Origin: an uncultured Lachnospiraceae bacterium
GTDB taxonomy: Bacteria; Bacillota; Clostridia; Lachnospirales; Lachnospiraceae
Direction: 5' to 3'
Assembly: GCA_950097145.1 (NCBI GenBank)
Contig: CATNCF010000012.1
Location: 1 to 64,000, forward strand
Length of the DNA stretch: 64,000 nt
The notes under the pieces are model-generated. The model was not told where the DNA came from. It ran no database searches and saw nothing but the letters and a program-made list of their open reading frames with translations. Position 1 is the stretch's first letter, and each line of letters starts with the position of its first letter. Of the stretch, positions 1-64,000 are shown one piece after another. The position numbers and the translations under genes were made by a program.

Positions 1-2174
1 ACAGAAATGGAAGGCCCCAGGGAGACAGGAACGGAAGATCTCAGGGGGACAGAAACGGAAGACCTCAGGGAGACAGAAACGGAAGGCCCCAGGGAGACAG
101 AAACGGAAGAAGCCAGGGAGATAGAAATGGAAGGGGCCAGGGAGATAATAGAAACCGCAATAATCAAAATGGCCGCGGCGGCCAGAGAAACCGTTTTGAG
201 CAGGAGATTAATAAGCTGAATCAAAACAATCCTGCAGCTTCTATGGATGAGACAAGAGGCAAAGAGAGCAGAGAACGAGATAACCGAAAAGGAAACAGCC
301 AGCGACATGAGAAGGAATTGATGGGCAGGAAAAAAGAACGTTTCGATAATCTTGAGAAAAAGACCAGAGGAAAGAAAAATCAACAGCCGGCGCCCAAGAA
401 ACAGCAGAAGGAAGAAGAAACCATTAAGACGATCACTCTTCCGGAAAAAATGACAATTAAAGAACTTGCAGAACGGATGAAAGTACAGGCATCTGCAATT
501 ATTAAAAAACTGTTTTTGCAGGGGACAATGGTAACAGTGAACAGCGAGATTGATTTTGCCGCGGCAGAAGAAATCGCATTAGAGTTTAACTGTATCTGTG
601 AGATGGAAGAAAAAGTTGACGTGATTGCAGAGCTTCTGAAAGAAGAAGACGAGGATGAGGCAGTTCAGGTTAAACGTCCTCCGGTAGTCTGTGTTATGGG
701 GCATGTTGACCATGGAAAAACTTCCTTGCTGGATGCTATCCGCGATACGCATGTAATTGACAAGGAAGCAGGAGGCATTACCCAGCATATCGGCGCATAT
801 ATGGTAGAATGCAACGGGGAAAAAATTACGTTCCTGGATACGCCGGGACATGAGGCATTTACTGCAATGCGCATGCGTGGGGCTAACGCCACAGATATTG
901 CCATTCTGGTAGTGGCAGCAGATGACGGAGTGATGCCTCAGACAGTAGAGGCAATCAGCCATGCCAAGGCGGCAGAGGTAGAAATTATAGTGGCAATCAA
1001 TAAAATTGATAAGCCCAGCGCAAATATTGAGCGTGTAAAACAGGAGCTTGCAGAATATGAACTGATTCCAGAAGACTGGGGCGGAAGTACAATTTTTGTG
1101 CCGGTATCTGCACATACCCATGAAGGAATTGATTCACTGCTGGAAATGGTACTGCTGACAGCAGAGGTAAGTGAATTAAAGGCAAATACCAAGCGCAATG
1201 CGCGAGGACTGGTTATTGAAGCCCAGCTTGATAAAGGACGCGGTTCTGTGGCAACTATCCTGGTACAGAAGGGAACCTTAAAGGTAGGCCAGCCGGTAGC
1301 CTGCGGAAGCTGCTACGGAAAAGTCAGGGCAATGATCGACGATAAGGGCAGAAGAGTAAAGGAAGCAGGACCTTCTACCCCGGTGGAAATATTAGGATTG
1401 AATAATGTGCCCAATGCAGGGGAAATATTTGTATGTACAGATTCAGAAAAAGAAGCTAAGAGTTTTGCAGATACCTTCATTTCTGAGGGACGTGAAAAGA
1501 TGCTTGAGGATACCAAATCCAGAATGTCCCTGGATGATCTGTTCTCACAGATTCAGTCTGGAAATATCAAGGAGCTTCCAATTATCGTAAAAGCAGACGT
1601 ACAGGGTTCTGTGGAGGCAGTAAAACAGAGTCTTATAAAATTATCAGATGAAGAAGTAGTGGTGAAAGTAATTCATGGCGGCGTTGGCGCTATTAATGAG
1701 TCTGACGTCAGTCTTGCATCTGCGTCTAATGCCATCATTATTGGATTTAATGTGCGCCCAGACGCAACCGCAAAAGCAACTGCTGAACGGGAAGGCGTGG
1801 ACATGAGACTTTATAAGGTTATTTACAATGCCATTGAAGATGTGCAGGCCGCAATGAAGGGAATGCTGGATCCAGTATTTGAAGAAAAAGTATTAGGCCA
1901 TGCGGAGATCCGCCAAATATTCAAGGCTTCTGGTGTTGGAAATATTGCAGGTTCCTATGTATTGGACGGCGTATTCCAGAGAGGATGCAAAGTTCGTATT
2001 TCCAGAGAGGGTGAGCAGATTTTCGAAGGAGATCTTGCTTCGCTGAAACGCTTTAAGGATGACGTAAAAGAAGTGAAGTCCGGATATGAATGCGGTCTGG
2101 TATTTGAGGGCTTTAACGATATTCAGGAACTTGACGTGGTAGAAGCCTATACGATGGTGGAAGTGCCGCGTTAA
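1..2174 (+). CDS. infB: Translation initiation factor IF-2 (5' end outside window)
   Basis: IF-2 is the GTPase that brings initiator tRNA to the 30S subunit. The reading frame (codons in phase with position 3) is open to the left edge, so the gene starts upstream; the ATG at 243 is internal. Visible in order: an Arg/Gly/Asn/Gln-rich linker with octapeptide repeats (3-146), a charged lysine-rich region, the IF2_N domain (around 440-600), and the GTPase domain with GHVDHGKT (from about 700), DTPGHEAFT (about 838) and NKID (about 1000). Domains II to IV follow and the protein ends in EVPR. It heads the rbfA-nrnA-truB-ribF run. The low-complexity N-terminus is usual for IF-2; only its repeats are notable. 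Confidence 0.97.
3..146 (+). repeat. 24-bp tandem repeats encoding RNGR(P/S/G)QGD in infB
   Basis: Six consecutive 24-bp units (3-26, 27-50, 51-74, 75-98, 99-122, 123-146) each encode eight residues, RNGRxQGD, where x is P, S, P, P, S, G. The array probably continues left of the window. It lies in the flexible linker of IF-2, where length is free to vary. The same DNA is also open in another frame (7-219), which simply reflects the repeat. Confidence 0.9.
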
Positions 2175-2228
2175 AGAATTCTGTCCGGCACATGAAGTGC
2201 AGGAAGCAAATAAGGAGTAAGACAGAAT

Positions 2229-2603
2229 ATGAGAAAAAACAGCATTAAAAATACAAGAATCAATGAAGAGGTGCTGCGGGAATTGAGCAATATTATCCGG
2301 GGAGAAATCAAAGATCCCAGAATTAACCCGCTGACCTCAGTGGTTGCCGTGGAGGTGGCTCCGGATTTAAAAACCTGTAAAGCATTTATCAGTGTTTTGG
2401 GAGAGGAAGATTCCCAGCAGGCTACTCTTGCAGGATTAAAGAGCGCAGAAGGGTATATTCGAAGCAAATTGGCAAAGAATATTAATTTAAGAAACACACC
2501 GGAGATCCGCTTTGTTCTGGATCAGTCCATTGAATATGGCGTAAATATGTCAAAACTCATTGATGATGTGAACAGACAAGATGCGGATAAGAAAGATGCA
2601 TAA
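2229..2603 (+). CDS. rbfA: 30S ribosome-binding factor A
   Basis: A 124-residue protein of the usual RbfA length. RbfA is a single KH-fold protein that binds the immature 30S subunit and helps mature the 5' end of 16S rRNA. The N-terminus (RINEEVLRELSNIIRGEIKDPR) and the later LTSVVAVEVAPDLKTCKAF and IRFVLDQSIEYG stretches are characteristic. An AAGGAG site at 2212-2217 precedes the ATG. It lies 54 bp after infB, the common Firmicute order. Confidence 0.95.
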   Translation: MRKNSIKNTRINEEVLRELSNIIRGEIKDPRINPLTSVVAVEVAPDLKTCKAFISVLGEEDSQQATLAGLKSAEGYIRSKLAKNINLRNTPEIRFVLDQSIEYGVNMSKLIDDVNRQDADKKDA

Positions 2604-2626
2604 AACAAAAGCAGGGAGCGTTCCAT

Positions 2627-3580
2627 ATGAAAGATTTGGCTTCTCAGTTGGCACAGGTAAAAACAGTTGCCATTGCAGGTCATGTAAGGCCTGACGGCGA
2701 CTGTGTGGGTTCCTGCCTGGCAACTTACAATTATATTAACACCTGGTTTCCACAGATTCAGGCAGATATTTATCTGGAACCCATTCCAAATATATTTAAA
2801 TTTTTGAATCATTCAGATAAGATATGCAATTCCTGTGACAGTAATCAGGTTTATGATTTATGCATTGTGCAGGACTGCGGAGATACTGGGCGTCTTGGGC
2901 CGGCTGTAAAGTATTTTAAGACAGCGGGAAAAACGATCTGTGTTGACCATCATGTAAGTAACAGCAGCTTTGCAGATGAAAATTATATTGTTCCAGAGGC
3001 AAGTTCCACCTCTGAACTGGTTTTTGAACTGCTGGAACAGGAACGAATTACCAAAGAAATTGCAGAATGCATTTATGTGGGGATTGTGCATGATACCGGG
3101 GTATTTCAATATTCCAGTACTTCTGCAAAGACCATGAATGCAGCGGGAATCCTCATGGAAAAAGGCATCAATTTTTCTAAAATTATTGATGATACCTTTT
3201 ACACGAAGACTTTTGCACAGAATCAGATTCTTGGACAGGCGCTCTTAAAAAGCCGGCTATATCTGAATGGAACGGTAATTGCAACTGCGCTGACCCTTAA
3301 GGAAATGGAACAGTTTCAGGTGCAGCCCAAACATTTGGAAGGCATTGTCAGCCAGCTTAGGGTGACCAAAGGCGTGGAGGCGGCAGTATTTCTTTATGAA
3401 AATGAGGATCATACCTGGAAGTTGAGTATGCGTTCCAATGGAAAAACGGATGTGGCAGAAATAGCTGTGAAGCATCAGGGAGGCGGCCATGTGAGGGCTG
3501 CCGGAGCTACGATGGAAGGTTCGGCAGAGGAAATTATCTACATCATTTGTAAAGAGATAGAAAGGCAGCTCCATGATTAG
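2627..3580 (+). CDS. nrnA: DHH-family oligoribonuclease / pAp phosphatase (NrnA)
   Basis: A 317-residue DHH-DHHA1 phosphoesterase. NrnA degrades short oligoribonucleotides to mononucleotides and dephosphorylates pAp. Metal-binding motifs visible are HVRPDGDCVGS near residue 20, QDCGD near 84, VDHHVSN near 105 and VHDTGVFQYS near 155; the DHHA1 substrate motif GGGHVRAAG is near the C-terminus. AGGGAG at 2613-2618 supports this ATG. The 3' end overlaps truB by 8 bp, so the two are probably translationally coupled. Confidence 0.93.
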   Translation: MKDLASQLAQVKTVAIAGHVRPDGDCVGSCLATYNYINTWFPQIQADIYLEPIPNIFKFLNHSDKICNSCDSNQVYDLCIVQDCGDTGRLGPAVKYFKTAGKTICVDHHVSNSSFADENYIVPEASSTSELVFELLEQERITKEIAECIYVGIVHDTGVFQYSSTSAKTMNAAGILMEKGINFSKIIDDTFYTKTFAQNQILGQALLKSRLYLNGTVIATALTLKEMEQFQVQPKHLEGIVSQLRVTKGVEAAVFLYENEDHTWKLSMRSNGKTDVAEIAVKHQGGGHVRAAGATMEGSAEEIIYIICKEIERQLHD

Positions 3581-4508
3581 CGGAATTATCAATGTATATA
3601 AAGAAAAGGGTTATACTTCTCATGATGTGGTTGCAAAACTGCGGGGAATTTTAAGGCAGAAAAAGATCGGACATACTGGAACGCTGGATCCGGACGCAGA
3701 AGGGGTTCTTCCAGTGTGTCTGGGCAAGGCAACAAAAGTCTGTGATTTGCTTACAGAAAAAGACAAGGAATATGAAGCTGTGCTGCTGCTGGGAACAGCC
3801 ACAGATACCCAGGATATAACAGGGACGATATTGAATGAGAAAACGGTGGACTGCAGTGAGAAAGAAATCCATAAAATTATCATGGATTTTGTTGGCAGTT
3901 ATGATCAGATTCCACCTATGTATTCTGCGCTGAAAGTTAATGGAAAGAAACTTTGCGATTTGGCAAGGGAAGGCATTACCGTAGAACGCAGGCCCCGAAG
4001 GATTCAGATTTATGAGATTAAAATTATAGAAACGGCGCTGCCTAGGGTGCGTATCAAAGTGCATTGTTCCAAAGGGACCTATATTCGCACCTTGTGCCAT
4101 GATATTGGAGAAAAAGCGGGATGCGGCGGCTGTATGGAAGCTCTGGTGCGTACCCGGGTTTCAGAATTTAGGTTGCAGGAGGCCCGCAGGCTTTCTGATA
4201 TTGAAGCGCAGGTAGATGCTGTTCGCCAGCAGAAAAAAGACAGTGAGCTTACAAAAGCAGATTTGAAGGATCTGGTAAGAGATACAGACAGTGTTTTTCT
4301 GGAATATCCATGTGTCTGTGTCAGAGAAGAATTTTCAAAACTTCTCTATAATGGAAACCCTCTCAAAAAGGAATGGATAAGAAACTGGCAGAATTTCTAT
4401 GAGACAAAGGTTCTGCGGGTCTATGACAGCAGTCAGCGCTTTGTTGGAATTTATCAATGGAAGGAGTCTGGCATGGATATCCGCCCAATTAAGATTTTTA
4501 TGGAATAG
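3573..4508 (+). CDS. truB: tRNA pseudouridine(55) synthase
   Basis: TruB makes pseudouridine 55 in the T-loop of tRNAs. This 311-residue protein begins with the typical GIINVYKEKGYTSHDVV. It contains HTGTLDPDAEGVLPVCLG, whose Asp in LDP is the catalytic nucleophile, followed by YSALKVNGKKLCDLAREG and CSKGTYIRTLCHDIG. The C-terminal part is the less conserved TruB tail. The gene starts inside the end of nrnA and is followed 10 bp later by ribF. Confidence 0.95.
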   Translation: MISGIINVYKEKGYTSHDVVAKLRGILRQKKIGHTGTLDPDAEGVLPVCLGKATKVCDLLTEKDKEYEAVLLLGTATDTQDITGTILNEKTVDCSEKEIHKIIMDFVGSYDQIPPMYSALKVNGKKLCDLAREGITVERRPRRIQIYEIKIIETALPRVRIKVHCSKGTYIRTLCHDIGEKAGCGGCMEALVRTRVSEFRLQEARRLSDIEAQVDAVRQQKKDSELTKADLKDLVRDTDSVFLEYPCVCVREEFSKLLYNGNPLKKEWIRNWQNFYETKVLRVYDSSQRFVGIYQWKESGMDIRPIKIFME

Positions 4509-4518
4509 GACAGAAATT

Positions 4519-5466
4519 ATGGAATACATAAGGCATAGCATGACATTTGAAATACAGGAACCTACGGTGCTTTCTTTAGGAAAATTTGACGGGCTGCACC
4601 GTGGACATGAATTGCTGCTGGAATATATGGCAAAAAAGAAGCAGGAACATCCAGAATTAAAAGCAGTAGTGTTTACTTTTGATATTCCTCCCCGGGAGCA
4701 GGTACAGAATATTTCTGCACAGGTGCTCACAACCAGATTCGAAAAAGAACAGCTTTTTCAGAACATGGGGATTGACTATGTAATTGAGTGTCCCTTTACC
4801 CGGGAAATCATGTGCATGGAACCAGAAGAATTTATCCGCAGAATTGCTTCAGACCTTCATGTAAAGTATATGGTAGTGGGAGCAGATTTCCGTTTTGGCT
4901 ACAAGCGCAGAGGGGATTACCGGATGCTGATGGAATATGCGGATCAGTACGGGTATTGTGTAGAAGTGCTGGATAAAATCCAGGAAAATGGAAGAGATAT
5001 CAGCAGTACTTTTGTCCGGGAAGAAATTGCATCAGGGAATATTGAGAAAGCAAACGAATTGCTGGGATATGCATTTTTTGTGGAAGGACGGGTTTTGCAT
5101 GGCAGGAAAATTGGAAAGGCTGTGCTGGGAATTCCCACAATCAATCTGATTCCCCCGCCGGACAAGCTGCTGCCTCCCTTTGGCGTTTATGTGACAGAGA
5201 CAGTGTGGGAGGGGCAGAATTATCCTGGGATTACCAATGTGGGATGTAAACCTACAATTCAGGGAGATAATCCCGTGGGTGTGGAGACGCACTTATTTGA
5301 TTTTACAGAAAATTTGTATGGAGAAGAAGTACAAATCCGTTTTTTAAAACATGTCCGCAAAGAGCAGAAATTTGAGACTCTGGATGCGCTTATGGCGCAG
5401 ATGGAACTGGATATACAATATGGAAGGCTGTATTTTAACACAGGAAAAGGAGTTCAGAAGAACTAA
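4519..5466 (+). CDS. ribF: Bifunctional riboflavin kinase / FAD synthetase
   Basis: RibF converts riboflavin to FMN and then to FAD. The ATG at 4519 gives 315 residues. The frame is open further upstream, but that extension overlaps truB and has no family-like sequence. The N-terminal nucleotidyltransferase shows LGKFDGLHRGHELLLEYM. The C-terminal kinase domain has GRKIGKAVLGIPTINL with the PTxN motif, and GVYVTETVWEG. It is the last gene of the infB run. Confidence 0.94.
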   Translation: MEYIRHSMTFEIQEPTVLSLGKFDGLHRGHELLLEYMAKKKQEHPELKAVVFTFDIPPREQVQNISAQVLTTRFEKEQLFQNMGIDYVIECPFTREIMCMEPEEFIRRIASDLHVKYMVVGADFRFGYKRRGDYRMLMEYADQYGYCVEVLDKIQENGRDISSTFVREEIASGNIEKANELLGYAFFVEGRVLHGRKIGKAVLGIPTINLIPPPDKLLPPFGVYVTETVWEGQNYPGITNVGCKPTIQGDNPVGVETHLFDFTENLYGEEVQIRFLKHVRKEQKFETLDALMAQMELDIQYGRLYFNTGKGVQKN

Positions 5467-5478
5467 AGGGTGAATTGC

Positions 5479-7113
5479 ATGGAATTAATATTAAATTTGC
5501 TTGGTGGCCTGGGATTGTTTTTGTTTGGTATGAATTTTATGAGCCAGGGATTACAGAAAGCAGCAGGAGCACGGCTTCGATCTATTTTGGAGGCTATGAC
5601 GAAAAACAAGATTGTAGCGGTGCTGTTCGGAGCGTTGTTTACGGCTATCATACAGTCGTCGGGAGCAACCACGGTTATGGTTGTCAGCTTTGTAAATGCA
5701 GGAATTATGACGCTGGCTCAGTCTGTGGGAATTATATTTGGAGCGAATATTGGAACAACCATTACTTCCCAGTTAGTAGCGTTTAATCTGACAGGTGTGG
5801 CGCCTTTTATTTTATTTGCGGGAGCTGTCCTTATTATGTTTGGCAAGAAGCCCATGGTAAAGAAAGTCGGAGAGGTGATTCTTGGATTCGGCGCGTTGTT
5901 TATGGGAATCAGTATGATGAAGGATGCCATGACAGATCTGAGACATTATCAGGCAGTGTTAAACGTCCTGGGCAGTATGGATAACCCTCTGCTTGGAATT
6001 TTATTTGGAACATTGATTACTATAATTGTACAAAGCTCTTCTGTAACAGTAAGTATTCTGCTGTTGATGGCAAGCCAGGGACTGATAGATTTATCTGTCT
6101 GTTTCTATGTGATTCTGGGCTGTAATATTGGTTCTTGCACTCCGGCGGTTCTCGCAAGTCTGGATGCAAAAAAAGAGGCGAAGCGTGCAGCGGCCATCCA
6201 TGTCATGTTTAATGTTTTAGGTATGGTGATAATAGGGATACTGCTCGCCTTTGGAATGGAATATTTTGAAAACTTTATTTTACATATATCCGGTTCTGAT
6301 GTGGGCCGCTGCGTGGCAAATGCAGATACGTTTTTCAAGATTTTCCAGACGCTGATTTTCCTGCCGATCTCTGCACAGTTTATCGCTATGACCAGGCGCA
6401 TTATTCCAGGCGAGGATCAAATGCAGAACGAGTATCAGTTTATGTATATTGGAAAGCAGACGATTTTTGCTCCTTCTACAGCAGTCGTGGAGACTACCCA
6501 GGAAATTGAGCGCATGGGAACCATGGCCAGGGAGAATATGCAGCTTGCCATGGAAGCGTTTTTTGATGGAAATCAAAATAAGATTGCTAAGGTTTATGAC
6601 ATGGAGAAACAGATTGATTTCTTAAGCAAAGAGATTACAGATTATCTGGTAAAGATCAATCAGCTCCAATTGCCTGTGGTAGATGCAAAACGTATTGGCG
6701 GTCTCTTCCATGTGGTCAGCGATATTGAGCGTATTGGGGATCATGCAGAAAATATTGCGGATGCGGCGGTAAAAAGCGCAGAAGAAAATCTTGAATTTAC
6801 CAAGAAAGGACAGAAAGAGATACAGGAAATGCATGAGAAGACCATGGAGATTCTGGAGAAATCCATGGAAATGTTTACCACCCTGGACCGAAAAAATCTC
6901 CCGGATATTTTAGAACTGGAGGATAATATTGATAATATGGAACGCCAGCTCCAGCAGAACCATGTGAAACGTATGGCAAAGGGAAAATGTTCTCCAATGA
7001 CAGGCATTTTGTTTACAGATCTTGTGACAGGCCTGGAGCGTGTGGCAGACCATGCCACCAATATTGCATTTTCAATTCTGGAGGATGATCCGGAAGAGAT
7101 CCGACAGTCCTAA
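5479..7113 (+). CDS. Na/Pi cotransporter family protein with C-terminal PhoU-like domain
   Basis: A membrane protein of 544 residues with two PNaS repeats, each with a QSS signature (AIIQSSGATTVM around residue 55 and IIVQSSSVTVSI around 180), then a soluble helical PhoU-like region from about residue 335. Such proteins import phosphate with sodium, and some bacterial members act in export. The GTG at 5470 is in frame, but AAGGGTG at 5466-5472 sits 6 bp before the ATG at 5479, which decides the start. It lies 12 bp after ribF, so it may share that transcript. Confidence 0.9.
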   Translation: MELILNLLGGLGLFLFGMNFMSQGLQKAAGARLRSILEAMTKNKIVAVLFGALFTAIIQSSGATTVMVVSFVNAGIMTLAQSVGIIFGANIGTTITSQLVAFNLTGVAPFILFAGAVLIMFGKKPMVKKVGEVILGFGALFMGISMMKDAMTDLRHYQAVLNVLGSMDNPLLGILFGTLITIIVQSSSVTVSILLLMASQGLIDLSVCFYVILGCNIGSCTPAVLASLDAKKEAKRAAAIHVMFNVLGMVIIGILLAFGMEYFENFILHISGSDVGRCVANADTFFKIFQTLIFLPISAQFIAMTRRIIPGEDQMQNEYQFMYIGKQTIFAPSTAVVETTQEIERMGTMARENMQLAMEAFFDGNQNKIAKVYDMEKQIDFLSKEITDYLVKINQLQLPVVDAKRIGGLFHVVSDIERIGDHAENIADAAVKSAEENLEFTKKGQKEIQEMHEKTMEILEKSMEMFTTLDRKNLPDILELEDNIDNMERQLQQNHVKRMAKGKCSPMTGILFTDLVTGLERVADHATNIAFSILEDDPEEIRQS

Positions 7114-7150
7114 AGAATGTTACAGTTATTACGTAATTATTACAAAAATC

Positions 7151-7179
7151 TTGACAATATATGAAAGCCTTGTTATAAT
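7151..7179 (+). promoter_or_regulatory. Consensus sigma-A promoter for the NlpC/P60 gene
   Basis: TTGACA at 7151-7156 and TATAAT at 7174-7179 are separated by 17 bp, an exact match to the housekeeping consensus. The start codon at 7220 lies about 33 bp past the expected transcription start. Confidence 0.9.
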
Positions 7180-7219
7180 GGCGTAAAATCAGTAATAAAC
7201 TTTTCCTGGAGGTAAACAG

Positions 7220-8269
7220 ATGAGAAATCACATTAAAAATGAATGGAAAAAAGTAATTGCAGGATGTCTGGCAGGAGCAATGGCACTCGTACCACATATA
7301 TCTGTACTGGCGGCAAATCAGGGAAGCGCAGGTGTTTCAGCTATGTTCAATGAGTGTCTGGTAGAAGGTACAGATGCTGGGAAATCTGTGTCAGATGCAG
7401 AGGTAACAGCTTCCACTGAACCAAAGACTGTATGCGGTTACACAAATCTGGGAGTTGCTAATGTGGAGAATCATTTGAACATCAGAGAAGGCGCTGGGGA
7501 AGAAAGCGAGCTTGCAGGCAAGCTTCCACGGGATGCAGGATGTGAGATTTTATCGCAGGAGGGAGAATGGTTCCAGATTCAGTCTGGCGATGTGACTGGA
7601 TATGTGAAGGGAGAGTTTCTTCTGACTGGAGAAGCTGCGGCTCAGCGGGCAGACGAAGTGAAGTCAATTGTAGCTGTTTCCAGGACCCAGACATTGAATG
7701 CAAGAGTAGAACCCAACACAGAAAGTACGATCTGGGTTACTATTGCAGAAGGGGAAGAAATGCAGATGGTGGAAGACCTGGGTGACTGGGTAAAAGTTGA
7801 CATAGATGGCGATGAATGTTATGTGGCAAAGGAATATGTGGAATTGTCGGAGCAGCTTCCAAAAGCGATGACCATGACGGAGATTCGATATGGCGAAGGT
7901 ATCTCAAATGTGCGTGTGGATATGATACAGTACGCATGCCAGTTTGTAGGAAACCGTTACGTCTGGGGCGGGACAAGCCTGACAGGCGGTGTAGACTGTT
8001 CCGGATTTACCATGCGGATTTATGAGAAATATGGTATTTATCTGCCCCATTCTTCCAGTGCGCAGTCGGGTTATGGAACCAGAATCGATCCTTCCGAGGC
8101 AAAACCAGGAGACTTGTTCTTCTATGGAAATGGCGGGGGAATTAATCATGTGGCAATGTATATTGGAAATGGGCAGATCGTACACGCCAGCTCCGCTAAA
8201 ACCGGAATTAAGATTTCCAATGCATTTTACCGTTCTCCAATTTGTGTGACAAGACTGATCAATGATTAG
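7220..8269 (+). CDS. Secreted SH3-domain NlpC/P60 peptidoglycan hydrolase
   Basis: A 349-residue exported protein. It has a basic start and a hydrophobic signal peptide (residues about 8-33, likely cut after VLA), two bacterial SH3 domains (about 70-135 and 143-205) and a C-terminal NlpC/P60 domain (about 225-349). The catalytic Cys is in GGVDCSGF, the His in GGINHVAMYIG and the third residue is the His in QIVHASS. This family cuts D-Glu-to-diamino-acid bonds in stem peptides. TGGAGGTA at 7206-7213 is the ribosome-binding site. Single-gene unit with its own strong promoter. Confidence 0.93.
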   Translation: MRNHIKNEWKKVIAGCLAGAMALVPHISVLAANQGSAGVSAMFNECLVEGTDAGKSVSDAEVTASTEPKTVCGYTNLGVANVENHLNIREGAGEESELAGKLPRDAGCEILSQEGEWFQIQSGDVTGYVKGEFLLTGEAAAQRADEVKSIVAVSRTQTLNARVEPNTESTIWVTIAEGEEMQMVEDLGDWVKVDIDGDECYVAKEYVELSEQLPKAMTMTEIRYGEGISNVRVDMIQYACQFVGNRYVWGGTSLTGGVDCSGFTMRIYEKYGIYLPHSSSAQSGYGTRIDPSEAKPGDLFFYGNGGGINHVAMYIGNGQIVHASSAKTGIKISNAFYRSPICVTRLIND

Positions 8270-8293
8270 GAGCGAATTGTTTAGAATAATTTC

Positions 8294-8322
8294 TTTACAA
8301 GCGAAAAACCATATGATATAAT
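8294..8322 (+). promoter_or_regulatory. Sigma-A promoter of rpsO
   Basis: TTTACA at 8294-8299 and TATAAT at 8317-8322 with a 17-bp spacer. It predicts a transcript starting near 8329 with a 5' leader of about 145 nt before rpsO. Confidence 0.85.
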
Positions 8323-8328
8323 GCTATC

Positions 8329-8399
8329 TGGCGAGTGTCCAGAGGATGCCAGCCGAAATTTATGAGAAGCCCATATTCAGTAACCGGATACTCCGACCA
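8329..8399 (+). promoter_or_regulatory. Structured rpsO leader, possible S15 autoregulatory element
   Basis: The leader begins with a long-range helix: GAGTGTCC (8333-8340) pairs with GGATACTC (8386-8393) with one G-U pair, extended outward by TGGC (8329-8332) with interrupted complementarity at 8395-8399. It encloses about 45 nt that could hold further helices. S15 represses its own synthesis through leader structures in several bacteria (established for other species). That this leader does so is an inference from position and pairing. Confidence 0.5.
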
Positions 8400-8474
8400 T
8401 TACTTGATATCTCTAAGCTTTTCTGCATAAGGAAAAGGGAACGGGCGATACTAATATTTAAGGAGGTTATCATT

Positions 8475-8741
8475 ATGATAGCAAAGGAAAAGAAACAGTC
8501 AATTATCGCTGAGTATGCAAGAACACCTGGCGATACAGGTTCACCGGAAGTTCAGATTGCGATATTGACAGCAAGAATTCAGGAATTAACAGATCATTTA
8601 AAGGATAATCCTAAGGATCACCATTCCAGACGCGGACTTTTGAAGATGGTAGGTCAGAGACGCGGTCTGCTGGCTTATTTAAAGAAAGTGGATATTGAAA
8701 GATATCGTACATTAATTGAGCGTTTAGGGCTGAGAAAATAA
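8475..8741 (+). CDS. rpsO: 30S ribosomal protein S15
   Basis: An 88-residue S15, a primary 16S rRNA-binding protein of the 30S platform. Diagnostic stretches are [38 protein letters not shown] and [20 protein letters not shown] at 8461-8467 fixes the ATG at 8475; the frame is open further upstream, but that part is the untranslated leader. Followed by a strong terminator, then pnp, the classic rpsO-pnp order. Confidence 0.97.
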
Positions 8742-8755
8742 TTCTACATGCCCAT

Positions 8756-8784
8756 AATAGAGCGGTTTTCCGCTCTATTTTCTT
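8756..8784 (+). terminator. Rho-independent terminator after rpsO
   Basis: A 10-bp perfect stem (8756-8765 with 8770-8779), a TTTT loop and a T-rich tail to 8784. It probably separates most rpsO transcripts from pnp. Confidence 0.88.
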
Positions 8785-8850
8785 AGTCTCACAGGACTGG
8801 GAAATATTGTGTTGATGCGGATTGGTCCGCTTTATTTAAGGAGAAAGCTT

Positions 8851-10947
8851 ATGTATAAACAGTTTACCATGGAACTGGCAGGCAGGACGCTGAAGGTTGA
8901 TATCGGCAGAGTGGCTGCCCAGGCAAACGGTGCAGCATTTATGCATTACGGAGATACCGTTGTATTATGTACTGCAGCTGCATCGGACAAACCCAGGGAG
9001 GGAATCGATTTCTTTCCGCTGAGTGTGGAGTATGAAGAAAAATTATATTCCGTAGGAAAGATCCCAGGAGGATTTAACAAGAGAGAAGGAAAGGCATCTG
9101 AGAATTCTGTGTTAACTTCTCGTGTCATTGACCGTCCTATGCGTCCTTTATTTCCGAAAGATTACCGGAATGATGTAACATTGAATAATCTGGTTATGAG
9201 TGTGGATCCTGACTGTCGTCCCGAACTGGTGGCGATGATAGGTTCTGCAATTGCAACCAGTATTTCTGATATCCCTTTTGCAGGTCCCTGTGCTACTACC
9301 CAGGTGGGGATGATGGATGGAGCATTCATTGTTAATCCTTCACAGGAGCAGTGGAAGAATGGGGATTTGAATTTGACCGTGGCGTCCACCAGTGAGAAGG
9401 TCATCATGATTGAGGCTGGGGCAAATGAGATTCCAGAGGAACGGATGATTGAAGCTATTTATATGGCTCATGAGGTAAATCAGACGATCATTGCTTTTAT
9501 CAATGAAATGGTGTCAGAGATTGGAAAAGAAAAACATGCCTATACAAGCTGTGCAGTGCCGGAAGAACTGTTTGCTGCCATCAAAGAGATCGTGCCGCCT
9601 GCTGTTATGGAAGAGGCTGTGTTTACGGATGTTAAACAGATTCGTGAGGAAAATATTAAGAAGATTACCGAGAAGCTGGAGGAGGCTTTTGCAGATAAGG
9701 AAGAGTGGCTGGAAGTGCTGGGAGAAGCGATTTACCAGTACCAGAAGAAGACTGTCCGCAAAATGATTTTAAAAGATCATAAGAGACCAGACGGCAGAGC
9801 CATTGACCAGATACGCCCTCTTGCCGCTGAGGTGGATTTGATTCCGAGAGTACATGGTTCTGCTATGTTTACCCGGGGCCAGACCCAGATTTGTGATGTG
9901 GTGACACTGGCACCGTTGTCTGAAGTTCAGAGAATTGATGGCCTGGATGAAAATGAAGTAAACAAGCGTTATATGCATCATTATAATTTTCCATCTTATT
10001 CTGTGGGAGAGACAAAGCCAAGCAGAGGTCCTGGACGGCGTGAGATTGGACACGGCGCTCTTGCAGAGCGTGCGCTGATGCCTGTACTTCCTTCTGAGGA
10101 TGAATTCCCTTATGCAATCCGTGCAGTATCAGAAACTTTTGAATCTAATGGTTCTACGTCTATGGCATCTACCTGTGCCTCCTGCATGGCGTTGATGGCA
10201 GCCGGAGTTCCTATTAAGAAAATGGTAGCGGGCATTTCCTGCGGCTTGGTGACAGGGGATACCGATGAGGAGTATCTGGTCTTGACAGATATTCAGGGTC
10301 TGGAAGATTTCTTTGGAGATATGGATTTTAAAGTGACAGGTACACACGACGGCATCACCGCAATTCAAATGGATATTAAGATTCACGGACTTACCAGGCC
10401 TATCGTGGAGGAAGCCATCCGCAGAACCAGGGAGGCAAGACTTTACATTATGGACGAGGTAATGTCCAAGGCGATTGCAGAACCCAGGAAAGAAGTAGGA
10501 GAATTTGCTCCCAGAATTGTGCAGATTCAAATCGATCCAGCGAAAATTGGCGACGTAGTGGGCCAGAGAGGCAAGACAATTAATGCAATTATAGAACAGA
10601 CAGGCGTGAAAATTGATATCAGTGATGAAGGTGCAGTTTCCATCTGCGGAACGGACAAGGCTATGATGGATAAAGCTGTGAATATGATTGAAATTATTAC
10701 CACTGATTTTGAAGCAGGGCAGATTTTTACTGGCAAGGTTATCAGTATTAAGGAGTTTGGAGCCTTTTTGGAGTTTGCTCCTGGAAAAGAAGGAATGGTC
10801 CATATCTCCAAAATGTCCAGAGAACGTATCAACCGGGTGGAAGATGTGCTGACACTGGGAGATATGGTAAAAGTTGTCTGCGTAGGCAAAGACAAGATGG
10901 GGAGAATCAGTTTTTCCATGAAGGATGTGCCAAAGGAAAAGCATTAG
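8851..10947 (+). CDS. pnp: Polyribonucleotide nucleotidyltransferase (PNPase)
   Basis: PNPase is the phosphorolytic 3'-5' exoribonuclease of mRNA turnover. From the ATG at 8851 (AAGGAG just upstream) the protein has 698 residues, the family length: two RNase PH domains (the second with FTRGQTQICDVVTL and FPSYSVGETKPSRGPGRREIGHG), a KH domain with the GQRG loop (about residue 565-625), and an S1 domain (about 630-695, FTGKVISIKEFGAFLEF). An in-frame earlier ATG at 8809 lies in the leader and is not supported by family sequence. Confidence 0.97.
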   Translation: MYKQFTMELAGRTLKVDIGRVAAQANGAAFMHYGDTVVLCTAAASDKPREGIDFFPLSVEYEEKLYSVGKIPGGFNKREGKASENSVLTSRVIDRPMRPLFPKDYRNDVTLNNLVMSVDPDCRPELVAMIGSAIATSISDIPFAGPCATTQVGMMDGAFIVNPSQEQWKNGDLNLTVASTSEKVIMIEAGANEIPEERMIEAIYMAHEVNQTIIAFINEMVSEIGKEKHAYTSCAVPEELFAAIKEIVPPAVMEEAVFTDVKQIREENIKKITEKLEEAFADKEEWLEVLGEAIYQYQKKTVRKMILKDHKRPDGRAIDQIRPLAAEVDLIPRVHGSAMFTRGQTQICDVVTLAPLSEVQRIDGLDENEVNKRYMHHYNFPSYSVGETKPSRGPGRREIGHGALAERALMPVLPSEDEFPYAIRAVSETFESNGSTSMASTCASCMALMAAGVPIKKMVAGISCGLVTGDTDEEYLVLTDIQGLEDFFGDMDFKVTGTHDGITAIQMDIKIHGLTRPIVEEAIRRTREARLYIMDEVMSKAIAEPRKEVGEFAPRIVQIQIDPAKIGDVVGQRGKTINAIIEQTGVKIDISDEGAVSICGTDKAMMDKAVNMIEIITTDFEAGQIFTGKVISIKEFGAFLEFAPGKEGMVHISKMSRERINRVEDVLTLGDMVKVVCVGKDKMGRISFSMKDVPKEKH

Positions 10948-10978
10948 AAGTTTTGGTCAATTATATAAGCGGATTAAG

Positions 10979-11008
10979 AATCTCTGCACATTTGTGCGGA
11001 GATTTTTT
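10979..11008 (+). terminator. Rho-independent terminator after pnp
   Basis: A 12-bp stem (10979-10990 with 10993-11004, one T-G pair) and a run of six T. It closes the rpsO-pnp region. Confidence 0.85.
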
Positions 11009-11049
11009 GCAGTACTAAGAATAGAGATGCGAAATACGAAGGAAGAGAG

Positions 11050-11096
11050 GCTTAGGCTTTATGTCTTAAATTTGACATTGCCTAAGCTTTGATTTT
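11050..11096 (+). terminator. Second hairpin with T-rich tail after pnp
   Basis: GCTTAGGC (11050-11057) pairs with GCCTAAGC (11080-11087). Inside it ATGTC (11061-11065) pairs with GACAT (11074-11078). The following TTTGATTTT makes it a likely second terminator or the terminator of a short transcript. No gene lies between it and the first terminator. Confidence 0.55.
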
Positions 11097-11134
11097 AGAA
11101 ATTTCTGATGATTCATGAGTAGGATGGATGTAAA

Positions 11135-11161
11135 ACAAAATAACCCCCTCAGCATATACTA
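11135..11161 (+). promoter_or_regulatory. Candidate mother-cell (SigK-type) promoter
   Basis: AC at 11135-11136, 16 bp, then CATATACTA at 11153-11161 fits the Bacillus SigK pattern AC-N16/17-CATANNNTA. The implied transcript would start very close to the ribosome-binding site (AAAAAGGA, 11166-11173), which is tight. No sigma-A consensus is seen in this gap. Confidence 0.35.
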
Positions 11162-11179
11162 ATAGAAAAAGGAATCCAT

Positions 11180-12067
11180 ATGGACAGAGTCAGAAAGATT
11201 ATGAATACCCAGGCGGCATATAACAGAGGGTATTTTGGAGAAAATGTAGGTGTGGCAATTTTAGATACTGGAATATTTCCCCATGCAGATTTTGGAGGGA
11301 GAATCAGATATTTTATAGATTTTATTAATGGAAGAAAAATGATGTATGATGATAATGGACACGGGACGCATATTGCAGGGATTATCGGCGGAGACGGAGG
11401 GAGTTCTGGAGGAAGATACATGGGGATAGCTCCGCGCTGCCATTTTATCATTGTAAAAATTTTAGATAAAAAAGGAAATGGAAATACAGAAAATGTAGTG
11501 CAGGCAATTGACTGGCTGGTACGCCGCAAAGAAATGTATCACATTCGGATTGTAAATATCTCTATTGGCATGGTGCTTCAGGCGGAGAGCCAGGAAAGAG
11601 TAAGGCTTTTAAAAGCGGTAGAATACGCCTGGGATAATAATCTGGCTGTGGTGGCGGCAGCAGGAAATAATGGACCTGGAGAACGCAGCGTTACTGTGCC
11701 GGGCATCAGCCGTAAAGTGATTACTGTGGGATGTTTCGATGACAGCAGGGAACAGATCGGCCGTTCTCTGTTAAAACCAGAATATTCTGGCCGGGGACCC
11801 ACGGATCATTGTGTGGTAAAGCCGGAATTGGTGGTCCCTGGTACAAATGTTGCAAGTTGTGCGAAGCAGCAGGGCATGTATACGAAAAAAAGCGGAACTT
11901 CTATGGCAGCGCCTATGGTGAGTGGAAGTATCGCATTGCTGCTGAGTAAATATCCGTGTTTTTCTCCGGCAGAGGTTAAGCTGAGGCTGTATCAGAGAGC
12001 GGTTGATTTAGGCCTGCCGCAGTCAAAACAAGGATGGGGAATGGTAGACATTGGAAGGCTCTTGTGA
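11180..12067 (+). CDS. Intracellular S8 (subtilisin-like) serine peptidase
   Basis: A 295-residue subtilase with no signal peptide or prodomain. The catalytic triad is complete: Asp29 in AILDTGI, His61 in NGHGTHIAG and Ser241 in SGTSMAAPMVSG; the oxyanion Asn is in AAAGNNG. The short N-terminus (MDRVRKIMNTQAAYNRGYFG) resembles AprX/Isp-like cytoplasmic subtilases. It follows the pnp terminators and precedes the cardiolipin synthase gene by about 35 bp. Its substrate cannot be told; a sporulation role is only hinted at by the possible upstream SigK-type site. Confidence 0.88.
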   Translation: MDRVRKIMNTQAAYNRGYFGENVGVAILDTGIFPHADFGGRIRYFIDFINGRKMMYDDNGHGTHIAGIIGGDGGSSGGRYMGIAPRCHFIIVKILDKKGNGNTENVVQAIDWLVRRKEMYHIRIVNISIGMVLQAESQERVRLLKAVEYAWDNNLAVVAAAGNNGPGERSVTVPGISRKVITVGCFDDSREQIGRSLLKPEYSGRGPTDHCVVKPELVVPGTNVASCAKQQGMYTKKSGTSMAAPMVSGSIALLLSKYPCFSPAEVKLRLYQRAVDLGLPQSKQGWGMVDIGRLL

Positions 12068-12102
12068 TAAAATGGACTGACTAGTACGAGAGGATGAAAT
12101 AC

Positions 12103-13641
12103 ATGAAGAAAATTAAGAAATTTTTATTGGGAAGAGCAACCATCGTTGCATTTGCAATTCTGCTTCAGCTTGTCTGGATATTGTCATTCTTACAGGGATT
12201 CAATATGAAAGGGTCTTTTATAAATACGCTGATTGATATCATTGCGATTTTTGTTGTGCTTGTAATTGTTAATAAGAAAAGCAATCCTTCCTACAAAATC
12301 GCCTGGATTGTAGTGATCCTTTCCATCCCAATTGTAGGTCTTTTGGTTTATTTTATTTTTGGACGTTCAGAGCTGACGCGTCCTACCCGCAAAAGGATGG
12401 AGGCGGTCAATAGTGAACTAGAACTGGAACTTCCAAAACATGCAGATATTCTGGAAAAGCTGAAAGAAGAAGATAAGGCCGTATACCGCCAGGCAAAATA
12501 TATTCGTGACTGGGCAAAATTTCCAATTTATCAGAATACAAAGACCAAGTATTACAAAACTGGAGAAGAGATGTTTCCGGATATATTAGAGGCATTGGAA
12601 CATGCCCGGCATTTTATTTTTATGGAATACTTCATTGTGGAAGAAGGATATATGTTTGGAAAGATTCTGGACATTTTAAAACGCAAGGCGGCAGAAGGAG
12701 TGGATGTACGGTTTATCTATGATGATTTTGGATGCGTGACGACGCTTCCTGAAAAATATTACCGCACCATGCAGGAATGGGGGATTCAATGTGTGCGTTT
12801 TAACCCGCTTTATCCTGTGATGTCTGTCATTATGAATAACCGTGACCACAGGAAGATTCTGGTGTCAGACGGAACGGTTGGATTTACGGGCGGAATCAAT
12901 CTGGCAGATGAATATATTAATAAAGTGGAACGATTTGGATATTGGAAAGATACCGGACTCAGGCTGGAAGGAGAAGGCGTATGGAGCTTTACTATAATGT
13001 TTTTGGAGATGTGGGATTATATCAAACGTACCAGAGAGACAGATTTAAATCAATTCCGTCCAGAGCATTACCAGACAGAGTCTTTTACCGATGACGGTTT
13101 TGTCCAGCCCTATGCAGACAGTCCCCTGGATTCAGAAACCACAGGGGAGAATATTTATATGAACATGATTGCAAAGGCAAAAGATTATGTCTATATTTTT
13201 ACACCGTATCTGATTCCTGACCATGAAATGATAAGGACGCTGCAGAACGCGGCAAAGAGCGGAGTGGATGTGCGGATCATTATGCCTGGGATTCCAGATA
13301 AAAAAGTGGTTTACTGGATGAGCCAGTCTTATTACGAACCATTGATTGAATGCGGTGTTCGGATTTATCAATACAAACCAGGATTTCTCCATGCAAAATG
13401 TTTTGTCAGTGACGACAGGCTGGCAACCGTGGGAAGCATCAATATGGATTACCGGAGTCTGTATCTGCACTTTGAATGCGGTGTCTTTCTGTATCGATCT
13501 TCGGCCGTTTTGGATGTCAAAGAAGATATGCTTCAGACTATGGCAGTATCAGAAGAAATTAATATGGAATTCTGCCAGAAGCGTCCGGCGGCAATCCGTA
13601 CTTTTTTGGGAGTGGTACGTTTATTTGCGCCGCTTCTCTAA
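12103..13641 (+). CDS. cls: Cardiolipin synthase
   Basis: A phospholipase D-superfamily enzyme that makes cardiolipin from phosphatidylglycerol. It has 512 residues with two N-terminal membrane helices (about 7-32 and 40-60) and two HKD motifs: His249, Lys251, Asp256 and His430, Lys432, Asp437. An ATG at 12094 is in frame, but GAGAGG (12088-12093) abuts it. That site is 9 bp from the ATG at 12103, which is therefore preferred. Confidence 0.93.
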   Translation: MKKIKKFLLGRATIVAFAILLQLVWILSFLQGFNMKGSFINTLIDIIAIFVVLVIVNKKSNPSYKIAWIVVILSIPIVGLLVYFIFGRSELTRPTRKRMEAVNSELELELPKHADILEKLKEEDKAVYRQAKYIRDWAKFPIYQNTKTKYYKTGEEMFPDILEALEHARHFIFMEYFIVEEGYMFGKILDILKRKAAEGVDVRFIYDDFGCVTTLPEKYYRTMQEWGIQCVRFNPLYPVMSVIMNNRDHRKILVSDGTVGFTGGINLADEYINKVERFGYWKDTGLRLEGEGVWSFTIMFLEMWDYIKRTRETDLNQFRPEHYQTESFTDDGFVQPYADSPLDSETTGENIYMNMIAKAKDYVYIFTPYLIPDHEMIRTLQNAAKSGVDVRIIMPGIPDKKVVYWMSQSYYEPLIECGVRIYQYKPGFLHAKCFVSDDRLATVGSINMDYRSLYLHFECGVFLYRSSAVLDVKEDMLQTMAVSEEINMEFCQKRPAAIRTFLGVVRLFAPLL

Positions 13642-13645
13642 GGCC

Positions 13646-13685
13646 AGAGCGCCAAAAGAGGAGAAAACGAGTTTTTTGGCACTCT
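13646..13685. terminator. Stem-loop between convergent cls and dac genes
   Basis: AGAGCGCCAAAA (13646-13657) pairs with TTTTGGCACTCT (13674-13685) with one mismatch. It sits between two converging genes, so it may end both transcripts. The lack of a clean T-run on either strand lowers confidence. Confidence 0.45.
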
Positions 13686-13703
13686 GTGCAAGAAAGTGGA
13701 GGA

Positions 13704-14879
13704 TTATACAAAAAAGGCTTCCAGCGCTTTTCGGAAATAGTCCTTGAATAATGCTTTTTTTACAGACTCTCCAAATAGCACGTTGACGGAACCGATTTCC
13801 TGATTGTTTAATTTGTATACCAATTTTCCGGCAGGCTGCCCTTTTTTTACCGGGGCGTCAGCGTGTTTTGGCAGTTTCAGTTCCTTGGTAATTTGTGAAA
13901 AGTCTGCTCCTGTTACATCCAGATAGGAGAAGTCAGATTCATAGATAAGGGAAGCCTGATCAGCCACGCCGCCCTGTACGGCAAGCTTTGGAAGTTTTTC
14001 TTTTGCCTGGTCCGTGTAGACCTGGCATTTTCCAAAACCGTAGTTGAGAAGTGTAGTGGCGTCCTGGAATCGTACCTTGTGATCCGGAGCGGCCAGAACT
14101 ACAGCAATAAGTTCCAGTCCGTCTTTTTTTGCAGTGGCAGAGACACAGTATTTCGCCTGATCGGTAGATCCTGTTTTCAGACCGGTGGCATAGGGATACT
14201 GCCGTATAAGCTTGTTGGTATTGGTGAGGCCAAATTCGGAAGAACCTCTTTTGGTTACATGTGTGATATTTTCCATCCATATGGTACAATAGTTATGAAT
14301 CTGAGGATATTTGGTGATCAATTCCCGGGACATAAGAGCAACGTCTTTTGCAGTAGTCATATGTCCCTCTGTATCCAGTCCGCAGCAGTTGACAAAAGTG
14401 GTGTGGTTCATGCCGAGATTCTTGGCGCGTTCATTCATTTTTGCCACAAATTCCTGTTCACTTCCGCAGATATGCTCCGCCATGGCTACACAGGCATCAT
14501 TTGCACTGGCTACAGAGATACATTTCAGCATAGTTTCCACGGTCTGGGTTTCTCCAGGTTCCAGAAAGACCTGGGACCCTCCCATGCTGGCTGCATATTC
14601 GGAAACGGTAACAGTGTCTTTCAGGGATATTTTTCCGCACTCTAACGAATCAAAGATAAGAATCATTGTCATGATTTTGGTGATGCTGGCAGGATGCCGG
14701 AGAGTGTCAGGATCCTTTTCATAGATGATCTGCCCGGTAGAAGATTCCATCAGCACCACAGAAGGGGCGGAAACAGATATCTCCGGGGCAGGCGGTTTTT
14801 GCGGCTCCGTTTGGGAGACAGGAAGCCAGGAAGAAAGCATCAGGGAAACGGATAAGAGAAAAGATAAAATACAACGCAT
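13704..14879 (-). CDS. D-alanyl-D-alanine carboxypeptidase (DacF-like)
   Basis: A serine-type PBP5-family enzyme of 391 residues that trims terminal D-Ala from peptidoglycan stem peptides. It has a signal peptide (about residues 1-22). Active-site motifs are Ser65-x-x-Lys68 (SITK), Ser125-x-Asn127 (SAN) and Lys235-Thr-Gly (KTG), followed by a C-terminal beta-rich PBP5 domain and a weak amphipathic end. CCTCC on the plus strand at 14885-14889 is the ribosome-binding site. It is divergent from the phosphoesterase gene. A second paralogue lies at 17300. Confidence 0.92.
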   Translation of the reverse strand: MRCILSFLLSVSLMLSSWLPVSQTEPQKPPAPEISVSAPSVVLMESSTGQIIYEKDPDTLRHPASITKIMTMILIFDSLECGKISLKDTVTVSEYAASMGGSQVFLEPGETQTVETMLKCISVASANDACVAMAEHICGSEQEFVAKMNERAKNLGMNHTTFVNCCGLDTEGHMTTAKDVALMSRELITKYPQIHNYCTIWMENITHVTKRGSSEFGLTNTNKLIRQYPYATGLKTGSTDQAKYCVSATAKKDGLELIAVVLAAPDHKVRFQDATTLLNYGFGKCQVYTDQAKEKLPKLAVQGGVADQASLIYESDFSYLDVTGADFSQITKELKLPKHADAPVKKGQPAGKLVYKLNNQEIGSVNVLFGESVKKALFKDYFRKALEAFFV

Positions 14880-14957
14880 AGCATAACCTCCGGGAAATGC
14901 GGCTAATCATATAGCACATGGTAATCTATTACAGTGTAAGCAAAGGGCGTGGACAAT

Positions 14958-15818
14958 ATGACAATTTTGATGATAATTTTGTTACTGATATCAGGATATA
15001 TTTTATGGCAGAAATGGGAACTTACGAAATTCCGGGTTTCCAGATACAAAGTCTGTTCTCATAAGCTGGACAAACCCGCTGCAGCGGCAGTTATTGCAGA
15101 CTTGCACGGATTTTCATATGGAAAAAGAAACAACAGGCTTCTGGAGCAGATTCGGAAGATAAAACCCAGCATGATTTTGATACCTGGGGATATGCTTGTG
15201 TCTAAATATCCAGAAACTTACCAGACTGCTTTGGAAACATTGGCGGAGCTTGTAAAAATTGCTAAGGTTTATTACAGTTATGGGAATCACGAAAGCCGTT
15301 TGAGAGATTCAGAGCGGATGAATCATCCTCTGTTTATGCAGTACATGAAACAGGTAAAGGAACTTGGGGTGACGGTTCTTGAAACAGAGAGCCGGCAGGT
15401 TATGCTTGGAGAAAACAAGATTATGCTGTCAGGGCTGGAACTGGAACTTGATTACTATGAAAAGGGCAGGATTGTTCCTATGGAGCCGTCATATATGGAA
15501 GAACATTTGGGAAATCCCCGAGAAGATATGCTGCAGATCCTTCTTGCCCATAATCCTGCCTATGCTGAAAATTATGCAGCATGGGGGGCAGATGTGACAT
15601 TTTGCGGTCATAACCATGGAGGGCTGATTCGGATTCCAGGGATAGGCAGCCTGATTTCTCCGCAGTTTACGCTGTTTCCGAAATATGACGCAGGTGATAT
15701 CCGTTTTGGGGACAAGCATGTGATTGTGAGCAGAGGGCTTGGCACCCATACGTACCACGTGCGCATATTTAACCGCGCGGAGCTTTTGGATGTTAAATTT
15801 TTGCCAGAAAATTCTTGA
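14958..15818 (+). CDS. Membrane-anchored calcineurin-like metallophosphoesterase
   Basis: A 286-residue protein with one N-terminal membrane helix, then a metallophosphatase fold of the YkuE/YaeI type. Metal-ligand motifs are IADLHGF, LIPGDML, YGNHESR and FCGHNHGG. The GTG at 14949 is in frame, but AAAGGG (14942-14947) is too close to it and well placed for the ATG at 14958. Relatives act on envelope lipids or UDP-sugar lipid precursors; the substrate here is unknown. Confidence 0.85.
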   Translation: MTILMIILLLISGYILWQKWELTKFRVSRYKVCSHKLDKPAAAAVIADLHGFSYGKRNNRLLEQIRKIKPSMILIPGDMLVSKYPETYQTALETLAELVKIAKVYYSYGNHESRLRDSERMNHPLFMQYMKQVKELGVTVLETESRQVMLGENKIMLSGLELELDYYEKGRIVPMEPSYMEEHLGNPREDMLQILLAHNPAYAENYAAWGADVTFCGHNHGGLIRIPGIGSLISPQFTLFPKYDAGDIRFGDKHVIVSRGLGTHTYHVRIFNRAELLDVKFLPENS

Positions 15819-15843
15819 AATGCCGTTCCAATACAGTTAGAAT
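15815..15843 (+). promoter_or_regulatory. Sigma-A promoter for scpAB
   Basis: TTGAAA (15815-15820), 17 bp, TAGAAT (15838-15843). It overlaps the stop codon of the phosphoesterase gene and lies 47 bp before scpA. Confidence 0.75.
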
Positions 15844-15890
15844 AATAAGCGGTGCTTTTTAGGTGCGTACAGAACAGCAAAGAGGTAACT

Positions 15891-16637
15891 ATGGATTTAA
15901 AAGTAAAGCTGCAGGTGTTTGAGGGACCGCTGGAGCTTCTTCTGCATCTGCTGGAAAAAAATAAAGTGAATATATATGATATTCCAATTGTAGAGATTAC
16001 CAGTCAGTATATGGCATATATCAATGAGATGAGGCGGCAGGATTTGAACGTTGTTAGTGAATTTCTTGTGATGGCGGCAACGCTTTTGGATATTAAATCC
16101 AGAATGCTTCTTCCTAAAGAAGAAAAGGAAGAGGAAGAGGAAGATCCAAGGGCAGAATTGGTACAGAAATTATTGGAATATAAGATGTATAAATTTATGT
16201 CTTATGAATTAAAAGACCGTCAGGTAGACGCCCAGAAAGTCATGTATAAGTCCGCCACGATTCCGGAAGAAGTACGGCAGTACGAGGAACCAGTGGATTT
16301 GGAAGAGTTAATGTCAGATATTACCTTGAAAAAACTCAATACTATTTTTAAATCTATTATGCGAAAAAGAGAGGACAAAATTGATCCCATCCGATTCAAG
16401 TTTGGTAAGATAGAAAGAGAGGAAGTGTCGCTGGAAGAACGGATGGGCTATTTAGAACAGTATGCAATGGCGCATCATCGTTTCACGTTCCGGGGGATTC
16501 TGGAAGCGCAGAGCACGAAAATGGAAATTATTGTTACATTTTTATCTATTCTGGAGTTGATGAAAACCGGAAAAATACTGATTTCTCAGGAACATATTTT
16601 TGATGATATTTATATTGAGTCGAAAGTTGCTGCATAA
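15891..16637 (+). CDS. scpA: Segregation and condensation protein A
   Basis: ScpA is the kleisin that bridges the Smc heads. The 248-residue protein starts MDLKVKLQVFEGPLELLLHLL, a family signature. It has an acidic linker (EEKEEEEEDP) and a C-terminal winged-helix end (VTFLSILELMKTGKILI). AGAGGT at 15881-15886 sets the ATG at 15891. Its end overlaps the region just upstream of scpB. Confidence 0.95.
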   Translation: MDLKVKLQVFEGPLELLLHLLEKNKVNIYDIPIVEITSQYMAYINEMRRQDLNVVSEFLVMAATLLDIKSRMLLPKEEKEEEEEDPRAELVQKLLEYKMYKFMSYELKDRQVDAQKVMYKSATIPEEVRQYEEPVDLEELMSDITLKKLNTIFKSIMRKREDKIDPIRFKFGKIEREEVSLEERMGYLEQYAMAHHRFTFRGILEAQSTKMEIIVTFLSILELMKTGKILISQEHIFDDIYIESKVAA

Positions 16638-16659
16638 CTTGCAGGCAGAATGGAGGCAT

Positions 16660-17229
16660 ATGAAGTCAAAACAATATCAGGCAGTCATTGAGGGGATTCT
16701 TTTTACCATGGGAGAATCAGTGGAGATAACAAGACTGGCAGAGGCTTTGGAACTGGAAACGGAACAGGTACGCCAGATTTTACATAAGATGATGGAGGGT
16801 TATCAAAAGGAAGACCGGGGAATTCAGATTATGGAGATTGACGGTGCGGTTCAGATGTGTACCAAGAAAGAATTATATGAATATTTGATCAAAGTTGCAA
16901 AACAGCCGAAGCGGCATGTACTGACGGATGTGCTGTTGGAAACATTGTCTATCATTGCTTATAAGCAGCCAATTACCCGGCTTGAAATTGAAAAAATAAG
17001 GGGAGTATCCTGCGCCCATGCAGTTAATAAGCTGATGGAATATAATCTGGTCTGCGAACTGGGAAGGCTGGATGCGCCAGGGCGTCCTTTGCTATTTGGG
17101 ACAACAGAAGAATTCCTGCGCAGTTTTGGCGTTCAGTCCATCGACGAGCTGCCTGTTCTGAATCAGGATCAACTGGATGAATTCCGGCAGCAGGCAGAAG
17201 AAGAAATGAATTTGAAACTAAATGTATAA
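16660..17229 (+). CDS. scpB: Segregation and condensation protein B
   Basis: ScpB is the winged-helix partner that dimerises on ScpA in the Smc-ScpAB condensin. The protein has 189 residues from the ATG at 16660, set by GGAGG at 16652-16656. Typical stretches are AVIEGILFTMGE, VLLETLSIIAYKQPITRLEIE and GRPLLFGTTEEFLRSFGV. Cotranscribed with scpA. Confidence 0.95.
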   Translation: MKSKQYQAVIEGILFTMGESVEITRLAEALELETEQVRQILHKMMEGYQKEDRGIQIMEIDGAVQMCTKKELYEYLIKVAKQPKRHVLTDVLLETLSIIAYKQPITRLEIEKIRGVSCAHAVNKLMEYNLVCELGRLDAPGRPLLFGTTEEFLRSFGVQSIDELPVLNQDQLDEFRQQAEEEMNLKLNV

Positions 17230-17232
17230 GCA

Positions 17233-17261
17233 TACATAAATAGCCAGCTTTTTCATATAAT
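17233..17261 (+). promoter_or_regulatory. Possible promoter before the second DacF gene
   Basis: A perfect TATAAT at 17256-17261 with a poor -35 (TACATA, 17233-17238) 17 bp upstream, in the 70-bp gap after scpB. Confidence 0.35.
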
Positions 17262-17299
17262 GAAGGGAAATCAGAAAGAGGGTACGGAAAAGCCTTATT

Positions 17300-18679
17300 A
17301 TGAGAATCAGGAAATTATGGACGATATGCCGTCAGGAGAACACACGGGGGAGAGAGAAAGAACAAAAGAAGAACAGCCAGTACAGGGAAGCAGGATTCGG
17401 AAGCCGTATCCTGCTTTTTGTACTGTGCATATTTATGGGGATATCCGGGAGTATTGGTTCTGTTCACACAAAGGCTTCCCAGGCGCCGGAAACGGAAGGA
17501 CAGCAAAAGGAGACGCAGGAAGCAGTTTCTGCCCAGCCGAAGGATCTTACCTTATATGCCAAATCGGCAGTATTGATGGACGCTGACAGCGGACGGGTTC
17601 TTTATGAAAAAAATGGCTATGAGCATATGCCGAATGCCAGTACTACCAAAATCATGACTTGCATTCTGGCGCTGGAACAAGGAAATTTTGAAGACAAAGT
17701 AAAAGTCAGCAGTTATGCGGCGTCTATGCCCAGGGTACGGCTGGGAATGAGTAACGATGATACATTTCTTTTGAAGGATTTGCTGTATTCTCTGATGCTG
17801 GAATCACACAATGATTCGGCTGTTGCAATTGCAGAACATATTGCAGGGAGCGTAGAAAAGTTTGCAGACAAAATGAACCGAAAGGCCAAAGAATTGGGAT
17901 GTAAAGATACATATTTTATTACGCCAAATGGGCTGGACAGCCAGAATGAAATAGGGGTGCATGGTACAACAGCAGAGGATCTGGCAAAAATTATGTGTTA
18001 TTGTATCAAAAATGAAGATTTTTTGGAAATTACCAGAACCGCAAGCCATCAATTCACGAATCTGAAGGGAACGAAATCCTATGTCTGTAATAATCATAAT
18101 GCGTTTTTGCAGATGATGGAGGGAGCGTTGTCCGGCAAGACTGGATTTACTGGGAATGCCGGCTACTGCTATGTGGGGGCCCTCAGACAGGGAGAAAGGA
18201 CGTTTGTGGTTTCACTGCTTGCCTGCGGATGGCCTAATAATAAAACTTATAAATGGGCAGACACGAAAACCCTTATGAATTATGGGCTGGAGCAGTATCA
18301 GAAAATGGATGTTTATGAATATGACAGAGAATTTCCCCCAGTAAACGTATTAGATGCGGAACCGGAAAATGGGAGGCTTTATCAAGAAATAACGATTCCT
18401 CTAAAGCTGCCAGAAGAAAAACTGATGGTTCTCAAACGGGCCGATGAAGAAATTAAAACAATATATGATATTCCAAAATCCGTGCAAGCTCCAGTGGAAG
18501 AAGGACAGAAGGTGGGCAGAGTGTGCTATTATCTTGGAGAACGGCAGATTGCGGAACTACCAGTCTGTGCAGGAAAAACAGTAAAAAAGCAGCAGACATC
18601 CTGGTATCGGGATTATCTTTTAAAAATGTTTTTTATGGAGAAAGAATTAGTTCTTGGAGATGAGGGAGAAGGAGAGTGA
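17300..18679 (+). CDS. D-alanyl-D-alanine carboxypeptidase (DacF-like, second copy)
   Basis: A 459-residue PBP5-family D,D-carboxypeptidase and paralogue of the enzyme at 13704-14879. Motifs are Ser114-x-x-Lys117 (STTK), Ser169-x-Asn171 (SHN) and Lys280-Thr-Gly (KTG). It has an unusually long charged N-terminus of about 35 residues before the membrane or signal segment (about 36-57). This suggests a signal anchor or that the true start is later; no better-placed ATG is visible. DacF-type enzymes often adjust spore or vegetative peptidoglycan cross-linking. It follows scpB, as dacF often follows scpAB in Firmicutes. Confidence 0.9.
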   Translation: MRIRKLWTICRQENTRGREKEQKKNSQYREAGFGSRILLFVLCIFMGISGSIGSVHTKASQAPETEGQQKETQEAVSAQPKDLTLYAKSAVLMDADSGRVLYEKNGYEHMPNASTTKIMTCILALEQGNFEDKVKVSSYAASMPRVRLGMSNDDTFLLKDLLYSLMLESHNDSAVAIAEHIAGSVEKFADKMNRKAKELGCKDTYFITPNGLDSQNEIGVHGTTAEDLAKIMCYCIKNEDFLEITRTASHQFTNLKGTKSYVCNNHNAFLQMMEGALSGKTGFTGNAGYCYVGALRQGERTFVVSLLACGWPNNKTYKWADTKTLMNYGLEQYQKMDVYEYDREFPPVNVLDAEPENGRLYQEITIPLKLPEEKLMVLKRADEEIKTIYDIPKSVQAPVEEGQKVGRVCYYLGERQIAELPVCAGKTVKKQQTSWYRDYLLKMFFMEKELVLGDEGEGE

Positions 18680-18727
18680 ACAACATGTGTGAATAGTGAA
18701 AAAATTAACATAAATATTAATTATCTA

Positions 18728-18756
18728 TTGAAATAATTTGTTAAAAGAGATACAAT
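18728..18756 (+). promoter_or_regulatory. Sigma-A promoter of the decarboxylase operon
   Basis: TTGAAA (18728-18733), 17 bp, TACAAT (18751-18756), in a very AT-rich 130-bp gap. The first start codon is at 18813, after GATGGAGG at 18797-18804. Confidence 0.8.
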
Positions 18757-18812
18757 TAAAATCGGAAGAAAATTTTGTAAAATTTTAAAAATACATGATG
18801 GAGGTTTAAGTA

Positions 18813-20246
18813 ATGAGTAATTCTACTAACTCAGCAAGACAGAGAATTTCCGGTCTTCTTGATGAAAAAAGCTTTATGGAAATCGGTGCTCTGGTAACTG
18901 CAAGAAGTACAGATTTTGATTTGAGTCAGTCAAAGACGCCGTCTGACGGAGTTATTACCGGATATGGCCTGATTGACGGAAATCTGGTATACGTGTACAG
19001 CCAGGATGCCTCTGTACTAAACGGCACTATTGGCGAAATGCACAGTAAGAAGATTGCCGCAGTTTATGATATGGCGATGAAGATGGGCGCTCCTGTTATC
19101 GGTTTGATTGATTGTGCAGGTATGCGTCTGCAGGAATCTGTGGATGCTCTGCATGGTTTTGGTGAGATTTATGCAAAACAGGTGGCAGCCAGCGGCGTGG
19201 TTCCTCAAATTTCAGCAGTGTTTGGCGCATGCGGCGGCGGGCTGGCAGTTGTTCCGGCATTAAGCGACTTTACATTTGTGGAGAAGGAAAAAGGCAGAAT
19301 GTTTGTGAATTCCCCCAATGCTATTAAAGGAAACCATACAGGCAAATGCGATACGGCAAGCGCAGAGTTTCAGAGCAGAAATAACGGCTGTGTCGATGGT
19401 GTTGGAACTACGGAAGAAATCTTGGGGGCTATCCGTGAGCTGGTATGTGTGATTCCAGGCAATAATGGAGAATGCGGCAGAGAAGATGAATGTTTGGATG
19501 ATTTGAACCGCATCTGTGAGAATCTTGCAGGATGCAAAGAAGATGCCAGACTGGTTCTTACACATATTTCAGACAGTAATATTTTTGTTGAGACAAAGAA
19601 AGACTATGCAAGAAATATGGTAACTGGTTTCATTAAGCTGAACGGTATGACTGTAGGTGCAGTGGCAAATACTTCCGCAGTGTATGACGAGAACAGCGAG
19701 AAAGCAGAAAGTTTTGAACCCGCACTGTCAGCTAGAGGGTGCAATAAGGCTGCAGAATTTATTAATTATTGTGATGCATTTGACATTCCGGTTTTATCCT
19801 TGACAAATGTAGAGGGATTTGTGGCTACAGAATGTTCAGAGAAGAATCTTGCCAAGGCAATGGCACGGATGACGGCAGCATTTGCAGGGGCTACTGTACC
19901 GAAGGTAAATATTATTATCGGCAATGCTTATGGAAGCGCGTATGTCATGATGAACAGCAAATCGATCGGAGCGGATCTGGTCTATGCGTGGGAAGGAAGC
20001 AAAGTGAGCATGATGGATGCGGCCTTGGCTGCAAAGATTATGTATGAAGGCGAGCCGGCAGATGTGATTGCAGAGAAGAAGAAGGCATATGAAGAATTAC
20101 AGTCTTCTGTCCAGACAGCGGCGAGACGGGGACAGGTTGATTTGATTATTGCGCCGGAAGACACCAGAAAATATGTGGTAGCGGCATTTGAAATGCTCTA
20201 TACCAAAGGAGCAGGCGCACCGGTTAGAAAACATACAGCAAAGTAG
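18813..20246 (+). CDS. Acyl-CoA carboxyltransferase subunit (MmdA/GcdA-like)
   Basis: A 477-residue crotonase-fold carboxyltransferase of the methylmalonyl-CoA/glutaconyl-CoA decarboxylase alpha and propionyl-CoA carboxylase beta type. It moves CO2 between an acyl-CoA and biotin. Visible are GLIDCAGMRLQESVDALHG, VFGACGGGLAVVPALSDF (oxyanion glycines) and the second-half motifs VLSLTNVEGFVATE and NIIIGNAYGSAYVMM. First gene of a five-gene operon with an OadG-like subunit, a biotin carrier, an OadB pump and an OadA-type transferase. The acyl-CoA substrate cannot be settled from sequence alone. Confidence 0.88.
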   Translation: MSNSTNSARQRISGLLDEKSFMEIGALVTARSTDFDLSQSKTPSDGVITGYGLIDGNLVYVYSQDASVLNGTIGEMHSKKIAAVYDMAMKMGAPVIGLIDCAGMRLQESVDALHGFGEIYAKQVAASGVVPQISAVFGACGGGLAVVPALSDFTFVEKEKGRMFVNSPNAIKGNHTGKCDTASAEFQSRNNGCVDGVGTTEEILGAIRELVCVIPGNNGECGREDECLDDLNRICENLAGCKEDARLVLTHISDSNIFVETKKDYARNMVTGFIKLNGMTVGAVANTSAVYDENSEKAESFEPALSARGCNKAAEFINYCDAFDIPVLSLTNVEGFVATECSEKNLAKAMARMTAAFAGATVPKVNIIIGNAYGSAYVMMNSKSIGADLVYAWEGSKVSMMDAALAAKIMYEGEPADVIAEKKKAYEELQSSVQTAARRGQVDLIIAPEDTRKYVVAAFEMLYTKGAGAPVRKHTAK

Positions 20247-20259
20247 AAAGGTGAAGTTT

Positions 20260-21057
20260 ATGAAAAAGAAAATATTGCTGATGATCAGTATGTGTCTTAT
20301 CGTACTCGGGCTGACAGCATGTGGAAAAGCGGATCCTACAACAGTGGATTATAACGGCCATTCCTATGATGAATTGAAACAGACATGCGAAGGAACGGTG
20401 TCATCTTTAAAGGAGATGCCGGACGAGCAGAAGCAGATTTATCTTGCTATGGCAGACATGACGGATGTCGAAAGGAATTCTTATATTCTCTCACTTGCCC
20501 CAACAGCTACGGAAAAGGACATCGAAGAGATTATCCGCCAGACCAATCTGATTATCCGCTGGGATGAAGCAGTGGCAGATGTTGGAGAGTTTGTAGAACT
20601 GGGTGAATTCACCATTACAAAGTCCGGTAAAACATTGACCTGTGAACAGGAAATTATTTATGAGAAACGTCCAGTTCTTTTAAGCTATGTTTATCAGTAT
20701 TATAACATGGAGCTTGAGGACATTGGCGTTGAGGCAGTTCAGACATTGGGCGAGAAGATGACGAATGCCGGATTAAATACATTAATGGGTATGGGCGTGG
20801 TATTTACGGTATTAATTCTTATCAGCCTGATTATCTATGGATTTAAGATTTTCCCATACCTGGAAGAGAAGAAAAGGACAAAGACAAATGCAATCGTGGA
20901 TACGCCAGCACCAGCGCCAGTACCTGCACCGTCGGCAGCGCCAGTGGCTCAGGCACAGGATGATTTGGAACTTGCAGCAGTGATTGCTGCGGCAATTGCG
21001 GCAGCTACCGGAACTTCTACAAGTGATTTTGTAGTGCGTTCTATCAAAAGAAGATAA
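20260..21057 (+). CDS. OadG-family lipoprotein subunit of the decarboxylase
   Basis: A 265-residue protein with a lipoprotein signal (lipobox LTAC, Cys at about residue 21), an extracytoplasmic region of about 140 residues, a membrane helix (about 178-205, TLMGMGVVFTVLILISLIIYG) and a Pro/Ala-rich cytoplasmic tail ending in DFVVRSIKRR. The last part is the OadG gamma-subunit pattern, which tethers the soluble subunits to the beta pump. The added lipoprotein ectodomain is an extension compared with short OadG. ATG at 20260 follows AAAGGTG. Confidence 0.85.
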   Translation: MKKKILLMISMCLIVLGLTACGKADPTTVDYNGHSYDELKQTCEGTVSSLKEMPDEQKQIYLAMADMTDVERNSYILSLAPTATEKDIEEIIRQTNLIIRWDEAVADVGEFVELGEFTITKSGKTLTCEQEIIYEKRPVLLSYVYQYYNMELEDIGVEAVQTLGEKMTNAGLNTLMGMGVVFTVLILISLIIYGFKIFPYLEEKKRTKTNAIVDTPAPAPVPAPSAAPVAQAQDDLELAAVIAAAIAAATGTSTSDFVVRSIKRR

Positions 21058-21081
21058 TAGAATATTCAGGAGGAAACGAAA

Positions 21082-21459
21082 ATGAAAAGTTATACAATTA
21101 CTGTGAATGGCAGCGTTTATGATGTTACTGTAGAAGAGAATGGAGCAGGCTCCACACCTGCGGCAGCGCCTGTAAGGGCAGCGGCGCCCGCAGCAGCACC
21201 TGCGGCAGCGCCAGTTCCAGCGCCCGCAGCAGGAGGAGCCGGAAATGTGAAGATTGAAGCAGGAGCAGCCGGAAAGGTATTTAGTATTGACAAGAAATCT
21301 GGAGATGCTGTAAAACGCGGAGATACCATTTTGGTACTGGAAGTTATGAAGATGGAGACCCCTGTAGTGGCACCGGAAGACGGAACGGTTGCAAGCATTG
21401 ATGTAACTGTGGGACAGTCTGTGGAATCAGGCGCATTACTGGCAACTATGAACAACTAA
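21082..21459 (+). CDS. Biotin carboxyl carrier subunit
   Basis: A 125-residue biotinyl-domain protein: a short start, an Ala/Pro linker (about residues 25-52), then a barrel-sandwich fold with the biotinylation motif EVMKMETPV, where the Lys is modified. It shuttles the carboxyl group between the transferase subunit or subunits and the OadB pump. It has its own AGGAGG ribosome-binding site (21069-21074). Confidence 0.93.
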   Translation: MKSYTITVNGSVYDVTVEENGAGSTPAAAPVRAAAPAAAPAAAPVPAPAAGGAGNVKIEAGAAGKVFSIDKKSGDAVKRGDTILVLEVMKMETPVVAPEDGTVASIDVTVGQSVESGALLATMNN

Positions 21460-21476
21460 TTTTTTGGAGGTAAAAT

Positions 21477-22625
21477 ATGAGTTACGTAGGAGAAACTTTA
21501 TCCAACCTCCTGCATCAGACAGCATTCTTTAACCTGACCTGGGGCAATTATGTTATGATTTTGGTTGCATTTATATTTTTGTTTCTTGCAATCAAAAAAG
21601 GATTTGAGCCTCTGCTTTTGGTTCCGATTGCGTTTGGTATGCTGCTGGTAAATATCTATCCGGATATTATTGCGTCGCCGGAAGAGACCAGTAACGGCGT
21701 AGGTGGTTTACTTTATTATTTCTATAGTCTGGACGAGTGGTCGATCCTTCCCTCACTGATCTTTATGGGAGTGGGAGCTATGACAGATTTTGGTCCCCTG
21801 ATTGCGAATCCTATGAGTTTTCTGTTGGGAGCAGCGGCACAGTTTGGTATTTTTGGCGCTTATTTTATGGCGATTTTGTTAGGATTTAATGATAAGGCGG
21901 CGGCGGCAGTTTCCATTATTGGTGGTGCAGATGGTCCTACATCTATTTTCCTTGCTGGTAAACTGGGACAAACCGGTCTGATGGGCCCTATTGCAGTGGC
22001 TGCATATTCTTATATGGCGCTGGTACCTATTATCCAGCCTCCTATTATGAAATTGTTTACAACGAAGGCTGAGCGCGGTATTAAGATGCAGAACTTAAGA
22101 CCGGTATCTAAGCTGGAGAAAATCTTATTCCCAATTGTGGTAACGGCGGTAGTATGTATTCTTCTTCCTACAACGGCACCCCTGGTTGGTATGCTGATGC
22201 TCGGAAATCTGTTCCGAGAGTCCGGTGTGGTCCGCCAGTTGTCAGAAACGGCTTCCAACGCCATGATGTACATTGTAGTTATTTTGCTGGGAACCTCTGT
22301 AGGAGCCACCACCAGCGCAGAAGCATTTTTAAATATAACCACATTAAAGATTGTAGCGCTTGGATTGATTGCATTTATGTTCGGTACGACTGCTGGTGTA
22401 TTGTTTGGTAAGCTGCTGTGCAAAATTACTGGAGGCAAGATTAATCCGCTGATTGGTTCCGCGGGAGTATCTGCAGTTCCTATGGCTGCGCGTGTATCAC
22501 AGAAAGTAGGTGCAGAAGAAGATCCCACAAACTTCCTGCTGATGCATGCAATGGGACCAAACGTTGCTGGCGTTATCGGTACTGCGGTGGCAGCCGGCGT
22601 GTTTATGGCAATCTTTGGAATTTAA
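21477..22625 (+). CDS. Sodium ion-translocating decarboxylase beta subunit
   Basis: A polytopic 382-residue membrane protein of the OadB/MmdB/GcdB family, which decarboxylates carboxybiotin and exports sodium. Signatures include [32 protein letters not shown] and the C-terminal [16 protein letters not shown]...[23 protein letters not shown] region. The upstream site is TTTTGGAGGT. Between this gene and the OadA-type gene lie 125 bp filled by a structured element. Confidence 0.94.
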
Positions 22626-22632
22626 TAGAAGG

Positions 22633-22750
22633 AAAGGGTGAAAGAAAAAATAAACAAAGAAAGGAAAAATATGCAAACACGTCTTTCGCCCTTTATGTTT
22701 GCGCCTCAAATGAAAATGCAGGCATTTTCTCTTGAGGCTTGGTGCAGATT
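22633..22750 (+). promoter_or_regulatory. Structured leader element, copy 1 (before the oadA-type gene)
   Basis: Three helices can be read. H1: 22633-22645 with 22682-22694 (13 bp, one T-G). H2: 22673-22679 with 22696-22702 (7 bp). H3: 22703-22709 with 22732-22738, then, past a 2x2 internal loop, 22712-22718 with 22723-22729 closing a CAGG loop. H2's loop contains the 3' strand of H1. The linkers look too short for both to form fully, so H1 and H2 may be alternatives. The element ends at the start codon and the only SD-like GGTG (22741-22744) follows H3. A related copy lies at 39001-39106. Confidence 0.6.
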
Positions 22751-24163
22751 ATGGCTAATAAGAAAGCAGTTAAAATAACAGAAACCATATTGCGGGACGC
22801 ACATCAGTCTCTGATTGCCACACGTATGACAACAGAACAGATGCTGCCAATTATTGATAAAATGGATAAAGTAGGCTATCATGCCGTAGAGTGCTGGGGG
22901 GGAGCGACTTTTGATGCATCCCTGCGTTTTTTAAAGGAAGATCCCTGGGAGCGTTTGAGAAAATTAAGAGCAGGATTTAAAAATACCAAATTGCAGATGC
23001 TGTTCCGTGGACAGAATATTCTGGGATATCGTCCTTATGCAGATGATGTGGTAGAGTATTTTGTACAGAAATCTATTGCAAACGGTATAGATATTATTCG
23101 TATTTTTGACTGTCTGAACGATTTGAGAAATCTGCAGACAGCGGTAACTGCTACCAATAAAGAGAAGGGACATGCGCAGGTTGCGCTTTCCTATACATTG
23201 GGCGATGCCTATACACTGAAATATTGGACCGATATGGCGAAAAAGATAGAAGATATGGGAGCAAACTCTATCTGTATTAAAGATATGGCAGGGTTACTGA
23301 CCCCATATAAAGCGGAAGAACTGGTGAAATCCTTGAAAAAGGCTACTAAGCTTCCTATTGAGCTTCATACCCATTATACTTCTGGCGTTGCTTCTATGAC
23401 TTACATGAAGGCAGTGGAAGCAGGCTGTGATATTATTGATACTGCTATGTCTCCTTTTGCACTTGGAACCAGCCAGCCGGCTACGGAAGTTATGGCGGAG
23501 GCATTCCGTGGAACACCGATGGATCCAGGATATGACCAGATGCTGTTAAAGGAAATTGCAGATTATTTCCGTCCGATGAGAGAGGAAGCTCTAAAGAGCG
23601 GCCTTCTGAATCCCAAAGTGCTTGGAGTGGATATTCAGACATTATTATACCAGGTGCCGGGCGGTATGCTCAGCAATATGGTTTCCCAGTTAAAAGAGCA
23701 GAATGCAGAAGATAAATATATCGATGTGCTGGAAGAAATTCCACGGGTACGGAAAGATCTGGGTGAGCCGCCTCTGGTTACGCCTTCTTCCCAGATTGTA
23801 GGTACACAGGCTGTATTTAACGTATTGATGGGAGAACGCTACAAGGTTGCTACCAAGGAGACAAAGGATGTTCTGCTTGGAAAATATGGGCAGACGGTAA
23901 AACCGTTTAATCCAGAAGTCATCGATAAAGTACTAGGTGAGGATAAGAAGAATGCGATTACCTGCCGCTATGCGGATTTATTGGAGCCTGAACTGGATAA
24001 GATTGAGGCGGAAATGAAACAATGGAAGCAGCAGGATGAAGATGTACTTTCTTATGCATTATTCCCACAGGTCGCTACAGAATTCTTCAAATACAGAGAA
24101 GCACAACAGACAAAAGTGGATGCATCCCTTGCAGATACTGAGAATGGAGCTTATCCGGTATAA
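22751..24163 (+). CDS. Oxaloacetate decarboxylase alpha / pyruvate carboxylase B-type transferase
   Basis: A 470-residue TIM-barrel carboxyltransferase of the OadA/PycB family, which exchanges CO2 between oxaloacetate/pyruvate and biotin. Visible are ITETILRDAHQSLIATRM, FRGQNILGYRPYADDVV, the metal ligands in ELHTHYTSG and the Lys in ICIKDMAGLL. It ends after the conserved PYC/OADA domain and has no biotinyl domain, so it relies on the separate carrier at 21082. The ATG at 22751 is preferred over in-frame TTG 22739 and GTG 22742, which lie in the leader element. Confidence 0.92.
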   Translation: MANKKAVKITETILRDAHQSLIATRMTTEQMLPIIDKMDKVGYHAVECWGGATFDASLRFLKEDPWERLRKLRAGFKNTKLQMLFRGQNILGYRPYADDVVEYFVQKSIANGIDIIRIFDCLNDLRNLQTAVTATNKEKGHAQVALSYTLGDAYTLKYWTDMAKKIEDMGANSICIKDMAGLLTPYKAEELVKSLKKATKLPIELHTHYTSGVASMTYMKAVEAGCDIIDTAMSPFALGTSQPATEVMAEAFRGTPMDPGYDQMLLKEIADYFRPMREEALKSGLLNPKVLGVDIQTLLYQVPGGMLSNMVSQLKEQNAEDKYIDVLEEIPRVRKDLGEPPLVTPSSQIVGTQAVFNVLMGERYKVATKETKDVLLGKYGQTVKPFNPEVIDKVLGEDKKNAITCRYADLLEPELDKIEAEMKQWKQQDEDVLSYALFPQVATEFFKYREAQQTKVDASLADTENGAYPV

Positions 24164-24182
24164 GAAAATGCATTCAGTGATC

Positions 24183-24218
24183 AGAAGAGATACTGTTCGT
24201 TCGAACAGTATCTCTTCT
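24183..24218 (+). terminator. 36-bp perfect palindrome: terminator or operator
   Basis: 17 bp (24183-24199) are perfectly complementary to 24202-24218 around a 2-nt centre. The transcript would form a very stable hairpin ending the decarboxylase operon, but no T-run follows (GTATAGG). It lies 25 bp before the RpiR-type regulator gene, so it could also be an operator. Confidence 0.6.
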
Positions 24219-24242
24219 GTATAGGAAGGAATTCATGGGACA

Positions 24243-25181
24243 ATGAGCAGTACCAATGATTTAATGGTAAGAATCAATGAACGGTATGCAGCTTTAAGTA
24301 AAGGGCAGAAGCTGCTGGCAGCTTATATTACAGACAATTATGATAAAGCCGTCTTCCTTACTGCCGCAAAGCTGGGAGAGGTGGTAGGAGTCAGTGAATC
24401 TACTGTGGTCCGTTTTGCCATGCATTTAGGCTATAAGGGATATCCGCAGTTTCAGCAGGCACTGGCAGAACTGGTCCGGGGAAAACTGAATTCATTGCAG
24501 AGGATGGAAGATGTATATGGAAGGATTTCTCAGTCGGAAATTCTGGCGACTGTGCTGCAGTCAGATATGGACCGGATTCAGGCAACGTTACGGACTATTG
24601 ACGAACACACCTTTGACCTTGCAGTAGACACAATTCTGACGGCTAAGAAAATTTATGTGATAGGAATCCGAAGCTGCGCGCCTATTGCAGAATTTCTGGC
24701 ATTTTATCTGAATCTTATGATGGAACATGTGCAGCTATTGCATACCACCAGTTCCAGTGAGCTGTTTGAACAGATGCTGCACATTGGTAAGCAAGACGTA
24801 ATTTTTGGAATTAGTTTTCCCAGATATTCTATGCGCACATTGAAAGCAATGGAGTTTGCCAATAGCAGGAACGCAAAGGTAATTACGCTGACAGACAGCG
24901 TTCATTCTCCCATGAATCTGTACTCGTCCTGCAATCTGATTGCAAACAGTGATATGTCTTCTATTGTGGATTCCCTGGTGGCTCCTTTAAGTGTTATTAA
25001 CGCATTAATTATGGCTGTCTGCATGAAGCGCCAGAAAAAAGTTATAAAGAATCTGGAATTATTAGATAAGGTCTGGGAAGAGTATCAGATATATGGTAAA
25101 GATGAGATTGATTATATAGACAATTCCATTGAGATGCGTTATACAGGAGCAGAGCAAGGCAATAACAGCGGCAGAACATGA
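24243..25181 (+). CDS. MurR/RpiR-family transcriptional regulator
   Basis: A 312-residue protein with an N-terminal HTH of the RpiR type (TAAKLGEVVGVSESTVVRFAMHLGYKGYPQFQ, about 40-70) and a C-terminal SIS domain (about 125-260, KKIYVIGIRSCAPIAEFL), which binds phosphosugars in the family. It follows the decarboxylase operon and precedes a flavoprotein gene; no sugar genes are adjacent, so its target is unknown. AGGAAGGA at 24223-24230 is the likely ribosome-binding site. The ATG at 24235 stops after three codons. Confidence 0.88.
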   Translation: MSSTNDLMVRINERYAALSKGQKLLAAYITDNYDKAVFLTAAKLGEVVGVSESTVVRFAMHLGYKGYPQFQQALAELVRGKLNSLQRMEDVYGRISQSEILATVLQSDMDRIQATLRTIDEHTFDLAVDTILTAKKIYVIGIRSCAPIAEFLAFYLNLMMEHVQLLHTTSSSELFEQMLHIGKQDVIFGISFPRYSMRTLKAMEFANSRNAKVITLTDSVHSPMNLYSSCNLIANSDMSSIVDSLVAPLSVINALIMAVCMKRQKKVIKNLELLDKVWEEYQIYGKDEIDYIDNSIEMRYTGAEQGNNSGRT

Positions 25182-25234
25182 AGTATTATCCGGAAACTGT
25201 TTGTTTGTGAGAAACTATATAAAAAGAGGTCAAG

Positions 25235-26464
25235 TTGAAGAAAATAATTGTAATTGGCGGCGGCGCCGCTGGAATGATGGCTGCAATTCAGGCGGCCAGC
25301 AAAGGAAACCAGGTGGTGCTGTTGGAAAAAAATGAAAAATTAGGCAAGAAAGTTTATATTACTGGAAAAGGAAGATGTAATATTACCAATGCCTGTGATA
25401 CAGAGGATTTGTTTAAACATGTATTGCGCAACAGGAAATTTTTGTACAGTGCGTTTTATCGTTTCAGTAATTGGCAGGTGATGGATTTTTTTGAAAATCA
25501 TGGTCTTTCTATCAAAACTGAGCGGGGAGAGCGCGTTTTTCCCCAGTCAGATCATTCTTCCGATGTTATACAGACGCTTCAAAAGGCATTGGAACAACTG
25601 GGTGTGTCTTTGCGTTTTCACACAAAGGCGGCAGAACTTCTGGAACATGGCAAAAAAATGACAGGAGTGAGACTTTTAGACGGTACAGTAGAATGTGCCG
25701 ACGCAGTGATTCTTGCCACAGGGGGCTGCTCTTACGCCAGCACTGGATCAGACGGGGATGGCTATAGATTTGCGAAGGCGCTTGGACATACCTTGATGAA
25801 ACCAAGGCCCTCCCTGGTGCCGTTCGAAGTCCAGGAGCCATGGATAAGGGAATTGCAGGGTCTGTCACTGCGGAATGTGAAAATATGCATCCGCAAAGGG
25901 CGGAAGAACTTATACGAAGAATTTGGTGAAATGCTTTTTACCCATTATGGGGTCAGCGGGCCTCTGATACTCAGTGCAAGCGGTATCATTAATGACTATA
26001 TAGATGATGTGCCTCTGTCTCTTACCATTGATTTGAAACCGGCGTTGTCAGAGGAACAATTGGACAAGCGCGTATTAAAAGATTTTCAGGAAAATCAAAA
26101 CCGGCAGTTTAAGAATGCTGTGCAGAAGCTTTTTCCAGCAAAGCTCATACCAGTTATGATCTCTTTAAGCGGCATTGAACCAGAGAAAAAAGTCAATGAG
26201 ATTACAAGGGAAGAACGGCTTAATTTTGTCCGGCTCATCAAAGAGATTTCGTTGAATATATCCGGGTTTCGGGATTTTAATGAGGCGATTATTACCAGAG
26301 GAGGCGTCAATGTCAAAGAAGTTAATCCATCTACCATGGAATCAAGATTGGTGAAAGGATTATATTTTGCCGGAGAACTGCTGGATCTGGACGCTCTTAC
26401 AGGGGGATTTAATCTGCAGATTGCATGGTCCACAGGGTATCTTGCTGGAGACAGTATTGAATAA
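25235..26464 (+). CDS. HI0933/BaiN-type flavoprotein (NAD(P)/FAD-dependent oxidoreductase)
   Basis: A 409-residue FAD protein. The dinucleotide-binding motif VIGGGAAGMMAAIQAA begins at residue 4, and the family motifs YITGKGRCNITNAC, ATGGCSYASTGSDGDGYRFA and LYFAGELLDLDALTGGFNLQIAWSTG are present. The start is TTG at 25235 with AGAGGT at 25225-25230; the Rossmann strand starts at once, so no later start is possible. Family members are mostly uncharacterised; BaiN acts in bile-acid metabolism in one gut species, but that role is not implied here. The next gene is cmk. Confidence 0.88.
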   Translation: MKKIIVIGGGAAGMMAAIQAASKGNQVVLLEKNEKLGKKVYITGKGRCNITNACDTEDLFKHVLRNRKFLYSAFYRFSNWQVMDFFENHGLSIKTERGERVFPQSDHSSDVIQTLQKALEQLGVSLRFHTKAAELLEHGKKMTGVRLLDGTVECADAVILATGGCSYASTGSDGDGYRFAKALGHTLMKPRPSLVPFEVQEPWIRELQGLSLRNVKICIRKGRKNLYEEFGEMLFTHYGVSGPLILSASGIINDYIDDVPLSLTIDLKPALSEEQLDKRVLKDFQENQNRQFKNAVQKLFPAKLIPVMISLSGIEPEKKVNEITREERLNFVRLIKEISLNISGFRDFNEAIITRGGVNVKEVNPSTMESRLVKGLYFAGELLDLDALTGGFNLQIAWSTGYLAGDSIE

Positions 26465-26511
26465 AATTTACAACAGAATTTTTTAGAAAATATAGAATTG
26501 GAGGAAACAGA

Positions 26512-27180
26512 ATGGCATTTAATATTGCGATAGACGGTCCGGCAGGCGCAGGCAAGAGTACCATCGCCAAGCGTGTGGCAAAGGAGCTTTCTTATATTTA
26601 TGTAGATACAGGAGCTATGTACCGTGCCATGGCATTATATTTTTTAAGAAAAGGAATACAGCCGGAAGATGAAACAGCTATCAGTGCGGCCTGTGATGAG
26701 ATTACGGTGTCTCTTTCTATGGAACATGGAGAACAGCAGGTTTTTTTAAATGGAGAAAATGTAAACAGTTTTATCCGTACAGAGGAGGTGGGAAAAATCA
26801 CCTCTGCTGTCAGCGTCTATGGAAAGGTAAGGCAGAAATTGACGCAGCTTCAGCGCGATTTGGCGGAACATACTGATTTAATTATGGACGGCAGGGATAT
26901 TGGAACCTGTGTGCTGCCAAAAGCGCAGGTAAAAATATATCTTACTGCAAGTGTGGAAACCAGGGGAAAGCGGAGATTTCTGGAATTGCAGGAAAAAGGT
27001 GCAGTCTGTGAAATGGAACAAATATGCGAGGATATCCGCGGAAGGGATGAGCAGGATATGAATCGTAAAATTTCCCCCTTAAAACAGGCAGAGGACGCCA
27101 TATTGATTGACAGCTCAGAGATGACGATTGATGAGGTTGTAGACAGAATTTTGGGAATTGTGGAAGAAAAATGCAGATAA
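26512..27180 (+). CDS. cmk: (d)CMP kinase
   Basis: A 222-residue cytidylate kinase that phosphorylates CMP and dCMP. It has the P-loop DGPAGAGKSTIAK, the typical YVDTGAMYRAMALYFLR, MDGRDIGTCVLP and RGRDEQDMNRKISPLKQAEDA. The ribosome-binding site is TTGGAGGA (26499-26506). It starts the cmk-ispH-S1 cluster common in Clostridia. Confidence 0.95.
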   Translation: MAFNIAIDGPAGAGKSTIAKRVAKELSYIYVDTGAMYRAMALYFLRKGIQPEDETAISAACDEITVSLSMEHGEQQVFLNGENVNSFIRTEEVGKITSAVSVYGKVRQKLTQLQRDLAEHTDLIMDGRDIGTCVLPKAQVKIYLTASVETRGKRRFLELQEKGAVCEMEQICEDIRGRDEQDMNRKISPLKQAEDAILIDSSEMTIDEVVDRILGIVEEKCR

Positions 27181-27244
27181 ACCATGCTTCGGGGTTGTGA
27201 AATAAAAAGAAATAACCGATAATGACAGAGAGGATTTACGTTGT

Positions 27245-28099
27245 ATGGAAGTGATTTTGGCAAAAAGTGCTGGGTTCTGCTTTGGTGTCAGGCGTGCAGT
27301 GGATACTGTTTATGCCCAGGCGCAGCAGAACAAAGGGAAAATTTATACTTACGGTCCCATTATACACAATGAAGAGGTGGTAAAGGACCTGGAAGAAAAA
27401 GGCGTTTGTGTGGTGGATACAGCAGAAGAGCTGAGAAGCTGCAAAGATGGGACAGTAATTATACGTTCTCATGGCGTAGGGAAGGATATCTATGACTTGC
27501 TGAGACGGGAAGAAATTCCTTATGTGGATGCTACCTGTCCTTTTGTGCGTAAAATTCATAAGATAGTGGAAAAATACAGCAGTCTCTGCCATGTGGTAAT
27601 TATAGGAAATGAGAATCATCCTGAGGTGGAGGGAATTAAGGGCTGGAGCAGTGATATTGCCGGAACAAGCGTGATTTCCTCGGCAGAAGAAGCACAAAAT
27701 TTTGTGCTGAAAGAGGACAAAAAAGTCTGTATTGTATCGCAGACGACATTTAACAACAAGAAATTTCAAGAATTAGTTGAAATTCTCGAGAAAAAAGGTT
27801 ATGATATAATTGTTTTAAATACGATTTGCAATGCGACCCAGGAACGGCAGGAAGAGGCAGAGAAAATTGCTGGTGAAGTAGACGCTATGATTGTGGTCGG
27901 AGGAAAAAACAGTTCCAATACGCAAAAGTTATTTGAAATATGTAAAAAAGAATGTGAAAATACTTGCTATATACAGACACTGGGAGATTTGGATTTGTCT
28001 AAATTACAGTCCATTAATAGCGTAGGTATTACCGCAGGGGCTTCTACCCCAAACAAAATTATTGAGGAGGTTCAAAAAAATGTCAGAAATGAGTTTTGA
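27245..28099 (+). CDS. ispH: 4-Hydroxy-3-methylbut-2-enyl diphosphate reductase
   Basis: IspH is the last enzyme of the MEP isoprenoid pathway. It is a [4Fe-4S] protein of 284 residues. The three cluster cysteines are in SAGFCFGVRRAV, VDATCPFVRKIH and NTICNATQERQEEA; substrate motifs YGPIIHNEEVV and GGKNSSNT are present. The 3' end overlaps the S1 gene by 20 bp and contains its ribosome-binding site. In some relatives IspH and S1 are one fused protein; here they are separate frames. Confidence 0.95.
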   Translation: MEVILAKSAGFCFGVRRAVDTVYAQAQQNKGKIYTYGPIIHNEEVVKDLEEKGVCVVDTAEELRSCKDGTVIIRSHGVGKDIYDLLRREEIPYVDATCPFVRKIHKIVEKYSSLCHVVIIGNENHPEVEGIKGWSSDIAGTSVISSAEEAQNFVLKEDKKVCIVSQTTFNNKKFQELVEILEKKGYDIIVLNTICNATQERQEEAEKIAGEVDAMIVVGGKNSSNTQKLFEICKKECENTCYIQTLGDLDLSKLQSINSVGITAGASTPNKIIEEVQKNVRNEF

Positions 28100-29174
28100 A
28101 CAAATGCTGGATGAATCATTTAAAACAATAAGGAATGGAGAGGTAGTCGAAGGTACCGTTATTGATGTGAAACCAGACGAGATCATCTTGAATATTGGTT
28201 ACAAATCCGATGGAATCATTACCCGAAATGAGTATACAAACGAACCAAACGTGGACCTGACTACTGTAGTTTCCGTAGGAGACACTATGGAATCAAAAGT
28301 TTTGAAAGTAAATGACGGCGAGGGACAAGTGATGCTGACTTACAAACGTCTTGCCGCTGAGAAAGGAAACAAGAAGCTGGAAGAAGCTTTCAATAATCAG
28401 GAAGTACTGACCGCAAAAGTGGTACAGGTATTAGAAGGCGGCTTAAGCGTCGTAATCGATGAGGCAAGGATATTTATTCCTGCAAGCCTGGTATCTGATA
28501 CATATGAAAAGGATCTCGGCAAATATAAGGATCAGGAGATTGAATTTGTAATTACAGAATTTAATCCCCGCAGAAGAAGGATAATCGGAGACAGGAAACA
28601 GCTTCTGCTTGCGAAAAAGGAAGAACTTCAGAAAGCATTGTTTGAAAGAATCAGCGTAGGAGATGTCTTGGAAGGAACTGTTAAGAATATTACAGATTTT
28701 GGAGCATTTATCGATCTTGGCGGAGCAGACGGACTGCTGCATATTTCCGAGATGTCTTGGGGAAGAGTGGAAAATCCCAAGAAGGTGTTCAAAGTCGGCG
28801 ATGTAGTTAAGGTATTTATCAAGGATATCAATGAGCGAAAGATTGCACTGAGCATGAAGTTCGAAGATGAGAATCCCTGGAAAGATGCTGCTGAGAAATA
28901 CGCTGTAGGTAATATTGTAACTGGAGTAGTTGCAAGAATGACAGACTTTGGCGCATTTGTAGAGCTGGCGCCGGGGGTTGACGCATTGCTTCACGTATCC
29001 CAGATTTCCAGAGAACATGTGGAAAAGCCAGCAGATGTTCTGAATATTGGCCAGGAAATTGAAGCAAAAATTGTTGATTTCAATGAAGAAGAGAAGAAAA
29101 TCAGCCTGAGCATCAAGGTGCTGCTGAATGAAGCAGAAGATGCGCAGGAAGAAGAGGAAAATGTAGAAGAATAG
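28080..29174 (+). CDS. rpsA: S1-domain protein (30S ribosomal protein S1-like)
   Basis: 364 residues with four S1 repeats (about 18-90, 100-170, 190-262 and 275-350). The third (DFGAFIDLGGADGLLHISEMSWGRV) and fourth are the best conserved; the tail is acidic. Four repeats is typical of Firmicute S1-like proteins, shorter than the six of E. coli S1. GAGGAGGT (28064-28071) lies within ispH and selects the ATG at 28080. Confidence 0.92.
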   Translation: MSEMSFEQMLDESFKTIRNGEVVEGTVIDVKPDEIILNIGYKSDGIITRNEYTNEPNVDLTTVVSVGDTMESKVLKVNDGEGQVMLTYKRLAAEKGNKKLEEAFNNQEVLTAKVVQVLEGGLSVVIDEARIFIPASLVSDTYEKDLGKYKDQEIEFVITEFNPRRRRIIGDRKQLLLAKKEELQKALFERISVGDVLEGTVKNITDFGAFIDLGGADGLLHISEMSWGRVENPKKVFKVGDVVKVFIKDINERKIALSMKFEDENPWKDAAEKYAVGNIVTGVVARMTDFGAFVELAPGVDALLHVSQISREHVEKPADVLNIGQEIEAKIVDFNEEEKKISLSIKVLLNEAEDAQEEEENVEE

Positions 29175-29184
29175 AGGAACTGCT

Positions 29185-29961
29185 ATGAATGGGTATGAAG
29201 AATTCAAAAAAGATATTTTCGGATTAACTAAAATAGATCTGAATTCTTACAAAGAAAAGCAGATGAAGCGCAGGATTGAGACCTTGATTTCCAAAAATAA
29301 GATTGACAGCTATAAGAATTATGTGGCGTTGATTAAGAAAGATAAGGAAAAATTTGAGCAGTTTGTTAATTTCCTGACAATTAATGTATCGGAATTTTAT
29401 CGAAATCCTGAACAATGGGCGCTTTTGGACAAAGAGGTATTTCCTGAGCTGATTAAGAAGTTCGGTAAGAACTTAAAGATTTGGAGTGCGGCATGTTCTA
29501 CTGGAGATGAGCCATATTCTCTGGTTATGGCATTGTCCAAGCATCTCCCGATAAATCAGATTAAGATTACGGCAACAGATATTGATAAACAAGTGCTTGA
29601 GAAAGCCCGTATGGGATTGTATAATGAGAAGAGCATTGCGGCAGTACCGCCGGAGTTCAAAAAGAAATATTTTACAAAGATTGGAAATTCTTATCAGATA
29701 TCCAATGAGATTAAACGCCAAGTGGAGTTTAAGGAACATAATCTTTTAAAAGATCCTTATCCTACAGGATGTCATCTGATTGTCTGCAGAAATGTGCTGA
29801 TTTATTTTACAGAGGAAGCAAAGGAAGAGATTTACAAGAAGTTCAATGCTGCTCTGGCAAGTCAGGGAATTCTGTTTATTGGAAGTACCGAGCAGATTAT
29901 GAATTATAAAGAGCTTAATTATCAGAGGAAGCAGTCATTCTTCTTCCAGAGAGAAAAATAG
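29185..29961 (+). CDS. cheR: CheR-type protein-glutamate methyltransferase
   Basis: 258 residues with a helical CheR_N domain (about 1-65) and a SAM-binding CheR domain with WSAACSTGDEPYSLVM (motif I), TATDIDKQVLEKAR and LIVCRNVLIYFTEEAKEEI. CheR methylates glutamates of chemoreceptors. It follows the S1 gene by 10 bp and no other chemotaxis gene is in the window, so its role here (distant receptors or another target) is open. Confidence 0.9.
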   Translation: MNGYEEFKKDIFGLTKIDLNSYKEKQMKRRIETLISKNKIDSYKNYVALIKKDKEKFEQFVNFLTINVSEFYRNPEQWALLDKEVFPELIKKFGKNLKIWSAACSTGDEPYSLVMALSKHLPINQIKITATDIDKQVLEKARMGLYNEKSIAAVPPEFKKKYFTKIGNSYQISNEIKRQVEFKEHNLLKDPYPTGCHLIVCRNVLIYFTEEAKEEIYKKFNAALASQGILFIGSTEQIMNYKELNYQRKQSFFFQREK

Positions 29962-29971
29962 CCAGAAAAAT

Positions 29972-30013
29972 AAAACCAGCTTTTCCACAGATCAATGGAA
30001 GAGCTGGTTTTTT
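29972..30013 (+). terminator. Rho-independent terminator after cheR
   Basis: A stem of about 16 bp (29972-29987 with 29996-30011, one T-G pair) and a T-run to 30013. It closes the cmk-to-cheR transcript and faces the converging exonuclease gene. Confidence 0.88.
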
Positions 30014-30046
30014 CATGATCAAAAACCCTCTGAACAGAATTCTTTC

Positions 30047-31168
30047 TTACTTGATCTGTGAGGATTCTTTTTTGCTGCTTGAGAGCCATTTCAAAATATG
30101 TGCGGCATATTTTTTCAGCAGTTCCGGCGAAGATAAAAACTCTTCAGTGATATCAAACCAGGTAATTCTGTCTTGGTATTCTTGTTTAAAACAGGGAGAA
30201 ATAATTTCCTGATATTGGGGCAGATAATGTCCTGATTTCTTCATATAGCATGTGGTAGCTTTGGCTTTTTTACGAAAGGCTCTGTCTGCGTAGGCAGCTA
30301 CGCTTTTGTGGATGGCGCGGTCTTCTGACGGAAAATAATAATAGTCCTTATAGTTTGGATAAAAGTGTTTTAGTTCTCCCTGATAAATGGAAATTTTTAA
30401 TTTTGCCTGCTGGTGGAATCCAGTGAGAACTATTTGTCCTGAGCCATAGGAGAAGCGTTTCGGCAGGGAAAATTTGGGGGATAAGGTTAGGATTAACTCT
30501 TCGTTTTGCTGATGATCGAAAGTTTCATGGACATTTGTTTCATGGGAAATTACTTCAAAATCTCCCTCAAACATTCTGGAATAGGAAAGAAGTGGAAGGA
30601 GCATAGTCATCCCCAGAATGTCTTCATAATTGTGAAGCAGAAGCAGTGAGAGTCCTTTTTCAGAAGGATGGCTGATATATTCCAGGTAGACATCAATCAA
30701 ATCGCCGCCGGAATATTTGTCTTCCCTATCAATGTCCAAAAACTTTTCCAGAGATTTTTGTTTCAGGTTTTGCAGATTTAAGATGGATTGAAATTTGGAT
30801 AATTTTCGGTAAATGTCCAGATGCTGCAGTTTGTCGAGGGATTCTGCCAGGCCATACAGGGCGCAGCGTTCTTTGAGATAGCGTACGTCGAAGCCCATGC
30901 CATTGTAGGATACCAGGCTTTTATATTTGGATAGAAGTTGTAAAAAGGCTGATAGAATCTGTTCCTCCTCTTGTGGGTTTTCAGCAAAAAACTGGGTTAG
31001 ATCTATGGTACTGCCATGTCTTGCAGCACAGCCAATGAGATAGACATAAGTGTGCGAAGGAGAAAATCCTGTGGTTTCGATGTCAAAAAAAAGGGAAGAT
31101 TCTGGAAAGAATTCCTGATTGATGGGGTTATCAAGGGTAAATTTTGTCTGGTCTTGCAGGATTTTCAT
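30047..31168 (-). CDS. YprB-like ribonuclease H-fold (DEDD) exonuclease
   Basis: 373 residues with a ribonuclease-H-like exonuclease domain: FFDIETTGFSP (Asp and Glu ligands), LVSYNGMGFDVRYLKERC and LLLHNYEDILGMTMLLPLL, with an uncharacterised C-terminal half. The frame extends upstream to an ATG at 31225, but plus-strand CCTCC at 31174-31178 (GGAGG on the gene strand) is 5 bp from the start at 31168. The family is YprB of Bacillus; its substrate is not known. Confidence 0.83.
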   Translation of the reverse strand: MKILQDQTKFTLDNPINQEFFPESSLFFDIETTGFSPSHTYVYLIGCAARHGSTIDLTQFFAENPQEEEQILSAFLQLLSKYKSLVSYNGMGFDVRYLKERCALYGLAESLDKLQHLDIYRKLSKFQSILNLQNLKQKSLEKFLDIDREDKYSGGDLIDVYLEYISHPSEKGLSLLLLHNYEDILGMTMLLPLLSYSRMFEGDFEVISHETNVHETFDHQQNEELILTLSPKFSLPKRFSYGSGQIVLTGFHQQAKLKISIYQGELKHFYPNYKDYYYFPSEDRAIHKSVAAYADRAFRKKAKATTCYMKKSGHYLPQYQEIISPCFKQEYQDRITWFDITEEFLSSPELLKKYAAHILKWLSSSKKESSQIK

Positions 31169-31322
31169 AGGTGCCTCCATATATGTATTTTGATTTTTAC
31201 AGATATTTTGTTGTTCGTCTTTCATATTATAGTATATTTTTGCAAGAATTTCCAGTTTTGAATTGTTTGGAAAGAAATATGTCGAAAAAATACAAAAAGT
31301 ATGTACTAGTGGAAATAAAATG

Positions 31323-31331
31323 TGATATAAT
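31323..31331 (+). promoter_or_regulatory. Extended -10 promoter for the rnf operon
   Basis: TGATATAAT (TGn plus a perfect TATAAT at 31326-31331) with no recognisable -35. The predicted start near 31338 would put the hairpin at 31341 at the very 5' end of the transcript. Confidence 0.55.
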
Positions 31332-31340
31332 TAGAAAAAT

Positions 31341-31381
31341 AATTTGTCCTGTTTCTATGATGCTAAGACAAAGGATAAATT
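31341..31381 (+). promoter_or_regulatory. 5'-terminal leader hairpin of the rnf transcript
   Basis: AATTTGTCCT (31341-31350) pairs with AGGATAAATT (31372-31381), 10 bp with one G-U pair, around a 21-nt loop. No T-run follows, so it is not a terminator; it may protect the mRNA 5' end or serve regulation. Confidence 0.5.
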
Positions 31382-31416
31382 GTAATACTAATCTATAAGA
31401 AAGTGGGGCACGAAAA

Positions 31417-32736
31417 ATGGGTTTCATGACATTTAAGGGCGGTGTTCACCCGCACGATGGAAAAGAATTTTCCAAAGACAAGCCGATATGTGAACTATTA
31501 CCCAAAGGTGAACTGGTATTTCCTGTTTCCCAGCATATTGGAGCGCCGGCAAGCCCGATAGTGGCAGTAGGCGATACTGTGCTGCGTGGACAGAAGATTG
31601 CAGAAGCAGGTGGATTTGTATCTGCGCCAATCTATTCCTCAGTATCAGGCACAGTAAAGGCAATTCAGCCGCGCAGGGGTGCAGTAGGAGACATGGTGAA
31701 TTCTATCATCATTGAGAATGATGGGGATATGAAAGAAGTTGAATTTTCTACTGTTCAGGATATCACAGCTCTTTCTAAAGAGGAAATTATTGCGAAGGTG
31801 AAAGAAGCAGGTGTTGTGGGAATGGGTGGAGCAGGATTTCCAACCCATGTGAAATTGTCACCAAAGGAACCTGGTAAGATTGAATATATTATTGCAAACT
31901 GCGCAGAGTGCGAACCTTATCTGACTGCAGATTACCGCCGTATGCTGGAAAATCCTGAGGAATTAATTGAAGGAATGCGCATTGTACTGCAGTTATTTGA
32001 TCACGCAAAAGGATTATTTGGTATTGAAGATAATAAACCAGATTGTATTGCGAAAATGCAGGAACTGACCAAGAATGAGCCGCGGATGGAGGTCTGTCCG
32101 CTGAAAACAAAGTATCCTCAGGGCGGTGAGCGCCAGTTAATATATGCCACAACCAAAAGAGAGATTAATTCCACCATGCTTCCTGCAGATGCAGGATGTA
32201 TTGTAGATAATGTGGAGACTTTGATTTCTGTTTATAAGGCAGTAAAGCTTGGGAAACCAGTGATGAACCGTATCTTTACGGTAACTGGGGATGCTGTGGC
32301 AGAACCTGGGAATTTTGATATCTGCCTTGGTATGAGCTATGCAGAAGTATTAGAGGCGGCAGGCGGGTTTAAGACACAGCCTGAGAAAATTATTTCCGGC
32401 GGTCCTATGATGGGCTTTTCCATGTTTAGTCTGGATATTCCTACTACCAAGACATCATCTTCTCTGCTGTGTCTTGTAAAAGATGATGTGGCAGCAAGTG
32501 AGACTACTGCATGTATTAACTGTGGCCGCTGTGTGTCTGCGTGTCCGGAACAGATTATTCCTACACGTCTTGCAAAGATGGCTGGCCATGGCGATATGAC
32601 AGGATTTGAAAAATGGAATGGTATGGAGTGTATTGAATGTGGAAGCTGTAGTTATATCTGCCTGGCGAAGATACCGCTGGCACAGTCCATCCGGACTATG
32701 AAAAAGCAGATTCTTGCAGAGAGAAGGAAGAAATAG
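31417..32736 (+). CDS. rnfC: Rnf complex subunit RnfC
   Basis: RnfC is the peripheral NADH-oxidising subunit of the Rnf ferredoxin:NAD+ oxidoreductase. 439 residues: an N-terminal barrel-sandwich region, the NADH/FMN motif GVVGMGGAGFPTHVKL and ANCAECEPYLTADYR, an SLBB-like region, and two C-terminal [4Fe-4S] motifs (CINCGRCVSACP and CIECGSCSYICLAKIP). First of six rnf genes in the order CDGEAB. Confidence 0.96.
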   Translation: MGFMTFKGGVHPHDGKEFSKDKPICELLPKGELVFPVSQHIGAPASPIVAVGDTVLRGQKIAEAGGFVSAPIYSSVSGTVKAIQPRRGAVGDMVNSIIIENDGDMKEVEFSTVQDITALSKEEIIAKVKEAGVVGMGGAGFPTHVKLSPKEPGKIEYIIANCAECEPYLTADYRRMLENPEELIEGMRIVLQLFDHAKGLFGIEDNKPDCIAKMQELTKNEPRMEVCPLKTKYPQGGERQLIYATTKREINSTMLPADAGCIVDNVETLISVYKAVKLGKPVMNRIFTVTGDAVAEPGNFDICLGMSYAEVLEAAGGFKTQPEKIISGGPMMGFSMFSLDIPTTKTSSSLLCLVKDDVAASETTACINCGRCVSACPEQIIPTRLAKMAGHGDMTGFEKWNGMECIECGSCSYICLAKIPLAQSIRTMKKQILAERRKK

Positions 32737-32772
32737 TTTTATAATAGATGAAAGAGAAAGAGGTGTCTTATT

Positions 32773-33711
32773 GTGAGTGATTTATATAACGTATCATCAT
32801 CATCACATATCCGTGCCAAAGATACATCCTCCAAAATTATGCTCTATGTGATCATTGCCTTATTACCGGCAGCAGTTTTTGGAGTCATTAATTTTGGTAT
32901 ACAGGCGCTGGTGCTGATTTTGATCTGTATTGCAACCTGTGTGGCTTCGGAATGGATTTTTGAGAAGCTGATACATAAAAAAAGTACTATCAATGATTTT
33001 AGCGCAGTGGTAACAGGTCTTTTGCTTGCGCTGAACCTGCCTCATACATTGCCCATATGGCAGGCAGTTTTAGGCAGTGTGTTTGCCATTATTATCGTAA
33101 AAATGATGTTCGGTGGCCTTGGGCAGAATTTTATGAATCCGGCCTTGGGCGGCAGATGCTTTCTTCTGGTGTCGTTTGCAGGAACGATGACAAGCTTTAC
33201 CTATGACGGCGTGACAGGGGCTACTCCGCTGGCGCTGCTCAAGAGCGGTGAGAGTGTAGATACCATGAAAATGTTTTTGGGAACCACAGCGGGGACCATA
33301 GGCGAGACCAGTGTGATTGCTATTTTAATAGGAGCGGTCATCCTGATTATGCTGGGTGTCATTGATCTTAAAATCCCGGCCAGCTACATTATAACCTTTG
33401 CAGTATTTATCCTGCTTTTTGGAGGACATGGATTTGATATCAATTATCTGACAGCACATTTATGCGGCGGCGGACTGATGCTGGGAGCCTTTTTCATGGC
33501 AACGGATTATGTTACCTCCCCGATTACTCCTATGGGCAAAATTGTGTTTGGTATTCTGCTGGGAATCCTTACGGGATTATTCCGTATTTTTGGCGCCAAT
33601 GCAGAAGGCGTGTCCTTTGCCATTATCTTAAGCAACCTTCTGGTGCCAATTATTGAAAAGTTTACCATTCCACGGGCATTTGGACAGAAAAAGGAGGTAA
33701 AGCATGAATAA
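32773..33711 (+). CDS. rnfD: Rnf complex subunit RnfD
   Basis: A 312-residue membrane subunit with covalent FMN in the family. Visible are TGLLLALNLPHTLPIWQ, GGLGQNFMNPALGGRCFLL and the FMN-attachment-like DGVTGATPLALL. The start is GTG (32773) after AGAGGTG (32759-32765). It overlaps rnfG by 8 bp. Confidence 0.95.
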   Translation: MSDLYNVSSSSHIRAKDTSSKIMLYVIIALLPAAVFGVINFGIQALVLILICIATCVASEWIFEKLIHKKSTINDFSAVVTGLLLALNLPHTLPIWQAVLGSVFAIIIVKMMFGGLGQNFMNPALGGRCFLLVSFAGTMTSFTYDGVTGATPLALLKSGESVDTMKMFLGTTAGTIGETSVIAILIGAVILIMLGVIDLKIPASYIITFAVFILLFGGHGFDINYLTAHLCGGGLMLGAFFMATDYVTSPITPMGKIVFGILLGILTGLFRIFGANAEGVSFAIILSNLLVPIIEKFTIPRAFGQKKEVKHE

Positions 33712-34312
33712 GAAGATTGTACATGACGCGTTAATTTTAACCGCCTTTACACTGGTTTTGGGATTTCTTCTGGGCGCTGTCTATGAGATTACAAAAGAGC
33801 CTATTGCGGCGGCAGAAAAAGCAGCGTTAGATGAAGCGTATAAAGTTGTATTTGCAGATGCGGCTTCTTTTGAAGAAGATTCTGAGTTTGATGCGGCAAA
33901 GGCAGCGGAAGTTTTAACTGCAAATTATTCAAAAGATGAGATAACTGCCGTAAACAAGGCAGTGGATGCTTCTGGCAATGTTCTTGGGTATGTAATAAAT
34001 GTTACTTCCCATGAAGGAAGCCAGGCAGATATTTCTTTTTCTGTTGGAATCCAGAATGACGGAACTTTGAATGGATATTCCATTACTTCCATCAGCGAGA
34101 CTCCCGGTCTGGGCGTGCTGGTTCAGGAAGAACCGTTTTATTCTCAGTTTGAAGGCAAGGCAGAGGAGAACTATACGGTGGTAAAGACAGCGCCGGCGGC
34201 AGACAATGAAATTCAAGCGGTTACTGGAGCTACCATTTCTTCCAGGGCAGTCACCAATGGTGTCAACGCATGTCTGGAATATTTCAGAAGTGCTTTGCAG
34301 GGAGGTAACTAA
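33704..34312 (+). CDS. rnfG: Rnf complex subunit RnfG
   Basis: A 202-residue protein with one N-terminal membrane helix and an extracytoplasmic FMN-binding domain. The FMN-threonine motif is in AVTGATISSRAVTNGV. It starts inside the end of rnfD (AAGGAGGT at 33691-33698) and is 2 bp from rnfE. Confidence 0.95.
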   Translation: MNKKIVHDALILTAFTLVLGFLLGAVYEITKEPIAAAEKAALDEAYKVVFADAASFEEDSEFDAAKAAEVLTANYSKDEITAVNKAVDASGNVLGYVINVTSHEGSQADISFSVGIQNDGTLNGYSITSISETPGLGVLVQEEPFYSQFEGKAEENYTVVKTAPAADNEIQAVTGATISSRAVTNGVNACLEYFRSALQGGN

Positions 34313-34314
34313 GT

Positions 34315-34992
34315 ATGAATAAATATGTTGAACGTTTATATAATGGTATTATTAAAGAAAATCCTACGTTTGTATTAATGCTTGGAATGTGTCCCACATT
34401 GGCGGTTACTTCTTCCGCAGTGAACGGTATTGGCATGGGGTTGTCTACTACAGTGGTTTTGGTTATGTCAAATTTGCTGATTTCCATGTTCCGTAAAGTG
34501 ATCCCTAATGGTGTGCGTATGCCGGCTTATATTGTAGTAGTGGCTTCTCTTGTTACGATTGTCCAGTTTGTGATGCAGGCATATACGCCTTCACTGTCCG
34601 CTTCATTGGGTGTTTATATTCCATTGATAGTTGTAAACTGTATTATTTTAGGAAGAGCAGAGAGTTATGCTTCTAAGAATCCCATTGCTCCATCTATTTT
34701 TGACGGGCTTGGCATGGGACTTGGATTTACCGTGGGTCTGACTTGTATTGGACTGATTCGCCAGATTTTGGGAGCTTCTCTTGGAATTACTGTGTTTATT
34801 ATGGCTCCGGGAGCGTTCCTGGTACTTGCTTTTCTTGTTGCAGGCATGAATGTAATCCGGGATAAGATGGAAAAAAAGGGCAAACCGCTTGCTGCGCCTT
34901 CCGGATGTCTTACTGGAGACTGTGCTAGTTGTTCCCAGTCTGCAATGTGTACTGGAAAATTACCAGAATCTGCAAAAAAGGCAGAAGAATAG
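34315..34992 (+). CDS. rnfE: Rnf complex subunit RnfE with cysteine-rich tail
   Basis: A polytopic 225-residue subunit, homologous to RnfA and part of the ion channel and the intramembrane iron-sulfur site. Typical are ENPTFVLMLGMCPTLAVTSS and GLGMGLGFTVGLTCIGLIRQ. The C-terminal extension of about 30 residues carries four cysteines (CLTGDCASCSQSAMCTG), which could bind a metal or form disulfides; it lies after the last helix. Confidence 0.94.
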   Translation: MNKYVERLYNGIIKENPTFVLMLGMCPTLAVTSSAVNGIGMGLSTTVVLVMSNLLISMFRKVIPNGVRMPAYIVVVASLVTIVQFVMQAYTPSLSASLGVYIPLIVVNCIILGRAESYASKNPIAPSIFDGLGMGLGFTVGLTCIGLIRQILGASLGITVFIMAPGAFLVLAFLVAGMNVIRDKMEKKGKPLAAPSGCLTGDCASCSQSAMCTGKLPESAKKAEE

Positions 34993-35004
34993 GAGGCAGA
35001 ATAG

Positions 35005-35580
35005 ATGAAAGAATTATTGATCATTGCAATCGGCTCTGCCATTGTAAACAACGTAGTATTAAGCCAGTTTTTGGGAATCTGTCCGTTTCTTGGCGTTTCT
35101 AAAAAAACAGAGACAGCAGCAGGAATGGGCGGCGCGGTAATCTTTGTTATTACTCTTGCGTCCTTTGTTACTGGCCTGATTTATAAATTTATCCTGGTGC
35201 CCTGTCACGTGGAATATTTACAGACGATTGTATTTATTCTGGTTATTGCATCACTTGTTCAGTTTGTGGAAATGTTTTTGAAGAAGAACATGCCCCCATT
35301 ATATGAATCCCTGGGGGTATTCCTTCCGCTGATTACTACCAACTGTGCGGTACTGGGTGTTGCCCTGAATAATGTCAGCAAGGGATATGGCCTCTTAGAG
35401 GGCGTGGTAAATGGTCTTGCAACTTCTGTTGGATTCTTTATCGCTATTGTAATTATGGCGGGCCTCCGTGAGAAAATTGAGTATAATGATGTTCCCAAGC
35501 GCTTTCAGGGTACAGCAATTGTGTTAATTACAGCCAGTTTAATGTCAATCGCCTTCATGGGATTCTCGGGAATGATTTGA
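35005..35580 (+). CDS. rnfA: Rnf complex subunit RnfA
   Basis: A 191-residue, six-helix membrane subunit that pairs with RnfE. Typical are NNVVLSQFLGICPFLGVSKK and VFLPLITTNCAVLGVALNN, the latter with the conserved cysteine. AGGAGGC at 34991-34997 precedes the start. Its stop codon is the start of an inverted-repeat array that fills the gap to rnfB. Confidence 0.95.
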   Translation: MKELLIIAIGSAIVNNVVLSQFLGICPFLGVSKKTETAAGMGGAVIFVITLASFVTGLIYKFILVPCHVEYLQTIVFILVIASLVQFVEMFLKKNMPPLYESLGVFLPLITTNCAVLGVALNNVSKGYGLLEGVVNGLATSVGFFIAIVIMAGLREKIEYNDVPKRFQGTAIVLITASLMSIAFMGFSGMI

Positions 35581-35672
35581 CCTAAGGCATCCAGGAGGGA
35601 TCCAGCAAAGCTGGGAGGATGTCTTAGATCATCCAGGAGGCACTGGGCAAAGCTGGGAGGACGCCTTAGGTC
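35579..35672 (+). repeat. Intercistronic inverted and direct repeats between rnfA and rnfB
   Basis: GACCTAAGGC (35579-35588, including the last two bases of the rnfA stop) is perfectly complementary to GCCTTAGGTC (35663-35672). Between them are two 40-bp direct copies (35588-35627 and 35630-35669) that differ at a few positions. Each contains GCAAAGC, and the first forms CCAGC-AAA-GCTGG. The whole can fold into one large branched hairpin within the rnf mRNA. No T-run follows. Confidence 0.8.
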
Positions 35673-35711
35673 TCCTGGAGTAATCAAAGAAGTAAAAAGG
35701 AGAAAAGAAGC

Positions 35712-36509
35712 ATGAATATAACAGCAATTATCATTGCCGCCCTGGTAGTGGGCGGAACGGGTATTTTCCTCGGCTTTTTCCTGGGAATTTTCGGGGAAAA
35801 GTTTAAGGTGGAAGTAGATGAAAGAGAAGAGGCAATCACAGGTGTTCTTCCGGGAAACAACTGTGGCGGCTGCGGATATGCAGGATGTTCCGGCCTGGCA
35901 GCGGCAATTGTAAAAGGGGAAGCCCCGGTGAATCAATGTCCTGTAGGCGGCGCGCCTATTGCGGCTGAAATCGGTAAGATTATGGGAGTTTCTGCAGGAG
36001 AGGGCGTAAAAAAGGTTGCATATGTTAAATGCGCCGGAGACTGTGAGAAAGCAAAGCAGGATTATGAATACACAGGAGTAGAAGATTGTGCGGCAATGGC
36101 ATTTATCCCCAATGGAGGTCCGAAAGCATGTAATTATGGATGCTTGGGGTATGGAAGCTGTGTAAAAGCCTGTCCCTTTGATGCCGTACATATTATTAAT
36201 GGCATTGCAGTTGTTGATAAGGATGCCTGTAAGGCATGTGGAAAATGTGTGGCGGCATGTCCTAAGAACTTGATTGAGCTTGTGCCTTATGATGCGGTAC
36301 AAAAAGTACAGTGTAATTCCAAAGACAAAGGAAAAGATGTTATGGCAGCATGTTCTGTGGGATGTATCGGTTGTCATCTTTGTGAGAAAAACTGTCTGGA
36401 ACATGCCGTTACTGTTACAGATAATATTGCTCATATTGATTATGAGAAATGTACGGGATGCGGAACTTGTGCAGAAAAATGTCCTAAGAAGATTATCACA
36501 AAAGTTTAG
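35712..36509 (+). CDS. rnfB: Rnf complex subunit RnfB
   Basis: The 265-residue iron-sulfur subunit that accepts electrons from ferredoxin. An N-terminal membrane helix is followed by the GNNCGGCGYAGCSGLAAAI cluster motif and several ferredoxin-type cysteine motifs (CVKACP, CKACGKCVAACP, CIGCHLCEKNC, CTGCGTCAEKCP). The ATG at 35712 follows AGGAG at 35699-35703. Last gene of the operon. Confidence 0.95.
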   Translation: MNITAIIIAALVVGGTGIFLGFFLGIFGEKFKVEVDEREEAITGVLPGNNCGGCGYAGCSGLAAAIVKGEAPVNQCPVGGAPIAAEIGKIMGVSAGEGVKKVAYVKCAGDCEKAKQDYEYTGVEDCAAMAFIPNGGPKACNYGCLGYGSCVKACPFDAVHIINGIAVVDKDACKACGKCVAACPKNLIELVPYDAVQKVQCNSKDKGKDVMAACSVGCIGCHLCEKNCLEHAVTVTDNIAHIDYEKCTGCGTCAEKCPKKIITKV

Positions 36510-36527
36510 AATTATATTATAAGTTAT

Positions 36528-36586
36528 AACCGTTTCTTTTTTGTTGTCTGTGCAACATAAGACTTCAAAGGGGAAACGGTTTTTTA
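36528..36586 (+). terminator. Rho-independent terminator of the rnf operon
   Basis: AACCGTTTC (36529-36537) pairs with GAAACGGTT (36573-36581), then six T. A small inner hairpin (GTTG/CAAC) lies in the loop. The downstream gene's ribosome-binding site starts right after it. Confidence 0.8.
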
Positions 36587-36598
36587 AGGAGACAAAAC

Positions 36599-37918
36599 AT
36601 GATATACACTGCGTATGAGCTGATATGGCTCTTTTTTATTTACAGTTTTCTGGGGTGGTGCCTGGAAGTGGTTTATGCGGCGGCAGCCCAGAAAGCATTC
36701 GTGAACCGAGGATTACTAAATGGCATTTTATGTCCAGTCTATGGATTTGCTATGGTATTTATGCTGGTTTTTATGGATTCTCTGAGAGGGGAATGGTTTT
36801 ATTTATTTTTGGGATGCATGATTGTTGGCACAGTGACAGAATTATTGACAGGTCTGGCGCTGGAACAGATTTTTCATCTGCGTCTTTGGGACTATTCTTC
36901 TAAAAAATTTCAGGCAGGAGGTTATATCTGCTGGTCTGCGTCTCTGATCTGGGGACTGCTTGGAATTGTTATGATGAAATTTTTAAACCCGCTTTTTCTT
37001 GTGATCATACGGGAACTGCCAGGGCTTCCTGGAATGATTTTAATGATCTGCCTTTTGGTGATTTTTGCGGCGGACACGGTGACAACCACAGCGGCGCTGA
37101 TGAAAATGAAGAATCAGAGCCAGGCTTTTCAAGATATTGCACAAGGCTTTCACCAGGCATCTAAATCCCTTCAGGAATTTATCATAAAAATAGTACACCG
37201 CCGGATGTACCGTGCGTTTCCGAAATTAAAAAAAGAGGAATCAGAGGAGAAGCGCCGGGAACTCCTTTGCCGAAAAACCATATTTGCTTATGGCTGCAGT
37301 TTTCATAAGGTTTTGTGGATTTTCTTTTTGGGGTCTTTTCTGGGTGACTTGACGGAGACAGTATTCTGCCGGATTACCATGGGAAAGTGGATGAGCCGCA
37401 GCAGCGTAGTTTATGGTCCATTCAGTCTGATATGGGGGCTTGGCGTGGCAGGTGCGACAATTCTTTTGTACCGTTTCAGAAACCGTGAGGACCGCTATAT
37501 TTTTCTGGCAGGAACCCTTTTGGGAGGCGCGTATGAATATATATGCAGTGTGTTTACCGAATTGGCATTTGGAACGATATTTTGGGATTACAGTGGCATC
37601 CCCTTTAATCTTGGCGGACGCATTAATTTACTATATTGCTTTTTCTGGGGAATTGCAGCCCTGGTCTGGATGAAAATCTGTTATCCCAGGGTATCGAACT
37701 GGATTGAGAAAGTGCCAAAGAAGGCCGGAATCTGTATCAGTTATGCAATTTTAGCATTTATGTTTTGTAATGTGATGATTTCCGGCATGGCTTTGGGACG
37801 TTATAGTGAACGGCTGCAGGGGATTCCAGCAGAACATGGTGCAGCAAGGTTCATAGATGAGAGATTTCCGGATAAGAGAATGGAACAGATTTATCCCAAT
37901 ATGAAGATGGCAGGATGA
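36599..37918 (+). CDS. CmpB-family polytopic membrane protein, duplicated domain
   Basis: 439 residues, very hydrophobic. It has two copies of the CmpB-like putative ABC transporter permease domain: ELIWLFFIYSFLGWCLEVVY with VNRGLLNGILCPVYGF near the N-terminus, and KVLWIFFLGSFLGDLTETVF with SSVVYGPFSLIWG from about residue 235. A charged linker (about 190-225) separates them. No ABC ATPase is adjacent, so transport is unproven. AAGGAG at 36587-36592 supports the start. Confidence 0.8.
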   Translation: MIYTAYELIWLFFIYSFLGWCLEVVYAAAAQKAFVNRGLLNGILCPVYGFAMVFMLVFMDSLRGEWFYLFLGCMIVGTVTELLTGLALEQIFHLRLWDYSSKKFQAGGYICWSASLIWGLLGIVMMKFLNPLFLVIIRELPGLPGMILMICLLVIFAADTVTTTAALMKMKNQSQAFQDIAQGFHQASKSLQEFIIKIVHRRMYRAFPKLKKEESEEKRRELLCRKTIFAYGCSFHKVLWIFFLGSFLGDLTETVFCRITMGKWMSRSSVVYGPFSLIWGLGVAGATILLYRFRNREDRYIFLAGTLLGGAYEYICSVFTELAFGTIFWDYSGIPFNLGGRINLLYCFFWGIAALVWMKICYPRVSNWIEKVPKKAGICISYAILAFMFCNVMISGMALGRYSERLQGIPAEHGAARFIDERFPDKRMEQIYPNMKMAG

Positions 37919-37996
37919 AGATAAAAATTATACTATATTTTTTTAACAAACTGTGGTAGAGTAGTAGAGGCATAATTATGGAGGATATGGTATAAG

Positions 37997-38845
37997 ATGG
38001 AGACAAAAGAATACTTTAAAAATAAAAAAAGAGTGGTGGTCAAGATTGGTTCGTCATCTCTTCACCATGAAGCCACAGGGAAACTGAATTTTACTAAGCT
38101 GGAGAAACTTGTGAGGGAGCTCTGCGACATCCGCAATCAGGGCCTGGATGTGTGTCTGGTAAGTTCTGGTGCAATTGCAGTGGGACGTCAGGTGATGGAG
38201 TTTCAGGAGCGTCCCCAAAATATTTCCACGAAGCAGGCATGTGCAGCCGTGGGGCAGGCAAGGCTTATGATGACGTATCAGAAGATGTTTGCAGAATACC
38301 ACCAGGTGGTGGGACAGGTTCTGATGACAAAGGGAACTATGCTTGATAATGTTTCAAGGAAAAATGCACAGAATACCTTTGAGGAATTGTTTCGGCTGGG
38401 AGTCATTCCAATTGTAAATGAAAATGATACAGTTTCTACTTATGAGATGCGGTTTGGCGATAATGACAGTCTGTCGGCAATTGTGGCGGCGCTGACAGGG
38501 GCTGACCTGCTGATTCTGCTTTCAGATATTGACGGTTTGTTTACAGATGATCCCCATGATAACCCCAAAGCAGAATTGATTGAAGTGGTGGACAGGCTGG
38601 ATGAAACCGTGTGTTCCATGGCAAAGGACACCGCCGGAAGTGACGTGGGCACCGGAGGAATGGAGACAAAACTTACAGCAGCGCGGATAGCAACGCTTTC
38701 AGGGGCAGATATGGTGATTGCCAATGGGAAAGACGTAGGGATTTTACATGAAATTTTTCAGGGAGAATTTGTGGGAACCTTATTTCGTCAAAACTATGAT
38801 GAGGATTTCTACATAGCAGACTTCATCGAACAAACATTAGCATGA
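37997..38845 (+). CDS. proB: Glutamate 5-kinase (no PUA domain)
   Basis: ProB phosphorylates glutamate in proline synthesis. The 282-residue protein has VVVKIGSSSL, LVSSGAIAVGRQ, PIVNENDTVST, FGDNDSLSAIVAALTGAD and GTGGMETKLTAARIA, all kinase-domain motifs, and ends without the C-terminal PUA domain of longer ProB proteins. proA, its usual neighbour, lies 2.7 kb downstream. Its last codons are the first bases of a repeat array. Confidence 0.95.
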   Translation: METKEYFKNKKRVVVKIGSSSLHHEATGKLNFTKLEKLVRELCDIRNQGLDVCLVSSGAIAVGRQVMEFQERPQNISTKQACAAVGQARLMMTYQKMFAEYHQVVGQVLMTKGTMLDNVSRKNAQNTFEELFRLGVIPIVNENDTVSTYEMRFGDNDSLSAIVAALTGADLLILLSDIDGLFTDDPHDNPKAELIEVVDRLDETVCSMAKDTAGSDVGTGGMETKLTAARIATLSGADMVIANGKDVGILHEIFQGEFVGTLFRQNYDEDFYIADFIEQTLA

Positions 38846-39002
38846 GGAGGGACCCACGGAGTGGTAGGAGCCCTTGTGCTTTGAAGAACAGCCAAAAAAG
38901 TAGTATAGCATGAGGAGAAACCCACAGAGTGATAGGAGCCCTTGTGTTCCCTGCCGGTTCCAAAAAATAAAAAGGTAGGAGCCCTTGTGCTTTGAAGAAC
39001 AG
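38839..39002 (+). repeat. Direct repeats between proB and the DUF896 gene
   Basis: A 40-bp segment at 38839-38878 (spanning the proB stop) recurs at 38907-38946 with a few changes. A 27-bp segment at 38865-38891 recurs without change at 38976-39002. TAGGAGCCCTTGTG is thus present three times. Short inverted repeats (CCAC-GGA-GTGG in the first unit; CTTGT with ACAGG) suggest RNA hairpins. No open frame with a plausible start lies here. Confidence 0.75.
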
Positions 39003-39106
39003 GTGAAAGAAAAAAAGAAGGAAGGATAAAAACACACATCTTCCACCTTTTGTGTTTGTACCTTGAATGAAAATCCAGGCATTTTCATTGGGGTTTGGTG
39101 AAAATT
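39001..39106 (+). promoter_or_regulatory. Structured leader element, copy 2 (before the DUF896 gene)
   Basis: Aligned with 22636-22750 it keeps GGTGAAAGA at the start, AAACAC, TGTTTG, AATGAAAAT, CAGGC, ATTTTC and TTGGTG next to the start codon. Helices: H1 39001-39010 with 39039-39048 (one A-C mismatch), H2 39030-39036 with 39051-39057 (7 bp) and H3 39066-39074 with 39081-39089 (9 bp) with loop CCAGGC. As in copy 1, H2's loop holds the 3' strand of H1 and GGTG (39097-39100) is 6 bp before the ATG. Confidence 0.6.
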
Positions 39107-39328
39107 ATGGAGCAGAGTAAGATTGACAGAATTAATGAACTGGCAAGAAGATCGAAAGCAGAAGGACTGACAGAAGCAGAGAAGAAGGAACAGGCTCTGC
39201 TGCGCAAGGAATATATTGCAAATATCCGCAGAAACCTGCGTGCGCAGCTTGATAATATTGATGTGGTAAATCCAGACGGAACCATTGAAAATTTGGGCGA
39301 AAAAGTAAATGCATCAGATAAAAATTGA
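39107..39328 (+). CDS. DUF896 (YnzC-like) protein
   Basis: A 73-residue helical protein of the DUF896 family: SKIDRINELARRSKAEGLTEAEKKEQALLRKEY is the family core, followed by a segment reading VVNPDGT. Bacillus YnzC belongs to the same family; the function is not well defined. The ATG at 39107 matches the family start; an in-frame TTG at 39095 and GTG at 39098 lie in the leader. The gene is preceded by the second copy of the structured leader. Confidence 0.88.
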   Translation: MEQSKIDRINELARRSKAEGLTEAEKKEQALLRKEYIANIRRNLRAQLDNIDVVNPDGTIENLGEKVNASDKN

Positions 39329-39346
39329 ATTTAAGAGGGGTGTAAA

Positions 39347-39904
39347 GTGGTTCAAACTAAGAAACAGATACGTTTATCTTTAAAGCAAAAGAGAAGTGTA
39401 CTTTCAGATCTGGAAGTCAGATCTTTGTCTGAAACAATTTGTGATGTTTTGCAAAAGCATCTCTGCTTTCAGAACGCTGATAAAATTTGTCTGTATTATC
39501 CATTAGGAAAAGAAGTAAATCTCCTTCCTTTGGCTTCTGCCGCGCTGGCATTGAGAAAGCAGACGGCATTTCCCAGAGTGAATGGCAGCGAATTGGAATT
39601 TTACCAGGTGCAAACCTTATCAGAATTTGTCCAGGGTACCTTTGGTGTTATGGAGCCTGTGAGCAGCGAGAAGATAAGCGCGGAACATGGTCTGGTTTTA
39701 GTACCAGGTCTCGCTTTTGATACAGAAGGCGGCCGCATGGGCTATGGAAAGGGATATTATGACCGGTATTTTGCCAGGTATCCAGAGTGCTGCAAGATTG
39801 GAATTTGTTATGAAATGCAGTTAATTTCTAAGGTGCCCTGTGACCAGCATGATGTCCGGATGGACGGCGTGGCCACAGAGCAGGGATTACATGATGTTTT
39901 TTGA
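39347..39904 (+). CDS. 5-Formyltetrahydrofolate cyclo-ligase
   Basis: A 185-residue enzyme that returns 5-formyl-THF to the folate pool as 5,10-methenyl-THF. Characteristic are YYPLGKEVNLLPL, VPGLAFDTEGGRMGYGKGYYDRYF and the last ATEQGLHDVF. Start GTG at 39347 after AGAGGGGTG (39334-39342). It follows the DUF896 gene by 18 bp and converges on the anti-sigma gene. Confidence 0.92.
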   Translation: MVQTKKQIRLSLKQKRSVLSDLEVRSLSETICDVLQKHLCFQNADKICLYYPLGKEVNLLPLASAALALRKQTAFPRVNGSELEFYQVQTLSEFVQGTFGVMEPVSSEKISAEHGLVLVPGLAFDTEGGRMGYGKGYYDRYFARYPECCKIGICYEMQLISKVPCDQHDVRMDGVATEQGLHDVF

Positions 39905-39941
39905 AAATAAAATAAGGTGTTACTCTGTGAATTTTTATTTT
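39904..39941. terminator. AT-rich bidirectional hairpin between convergent genes
   Basis: AAAATAAAAT (39904-39913) pairs with ATTTTTATTTT (39931-39941) with one bulged T. It covers both stop codons of the converging genes and gives a T-rich end on each strand. Confidence 0.5.
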
Positions 39942-40876
39942 AAATAGCCATCTTTTACAATATCTTTTAGAATCTTTGTAGGAATTTCGAAGGTGACTAT
40001 TCCCATATAACCAGGGGCGACCTGATATTCGTCAAAAACAATTGTCAGTGTTCCAGACTCATTGACATAAAAATTGACGTCTTTGGAAATTTCGTTGAAA
40101 TTACATTCTGGTATGTCACTATCCAGCCAGTAAGTTTTCATATCATCTTCTGCCATCTGCTGTTTCATTTGAGTTTTGATATTGTCGGAGATGACAGTTT
40201 GATAGTCCGTGTGTTCCAAAAACAAATCTTGTAAAGTAATCATTTTTCCAGTAGTCTTGTCGATGTGATAGATTTTCTGGCTTTGGCTGGCGTCTGCCAT
40301 GGTAATATATTGCTGGAAACGCAGAGAAAACAGTTTGTCATTATCAGTGACAATGTCATAATCAAGTGTTAAATCCTCTACGCCCTCTCCGCCGGCAGCT
40401 TTGACGTCAGCTTCATAAGTGTCAATAATTTGGTTTGTGTAGGCCGTGACATCGTCATTGAGACTCTGGGCAGCGTCATCCAGGATTTCTCCCTCTTTAT
40501 TTTCTATCTGGATTTCTGGGATTTTTAAATCTGCCTGCATTTGATGTTCCTTGTGCTGGTATTCCCGGAAAGTAACCACTTTAACAATTGCACCAAGAAT
40601 AGGAATTTCTTCCATGGCATGTGCAATCCCTGCGCTGGAATTTGCAAGAATGGTTATTGCCAGGATGGCAGCAGTGGCGCTGCTTATTCCACCCAAAACG
40701 TAACGGCGGATTTTGATAAATTTTGATGTTTTATGTCTTGATTCTGAGGAAGCTTCCGGCAGAGATTTCATATCTGTTTTTGCCTGGGCAATTGACTGTT
40801 CCATTCGGGATTTCAGTTCCTGCGGAATGGGAATATTTTGGTAATCGCGTTTCATTTTTCTTAAATCATCTTTCAT
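39935..40876 (-). CDS. RsiV-like anti-sigma factor (DUF3298 ectodomain)
   Basis: 313 residues: an N-terminal cytoplasmic region of about 55 residues that would hold the sigma factor, one membrane helix (about 58-82), and an extracytoplasmic region ending in a DUF3298-type domain (LFSLRFQQYITMADASQSQKIYHID through FDEYQVAPGYMGIVTFEIP). In Bacillus, RsiV binds lysozyme and is then cleaved to free SigV. It overlaps the sigma gene by 11 bp. Lysozyme as the signal here is an inference. Confidence 0.82.
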   Translation of the reverse strand: MKDDLRKMKRDYQNIPIPQELKSRMEQSIAQAKTDMKSLPEASSESRHKTSKFIKIRRYVLGGISSATAAILAITILANSSAGIAHAMEEIPILGAIVKVVTFREYQHKEHQMQADLKIPEIQIENKEGEILDDAAQSLNDDVTAYTNQIIDTYEADVKAAGGEGVEDLTLDYDIVTDNDKLFSLRFQQYITMADASQSQKIYHIDKTTGKMITLQDLFLEHTDYQTVISDNIKTQMKQQMAEDDMKTYWLDSDIPECNFNEISKDVNFYVNESGTLTIVFDEYQVAPGYMGIVTFEIPTKILKDIVKDGYLK

Positions 40877-41360
40877 AGCAATCGTCTCCTTCCGTTAACT
40901 CAACCCGCAGTTTCTTTAAACTGCGGTATAAGATACTTTTGACAGTACTGAGATTTTCTTCCAGGGTATCTGCGATATCCTGCAATCTGCAGTCTTCGAA
41001 ATAGCGCAGGGTTACAATGGTGCGTTCTTTGCTGTTTAGTATATTTAGCGCTTCTAAGGTATCGAAGTCAGTATACCGATCATTTTTGCCCTGTTCTGAT
41101 ATTATTTCAGCAGATATTTCGCTGGAGTTCTGGCGCAGGGCAGAGAGGGCAGTATTAATAACAATACGGAAAATCCAGGTTCTGATATAATTTTGATTCC
41201 GTACAGTGGAAGCATTTTTAATGGCGAGATAGGCACTTTCCTGTACGATATCCATGGCGTCCGGTTCGTTTTTTACATAGGAGAAAGCGAGGCGGTACAT
41301 GGAGGCATAATTCGAAATAAGTTCTTGTTCAACAAGTTCCTGTATCATTGGTGGATTCAT
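40866..41360 (-). CDS. ECF sigma factor (SigV-like)
   Basis: A 164-residue ECF sigma factor: region 2 (MYRLAFSYVKNEPDAMDIVQESAYLAI ... NYIRTWIFRIVINTALS) and region 4 (LNSKERTIVTLRYFEDCRLQDIADTLEENLSTVKSILYRSLKKL). It is followed, with an 11-bp overlap, by its likely anti-sigma gene. Upstream lies an ECF-type promoter, so it probably activates itself. Confidence 0.92.
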   Translation of the reverse strand: MNPPMIQELVEQELISNYASMYRLAFSYVKNEPDAMDIVQESAYLAIKNASTVRNQNYIRTWIFRIVINTALSALRQNSSEISAEIISEQGKNDRYTDFDTLEALNILNSKERTIVTLRYFEDCRLQDIADTLEENLSTVKSILYRSLKKLRVELTEGDDCYER

Positions 41361-41393
41361 TACATTTCATTTCTCCTTCCTTTATTTATACGT

Positions 41394-41422
41394 TAGACGC
41401 GGGACATAGAGAGAAAGTTTCA
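41394..41422 (-). promoter_or_regulatory. ECF-type autoregulatory promoter
   Basis: On the minus strand, TGAAAC (41417-41422), 17 bp, CGTCTA (41394-41399), the classic ECF pattern seen for SigV/SigW/SigM-type regulons. It lies 34 bp before the sigma gene. Confidence 0.85.
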
Positions 41423-41490
41423 ATATCAATAACTTTATCTAAGATTTTATCAGGTGTTAAGGATTGGAAAAAGATAATTCCAATAAAAGA

Positions 41491-41519
41491 ATGACAAATG
41501 AAGAAAGAATTGTTATACT
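41491..41519 (+). promoter_or_regulatory. Sigma-A promoter of proA
   Basis: ATGACA (41491-41496), 17 bp, TATACT (41514-41519). It gives proA its own promoter, consistent with its separation from proB. Confidence 0.7.
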
Positions 41520-41576
41520 GTAAGAAAACAGCCAAAATTCCAGGCATAGAAAAAGTATATGGAACGGAGGAAAGGT

Positions 41577-42830
41577 ATGAAAAATTTTACGTTAGAGGAA
41601 ATTGGCAGGAGCGCAAGAAAGGCAGAAACAGTTCTGCGTGTCCTGTCTGCCAGCCAGAAAAACAGGGCGCTGATAACTTCGGCAGATTATCTGGTGCAAA
41701 ATACAAAAGAACTGTTAGAGGCGAATGAAAGAGATGTGAAAACAGCAAAAGAAAACCATATGTCTCCGGCGCTGTTAGACCGGCTGCTTCTGACAGAGGC
41801 TCGTATTGCACAGATGGCAGAGGGACTCCGAAAGATTGCAGAACTGGACGATCCGGTGGGAGAGGTTTTATCCATGAAACAGCGTCCGAATGGATTGATG
41901 ATCGGGCAGAAGCGTGTGCCTCTGGGAGTTATCGGTATCATATACGAATCGCGCCCCAATGTAACATCAGATGCTTTCGGACTTTGCTTTAAGGCTGGAA
42001 ATGCAGTGGTTCTCCGTGGGGGAAAAGACGCTATAAATTCCAATGATGCCATTACAAGAACATTGCAGAAAGCCCTGACAGCCTGCCAGCTTCCAGCAGA
42101 AGCGATTTTGCTTATTACAGATACCAGCCATGAAACAGCAGAGGAATTTATGCGCTTGAACCGTTATATCGATGTTTTAATTCCCCGGGGAGGTGCAGGT
42201 CTGATACGGACGGTGGTGGAACATGCCACAGTTCCAGTTATTGAAACGGGTACAGGAAACTGTCATGTATATGTGGATGAGACGGCAGATCTTAAGATGG
42301 CGGTTGATATTATTTTTAATGCTAAGACACAACGGGTAGGCGTGTGCAATGCTTGTGAATCTCTGGTCATTCATGAGAAAGTAAAAGATGAACTTCTTCC
42401 TCTTTTGGTACAAAAACTGAAAGAGAAAAATGTTGAACTTCGCGGAGATGAAGAAAGCTGCAGCGTATGTGCAGAAATCACGCCGGCATCAGAAGAAGAC
42501 TGGGGAACGGAGTATCTGGATTATATTTTATCAATTAAGACTGTGAAAGATATCGATGAGGCCATTGCGCATATTAACCAGTATAATACCGGGCATTCTG
42601 AGGCAATTATTACCAGGGATAATGACAATTCCCAGAAATTCCTGGATCAAATTGATGCAGCCGCAGTATATGTCAACGCTTCTACACGGTTTACGGATGG
42701 GTTTGAATTTGGATTCGGTGGAGAAATTGGAATCAGCACTCAGAAACTTCATGCCAGAGGACCCATGGGATTAAAGGAACTCACAAGTACCAAATATATT
42801 ATATATGGAAATGGGCAGGTGAGACCGTAG
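41577..42830 (+). CDS. proA: Glutamate-5-semialdehyde dehydrogenase
   Basis: ProA reduces glutamyl-5-phosphate, the product of ProB. 417 residues with [34 protein letters not shown], the catalytic Cys in [14 protein letters not shown], and [22 protein letters not shown]. The ATG at 41577 is chosen over 41559 because GGAGG at 41565-41569 is 7 bp upstream and the family starts here. A GNAT gene begins 1 bp after its stop. Confidence 0.95.
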
Positions 42831-42831
42831 T

Positions 42832-43365
42832 ATGGAAAAGTCCTATCATATATTTTCTGAGACTGAAATTACACGGGAACTGTTTCAGGGATTTCTGAGG
42901 TATCAGGAAGTAAGGAAATGCTGGCAGAAGGGGCCGGAAGGATGGGGGTTGAAAAATGTTTCCTATGTGGAAGAATGGAGCGGTGCACAGTATGAGTTTT
43001 TGGTGAAATGCCTGAAAAATACAATAGCTGCCGGGGGTTTTGTGTTTGGCGTATTTGAGTGCAGCAGACTGTTAGGATTCGCTTCTGTGGAGAGCGGTCA
43101 TTTTGGAACCAGAAAACAGTATGTACAGCTCTCCTGTATTCATGTTTCCTGGGAAAGCAGGGGAAAAGGGCTGGGGCGCGGACTGTTTCAGTGCGCATGC
43201 AGCGGGGCCCGGAAACTGGGAGCAGAGAAGCTCTATATTTCTGCGCATCCCGCTCAGGAAACACAGGCATTTTATCATGCGTTAGGCTGTGTGGAAGCAA
43301 AAGAGTATCATGAAAAGAGTGCGGCCGGGGAGCCAGGGGACTGCCAGTTGGAATATGTTTTGTAA
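42832..43365 (+). CDS. GNAT-family N-acetyltransferase
   Basis: A 177-residue acetyltransferase. The acetyl-CoA motif is HVSWESRGKGLGRGLFQCACSGARKLGAEKLYISAHPAQETQAFYHALGC. The substrate is unknown. It follows proA directly and is probably on the same transcript. Its codon use is slightly richer in G and C than that of the DNA which follows. Confidence 0.82.
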   Translation: MEKSYHIFSETEITRELFQGFLRYQEVRKCWQKGPEGWGLKNVSYVEEWSGAQYEFLVKCLKNTIAAGGFVFGVFECSRLLGFASVESGHFGTRKQYVQLSCIHVSWESRGKGLGRGLFQCACSGARKLGAEKLYISAHPAQETQAFYHALGCVEAKEYHEKSAAGEPGDCQLEYVL

Positions 43366-43392
43366 AAAGGAACGTTAGTAAAATTTAGCTGA

Positions 43393-43563
43393 TATCGATA
43401 TGATTCCTGCTCTGCCGTTCCGATTTTTGATGATGATGGAGAAGTTTTGCATTCTAATGTTTTTCATGTGGAATCTGTGATAAGACATGCTGTGGATAGG
43501 AAATTGTATCTATATGATATTATAAACATAAAAAAAGAAACGAGTATCCCGCTTGAGCCATAA
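43393..43563 (+). pseudogene. Headless 56-codon coding remnant (phage/toxin C-terminus-like)
   Basis: An open frame bounded by TGA (43390-43392) and TAA (43561-43563) has no start codon near its beginning. It encodes a coherent sequence: SAVPIFDDDGEVLHSNVFHV, then ESVIRHAVDRKLYLYDIINI. The ending resembles C-termini of phage-borne barnase/EndoU/RelE-like nuclease domains (PBECR type) from MuF-like proteins; this is recognition by pattern only. It is most likely the decayed end of a lost mobile gene. Confidence 0.45.
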
Positions 43564-43595
43564 GACTGCACGGTTAAAAACTCATTTCTTATTTT
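43535..43595 (+). terminator. Hairpin with T-rich tail before miaB
   Basis: AAGAAACGAGT (43535-43545) pairs with ACTCATTTCTT (43580-43590) with one mismatch, followed by ATTTT. It overlaps the end of the coding remnant and would stop transcripts coming from proA and the GNAT gene. Confidence 0.6.
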
Positions 43596-43630
43596 AATTA
43601 TATGCCAGAAAGGGAGAAAAGTCAAGAGAA

Positions 43631-45079
43631 ATGTATAATGAAGTGGATTTAGATAAAATAGATATAAATTCAGAACCGCCGATGGAAGAACCAGCCAGGC
43701 AATATTATTTTATGGCAAAATGCAGGGAATGGATCAGGGAGTTTGAACGGAAAAACGGACGATGCCCCACTGCGTTTACTCAAACGTTCGGCTGCCAGAT
43801 GAATGCCAGAGATTCAGAGAAACTCACAGGAATCCTGGAAAAAATCGGATATAAGCAGGCAGAAAGCGAGGAGGCAGATTTTGTTATTTATAATACTTGT
43901 ACGGTAAGGGAGAACGCCAATAATAAGGTGTGGGGCAGGCTGGGCTATTTGAATGCATACAAGAAGCAGCATCCCCATATGAAAATTGCGCTCTGCGGAT
44001 GTATGATGCAGGAACCGGAAGTCATCGAAAAACTGAGAAAAAGTTACCGTTTTGTGGATTTGGTTTTTGGAACTCACAATATTTATAAATTTGCAGAGCT
44101 GCTGGCAGAAGCTTTGGAACAGGAAGGCATGTTCATTGATGTATGGAAGGGTACGGACCAGATTGTGGAGGATTTGCCAATAGAGCGCAAATATGCTTTT
44201 AAATCTGGTGTAAACATTATGTTTGGATGTAATAATTTCTGCAGCTACTGTATTGTTCCATATGTCAGGGGAAGGGAACGGAGCCGGAAACCCCAGGACA
44301 TTTTAAGAGAGATTGAAAGACTTGCAGCAGACGGTGTAGTAGAAATTATGCTTCTGGGGCAGAATGTGAATTCTTATGGAAAAACTTTAGAAGAACCGAT
44401 GACTTTTGCCCAACTGCTCTCAGAAGTTGAGAAATTGGAGGGGATTGAACGAATTCGGTTTATGACTTCCCACCCTAAGGATCTCTCGGATGAACTGATT
44501 GAGGTTATGGCAAATTCCAATAAGATATGTAATCATCTGCATCTGCCCCTGCAGTCTGGAAGCAGCCGTATTTTAAAAAAAATGAACCGCCGATATGATA
44601 AAGAACAGTATCTTGCCCTGGCGGCAAAAATACGGAAGGCCATGCCGGGACTCGCATTGACTACAGATATTATTGTTGGATTTCCAGGGGAAACAGAAGA
44701 GGATTTTGAAGAAACCATGGATGTGGTAAGGCAGGTTGGCTATGACAGCGCATTTACTTTTATCTATTCCAAACGTACAGGGACTCCGGCCGCAGCCATG
44801 GAAGAACAAGTACCAGAAGCAGTGGTGAAAGAACGTTTTGACCGTCTGTTAAAAGAGGTGCAAAGAGGCGCTGCGGAACGTGCCAGGGCCCTGACTGGAA
44901 GCGTAGAGAAAGTTTTGGCAGAAGAGATTAATGAACAGGATGAAGCACTGGTAACAGGAAGAATGGGCAATAATTTTATCGTCCATTTTCCAGGAACGGA
45001 GGATCTGATCGGCAAGATTGTTAACGTGAAGTTAAAGGAATGCCGGGGATTTTATTTTTATGGGGAAATGACAGATTAG
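43631..45079 (+). CDS. miaB: tRNA (N6-isopentenyl adenosine(37)-C2)-methylthiotransferase
   Basis: MiaB adds a methylthio group to i6A37 of tRNA. 482 residues: UPF0004 domain with cysteines in FGCQMNARDSEK, NTCTVRENA and CGCMMQEPEV; radical SAM motif FGCNNFCSYCIVPYVRGRERSR; C-terminal TRAM domain. The N-terminal 40 residues are an extension. ruvA follows 12 bp later. Confidence 0.95.
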   Translation: MYNEVDLDKIDINSEPPMEEPARQYYFMAKCREWIREFERKNGRCPTAFTQTFGCQMNARDSEKLTGILEKIGYKQAESEEADFVIYNTCTVRENANNKVWGRLGYLNAYKKQHPHMKIALCGCMMQEPEVIEKLRKSYRFVDLVFGTHNIYKFAELLAEALEQEGMFIDVWKGTDQIVEDLPIERKYAFKSGVNIMFGCNNFCSYCIVPYVRGRERSRKPQDILREIERLAADGVVEIMLLGQNVNSYGKTLEEPMTFAQLLSEVEKLEGIERIRFMTSHPKDLSDELIEVMANSNKICNHLHLPLQSGSSRILKKMNRRYDKEQYLALAAKIRKAMPGLALTTDIIVGFPGETEEDFEETMDVVRQVGYDSAFTFIYSKRTGTPAAAMEEQVPEAVVKERFDRLLKEVQRGAAERARALTGSVEKVLAEEINEQDEALVTGRMGNNFIVHFPGTEDLIGKIVNVKLKECRGFYFYGEMTD

Positions 45080-45091
45080 AAAGGTGGCGTT

Positions 45092-45709
45092 ATGTATTCA
45101 TACATGAAGGGTGAACTGATTGAGATTTTAGATGATACCATTGTACTTGAAGTGAATCATATTGGCTATAATATCCATATTCCGGCAAGCATCATCGACA
45201 ATTTCAGCGGGACAGGCCAGACAATAAAGATTTATACTTATTTTCACGTAAAGGAAGATTCCATGAAGCTCTATGGCTTCCTCACCCAGGATGATCTGAA
45301 CGTGTTTAAACTTCTGCTGGGAGTTAACGGAATCGGTCCCAAAGGAGCGCTGGCCATATTGACAGTTATGACGCCGGACGATCTGCGTTTTGCCATACTT
45401 GGAGACGATGCAAAGACCATAGCAAAAGCTCCGGGCATTGGAATTAAGACTGCACAGCGTCTGATCCTGGAGTTAAAGGATAAACTGGATCTTCAGGAAG
45501 CATTGGAAGTTAAGGCGGCGCATATGGCAGAGGAGCCAGGAGAAAGTTCCGCCGATTCTGGTATAAAAAACGAGGCTGTACAGGCATTGGCAGCTCTTGG
45601 ATATTCCTCGACAGAGGCTTTGAAGGCAGTAAAGGCAGTGAAATTTACAGAAGGCATGACGGTGGAAGAGGTCTTAAAGGCGTCTTTAAAGCAGATGGCA
45701 TTCTTATAG
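45092..45709 (+). CDS. ruvA: Holliday junction branch migration protein RuvA
   Basis: A 205-residue RuvA, the junction-binding subunit that loads the RuvB motor. OB-fold N-terminus (MYSYMKGELIEILDDTIVLEVNHIGY), tandem helix-hairpin-helix motifs (LLGVNGIGPKGALAIL and APGIGIKTAQRLILEL) and the C-terminal RuvB-binding domain (EAVQALAALGYSSTEALKAV). ruvB is not adjacent as usual but 4.4 kb downstream, beyond an acetyltransferase gene and a restriction-modification module. Confidence 0.96.
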   Translation: MYSYMKGELIEILDDTIVLEVNHIGYNIHIPASIIDNFSGTGQTIKIYTYFHVKEDSMKLYGFLTQDDLNVFKLLLGVNGIGPKGALAILTVMTPDDLRFAILGDDAKTIAKAPGIGIKTAQRLILELKDKLDLQEALEVKAAHMAEEPGESSADSGIKNEAVQALAALGYSSTEALKAVKAVKFTEGMTVEEVLKASLKQMAFL

Positions 45710-45780
45710 GAGGTTCATGTGAGTTCTGAAGTGTTTACAAGAGTAAAATAGTAGTGGATTTTGAAAGTGGAGGACAAATT

Positions 45781-46227
45781 ATGACTACGATAAAGAGAAT
45801 GGAAGAAAAGGATACACAGGATATATTTGAAATGATGCGGGATTTTTATGATTCTCCGGCGATTTTACATGAAGTGCCGGAAGAGGTTTTAAGGCGTGAT
45901 ATCGAGGCTTGTATCAGCGATAATCCATACATTGAAGGGCTTGTCTTCCGTGCCCACGGAGTAATTGCAGGATATGCCATGCTTTCCAAAAGCTTCTCCA
46001 CGGAGTTTGGCGGAGCTTGTATCTGGATAGAGGATCTTTACATGAAGCCGGAGTACCGCAATGGCGGGATAGGAACCCAGTTTTTCCAGTATCTTGAGAC
46101 GGAATACAAAGGCAAGGCGGTGCTTTTGAAATTGGAAGTGGAACCAGGGAATACTTGGGCGATTGAGGTATACAAAAAGTGCGGATATAAAGAACTTTCT
46201 TATATGGAAATGATTAAGGAGTTATAG
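45781..46227 (+). CDS. GNAT-family N-acetyltransferase
   Basis: A 148-residue acetyltransferase with IWIEDLYMKPEYRNGGIGTQFFQYLE and LEVEPGNTWAIEVYKKCGYKEL, which form the acetyl-CoA site. GTGGAGGA at 45767-45774 sets the ATG at 45781; an earlier in-frame start at 45754 lacks a site. The substrate is not known. It lies 71 bp after ruvA. Confidence 0.85.
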   Translation: MTTIKRMEEKDTQDIFEMMRDFYDSPAILHEVPEEVLRRDIEACISDNPYIEGLVFRAHGVIAGYAMLSKSFSTEFGGACIWIEDLYMKPEYRNGGIGTQFFQYLETEYKGKAVLLKLEVEPGNTWAIEVYKKCGYKELSYMEMIKEL

Positions 46228-46377
46228 ATGAAAAGGAAAGTACCGATCACGGAAAACCTTTGATTGAGGAAGGACTTCCGTTGATTATGCCAGATACGTA
46301 GAATCCTGTCAGGGTGTTGGAGTTTCTCTGGCTTTGCCGAATTGGAAAAATTTGAACGTTAGAATGATATTTTATCA
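46228..46377 (+). other. Gene-free spacer with degraded coding look
   Basis: Right after the acetyltransferase stop there is an 11-codon frame (ATG at 46228 to TGA) and, in another frame, about 37 open codons ending with SCQGVGVSLALPNW and a short tail. Neither has a supported start and no family is recognised. It may be debris at the left edge of the inserted restriction-modification module. Confidence 0.3.
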
Positions 46378-46406
46378 TTGACATTATAGAACAAATGTTC
46401 TATAAT
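46378..46406 (+). promoter_or_regulatory. Consensus sigma-A promoter of the restriction-modification module
   Basis: TTGACA (46378-46383), 17 bp, TATAAT (46401-46406), a perfect match. AGAGGTG (46413-46419) and the ATG at 46425 follow, so the untranslated leader is only about 12 nt. Confidence 0.9.
46383..46406 (+). promoter_or_regulatory. LexA-type (SOS) operator over the module promoter
   Basis: A perfect 11+2+11 bp palindrome fills the promoter spacer and the -10 box. Its core, AGAACAAATGTTCT (46388-46401), contains GAAC-N4-GTTC, the Gram-positive LexA box core. A repressor bound here would block RNA polymerase. LexA is the best guess from the motif; a module-specific controller binding the same palindrome is possible, but no controller gene is present. 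Confidence 0.7.
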
Positions 46407-46424
46407 GGTGATAGAGGTGATTTT

Positions 46425-48617
46425 ATGCAGATACGGCTAATAGAAGCTTTTAGGGAATTTGAAGCAAAGTATGCATCGTTAAAAAGAATTACAGCAGCAT
46501 GGTATAAGACTCAGTGTGGTGTCTTTTCTAACAATAAAGCATCTGAAACGAAAAATAAAAACGGTTATTCCGAAGAATGGTATCGAGCCCGCATGGTTTG
46601 GAGTTTGGTAAGAACGCAGTATTGTGCTCCGGAAAATATCTGCGTGGAATTTTCAATTCCAAAGGGCAGCAAAGGGGCAAATCCATTAAAACCAGATCTT
46701 GTTATTTTTACAGATGCAGATTGGAAAAGAGAATACGACAATTGGAAAGATAAAGATACGAAACTGCCAGAAAGCCTTGCAAAAAAAATGTTGGTTGTAG
46801 GGGAAGCTAAGAATAATACGAACGAGGTCAATCGTGCAGTTACTGTGCAAATGTCCGAAGCAATGAACAGTGCGGTTGGATGTGAAGAAGTTTATGGTTT
46901 ATATTTCGATTGTATGGATGATATATTACTGTTTAAGAAGGTTCGGAATCATTCTATACAACGTTATTACGAGAAAATGCAAAAAATAGATGGCGATGAA
47001 ATTGAAGCTTTAAATCTGGTATACCGTGACACATTACAGAATATGCCTAAATTTGAAGATTTACTGGAACATAATCTTCCTTCTGACATGGTAAACAGAA
47101 GAAATTTTAATCATACGCAGCCACTGAGAGAAGAAAGTTTTTCTGAAATTTTAGAGATTATAAACAGAACCGTAGACAGATTGGGATTATCCCGGGATGC
47201 ACAAGATTTAATTGTAGAGTTTTTGACTTTGAAAGCAGCAGATGAAAAAGAAGTATTAAGAAAACAAAAGAAGTTTTTTGAATTTTATATTTTAGATGAA
47301 GAAAGAAATGGCTTATTTGGGGATCAAACATTTAGAGGCCGTATTAATGAGATTTACAAAAGGGCAAAAAGTGAATATAGCGGCACCATATTTAATCCAT
47401 CAGCGCTAACATATAAGGAAAAGAATCATAATCTTATTCCATCTCATCCAGATGATGAAAAAATGCTTATATCTATTATCACCATTTTCCAAGAAAAAAA
47501 GATTTCTATTATAGGCTCCAGGCATACCGGCTTTAATCAAATAATTTTTAACAATTTTGGAAATAACATTGAAAAGGCGAAAGAAAAACAGTTTTTTACG
47601 CCAGTTCCAGTGGTAGAGGCGATTGTAAAGCTTGTAAATCCTCAAAAAAACGAAAAGATTTGTGATCCGTGTGCTGGAATATGCGATTTTTTAGCCATGG
47701 CATTTAGACATGTAAACAGAAAAAATTTATCTGGATTAATGGACGCAAATGACTATTATGGATTTGATAAAGATAATAAAATTTTAAAATTGGCAGAACT
47801 TAATCTTGTATTAAATGGTGATGGAAATGCTGTGATAAGAAATATGAACACAATTGATCATAAATTACTTGTAAATGGACAATATCAAAATATTAAATTT
47901 GATATTGATGATTATAATGTGGAGGATTGGACAAATAAAAATGATGAGTCACTGAATGTGCAAAAATTTGATGTAATTTTGACCAATCCTCCATTTGGAA
48001 GGGGAAGAGATTTACAGACAGGTAAGAATGGCAAGTGGGATGTATCAAAAAAAACCATTCAATTGTATGAAGTATGGATGAAAAAAAAACAGCCTAAGAG
48101 TATAGATATGGGAGTTATTTTCCTGGAAAATGCAGTTAAAATGCTTAATGATGGGGGAAGGATGGCAATTGTTTTAAGTAATTCTATTGCGAGTATTAAG
48201 GACTGGGAATGTGTAAGAGAATGGCTGATATCAAAAATGAGAATTGTTGCATTAATTGATTTGCCAGCGAATACTTTTGGACAGACAGGTGTTGCAACCA
48301 CAGTAGTGATTGCATATAAGCCAAAGAAAAATGAAATGCATCTTTTAAATGAGGATTATGAGGTCTTTGTAAAGGAAATTGAACATGTGGGATATACTGT
48401 AAAAGAGAAAAATAAGGTGATAGATATGCCGCCAAATTATTTAATAGATGAAAACACTTATGAAATAGTCTGTGATAAAGACGGAAAAAAATGTATTTTA
48501 AGTGATTTTCCAGAACTGGTTTCTACATTTGGAGAGTGGCTGGAAGATAATAAATATGTCAATCAGGAGATATACCGGGCATTTCATGGAGAATCTTATC
48601 AGAAATGGAGTAATTAG
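46425..48617 (+). CDS. Fused PD-(D/E)xK nuclease / N6-adenine DNA methyltransferase
   Basis: 730 residues from the ATG at 46425; the longer frame to 46395 overlaps the promoter and is rejected. The N-terminal nuclease domain resembles HsdR_N: Glu75 (ICVEFS), Pro90-Asp91 (KPDLVIF), Glu127-x-Lys129 (VVGEAKN), Gln142. A helical part follows, then a gamma-class N6-adenine methylase: motif X KQFFTPVPVVEAIV (389-402), motif I DPCAGICDF (414-422) and motif IV NPPF (521-524). The second glycine expected in motif I is Cys420. With no helicase domain and a separate S subunit next to it, the layout resembles BcgI-like type IIB enzymes. AT-richer than its neighbours. Confidence 0.85.
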   Translation: MQIRLIEAFREFEAKYASLKRITAAWYKTQCGVFSNNKASETKNKNGYSEEWYRARMVWSLVRTQYCAPENICVEFSIPKGSKGANPLKPDLVIFTDADWKREYDNWKDKDTKLPESLAKKMLVVGEAKNNTNEVNRAVTVQMSEAMNSAVGCEEVYGLYFDCMDDILLFKKVRNHSIQRYYEKMQKIDGDEIEALNLVYRDTLQNMPKFEDLLEHNLPSDMVNRRNFNHTQPLREESFSEILEIINRTVDRLGLSRDAQDLIVEFLTLKAADEKEVLRKQKKFFEFYILDEERNGLFGDQTFRGRINEIYKRAKSEYSGTIFNPSALTYKEKNHNLIPSHPDDEKMLISIITIFQEKKISIIGSRHTGFNQIIFNNFGNNIEKAKEKQFFTPVPVVEAIVKLVNPQKNEKICDPCAGICDFLAMAFRHVNRKNLSGLMDANDYYGFDKDNKILKLAELNLVLNGDGNAVIRNMNTIDHKLLVNGQYQNIKFDIDDYNVEDWTNKNDESLNVQKFDVILTNPPFGRGRDLQTGKNGKWDVSKKTIQLYEVWMKKKQPKSIDMGVIFLENAVKMLNDGGRMAIVLSNSIASIKDWECVREWLISKMRIVALIDLPANTFGQTGVATTVVIAYKPKKNEMHLLNEDYEVFVKEIEHVGYTVKEKNKVIDMPPNYLIDENTYEIVCDKDGKKCILSDFPELVSTFGEWLEDNKYVNQEIYRAFHGESYQKWSN

Positions 48618-50084
48618 ATGAATTATTACAAAAAGCCAGAATTTGTAAAAATATCTCAAATAAAAAATAAACATTATTCCTTACATCCTATGGAACATAG
48701 AATTGTACCAATACCAGGACGTAATTATATACTGTTAAGAGAACTGTGTGATACAGAAGATGTGGGAAAACAGATTGATGTTTCAGAATATTTACCGTTC
48801 GATACCAAATATTATTTGCAGACTATTAGCTGTATGGAAGGAAATATTGTATCTCTGCAGCAGGGAAAAAATATTTCTCCCTTAACTTATAATAAATCTG
48901 CCAAAAAATTATCAAAAGGAAATTTTTGCATTAGCAGGAATGCATCGATTGGAAAAATAGCTTATGTTTCTAATGATTGTAAGGCTATCGTGAATGGAGG
49001 AATTTCCTTTTTTAAATTTAAAGATGAATATAAGTATTACATTCCAGCTTTTTTTATTACAAATTATGGCGAAGATACCTTAAAATGCACTACATCTGGA
49101 GGCGGAACCCAACAAAATGTAAAGCGGGAGACTTTGCTGAATATAAAAATTCCACTTCCAGCGAACAACATGAATCACTCTCAAGAAGAAGTGATAACGT
49201 ACGTTTCTGCTTTGGTCCAACTTTTAATTGAAAAAGAGATGATGATTGAAAAAAAAGTTAAGAAAATCAATGCTATCATAGAAAATGAAATGAAGAAAAA
49301 ACAAAGTAAAACTCCATATAAGTTTCCGACAATAAAAGAGATCAAGAACAGAGGGTACAGATTAGATACAGGTGTATATGAAAGAAAATATAAAGAAGTA
49401 ATGAATCAGATTGTGTCGTTTGAAAAAGGATTCCATATGATACGGGATATGGAATATGACTGGATTTCTGGAAAGACGCCGGATATCATTTTACCATGTG
49501 AAAAGGGCAAATATTGGTGGATCGCGGTAGGAGATATTTCATATGGATTAAAATTTAAAGAACTTAACAGGTATAATACAGCAGAAAATATTTCTGGAAA
49601 ATTGGAAGACGGAGATATCTTGATTACCAGAAAAGGTGCAACTGTTGGAAAAATGAATATGTATTTTGATTTATATAATATTCCAGCGTTTGTGAATGAA
49701 GATATTAAGGTTTTGAGATTAAAGGAAAAGATGGAAGAAAAAGTATTTATTGGTATGTTCTTAAATTCAAAGTATGGGCAGGAGCAAATGCTCAATCTTG
49801 CGTCCAGAGGGACAAAACAAGGATTAACAAATGAAAATATTTTGGATATTTGCGTACCTGACTTTGATGATAAGGTTAAAGCAAAGATATTTCAAGAGTA
49901 TTACCAGAACTGTGAGAATAAACGGGAACCATCCGAGCCATATTTAAGATATCATATTATGCGCAATCAAGAACTGGGGATATGTCAGCTTAACATGGAG
50001 ATGTTTATGATTAAAAGAAAGCTGGAGGGAATCGTTGCACAGATTGTAAAGCAGCATGAAATCCAGATAGATTACATGTTGTAA
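48618..50084 (+). CDS. Type I-like DNA specificity (S) subunit, two TRDs
   Basis: 488 residues that would dictate the DNA target of the fused nuclease-methylase. Two target-recognition domains can be seen (about 20-215 and 250-430). Each has the family pattern of a NASIGKIAYVS or GATVGKMNMYF strand, and an NGGISFF or NEDIKVL strand further on. They are joined by a Lys/Glu-rich coiled coil (about 205-240). Two TRDs imply a bipartite recognition site. The ATG directly follows the upstream stop (TAGATG), so translation is probably coupled. Confidence 0.85.
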   Translation: MNYYKKPEFVKISQIKNKHYSLHPMEHRIVPIPGRNYILLRELCDTEDVGKQIDVSEYLPFDTKYYLQTISCMEGNIVSLQQGKNISPLTYNKSAKKLSKGNFCISRNASIGKIAYVSNDCKAIVNGGISFFKFKDEYKYYIPAFFITNYGEDTLKCTTSGGGTQQNVKRETLLNIKIPLPANNMNHSQEEVITYVSALVQLLIEKEMMIEKKVKKINAIIENEMKKKQSKTPYKFPTIKEIKNRGYRLDTGVYERKYKEVMNQIVSFEKGFHMIRDMEYDWISGKTPDIILPCEKGKYWWIAVGDISYGLKFKELNRYNTAENISGKLEDGDILITRKGATVGKMNMYFDLYNIPAFVNEDIKVLRLKEKMEEKVFIGMFLNSKYGQEQMLNLASRGTKQGLTNENILDICVPDFDDKVKAKIFQEYYQNCENKREPSEPYLRYHIMRNQELGICQLNMEMFMIKRKLEGIVAQIVKQHEIQIDYML

Positions 50085-50114
50085 GCAGCCCAACAGCAGA
50101 AAGGACAAGCGTTT

Positions 50115-51116
50115 ATGGAAAAACGTGTAATATCCACACAGATCCAGGAGGAGGACCAAAAGATTGAGACAAGCCTCCGGCCTCAGAGTCTGGAAGAATA
50201 TATAGGACAGGAAAAAGCAAAAAAGACCTTAAAGGTATATATCGAAGCGGCGAAACAGAGAGGAGAATCCTTAGATCATGTGCTGTTTTATGGGCCGCCT
50301 GGATTGGGTAAAACCACCCTTGCAGGAATTATTGCAAATGAAATGGGAGTACATATGAAGGTGACCTCGGGTCCTGCCATCGGAAAGCCGGGAGAAATGG
50401 CGGCGATTTTAAGCGGACTTCAGGAAGGAGATATCCTGTTTGTAGATGAAATCCACCGTTTGAACCGTCAGGTGGAAGAGGTACTTTACCCAGCCATGGA
50501 GGATTATGCCATAGATATTATGATTGGAAAAGGAGCCACAGCCCGTTCTATCCGGTTAGATCTTCCGCATTTTACTCTGGTAGGGGCAACTACCCGTGCA
50601 GGTCTGCTGTCCGCTCCCCTCCGGGATCGTTTTGGGGTTGTGCATCATTTGGAATTTTATTATCCAGAAGAATTAAAAGTGATTCTTCTGCATTCAGCAG
50701 AAAAGCTTGAGGTTGAGATTGACGAGGAAGGCGCTTTTGAACTGGCAAGGCGTTCCAGAGGAACGCCGCGGCTGGCAAACCGCCTGTTGAAGCGCGTCAG
50801 AGATTTTGCGCAGGTAAAATATGACGGCAGGATTACCAAAGAGGTTGCCGTCTTTGCACTGGACTTGCTGGAAGTCGACAAGTTCGGACTGGATCAGAAT
50901 GACCGGAATATCCTGATGACTATGATTGAGAAATTCCAGGGGGGGCCCGTGGGGCTTGATACACTGGCTGCGTCTCTGGGCGAGGATTCCGGCACGATTG
51001 AAGATGTTTATGAGCCATATCTTGTTAAAAATGGTTTTATCAACCGGACGCCGAAAGGAAGAGTAGTGACAGATTTTGCTTATGGGCATTTTGGAATTGC
51101 AAAAAATGTCTTATAG
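50115..51116 (+). CDS. ruvB: Holliday junction DNA helicase RuvB
   Basis: A 333-residue AAA+ motor: Walker [13 protein letters not shown], Walker [10 protein letters not shown], sensor [18 protein letters not shown] and a C-terminal winged helix ([20 protein letters not shown]). It starts 30 bp after the specificity subunit and no promoter is visible in that gap, so it is probably read from the LexA-box promoter, from ruvA, or both. Confidence 0.96.
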
Positions 51117-51125
51117 TGTTAAAAT
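51097..51125 (+). promoter_or_regulatory. Sigma-A promoter of zapA
   Basis: TTGCAA (51097-51102), 17 bp, TAAAAT (51120-51125), overlapping the ruvB stop codon. Confidence 0.6.
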
Positions 51126-51179
51126 GGTAAAAGTTAGGATCATGGGATATACATGTGGTTTCAGGGAGGATTCATATAT

Positions 51180-51749
51180 ATGTCAGAGAAAACCAGTGCA
51201 GAAGTATTGATAGGCGGCAAAATTTATACCTTAAGCGGTTATGAAAGCGAAGAATATTTGCAGAGAGTTGCAAATTATATTAATAATAAAATGAATGAAT
51301 TTGATGAGATGGAACAGTTCCGCCGGCTTGCAGCAGACATGAAGTCTACGCTGATTGAGCTTAATATTGCAGATGATTATTTTAAAGCAAAAGAGCAGGC
51401 AGAGAATCTGGAAGAAGCTGTCCGTGAGAAGGAGAAAGAAATATACGAGCTTCAGCATGATTTGATTTCAGCTAAAATACGGGTGGAAAGCAGTGAAAAG
51501 ATGGCTGCTGAATTGGAGAAAGAAAATAAAGAACTGCTTCTGAATAAATCCAAGCTGGAAGCATCCCTGGAGGACGCTTTGCTGGGGAAGGTAAAGGGAC
51601 AGGCTGCCATTCAGCAGGAGCTGGAACCTCAGGATAAAGGACAGGCTTTTATACAGCCGGAACCTGAAGCTTTAGATAAAGGGCAGGATACAAACAGGCA
51701 GAAGAATGAGAAAAAGAATGGGAAAGAAAGGGTGACTCAAAAGAAATAG
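51180..51749 (+). CDS. zapA: Cell division protein ZapA-like
   Basis: 189 residues: a ZapA head (EVLIGGKIYTLSGYESEEYLQRVANYINNKMNEF), a long coiled coil (about 70-140), and a variable tail with imperfect repeats around DKGQ. ZapA bundles FtsZ filaments. The ATG at 51180 follows AGGGAGGA (51163-51170). The last codons also form the first arm of the terminator hairpin. Confidence 0.85.
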   Translation: MSEKTSAEVLIGGKIYTLSGYESEEYLQRVANYINNKMNEFDEMEQFRRLAADMKSTLIELNIADDYFKAKEQAENLEEAVREKEKEIYELQHDLISAKIRVESSEKMAAELEKENKELLLNKSKLEASLEDALLGKVKGQAAIQQELEPQDKGQAFIQPEPEALDKGQDTNRQKNEKKNGKERVTQKK

Positions 51750-51766
51750 TCTTGAGTCACCCTTCT
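51730..51766 (+). terminator. Terminator overlapping the zapA stop
   Basis: GGGTGACTCAA (51730-51740) pairs perfectly with TTGAGTCACCC (51752-51762), followed by TTCT. The stem's first arm encodes the end of ZapA. Confidence 0.7.
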
Positions 51767-51792
51767 AAGTAGAAAACAGGAGGAACAGAGGA

Positions 51793-53997
51793 TTGACTAC
51801 AAAGACGGAATTATTGGCTCCGGCGGGATCTTTTGAAATTTTAACTGCTGTGTTGAATGCCGGCGCTGATGCAGTATATGCTGCTGGAACTAGATTCGGC
51901 GCCCGCGCCTATGCCAGCAATTTTACAGATCAGGAGCTGCTTTCTGCTCTTGAACTTGTGCATATCAAGGGAAGAAAGCTGTACCTTACCGTAAATACAT
52001 TGTTGAAAGAAGAGGAAATAGAATCGTTATACCAGTATCTCTGCCCTCTTTATGAAGCAGGTCTTGATGCAGTGATTGTACAGGATTTCGGCGTGATGCG
52101 GTTTGTAAAAAATCATTTTCCAGATCTTCCCATTCATGCAAGCACCCAGATGACAATTACTGGTGCGTATGGGGCTAAATTTCTGTTGGATCAAGGATGC
52201 AGCAGGATTGTGACGGCAAGAGAATTGTCCTTAGAGGAGATTTCCAATATATACAAGACCACAGGAGCAGAAATTGAGAGTTTTGTTCATGGGGCGCTGT
52301 GTTATGGTTATTCCGGACAATGCCTGCTCAGCAGCATGATTGGAGGCAGGAGCGGCAACCGGGGGCGGTGTGCACAGCCCTGCCGCCTTTCTTATGAAGT
52401 TTTGGGACATCTGAAATCTGCAGCATCCAAAAGATCACAGGAAAACTTTCCTTTAAGTCTCAAAGATCTCTGTGCCATTCATTTCATTCCAGAATTAGTG
52501 GAATGCGGAGTCCATTCCTTTAAAATTGAAGGAAGAATGAAGCAGGCAGAATATGCAGCAGGTGTGACAAGTATTTACCGGAAGTATATAGATTTGTATG
52601 AGTCTGGCAGAACATTTCAAGTGGAGAAAACGGATTACCAGATCTTATTGGATCTGGGCAGTCGCTGTGGATTTACGGAAGGGTATTTTAAGAATCAAAA
52701 TGGAAGGGATATGGTTACCTTGGGAACACCTTCCCATGCAAAACGCAATGACGGCTTACAAGAACGCATGCATAGGCTCTATGTGGAAACAAAAAATAAA
52801 GAAAAAATAAATGGAATCTTAAGACTTTTTCCGGGGGAACCGGCAAGTCTTGTGTTACAATATAAAGAAGTGCAGGCAGAGGTGTCGGGAGACGTCGTGC
52901 AGCGTGCAGAAAAACAGCCTTTATTGGAAGAAACCATATTGGAAAAAATCAAAAAGACTGGTAATACTCCCTTTGAGCTGCAACATATGACGCTGCAGAT
53001 GGGAGAAAACATTTTTCTGCCAGTGAGAGCATTAAATCAGCTTCGGAGAGCGGGAATGAAAAAGCTTCTGGACACAGTGACGGACAGGTATCGCAGAAAC
53101 AGCCAGATTCCTCCAAGGCAGAGAGAGGAAAAATTTTCAGCGAAGAAAGAGAAGAACAGAAAGCATACGAGTCCCCGTTTGTCTGTTCTGACAGAAACTA
53201 TAGAACAGTTTCAGGCTGTTTTAAACCAGCCTGAACCACAGCGTATCTATTTGGAAGCTTTTATTTTGGACAGAAAACATGGGTTTTCAGAATGGAAAGA
53301 ATTGGTAAAGCAGACACATGATGCAGGGAAAGAATGCTATCTGGCGCTGCCTTACCTGTTTCGGATGAAAACGGCAGCATGGTTTGGACAGAGATGGAAC
53401 TACATTGCTGCGGCAGGGGCGGACGGATATCTGATCCGGAATCTGGAAGAACTCTCTTTCTTAAAAGAAATGGGGACGGAACTTTCCTGTATTCAGGGAG
53501 ATTATGGTTTGTATGGGACTTCCAGCGAAGCATTTCAGGCAATGGCAGATTTTTCCCTGAACCAGTATACGCTGCCAGTGGAGCTCAATTTCAGGGAACT
53601 GAAGGAACTGGACTGTTCGGGCGGGGAGATGCTTCTATACGGCTTTCAGCCAGTGATGCTGAGCGCCCAGTGTCTGCGTAAAACTATGGCGGGCTGTGAC
53701 GAAAAGGAAGGCGTCTTTTACCTGAAAGACCGTTATGGCAAGCTGTTCCCGGTGAAAAACAGGTGTGAAGACTGTTACAATATCATTTACAATATCAGTC
53801 CCCTGGCTCTATTCCATCAATGGGAAAATATTCAGCGTTTGGCGCCGGCAGGGGTCCGGCTTTCTTTTACAATAGAAAATCGTCAGGAGATTGAGAAAAT
53901 TTTTCACTATTTCAGGCAGGCGGAAGAGAAAACATTAGACCGGGAGAAGTATTTGAAAAATTTTACCAATGGACATTTTAAGCGAGGAGTCGAATAG
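51793..53997 (+). CDS. Peptidase U32 family protein (DUF3656 C-terminus)
   Basis: 734 residues. The N-terminal U32 domain (ELLAPAGSFEILTAVLNAGADAVYAAG; IHASTQMTITGAYGAKFL; FVHGALCYGYSGQCLLSS; GNRGRCAQPCR) carries the conserved cysteines, followed by a long C-terminal region of the DUF3656 type. Several U32 proteins work in hydroxylation of RNA rather than proteolysis; the activity here cannot be told. Start TTG at 51793 after AGGAGGAAC (51779-51787); no ATG is nearby. Confidence 0.86.
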   Translation: MTTKTELLAPAGSFEILTAVLNAGADAVYAAGTRFGARAYASNFTDQELLSALELVHIKGRKLYLTVNTLLKEEEIESLYQYLCPLYEAGLDAVIVQDFGVMRFVKNHFPDLPIHASTQMTITGAYGAKFLLDQGCSRIVTARELSLEEISNIYKTTGAEIESFVHGALCYGYSGQCLLSSMIGGRSGNRGRCAQPCRLSYEVLGHLKSAASKRSQENFPLSLKDLCAIHFIPELVECGVHSFKIEGRMKQAEYAAGVTSIYRKYIDLYESGRTFQVEKTDYQILLDLGSRCGFTEGYFKNQNGRDMVTLGTPSHAKRNDGLQERMHRLYVETKNKEKINGILRLFPGEPASLVLQYKEVQAEVSGDVVQRAEKQPLLEETILEKIKKTGNTPFELQHMTLQMGENIFLPVRALNQLRRAGMKKLLDTVTDRYRRNSQIPPRQREEKFSAKKEKNRKHTSPRLSVLTETIEQFQAVLNQPEPQRIYLEAFILDRKHGFSEWKELVKQTHDAGKECYLALPYLFRMKTAAWFGQRWNYIAAAGADGYLIRNLEELSFLKEMGTELSCIQGDYGLYGTSSEAFQAMADFSLNQYTLPVELNFRELKELDCSGGEMLLYGFQPVMLSAQCLRKTMAGCDEKEGVFYLKDRYGKLFPVKNRCEDCYNIIYNISPLALFHQWENIQRLAPAGVRLSFTIENRQEIEKIFHYFRQAEEKTLDREKYLKNFTNGHFKRGVE

Positions 53998-54000
53998 TAT

Positions 54001-55452
54001 ATGCTGCATTTGATTACAGAACTATCGAAATATACAATGATTATCCTGTTTGCACTTTATACTTATCAGTGTTTTTCTGCACTGAAGCGGAGTGTGGACA
54101 AGGAGGAACAGGCAGAGAAATTCAGAAGCCAGGTAGTCTATATGTACCTGTTTCATTTCAATGCTTACGCCGTGCTGTACTTGTCTATGGAGAAAAATAC
54201 TGAGATTATTAAATTTTATCTCATGCAGGCAGTGTTTTTTGCGGCAGTACAAATCTGTTATGGGATTTTTTATAAGAGAGCATCCCGGCTGGTAGTCAAT
54301 AATATGTGTATGCTGATGTGCATTGGCTTTGTAATTCTGACCCGCCTCTCCTATGACTATGCGGTGAAACAGTTTCAAATTGCAGTGGTTTCCATGGCGG
54401 CTACGTTGCTGATTCCGTATTTTATCAGCAGGTTTAAGTATCTGAAAAGCCTGACCTGGCTGTACGCTCTTGCCGGAATTACCATGCTGGGTGTTGTGGC
54501 AGTACTGGGAGCCGTATCCCATGGAGCCAAACTGTCTTTTTCCATTGCGGGAATTGCGGTGCAGCCTTCCGAATTTATCAAAATCATATTTGTATTTTTT
54601 GTGGCCTCCATGTTTTATGAGTCTACAGAATTTATTCAGGTAGTGAAAGCCACAGTGATTGCAGGGCTTCATGTGATTATTTTAGTGCTGTCCAAGGACT
54701 TGGGAGCTGGTTTGATCTTCTTTATTGCTTATATGGTAATGCTGTATGTGGCAACCAGGAAATTGTATTATTTTGCAGGGGGGCTTTTGTGCGGCGCAGT
54801 GGCGTCAGTGGCGGCTTACTACTTGTTCAATCATGTCCGGGTGCGCGTAGTAGCCTGGCAGGATCCCCTGGCCGTTTTTGAGAGAGAGGGAAACCAGGTA
54901 TCAAACTCTCTCTTTGCAATTGGAACTGGCGGATGGTTTGGCATGGGGCTGAATCAGGGAATGCCCAACAAGATTCCAGAAGTGAAACAGGACTTTATCT
55001 TTTCAGCAATAGCGGAGGAATTAGGAGGAATCTTTGCCATCTGCCTGATTTTGGTATGTGTAAGCTGTTTTCTTATGTTTCTTAATATTGCCATGCAGAT
55101 CAAGGATACTTTTTACAAATTGGTTGCTCTGGGGCTTGGAACCATTTATGGCTTCCAGATCTTGTTGTCTGTAGGCGGAGATATTAAATTTATCCCTTCT
55201 ACAGGCGTAACGCTGCCCCTGGTAAGTTACGGCGGAAGTTCTCTGCTGAGCACATTGATTATTTTTGCTGTTATCCAGGGATTGTATCTGTTCCGGGAGC
55301 GGACAGAAGGAGAACAGGGATTTGACAGGAGAAACAAGAACAGGAATGCAGGAAAGAAGGAATCTGTGAAAAAGAAATCCGCCAGACGGAAAGGAGGAAT
55401 GAAATCCCATGAAGAAAACATCCACGGAACGAAAGTTGAAGACTTCGACTAA
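54001..55452 (+). CDS. SEDS-family glycosyltransferase (FtsW/RodA/SpoVE)
   Basis: 483 residues with about ten membrane helices and a basic C-terminal tail. SEDS signatures are AVQPSEFIKI, LSKDLGAGLIFFIAYMVMLY, IAEELGGIFAI and STGVTLPLVSYGGSSLLSTL. SEDS proteins polymerise lipid II together with a class B PBP, and the next gene is one. The reading frames overlap by 44 bp, which argues for coupling. Which SEDS subtype it is cannot be settled. Confidence 0.9.
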   Translation: MLHLITELSKYTMIILFALYTYQCFSALKRSVDKEEQAEKFRSQVVYMYLFHFNAYAVLYLSMEKNTEIIKFYLMQAVFFAAVQICYGIFYKRASRLVVNNMCMLMCIGFVILTRLSYDYAVKQFQIAVVSMAATLLIPYFISRFKYLKSLTWLYALAGITMLGVVAVLGAVSHGAKLSFSIAGIAVQPSEFIKIIFVFFVASMFYESTEFIQVVKATVIAGLHVIILVLSKDLGAGLIFFIAYMVMLYVATRKLYYFAGGLLCGAVASVAAYYLFNHVRVRVVAWQDPLAVFEREGNQVSNSLFAIGTGGWFGMGLNQGMPNKIPEVKQDFIFSAIAEELGGIFAICLILVCVSCFLMFLNIAMQIKDTFYKLVALGLGTIYGFQILLSVGGDIKFIPSTGVTLPLVSYGGSSLLSTLIIFAVIQGLYLFRERTEGEQGFDRRNKNRNAGKKESVKKKSARRKGGMKSHEENIHGTKVEDFD

Positions 55453-56866
55453 GAGCAGCAAAAACCGGGAGTTTGTGATTATTACCTATCTATTTGTGGC
55501 TGTGTTTATCATGATGATGGGATATTTTGCCTATTTTCAGATTTTTAAAAGCGAGGATTTTATCAACAGTCCTTATAATACCAGGCAGAATACCTTTGCA
55601 GAGCATGTAGTACGGGGAGAAATCCTGTCTTCCGATAAAAAAGTGCTGGCGCAGACTATTGTGGGAGAAGATGGCAGTGAGACCAGATATTATCCCTATG
55701 GCGCTATGTTTGCCCATGCAGTAGGCTATGACAGCAATGGAAAATATGGAGTGGAGTCTTTTGGTAACTTCAGCCTGCTGCGTTCCCATGCATTCTTCTT
55801 AGAACAGGTGCTGAATGGCATACAGGATAAAAAAAATCAGGGTGACAATGTGGTGACTACGCTGGATTACAGCCTGCAGGAAACGGCTTACAACGCCCTT
55901 GGCGGGAACCGCGGGGCAGTTGTGGTTCTGGAGCCGTCCACAGGAAAAATTCTTGCCCTGGTGTCTAAACCGGATTTTGATCCCAATACCATAGCGTCAG
56001 AATGGCAGAACATTATTTCTAATACAGACAGTGAAAATTCTATACTGGTAAACCGTGTGACCCAGGGGCTGTATCCGCCGGGATCTACGTTTAAGATTCT
56101 GACAACCTTGGAATACATGAGGGAAAATTCTAATTATCAGGATTATTCCTATGAATGTACAGGAAATATCACTATGGAACATACAGAAATCCATTGTTAT
56201 GACAATGCGGTGCACGGCATGGAGAATCTGGAAACTTCTTTTGCAAAATCCTGCAATACTTCCTATGCCAATATCGGATTAAGCCTGAACAAGAAAAAAT
56301 TTGCGGGACTTTGTAATGAACTGCTATTCCACAAAGATCTTCCCAGTCCTTATCCTTCCAATCAGAGCAGTTTTGAATTAAATGAAAAATCCAATACAGA
56401 TCAGGTGACTCAGATGGCAATTGGACAGGGCAAAACATTGGTGACGCCTCTGCATATGGCATTGATTACTTCTGCCATTGCCAACGGCGGAGCATTGATG
56501 CGGCCGTATGTAATTGACCATACTGAAAATTATAAGGGGGTTGCGGTAAAAAATTACAAGCCTTCTGCATATGGTAATTTGATCACGAAAGAGGAAGCGC
56601 AGAAGCTTCAGGGTTTTCTGTCAAAAGTGGTCAGTGAGGGAACTGGTTCCAAGCTCAGCGGACAAATTTATCAGGCGGCAGGCAAGACTGGTTCTGCAGA
56701 ATTCAGTAATAATAAGAATGAGAGCCATGCGTGGTTTACCGGATATGCTTCCACCAAGGAAAAGGGCAGTATTGCTGTCACTGTGATAGTTGAAAATGGA
56801 GGGGCTGGAAGCACTGCGGCTGTGCCGATTGCAAAACAGATATTTGACTCATATTTTTCCAGGTAA
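55409..56866 (+). CDS. Class B penicillin-binding protein (transpeptidase)
   Basis: 485 residues: one N-terminal membrane helix (about 22-45), a short dimerisation region and the transpeptidase domain with STFK (in YPPGSTFKILT), SCN (in AKSCNTSYA) and KTG (in AAGKTGSAEF). It cross-links the glycan strands made by the partner SEDS protein. It is shorter than division PBPs such as FtsI and resembles the PbpA partners of a second SEDS pair. Confidence 0.92.
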   Translation: MKKTSTERKLKTSTKSSKNREFVIITYLFVAVFIMMMGYFAYFQIFKSEDFINSPYNTRQNTFAEHVVRGEILSSDKKVLAQTIVGEDGSETRYYPYGAMFAHAVGYDSNGKYGVESFGNFSLLRSHAFFLEQVLNGIQDKKNQGDNVVTTLDYSLQETAYNALGGNRGAVVVLEPSTGKILALVSKPDFDPNTIASEWQNIISNTDSENSILVNRVTQGLYPPGSTFKILTTLEYMRENSNYQDYSYECTGNITMEHTEIHCYDNAVHGMENLETSFAKSCNTSYANIGLSLNKKKFAGLCNELLFHKDLPSPYPSNQSSFELNEKSNTDQVTQMAIGQGKTLVTPLHMALITSAIANGGALMRPYVIDHTENYKGVAVKNYKPSAYGNLITKEEAQKLQGFLSKVVSEGTGSKLSGQIYQAAGKTGSAEFSNNKNESHAWFTGYASTKEKGSIAVTVIVENGGAGSTAAVPIAKQIFDSYFSR

Positions 56867-56875
56867 AGAAAAATC

Positions 56876-56904
56876 TTGCAAGATAACATAAAAAGGGGTA
56901 TACT
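56876..56904 (+). promoter_or_regulatory. Sigma-A promoter of the NUDIX gene
   Basis: TTGCAA (56876-56881), 17 bp, TATACT (56899-56904). AGGAGGT at 56931-56937 and the ATG at 56943 follow. Confidence 0.75.
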
Positions 56905-56942
56905 GTTTCTAAAGTCGGTAAACCACATCAGGAGGTATTGCA

Positions 56943-57395
56943 ATGATTGAAGCAACGAGTTGTGGTGGTGTGGTAATATTTCGTGGGAAGATTTTGCTTT
57001 TGTATAAGAATTATAAGAACAAATATGAGGGCTGGGTTCTTCCAAAAGGAACCGTGGAACCAGGCGAAGAATACAGGGACACAGCGGCACGGGAAGTGCT
57101 GGAAGAGACGGGAGTGGATGCCCTGATTATTAAGTATGTAGGAAAGAGCCAGTATTCTTTTGCCATTCCGGATGATACGGTGGAGAAGGATGTCCATTGG
57201 TATTTGATGATGGCAGACAGTTATTACAGTAAACCACAACGGGAAGAATATTTTGTTGATTCAGGATACTACAAATTTCACGAAGCATATCATTTACTGC
57301 GTTTTGCAAATGAGAAACAGATACTGGAAAAAGCATATAATGAATATCTTGATTTGAAAAAGAGTAATCTTTGGGGCAACAGAAAATATTTTTAA
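56943..57395 (+). CDS. NUDIX hydrolase
   Basis: A 150-residue NUDIX enzyme; the box G-x5-E-x7-REVLEETGV is complete (starting at GTVEPGEEYRD). Members hydrolyse nucleoside diphosphates linked to another group, such as Ap4A or oxidised nucleotides. The substrate is not clear. Monocistronic, with its own promoter and terminator. Confidence 0.9.
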   Translation: MIEATSCGGVVIFRGKILLLYKNYKNKYEGWVLPKGTVEPGEEYRDTAAREVLEETGVDALIIKYVGKSQYSFAIPDDTVEKDVHWYLMMADSYYSKPQREEYFVDSGYYKFHEAYHLLRFANEKQILEKAYNEYLDLKKSNLWGNRKYF

Positions 57396-57415
57396 TCTTA
57401 GAGGATTAAGGTGTC

Positions 57416-57447
57416 AAAAAGTGCTCACGGGAAGCGGGCACTTTTTT
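57416..57447 (+). terminator. Rho-independent terminator after the NUDIX gene
   Basis: AAAAAGTGC pairs with GCACTTTTT around a short loop, with six T at 57442-57447. Confidence 0.8.
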
Positions 57448-57483
57448 CATCTTATCTGTTTTTAAAGTGATTTGGAGAATGAA

Positions 57484-57840
57484 ATGGTATTTTACAAGAG
57501 TTTTTATGCAGGAGAGAGTATATCTGGAAAAAAAGAAAAAGTAAAATGGAAGATTCTCCATAATGCCGGCCAGTTAGAGCTCTATGTGATTGCGCTGAGC
57601 AGCAATCCAGAAAATCTTATGGATATTATTCCTTCCTGGGAGCTGATGCAAAAACATTATCCCAGCCAGGATATGCTGATAATTGGTGTGGATAAGGGGT
57701 ATGAGAATGCTATGGAACTGGCAGGAAAGATTGTAGTGGACGTATTTCAGAAAACCGGAAATCTGAATATCAGAGATTATTTTCTGGAGCAGCACAGAGA
57801 AAATCTTAGGAGAGAGCCTGTATGGAAATCCTGTTTCTGA
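57484..57840 (+). CDS. Hypothetical protein, 118 residues
   Basis: No family recognised. A soluble alpha/beta-looking small protein with no signal or membrane segment; the middle (DMLIIGVDKGYENAMELAGKIVVDVF) looks like a strand and helix. GGAG at 57474-57477 favours the ATG at 57484 over TTG 57472. It overlaps the DUF2953 gene by 19 bp, so it probably belongs to the DUF2953-gerW unit. Confidence 0.7.
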   Translation: MVFYKSFYAGESISGKKEKVKWKILHNAGQLELYVIALSSNPENLMDIIPSWELMQKHYPSQDMLIIGVDKGYENAMELAGKIVVDVFQKTGNLNIRDYFLEQHRENLRREPVWKSCF

Positions 57841-58673
57841 TTTTAAAAATAATTGGCATATTATTTTTTATTATTTTTCTGCTGCTTTTGGCGCTGATTA
57901 CGGTTCCGGTCCGCTATCGCATTTGTATGGAAGCACAGGATGATATTGGGGCGGCAGGGATATTTTCCTGGTTCTGTCGTCTGATTAGTTTCAAAATCAA
58001 ATATAACGAAAAAGACATAGCATTTCAATTACGGATACTGGGAGTTCCTATGCTGCGGGACAGGGAGAAACATAAGAATTCTAAAAAAAGGGACAAAAAG
58101 CACAGAAAGAATCCCAAATCAGAAATTCCAAGTCCAAAAGAACCGCCAGTTCCCGAAGAGCCAGAGCCTGCGCAGACGCCTGTTTCAAAAGAGCAGCAGG
58201 CAGAAGGCGGAACGGAAGAACAGGGCGGATGGATGGAGGATATCCGCAGCAAACTTAAAACTCTTTGGCAGTGGATTTTGAATATGAAAGATAAAACTAT
58301 TGCAGGAAAAGAGAAAGTACAGAACATAAAAAAGCTGGTTTTGGAAGAAACTAATAAGAGTGCGTTACTGCATCTTTTTCAGGAATTCAGATATCTTGTG
58401 CGCCATTATTCTCCGCGGAAAGCTTCTGGAGATTTGGCTTTTAGTATGGGAGATCCCAGCCGGACAGGGCAGATTTTAGGATGCGTGAGCCTTTTACCAT
58501 TCTGGGCAAGATACCGGATTCAGGTGACGCCGGATTTTCAGGCAGAGGGATTTTATATAAAGGGGAAACTGCAGTTAAAAGGACATATCCGGGCGTTTCA
58601 TATGATATGGTCTGTGTCCCGGTTGATCAAAGATAAAAATATAAGAGCATTGATAACAAGATTTAGAACATAA
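57822..58673 (+). CDS. DUF2953 membrane-anchored protein
   Basis: 283 residues with an N-terminal membrane helix (about 4-30), a Lys/Pro/Glu-rich disordered linker (about 78-140) and a C-terminal DUF2953-like region (PRKASGDLAFSMGDPSRTGQILG). DUF2953 genes usually sit before gerW (ytfJ), as here, so a sporulation link is likely though unproven. Confidence 0.8.
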   Translation: MEILFLILKIIGILFFIIFLLLLALITVPVRYRICMEAQDDIGAAGIFSWFCRLISFKIKYNEKDIAFQLRILGVPMLRDREKHKNSKKRDKKHRKNPKSEIPSPKEPPVPEEPEPAQTPVSKEQQAEGGTEEQGGWMEDIRSKLKTLWQWILNMKDKTIAGKEKVQNIKKLVLEETNKSALLHLFQEFRYLVRHYSPRKASGDLAFSMGDPSRTGQILGCVSLLPFWARYRIQVTPDFQAEGFYIKGKLQLKGHIRAFHMIWSVSRLIKDKNIRALITRFRT

Positions 58674-58690
58674 CAGGAGGTATATTGATT

Positions 58691-59119
58691 ATGCAGGATA
58701 ATAATTTTAACACCACCGTCCAGTCCCTGTTTAAAGGCATGGACAGTTTTATTACCACTAAGACTGTGGTGGGAGAGGCTGTGCACATTGGAGATACCAT
58801 TATTCTTCCGCTGATTGAAGTGTCTTTTGGCGTGGGAGCTGGGGCATTCTGCCAGGATAAGAAAAATAATGCAGCAGGCGGAATGGGAGGAAAAATTTCC
58901 CCCAGTGCAGTTTTGGTGATCCAGAATGGCTGTGCCAAGCTGGTCAATGTAAAAAATCAGGACGGCATCACCAAAATTCTGGATATGGTGCCGGATTTAG
59001 TAAGTAAATTTGCCAATAAGAATTCTTCAAAAGATAATTCGGAGGCGGATGAAGCAGCAAAGAAAGCGGCAGCGGAAAATTTGGCTGACAAGCTTCATGT
59101 GGCAGCAGGACAGGAATAA
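58691..59119 (+). CDS. gerW: GerW/YtfJ family spore protein
   Basis: 142 residues with the family core TKTVVGEAVHIGDTIILPLIEVSFGVGAGAF and GMGGKISPSAVLVI, and a charged Ala-rich tail. In Bacillus, YtfJ/GerW is a forespore protein needed for normal germination. AGGAGGT (58675-58681) is better placed for the ATG at 58691 than for the TTG at 58685. Confidence 0.9.
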   Translation: MQDNNFNTTVQSLFKGMDSFITTKTVVGEAVHIGDTIILPLIEVSFGVGAGAFCQDKKNNAAGGMGGKISPSAVLVIQNGCAKLVNVKNQDGITKILDMVPDLVSKFANKNSSKDNSEADEAAKKAAAENLADKLHVAAGQE

Positions 59120-59179
59120 ATTCTTAAAGTGCGGAGTTAAAAGGCGGAGAACTGCCAGGATAATATGTATGAAAACAAG

Positions 59180-59222
59180 AAACAGAGCATATATTAGTTA
59201 GTAATATATGTTCTGTTTTCTG
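59180..59222 (+). terminator. Terminator after gerW
   Basis: A 17-bp stem (59180-59196 with 59202-59218, one wobble pair) around GTTAG, with a short T-run. The following small gene begins 9 bp later, so some read-through or a separate start is needed. Confidence 0.7.
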
Positions 59223-59230
59223 GTGATGGC

Positions 59231-59368
59231 ATGAAACGACTGATAGGATTTATTTTATTTTGGATTGCAGTGGGAATGGCAATCATGATTTTTCTTCCCA
59301 ACGAGGTGCTGGGAATATTGATTATATTTGTTCTGCTGTTGCTGGGATATAATTTGTTTTGCTGTTAA
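59231..59368 (+). CDS. Small two-helix membrane protein, 45 residues
   Basis: ATG at 59231 to TAA at 59366-59368; too short for routine ORF calling. The sequence MKRLIGFILFWIAVGMAIMI then FLPNEVLGILIIFVLLLLGY gives two hydrophobic helices separated by LPNE, ending in NLFCC. GGTGATG lies just upstream. Similar mini-proteins occur in Clostridia (recalled, not searched). Function unknown. Confidence 0.7.
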   Translation: MKRLIGFILFWIAVGMAIMIFLPNEVLGILIIFVLLLLGYNLFCC

Positions 59369-59442
59369 GGAATTATGTATAAACAAAAAGAACAGTGCAT
59401 TGATGAACAATGAACTGCTCTCTGCCGACTATTTGAAATAAA

Positions 59443-59628
59443 CTAAGCTCTTTCAACTTTTCCGCTTCTTAAGCAAGAAGTACAAACATACATCTTCTTA
59501 GAGGCTCCATTTACTTTACATTTTACGGATTTGATGTTAGACTTCCACATTCTGTTGGATCTTCTATGAGAATGGCTGACATTCTTACCGAAATGCGCGC
59601 CCTTGCCGCAAATGCTGCATTTTGCCAT
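59443..59628 (-). CDS. rpmB: 50S ribosomal protein L28
   Basis: 61 residues: AKCSICGKGAHFGKNVSHSHRRSNRMW, then KKMYVCTSCLRSGKV. The CxxC pairs mark the zinc-binding form. The minus-strand start at 59628 follows GGAGGTGC (plus-strand CCTCC 59636-59640). The frame is open far upstream, but that part is the promoter region. Confidence 0.96.
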   Translation of the reverse strand: MAKCSICGKGAHFGKNVSHSHRRSNRMWKSNIKSVKCKVNGASKKMYVCTSCLRSGKVERA

Positions 59629-59684
59629 AATTGCACCTCCTTGCAACTTATTAAGCCCGCCATTTACAGGCTCACAACAAGTGT

Positions 59685-59713
59685 ATTCTAACAGAAAGAC
59701 CGCCATATTGCAA
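59685..59713 (-). promoter_or_regulatory. Sigma-A promoter of rpmB
   Basis: On the minus strand TTGCAA (59708-59713), 17 bp, TAGAAT (59685-59690). Confidence 0.75.
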
Positions 59714-59774
59714 GAGTAAAATGAATTTTTTATAAAAAACAGAAATATATGTTTCTTTTTTGGGGTAAACAGGG

Positions 59775-59780
59775 TATAAT
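59775..59780 (+). promoter_or_regulatory. -10 box of the asp23-fakA-recG promoter
   Basis: A perfect TATAAT at 59775-59780; the -35 (TTTCTT at 59752-59757, 17 bp upstream) is poor. It lies 47 bp before the asp23-like gene and diverges from rpmB. Confidence 0.5.
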
Positions 59781-59826
59781 ATGACAAGATAATAGAAATA
59801 TTGAACCGAAAAACGGAGGTTGCAGT

Positions 59827-60183
59827 ATGAAAGGACAAGTGGACACACAGTATGGTAAAGTGCTGATTGATACGGATGTTATCGCAATATATGCTGGTTC
59901 CGTGGCAGTGGAATGTTTCGGAATCGTTGGTATGGCTGCCGTAAATGTTAAAGATGGCCTGGTAAAGCTGTTAAAACGCGACTATCTGAATCATGGAATA
60001 AATGTTACTCTAAAAGAGAATAAGATCACCTTGGATTTCCATGTGATCGTTTCCTATGGGGTAAGCATTTCTACTGTTTCTGATAATCTGATTGGTACAG
60101 TGAAATATCAGGTAGAGGAATTCACCGGCATGGAAATCGAAAAAATCAACATCTTCGTGGAAGGTGTCAGAGTGATTGATTAA
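59827..60183 (+). CDS. Asp23/Gls24 family protein (YloU-like)
   Basis: A 118-residue protein of the Asp23 fold: GKVLIDTDVIAIYAGSVAVECFGIVGMAAVN, then FHVIVSYGVSISTVSDNL and a C-terminal VEGVRVID. In Firmicutes it is regularly encoded just before the FakA-like gene. Its role in envelope or fatty-acid handling is not fully known. Confidence 0.92.
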   Translation: MKGQVDTQYGKVLIDTDVIAIYAGSVAVECFGIVGMAAVNVKDGLVKLLKRDYLNHGINVTLKENKITLDFHVIVSYGVSISTVSDNLIGTVKYQVEEFTGMEIEKINIFVEGVRVID

Positions 60184-60196
60184 GGAGGACGCAAAC

Positions 60197-61900
60197 GTGG
60201 CAGTTACTACAATAGATGCGCCCATGCTTGCCAAAATGTTTTTGGCGGGTGCGAAGAATCTGGAAGCAAAAAAAGAGTGGATTAATGAATTGAATGTATT
60301 TCCAGTTCCGGATGGTGATACCGGAACGAATATGACGATGACAATTATGTCAGCGGCGGCAGAGGTAAGCAGTTTAGGTCCGGACTTGGACATGGCGTCG
60401 CTGGCGAAGGCAATTTCATCAGGTTCTCTGCGGGGGGCAAGGGGAAATTCAGGCGTTATATTATCTCAGTTGTTCCGGGGATTTACAAAGGGAATCAGTA
60501 AATATGATAAGATTGATGTCATTATTTTAAGCGATGCTCTTCAAAAAGCAGTTGAGACCGCATATAAGGCAGTTATGAAGCCAAAAGAGGGAACCATTCT
60601 CACTGTGGCGAAAGGCGGTGCAGACAAGGCGCTGGAACTGATTGGAGAGACAGAAGATCTGACTGTATTTGTAGATGAAGTGATAAAACATGCAGATTAT
60701 GTGCTGAGCCAGACGCCGGAACTGCTTCCAGTGCTGAAGCAGGCAGGAGTTGTGGATTCCGGCGGACAGGGGCTTGTTACCATATTAAAAGGAGCTTATG
60801 ACGCTCTTCTGGGAAAAGAAGTTGATTATACCATTGAAAGCGCTGGTGCAGGAAGCGGCGTGGTGAAAATTTCCCAGCAGGCGGAACAGGATATTAAATT
60901 TGGGTATTGTACAGAATTTATCATTGTGCTGAACCAGTCTTTGAAGGAGAAGGATGAACTTGACTTTAAGGCATTTCTGGAATCTATCGGTGATTCCATT
61001 GTAGTGGTTGCTGATGACGAGATTACAAAAGTCCATGTACATACCAATGATCCTGGACTTGCAATTCAGCGGGCGCTGACCTATGGTTCTTTAAGTAAGA
61101 TTAAGATTGACAACATGCGTGAGGAGCATCAGGAAAAGCTCATCAAGGATGCTGAAAAAGAAGCGGCAAAACAGAAGGCTGCAGATGAGAAGAGACGCTC
61201 CCAGCAGGACGCCCTGGTGCAGAACGCCCAGCAGCCTAAGAAGGAAATAGGGTTTGTGTCTGTTTCCATTGGAGAGGGAATCAATGAGATTTTTAAAGGA
61301 TTAGGCGTGGATTATATTATTGCCGGCGGACAGACCATGAATCCCAGCACCGAGGATATGCTGAATGCCATTGAAGAAGTGAATGCAGATAATATTTTCA
61401 TTCTTCCAAATAATAAGAATATTATTCTGGCGGCTAACCAGGCGGCCTCTCTGATGGAAGAGAAGAATATTTTTGTGATTCCTACCAAGACGGTTCCACA
61501 GGGAATCTCAGCGCTGATCAATTATATGCCTGAAAGCTCAGCAGAAGAAAATGCACGGCGCATGACAGAGGAAATTTCCAATGTAAAAAGCGGACAGGTA
61601 ACTTACGCAGTAAGAGATACCTTGATTGATGACAAATCTATTAAGCAGGGAGATTACATGGGAATCGGAGACAGTTCTATCCTCTCTGTGGGCAGGGATA
61701 TGGAGACTGTTACCAAAGAAATGACAGCTCAGATGGTAGATAAGGATTCCGCCATTATCAGTATCTATTATGGAGAAGAAGTTACAGAGGAAGCTGCTAA
61801 CAAGCTTGGAGCAGATTTAGAAACCCAGTATCCAGACTGTGAAGTGGAAGTTCACAGCGGCGGACAGCCAATTTATTATTATGTGATTTCTGTAGAATAA
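60197..61900 (+). CDS. fakA: FakA-like fatty acid kinase (DAK2/DhaL protein, YloV)
   Basis: 567 residues from GTG 60197, set by AAGGAGGA (60182-60189). The DhaL-type nucleotide-binding domain has the metal-binding NVFPVPDGDTGTNMTMTI, GARGNSGVILSQLFRGF and DSGGQGLV. A middle domain and a C-terminal FakA domain (YIIAGGQTMNPSTEDML; IFILPNNKNIILAANQAA) follow. FakA phosphorylates fatty acids held by FakB proteins for phospholipid synthesis. recG follows 11 bp later. Confidence 0.9.
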   Translation: MAVTTIDAPMLAKMFLAGAKNLEAKKEWINELNVFPVPDGDTGTNMTMTIMSAAAEVSSLGPDLDMASLAKAISSGSLRGARGNSGVILSQLFRGFTKGISKYDKIDVIILSDALQKAVETAYKAVMKPKEGTILTVAKGGADKALELIGETEDLTVFVDEVIKHADYVLSQTPELLPVLKQAGVVDSGGQGLVTILKGAYDALLGKEVDYTIESAGAGSGVVKISQQAEQDIKFGYCTEFIIVLNQSLKEKDELDFKAFLESIGDSIVVVADDEITKVHVHTNDPGLAIQRALTYGSLSKIKIDNMREEHQEKLIKDAEKEAAKQKAADEKRRSQQDALVQNAQQPKKEIGFVSVSIGEGINEIFKGLGVDYIIAGGQTMNPSTEDMLNAIEEVNADNIFILPNNKNIILAANQAASLMEEKNIFVIPTKTVPQGISALINYMPESSAEENARRMTEEISNVKSGQVTYAVRDTLIDDKSIKQGDYMGIGDSSILSVGRDMETVTKEMTAQMVDKDSAIISIYYGEEVTEEAANKLGADLETQYPDCEVEVHSGGQPIYYYVISVE

Positions 61901-61911
61901 GGAGCGATCCC

Positions 61912-64000
61912 ATGGACAAAACATCTAGTATTGGAACATTAAAAGGGATCGGTGTAAAGACGGAACAATTATTTCAAAATTTAGGAGTATACACCATTGG
62001 TGATATACTCCTTCATTATCCCAAAGATTATGATAGAATGCCGACAATTACCCCTTTGGCAGAATTGCCGCTATTGTTGGAAACCCCTGGGAAAACCAGC
62101 GGTTCCACGCAGGTGGAAGAAACATCGGTTCCGCACCAGACAGAGAGAACAGTTACAGCGGCAGTGGCCGCGAGGATTGATAAGGCGCCGTATGTGCGCG
62201 CAGGAAGGAAAATGCAGATCACTTCTCTTGCTCTGCAGGAACAGAATGTGAAGGCAGATTTGGTGTGGTTTCGGATGCCGTATCTGAAAAGTACTCTGAA
62301 AACAGGAGAATGGTTTATCTTTCTGGGAAAAGTCACAAGAAAGGGTAATGCATTTCATATGGAACAGCCCCAGATTTTTACACCGGAAAAGTATCAGTCC
62401 ATGCAGAACTGTCTTTGGCCCTGCTACGCCCTGACTGCCGGATTGGGGAAGAATAAGCTGTCCCAGACCATCCGACAGGCTCTGGAATCCTTGGATCTGT
62501 CCGTGGATTATCTGCCGGAAGAGATTCGGGAGAGGCATGGGCTGGCAGAATATAATTATGCCATAGAAAATATTCATTTTCCAGAAAATGAAACTGCCCT
62601 GGAACAGGCAAGAAGACGTTTGATTTTTGACGAGTTTTTCCAATTTATTCTCTCAGCGGGCCTGCAGAAGGGACAGATGGAAGAAGTGATTAATGATTTT
62701 ACATTTCTGCCGCTGGAGGAGCCTGGACATTGGGCGCAGCAGGTGATGGAGAATCTTCCCTATGAACTCACCAAAGCTCAAAAGCGTACGCTATTGGAAA
62801 TCCGCAGAGATCTCAGAGGACAAAAAGTGATGCAGCGCCTGGTTCAGGGGGATGTGGGTTCCGGCAAGACCATCATCGCATTTCTGGCGATGCTGGACGC
62901 AGCCCAGGCGGGATATCAGTCTGCACTGATGGCGCCCACGGAAGTCCTTGCTATGCAGCATTATCAGAATTTTACAGAAATGTGCGAAGCATATGGATTA
63001 CATATTCCGGTGGTTCTCCTGACCGGTTCTCTGACAGTAAAAGAAAAACGCCGCGCCTATGAGAGGATGCAGCTTTATTCCAACGCTATGATTGTGGGGA
63101 CACATGCCCTGATTCAGGAGCGTGCCGTCTATGACAATCTGGCTCTTGTAGTTACCGATGAACAGCATCGGTTTGGGGTAAAGCAGAGGGAATCTCTGTT
63201 TTTAAAAGGAAGCCAGCCTCACGTACTCGTTATGAGCGCAACCCCTATTCCGCGGACTCTGGCAATTATTCTCTATGGAGATCTTGATATTTCTGTTATT
63301 GATGAGGTCCCAGCAAAACGTCTGCCTGTGAAAAGCTGTGTGGTGGGGAAAAAAGCCAGGAATACTTCTTATGACTTTCTGCGGAAAGAAATTGCCAAGG
63401 GGCACCAGGCATATGTAATCTGTCCTTTGGTGGAGGACAGCGAAGGGCTGGAGGCAGAAAATGTAACAGATTATGCAGAACTTCTGAAACAGGAAGTTCC
63501 ACCTGAAATTATAGTGGAATGCCTTCATGGAAAAATGAAATCCGGAAGGAAAAATTTAATTATGGAGCAGTTTGCAAGGAATGAAATTCAAATTCTTGTT
63601 TCCACCACAGTGATTGAAGTGGGAGTAAATGTGCCCAATGCTACAGTTATGATGATAGAAGACGCCCAGCGTTTTGGACTTGCCCAGCTCCACCAGCTTC
63701 GGGGAAGAGTCGGGCGCGGAATGGCCCAGTCCTACTGTATTATGATCAATACCTCAGATTCTGAAAAGGCAAAAAAGCGTCTGGAAATACTGAATAGGTC
63801 CAATGATGGTTTTTTCATAGCAGCGGAGGATCTCAAGCTTCGGGGGCCTGGAGACTTTTTTGGAATCCGCCAGAGCGGCCTTTTGGAGTTTCGGCTTGGA
63901 GATATTTACCAGAATGCCGATCTGCTGAAACAAGCTTCTGAGGAGGCTCAGCTTATCTTAGAGGAAGACCGAAGGCTTGAGAGTGAAGCACATCAGAAGA
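61912..64000 (+). CDS. recG: ATP-dependent DNA helicase RecG (3' end outside window)
   Basis: The frame from ATG 61912 is open for 696 codons to the right edge. N-terminal wedge domain, then helicase lobes: Walker A GDVGSGKT (near 62850), DEQHRFGVKQR (near 63160), MSATPIPRTLA, and motif V/VI region IEVGVNVPNATVMMIEDAQRFGLAQLHQLRGRVGRG. RecG remodels stalled forks and Holliday junctions. Between helicase-entry residues PLAEL and the wedge OB strand there is an extra stretch of about 25 residues rich in Thr/Glu/Ser. GGAGCGATCC precedes the start. Confidence 0.95.
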   Translation, partial: MDKTSSIGTLKGIGVKTEQLFQNLGVYTIGDILLHYPKDYDRMPTITPLAELPLLLETPGKTSGSTQVEETSVPHQTERTVTAAVAARIDKAPYVRAGRKMQITSLALQEQNVKADLVWFRMPYLKSTLKTGEWFIFLGKVTRKGNAFHMEQPQIFTPEKYQSMQNCLWPCYALTAGLGKNKLSQTIRQALESLDLSVDYLPEEIRERHGLAEYNYAIENIHFPENETALEQARRRLIFDEFFQFILSAGLQKGQMEEVINDFTFLPLEEPGHWAQQVMENLPYELTKAQKRTLLEIRRDLRGQKVMQRLVQGDVGSGKTIIAFLAMLDAAQAGYQSALMAPTEVLAMQHYQNFTEMCEAYGLHIPVVLLTGSLTVKEKRRAYERMQLYSNAMIVGTHALIQERAVYDNLALVVTDEQHRFGVKQRESLFLKGSQPHVLVMSATPIPRTLAIILYGDLDISVIDEVPAKRLPVKSCVVGKKARNTSYDFLRKEIAKGHQAYVICPLVEDSEGLEAENVTDYAELLKQEVPPEIIVECLHGKMKSGRKNLIMEQFARNEIQILVSTTVIEVGVNVPNATVMMIEDAQRFGLAQLHQLRGRVGRGMAQSYCIMINTSDSEKAKKRLEILNRSNDGFFIAAEDLKLRGPGDFFGIRQSGLLEFRLGDIYQNADLLKQASEEAQLILEEDRRLESEAHQK

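Follow-up and report, generated by a model that had tools for sequence, protein, structure and literature searches.

Restriction-modification (RM) enzymes can cut the DNA of their own host, and the best-known damage response, that of the E. coli type I systems, is to lower restriction. The decrease of E. coli type I restriction after damage is described in PMC12707154. The same article names symE symR among the systems that accompany type I loci. BcgI is described as methylating hemi-methylated sites only and as cutting unmethylated ones (PMC4027205). In C. difficile, LexA binds the lexA and recA operators AGGAACAAATGTTTGC and GAGAACAAATGTTTGT (PMC4234289), and the main text of that paper does not contain the word "restriction". 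None of the literature matches listed describes a LexA-controlled RM enzyme in its title or the start of its abstract, and a phrase search for SOS- or LexA-regulated restriction gave no match in the collection searched.

Here, we describe an RM module in a 64-kb stretch of DNA from a gut bacterium (hereafter the window), whose promoter overlaps a probable LexA operator. Our preferred reading, to which we assign a probability of about 0.8 on the basis of the sequence, is that a horizontally acquired type IIB-like RM system would be under LexA control, with transcription into the downstream ruvB gene as an incidental consequence.

A two-gene module between ruvA and ruvB

The module comprises a nuclease-methylase gene (A) and a specificity gene (S), both with intact reading frames, inserted between ruvA and ruvB (Table 1). 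The mechanical frame of A (740 aa) begins within the operator, at 46395, and ATG 46425, 18 bases after the -10 hexamer, was therefore chosen as the presumed start. The N6-adenine methylase domain occupies residues 377-655 of A, and the N-terminal region carries D91, E127-x-K129 and Q142, which are invariant over nine homologues and PD-(D/E)XK-like; no nuclease match was obtained for A in Pfam, and the putative nuclease assignment comes from these conserved residues only. A profile match to RM.BsaXI (8w0p, 1.2e-22) had its best-scoring stretch at 428-635, the methylase part. Similar to BcgI and BsaXI, the nuclease, putative here, and the N6-adenine methylase are in one chain and the S chain is separate; the BsaXI RM protein, however, has 916 residues as opposed to the 730 of A. 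The best reading of these features is a BcgI/BsaXI-like type IIB system. One weak terminator-like site (5 pairs) is present within the S gene, at 49467.

Table 1 Features of the ruvA-ruvB interval in the window
Feature	Position	Strand	Basis
ruvA	45092..45709	+	TIGR00084 2.7e-62
GNAT acetyltransferase gene	45754..46227	+	PF00583 4.5e-16
SAM-dependent methyltransferase gene remnant (named by eye)	46228..46358	+	short blastn segments vs L099
Promoter TTGACA-17-TATAAT	46378..46406	+	12/12 consensus match
Inverted repeat 12+2+12	46382..46407	.	spans end of -35, spacer, -10
Probable LexA operator core GAACAAATGTTC	46389..46400	.	GAACN4GTTC match, matrix, C. difficile operators
A subunit, 730 aa, nuclease (putative)-methylase	46425..48617	+	Pfam N6_Mtase 6.8e-30; homologue alignment; RM.BsaXI profile
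S subunit, 488 aa, two Methylase_S stretches	48618..50084	+	PF01420 1.6e-14
ruvB	50115..51116	+	NF000868 2.7e-155

Several relatives likewise have the GNAT gene in their ruvA-ruvB gap. The methyltransferase gene of which a remnant follows it is longer in one relative (G003, locus L099); the last blastn segment ends at 46357, and the insert has its left boundary near 46359-46377. The family (397 genomes) and order (392 genomes) samples, with at most two candidates scored per listed genome, yielded no member of the module family at 1e-40 besides the window. The class sample (391 genomes) yielded one besides the window. A tblastn search with A at 80% coverage returned no plasmid record and a single phage record (MT840012, 24% identity).

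The promoter and its SOS-type box

The sequence-only reading had placed a consensus promoter driving the module at 46378-46406, and the promoter match is confirmed: its -35 (TTGACA, 46378-46383) and -10 (TATAAT, 46401-46406), separated by a 17-bp spacer, constitute the sole 12/12 match among the 26 promoter matches in 43200-51200, a region for which shuffles give 24.9 matches. The "perfect 24-bp palindrome" described there needs correction. The 24 paired bases with GAACN4GTTC at their core are present, but the repeat, CATTATAGAACA-AA-TGTTCTATAATG, is not unbroken, with 24 of its 26 bases paired around an unpaired AA centre. Perfect arms of at least 12 around a loop of at most 8 occur at just one other place in the window. 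A reversed promoter arising from the mirrored -10 was also considered and dropped, as no -35 faces the mirrored hexamer by eye.

The core is the only strict box in the window, but a GAACN4GTTC match by itself carries no significance in a sequence of 64 kb (0.59 expected; at least one in 45 of 100 shuffles). We turn to its resemblance to the boxes of the host and its genus. The host genome holds 26 such cores, of which 20 lie in mechanical ORFs, one at an ORF edge and five in non-coding DNA; a reversed-pattern control gave 24, so that the count itself is not above control. The non-coding cores are those of recA (18 bases before the gene start), of uvrB (named by eye, 258 bases before its start), of a TIGR03916 radical-SAM repair gene, of the module promoter and of one other place. 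The TIGR03916 gene has a second, looser box 58 bp from the core. Across the genus, the strict core is found upstream of 27 of 28 recA genes, host included.

Scoring was performed with a symmetric matrix trained on 27 genus recA boxes (that of the host excluded, but the identical word of G021 retained) and on lexA-promoter boxes (51 of 64 matches, 13 being dropped by eye), the latter weighted 3:1; L086 and L095 are outside the lexA-promoter match set used. The module box reached 16.5 bits, the top score in the window, followed by 13.7, with the host recA box at 17.5; 1.92 Mb of first-order Markov sequence contained one match scoring at least as high as the module box. The description of this element as the Gram-positive SOS box is supported, with its core common to host recA, uvrB and the TIGR03916 gene. 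The operator resembles the host's own SOS boxes and is placed at a promoter; 46389-46400 is a probable LexA operator, and there is good sequence evidence that LexA controls the RM module.

No lexA gene was found in the host assembly (82.8% complete) with the two families searched, while 24 of the 28 relatives in the genus gave a lexA match. Host contig C50 stops roughly 6 kb short of where lexA would be expected, and the gene probably falls in an assembly gap. Real absence is possible, since G012, one of the four relatives without a match, is 95% complete.

Recurrence of the box at other RM loci

Two homologous modules from Lachnospiraceae (L135 and L136), 33% identical to that of the window, carry GAACAAACGTTC and GAACGTACGTTC 7 and 6 bases after TATAAT, respectively; being 90% identical to each other, they count as one lineage, and the L136 core scores just 10.0 bits with the genus matrix. 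In the genome of L136 (G023), GAACRNRYGTTC occurs at seven places in about 5.1 Mb, four of them non-coding and two of these at RM promoters, including that of a second RM cluster of unrelated type, where the box lies just after the -10. Cores in this genome (4 and 5 per strand) are not above reversed-pattern controls (3 and 6).

A strict box within 450 bp is absent from 8 of the 11 module family members. No strict core was present in 20 further methylase regions from the genus (202,447 bases, in which the host rate would give about 1.7), chosen from methylase matches without one-by-one annotation, nor in 28 shorter loci (L018-L045), and on these counts we rejected the idea that RM loci in general are under SOS control. 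Among viral contigs, the 24 paired repeat bases had no exact match as a pattern, and TTGACA-N5-GAACN4-GTTC-TATAAT had 45, of which, by eye, two precede a recA-like and one a LexA-like frame. We tentatively suggest, at somewhat less than even odds, that in Lachnospiraceae LexA has repeatedly taken over the control of unrelated RM types from their own controllers, as a form of SOS-gated immunity.

Proposed mechanism and relation to known systems

In the scenario that we favor, the two genes A and S would have been acquired horizontally and inserted between ruvA and ruvB, with the only strong promoter of the module covered by a LexA operator. In an undamaged cell, LexA would hold the module low, at a level sufficient for maintenance methylation. 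RecA filaments, formed upon DNA damage, entry of single-stranded plasmid DNA or phage replication, would lead to LexA cleavage, and A and S would rise together, with cutting and methylating increasing in step because both reside in one polypeptide. DNA damage would thus probably raise the enzyme, and ruvB would probably be transcribed through from the module promoter as a by-product of the insertion site.

The benefit of such a response may be different. SOS induction could raise the enzyme for self-protection, re-methylating repaired or over-replicated DNA rather than cutting invaders. BcgI cuts unmethylated sites (PMC4027205), so lagging methylation would expose damaged cells to self-cutting, but more enzyme also means more nuclease, and E. 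coli does the reverse, with less type I restriction after damage (PMC12707154); we regard this purpose as unlikely. It is compatible with LexA control and contests the benefit only.

A quite improbable alternative is that the repeat serves another repressor, such as a Cro/C1-type regulator or the methylase itself. The repeat is longer than the 14-bp LexA site, and in four homologues (L133, L134, L138 and L139) A is directly preceded by a small HTH gene of Cro/C1 type, which overlaps the A start in the closest two, L133 and L134. However, the window module is without a regulator gene, none of HTH type being found between the GNAT gene and ruvB, its core and flanks come close to host recA in their fit to the genus LexA matrix, and the extra symmetry simply mirrors the -10 hexamer.

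RuvB takes part in recombinational repair, and the sequence-only reading had proposed that it helps to repair the cuts made by the module and that the insertion keeps ruvB SOS-regulated. The ruvB frame is open and begins 30 bases past the S stop, on the same strand, with no terminator-like site found between the two by our scan, and co-transcription with A and S is plausible on these grounds. As had been claimed, no ruvB promoter is visible in 49900-50115, which contains a single 9/12 match (49982-50011), not above background. Selection of the module and ruvB as one SOS operon is nevertheless very improbable: no ruvB was detected beside any of the eight related modules searched, in five of which the sequence extends more than 2 kb past S, and raised RuvB without RuvA would be of doubtful use. 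Genus-wide, the ruvA-ruvB gap collects varied, unrelated genes, and it is occupied by other genes in 13 of the 26 relatives with ruvB. The fetched ruvAB loci of the genus, some of which stop short of the beginning of miaB, the upstream gene, contain no strict box, and none lies upstream of ruvA in the window. Neither the repair role nor the maintained SOS regulation is borne out by these comparisons, and the ruvB link looks like an incidental result of where the module inserted. Near such loci, relative G026 has a near-match (12.3 bits) about 90 bp before miaB, and G039, from another family, has a strict box just before ruvA.

Finally, an accidental match overlapping the promoter is highly improbable, as, despite the 0.59 cores expected per window and the 20 of 26 host cores located in ORFs, the box lies inside the best promoter of the region, scores high with the matrix and recurs at a divergent module and at an unrelated RM cluster.

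The proposed LexA control of the module compares with known arrangements. The HTH gene before A in L133, L134, L138 and L139 recalls controller (C-protein) RM systems, whereas the window module is without a C gene and has a LexA-type operator in its place. The 11-base core GAACAAATGTT is identical in the window site and in the lexA and recA operators of C. difficile, but the LexA targets described there are repair, sporulation, transport, resistance and virulence genes (PMC4234289). In E. coli SymE/SymR, where a toxin is SOS-controlled, a toxic gene likewise has a LexA site overlapping its promoter (PMC3874152); SymE, however, is the toxin of a toxin-antitoxin pair and no RM enzyme. If LexA gating is true, restriction would be raised by DNA damage and entry of single-stranded DNA, the opposite of E. 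coli restriction alleviation, and the sensing of single-stranded DNA in damage, conjugation and phage replication would be tied to the restriction level, providing a simple and testable example in which a mobile defence module relies on a host-wide switch rather than its own controller.

The restriction-modification module and its promoter

The frames of the nuclease-methylase gene A and the specificity gene S, which lie between ruvA and ruvB, are both intact. The 730-aa product of A carries an N6-adenine methylase domain (E = 6.8e-30), and that of S two Methylase_S stretches (E = 1.6e-14). A Pfam search of A gave no nuclease match. Residues D91, E127, K129 and Q142 of A are invariant across nine A homologues, and form what we take to be a PD-(D/E)XK-like pattern. 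A profile of nine A homologues, compared with the PDB, matched RM.BsaXI (1.2e-22), the best stretch being the methylase. BsaXI is described as a type IIB enzyme of (RM)2S composition whose N-terminal domain is of the PD-(D/E)xK kind (PMC11997821), and BcgI as an A2B assembly (PMC4027205). The methylase, the S stretches, the invariant residues, the RM.BsaXI match and the layout of these two enzymes thus suggest a type IIB-like plan for A-S. The GC contents of A (0.33) and S (0.32), lower than those of neighbouring genes (0.43-0.47), are consistent with horizontal transfer.

The promoter (46378-46406), operator core and gene order described in the sequence-only reading were all recovered, and TTGACA-17 bp-TATAAT is the sole perfect promoter among 26 promoter-like matches between 43200 and 51200. 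The inverted repeat is also present, but the 24-bp palindrome said to be perfect consists of two 12-bp arms split by an unpaired AA. The longest perfect inverted repeat of such kind in the window lies elsewhere, at 24182-24219 (18-bp arms, 2-base centre). Since 0.59 GAACN4GTTC cores are expected by chance per 64 kb, a single occurrence is a coin toss, and the LexA claim needs other evidence.

Features of the module, of ruvA-ruvB intervals and of a second restriction-modification (RM) cluster
Feature	Position	Strand	Remark
-35 element TTGACA	46378-46383	+	consensus match
-10 element TATAAT	46401-46406	+	consensus match, 17 bp from TTGACA
Operator core GAACAAATGTTC	46389-46400		GAACN4GTTC pattern
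Inverted repeat, 12+2+12	46382-46407		AA centre unpaired
Methyltransferase-gene remnant	46228-46358		host; gene longer in relative G003
Occupied ruvA-ruvB intervals, examples	locus L114 8490-15664 (genome G026); L110 (G006); L116 (G027); L121 (G017)		
Other RM cluster	L269 839-7660 (G023:C21)		near rpsI (by eye)

LexA-type boxes in the host, its genus and other modules

The strict core occurs at 26 places in the host genome, against 24 for the reversed pattern, hence without overall excess. Twenty lie inside mechanically called frames, one at the edge of a frame (contig C16) and five in non-coding DNA: 18 bases upstream of the recA start, 258 bases before uvrB (a by-eye name), upstream of a radical-SAM repair gene of family TIGR03916 (E = 1.1e-204; a second, looser box lies 58 bp away), between two frames on contig C26, and in the A-S promoter. 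The core precedes recA at 27 of 28 genus loci, host counted, the 28th having GTTT. Looser matches, one to five per lexA promoter, were found in 22 genus genomes (e.g., GAACATTTGTTT, GAACAAATTTTC). A symmetric matrix was built from 51 of 64 such matches and 27 recA boxes, excluding the host's. The module site scored 16.5 bits, the top of the window (runner-up, 13.7; host recA, 17.5), and first-order Markov sequence totalling 1.92 Mb gave one match that equalled or exceeded its score. From these sequence comparisons, we consider it probable (roughly 0.8) that the A-S module is under LexA control.

Neither of two lexA families searched was found in the host assembly, which is 82.8% complete; a LexA DNA-binding match is present in 24 of 28 genus relatives. 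One of the four others, G012, is 95% complete, so the gene may truly be missing from some members of the genus. In relative G021, lexA lies ~49 kb past ruvB, a distance at which the host contig C12, ending 23 kb past ruvB, has stopped. Within the 16 kb around G021 lexA, the host matches the initial 1.2 kb and a 98-bp piece, and nothing else; the first of these matches stops where contig C50 ends, ~6 kb short of lexA. The missing gene probably reflects an assembly gap.

Ten other full-length or nearly full-length A homologues were collected: L133 and L134 (Bacteroidales, Flavobacteriaceae; 59% identical to A), L135-L139 and L141 (32-33%), L149 (viral contig) and L151 (class member). A strict box lies within 450 bp upstream of A in 3 of the 11 (the window, L135 and L136; starts of L137 and L149 approximate), beginning 7 (L135) and 6 (L136) bases past TATAAT. 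Because L135 and L136 are 90% identical with similar promoters, the three boxes represent two placements, within the spacer (window) and after the -10. A Cro/C1-type HTH gene precedes A in L133, L134, L138 and L139, with a 4-bp overlap in three of them, and an excisionase-type HTH gene is present in L135. No controller gene accompanies the box of the window module. Across the family, some members seem to have a controller and others a LexA-type box. By eye, the landing site of L136 is a ribosomal operon, between infA and rpsM.

L136 and G023 are apparently one genome, Lachnospiraceae bacterium 3-1, their A proteins being 100% identical. There, GAACRNRYGTTC occurs at 7 places in ~5.1 Mb, a count not above that of the reversed pattern, the two strands giving 4 and 5 versus 3 and 6. 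Three places are within frames; of the four non-coding ones, two are promoters, that of A-S and that of another RM cluster, a third belongs to an operon with HTH and M78-peptidase genes, and the fourth lies elsewhere. In that second cluster, a D12 methylase is split over two frames; the other products are a type III-like methylase (1.4e-102), a weakly PLD-like protein and a type IIG enzyme of 1005 aa (2.7e-253). The box of this cluster holds the same 12-mer as the window, GAACAAATGTTC, one base past TAAAAT, taken as the -10. At L271 2077 (G023:C1), TTGACA-N4-GAACAAATGTTC-G-TATAAT, nearly the window promoter, precedes a small frame, an HTH gene and an M78-peptidase gene. The box-bearing clusters of L135 and L269 lie near rplM-rpsI in two Lachnospiraceae genomes (by eye), again ribosomal landing sites. 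The strict core was absent from 20 other methylase regions of genus relatives (202,447 bases), which argues against generality. In the literature searched, what is new is the putative switch, together with its reappearance at an RM cluster of another type, rather than the enzyme itself.

The ruvA-ruvB interval and control of ruvB

Among 27 genus genomes in which ruvB was found, host counted, ruvA and ruvB lie within ~110 bp in 11, at least one gene separates them in 14 (the host among these, and G005 without ruvA in view), and ruvB adjoins pnp in two (G019 and G001, loci L115 and L170; pnp by eye, ruvA not in view). In all eight genomes examined outside the genus, the two genes lie no more than ~100 bp apart. 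The intervening genes are diverse and mostly co-directional; they include GNAT, methyltransferase, MFS transporter, AAA protein, aldo-keto reductase and hydrolase genes, and G026 has about a dozen frames there (names by eye, GNAT excepted). This variety and the host methyltransferase remnant indicate that the module entered a variable site.

The insertion had been proposed to keep ruvB SOS-regulated. No strict box was seen at genus ruvAB loci, which do not all reach the miaB start, so none is seen that ruvB could have kept, and the insertion would instead supply one. The single strict box in 34 ruvAB-bearing loci (223,958 bases, miaB start not always reached) lies directly before ruvA in G039, from another family. 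Looser matches lie ~90 bp ahead of miaB in G026, a member of the genus (12.3 bits), before ruvA in G035 (12.0) and ~1 kb before ruvA in G031 (13.3). Elsewhere, ruv genes can be under SOS control: LexA binds C. difficile ruvCA (PMC4234289). Read-through from the module promoter into ruvB is plausible, somewhat favoured over its absence; RM-ruvB coupling as a selected trait, with RuvB helping to repair the cuts, is unlikely.

A putative damage switch and known systems

Given this architecture, bound LexA would block the module promoter, and RecA filaments would lift the block, raising expression of A and S and, probably, of ruvB. Between ruvA and the module no terminator-like site was seen on the plus strand, so miaB-ruvA transcripts may also run into the module, in which case LexA could act as a roadblock. 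A weak terminator-like site within S, at 49467, could lower read-through. The benefit of the switch might be stronger restriction at the time of single-stranded DNA entry or phage replication, or else more maintenance methylation once DNA has been damaged. BcgI methylates hemi-methylated sites only (PMC4027205). The main text of a review does not contain the term LexA, and reports that type I restriction falls after damage in E. coli (PMC12707154). In C. difficile, LexA bound 16 targets among 20 fragments tested, and the lexA (AGGAACAAATGTTTGC) and recA (GAGAACAAATGTTTGT) operators described there share GAACAAATGTT with the window site (PMC4234289).
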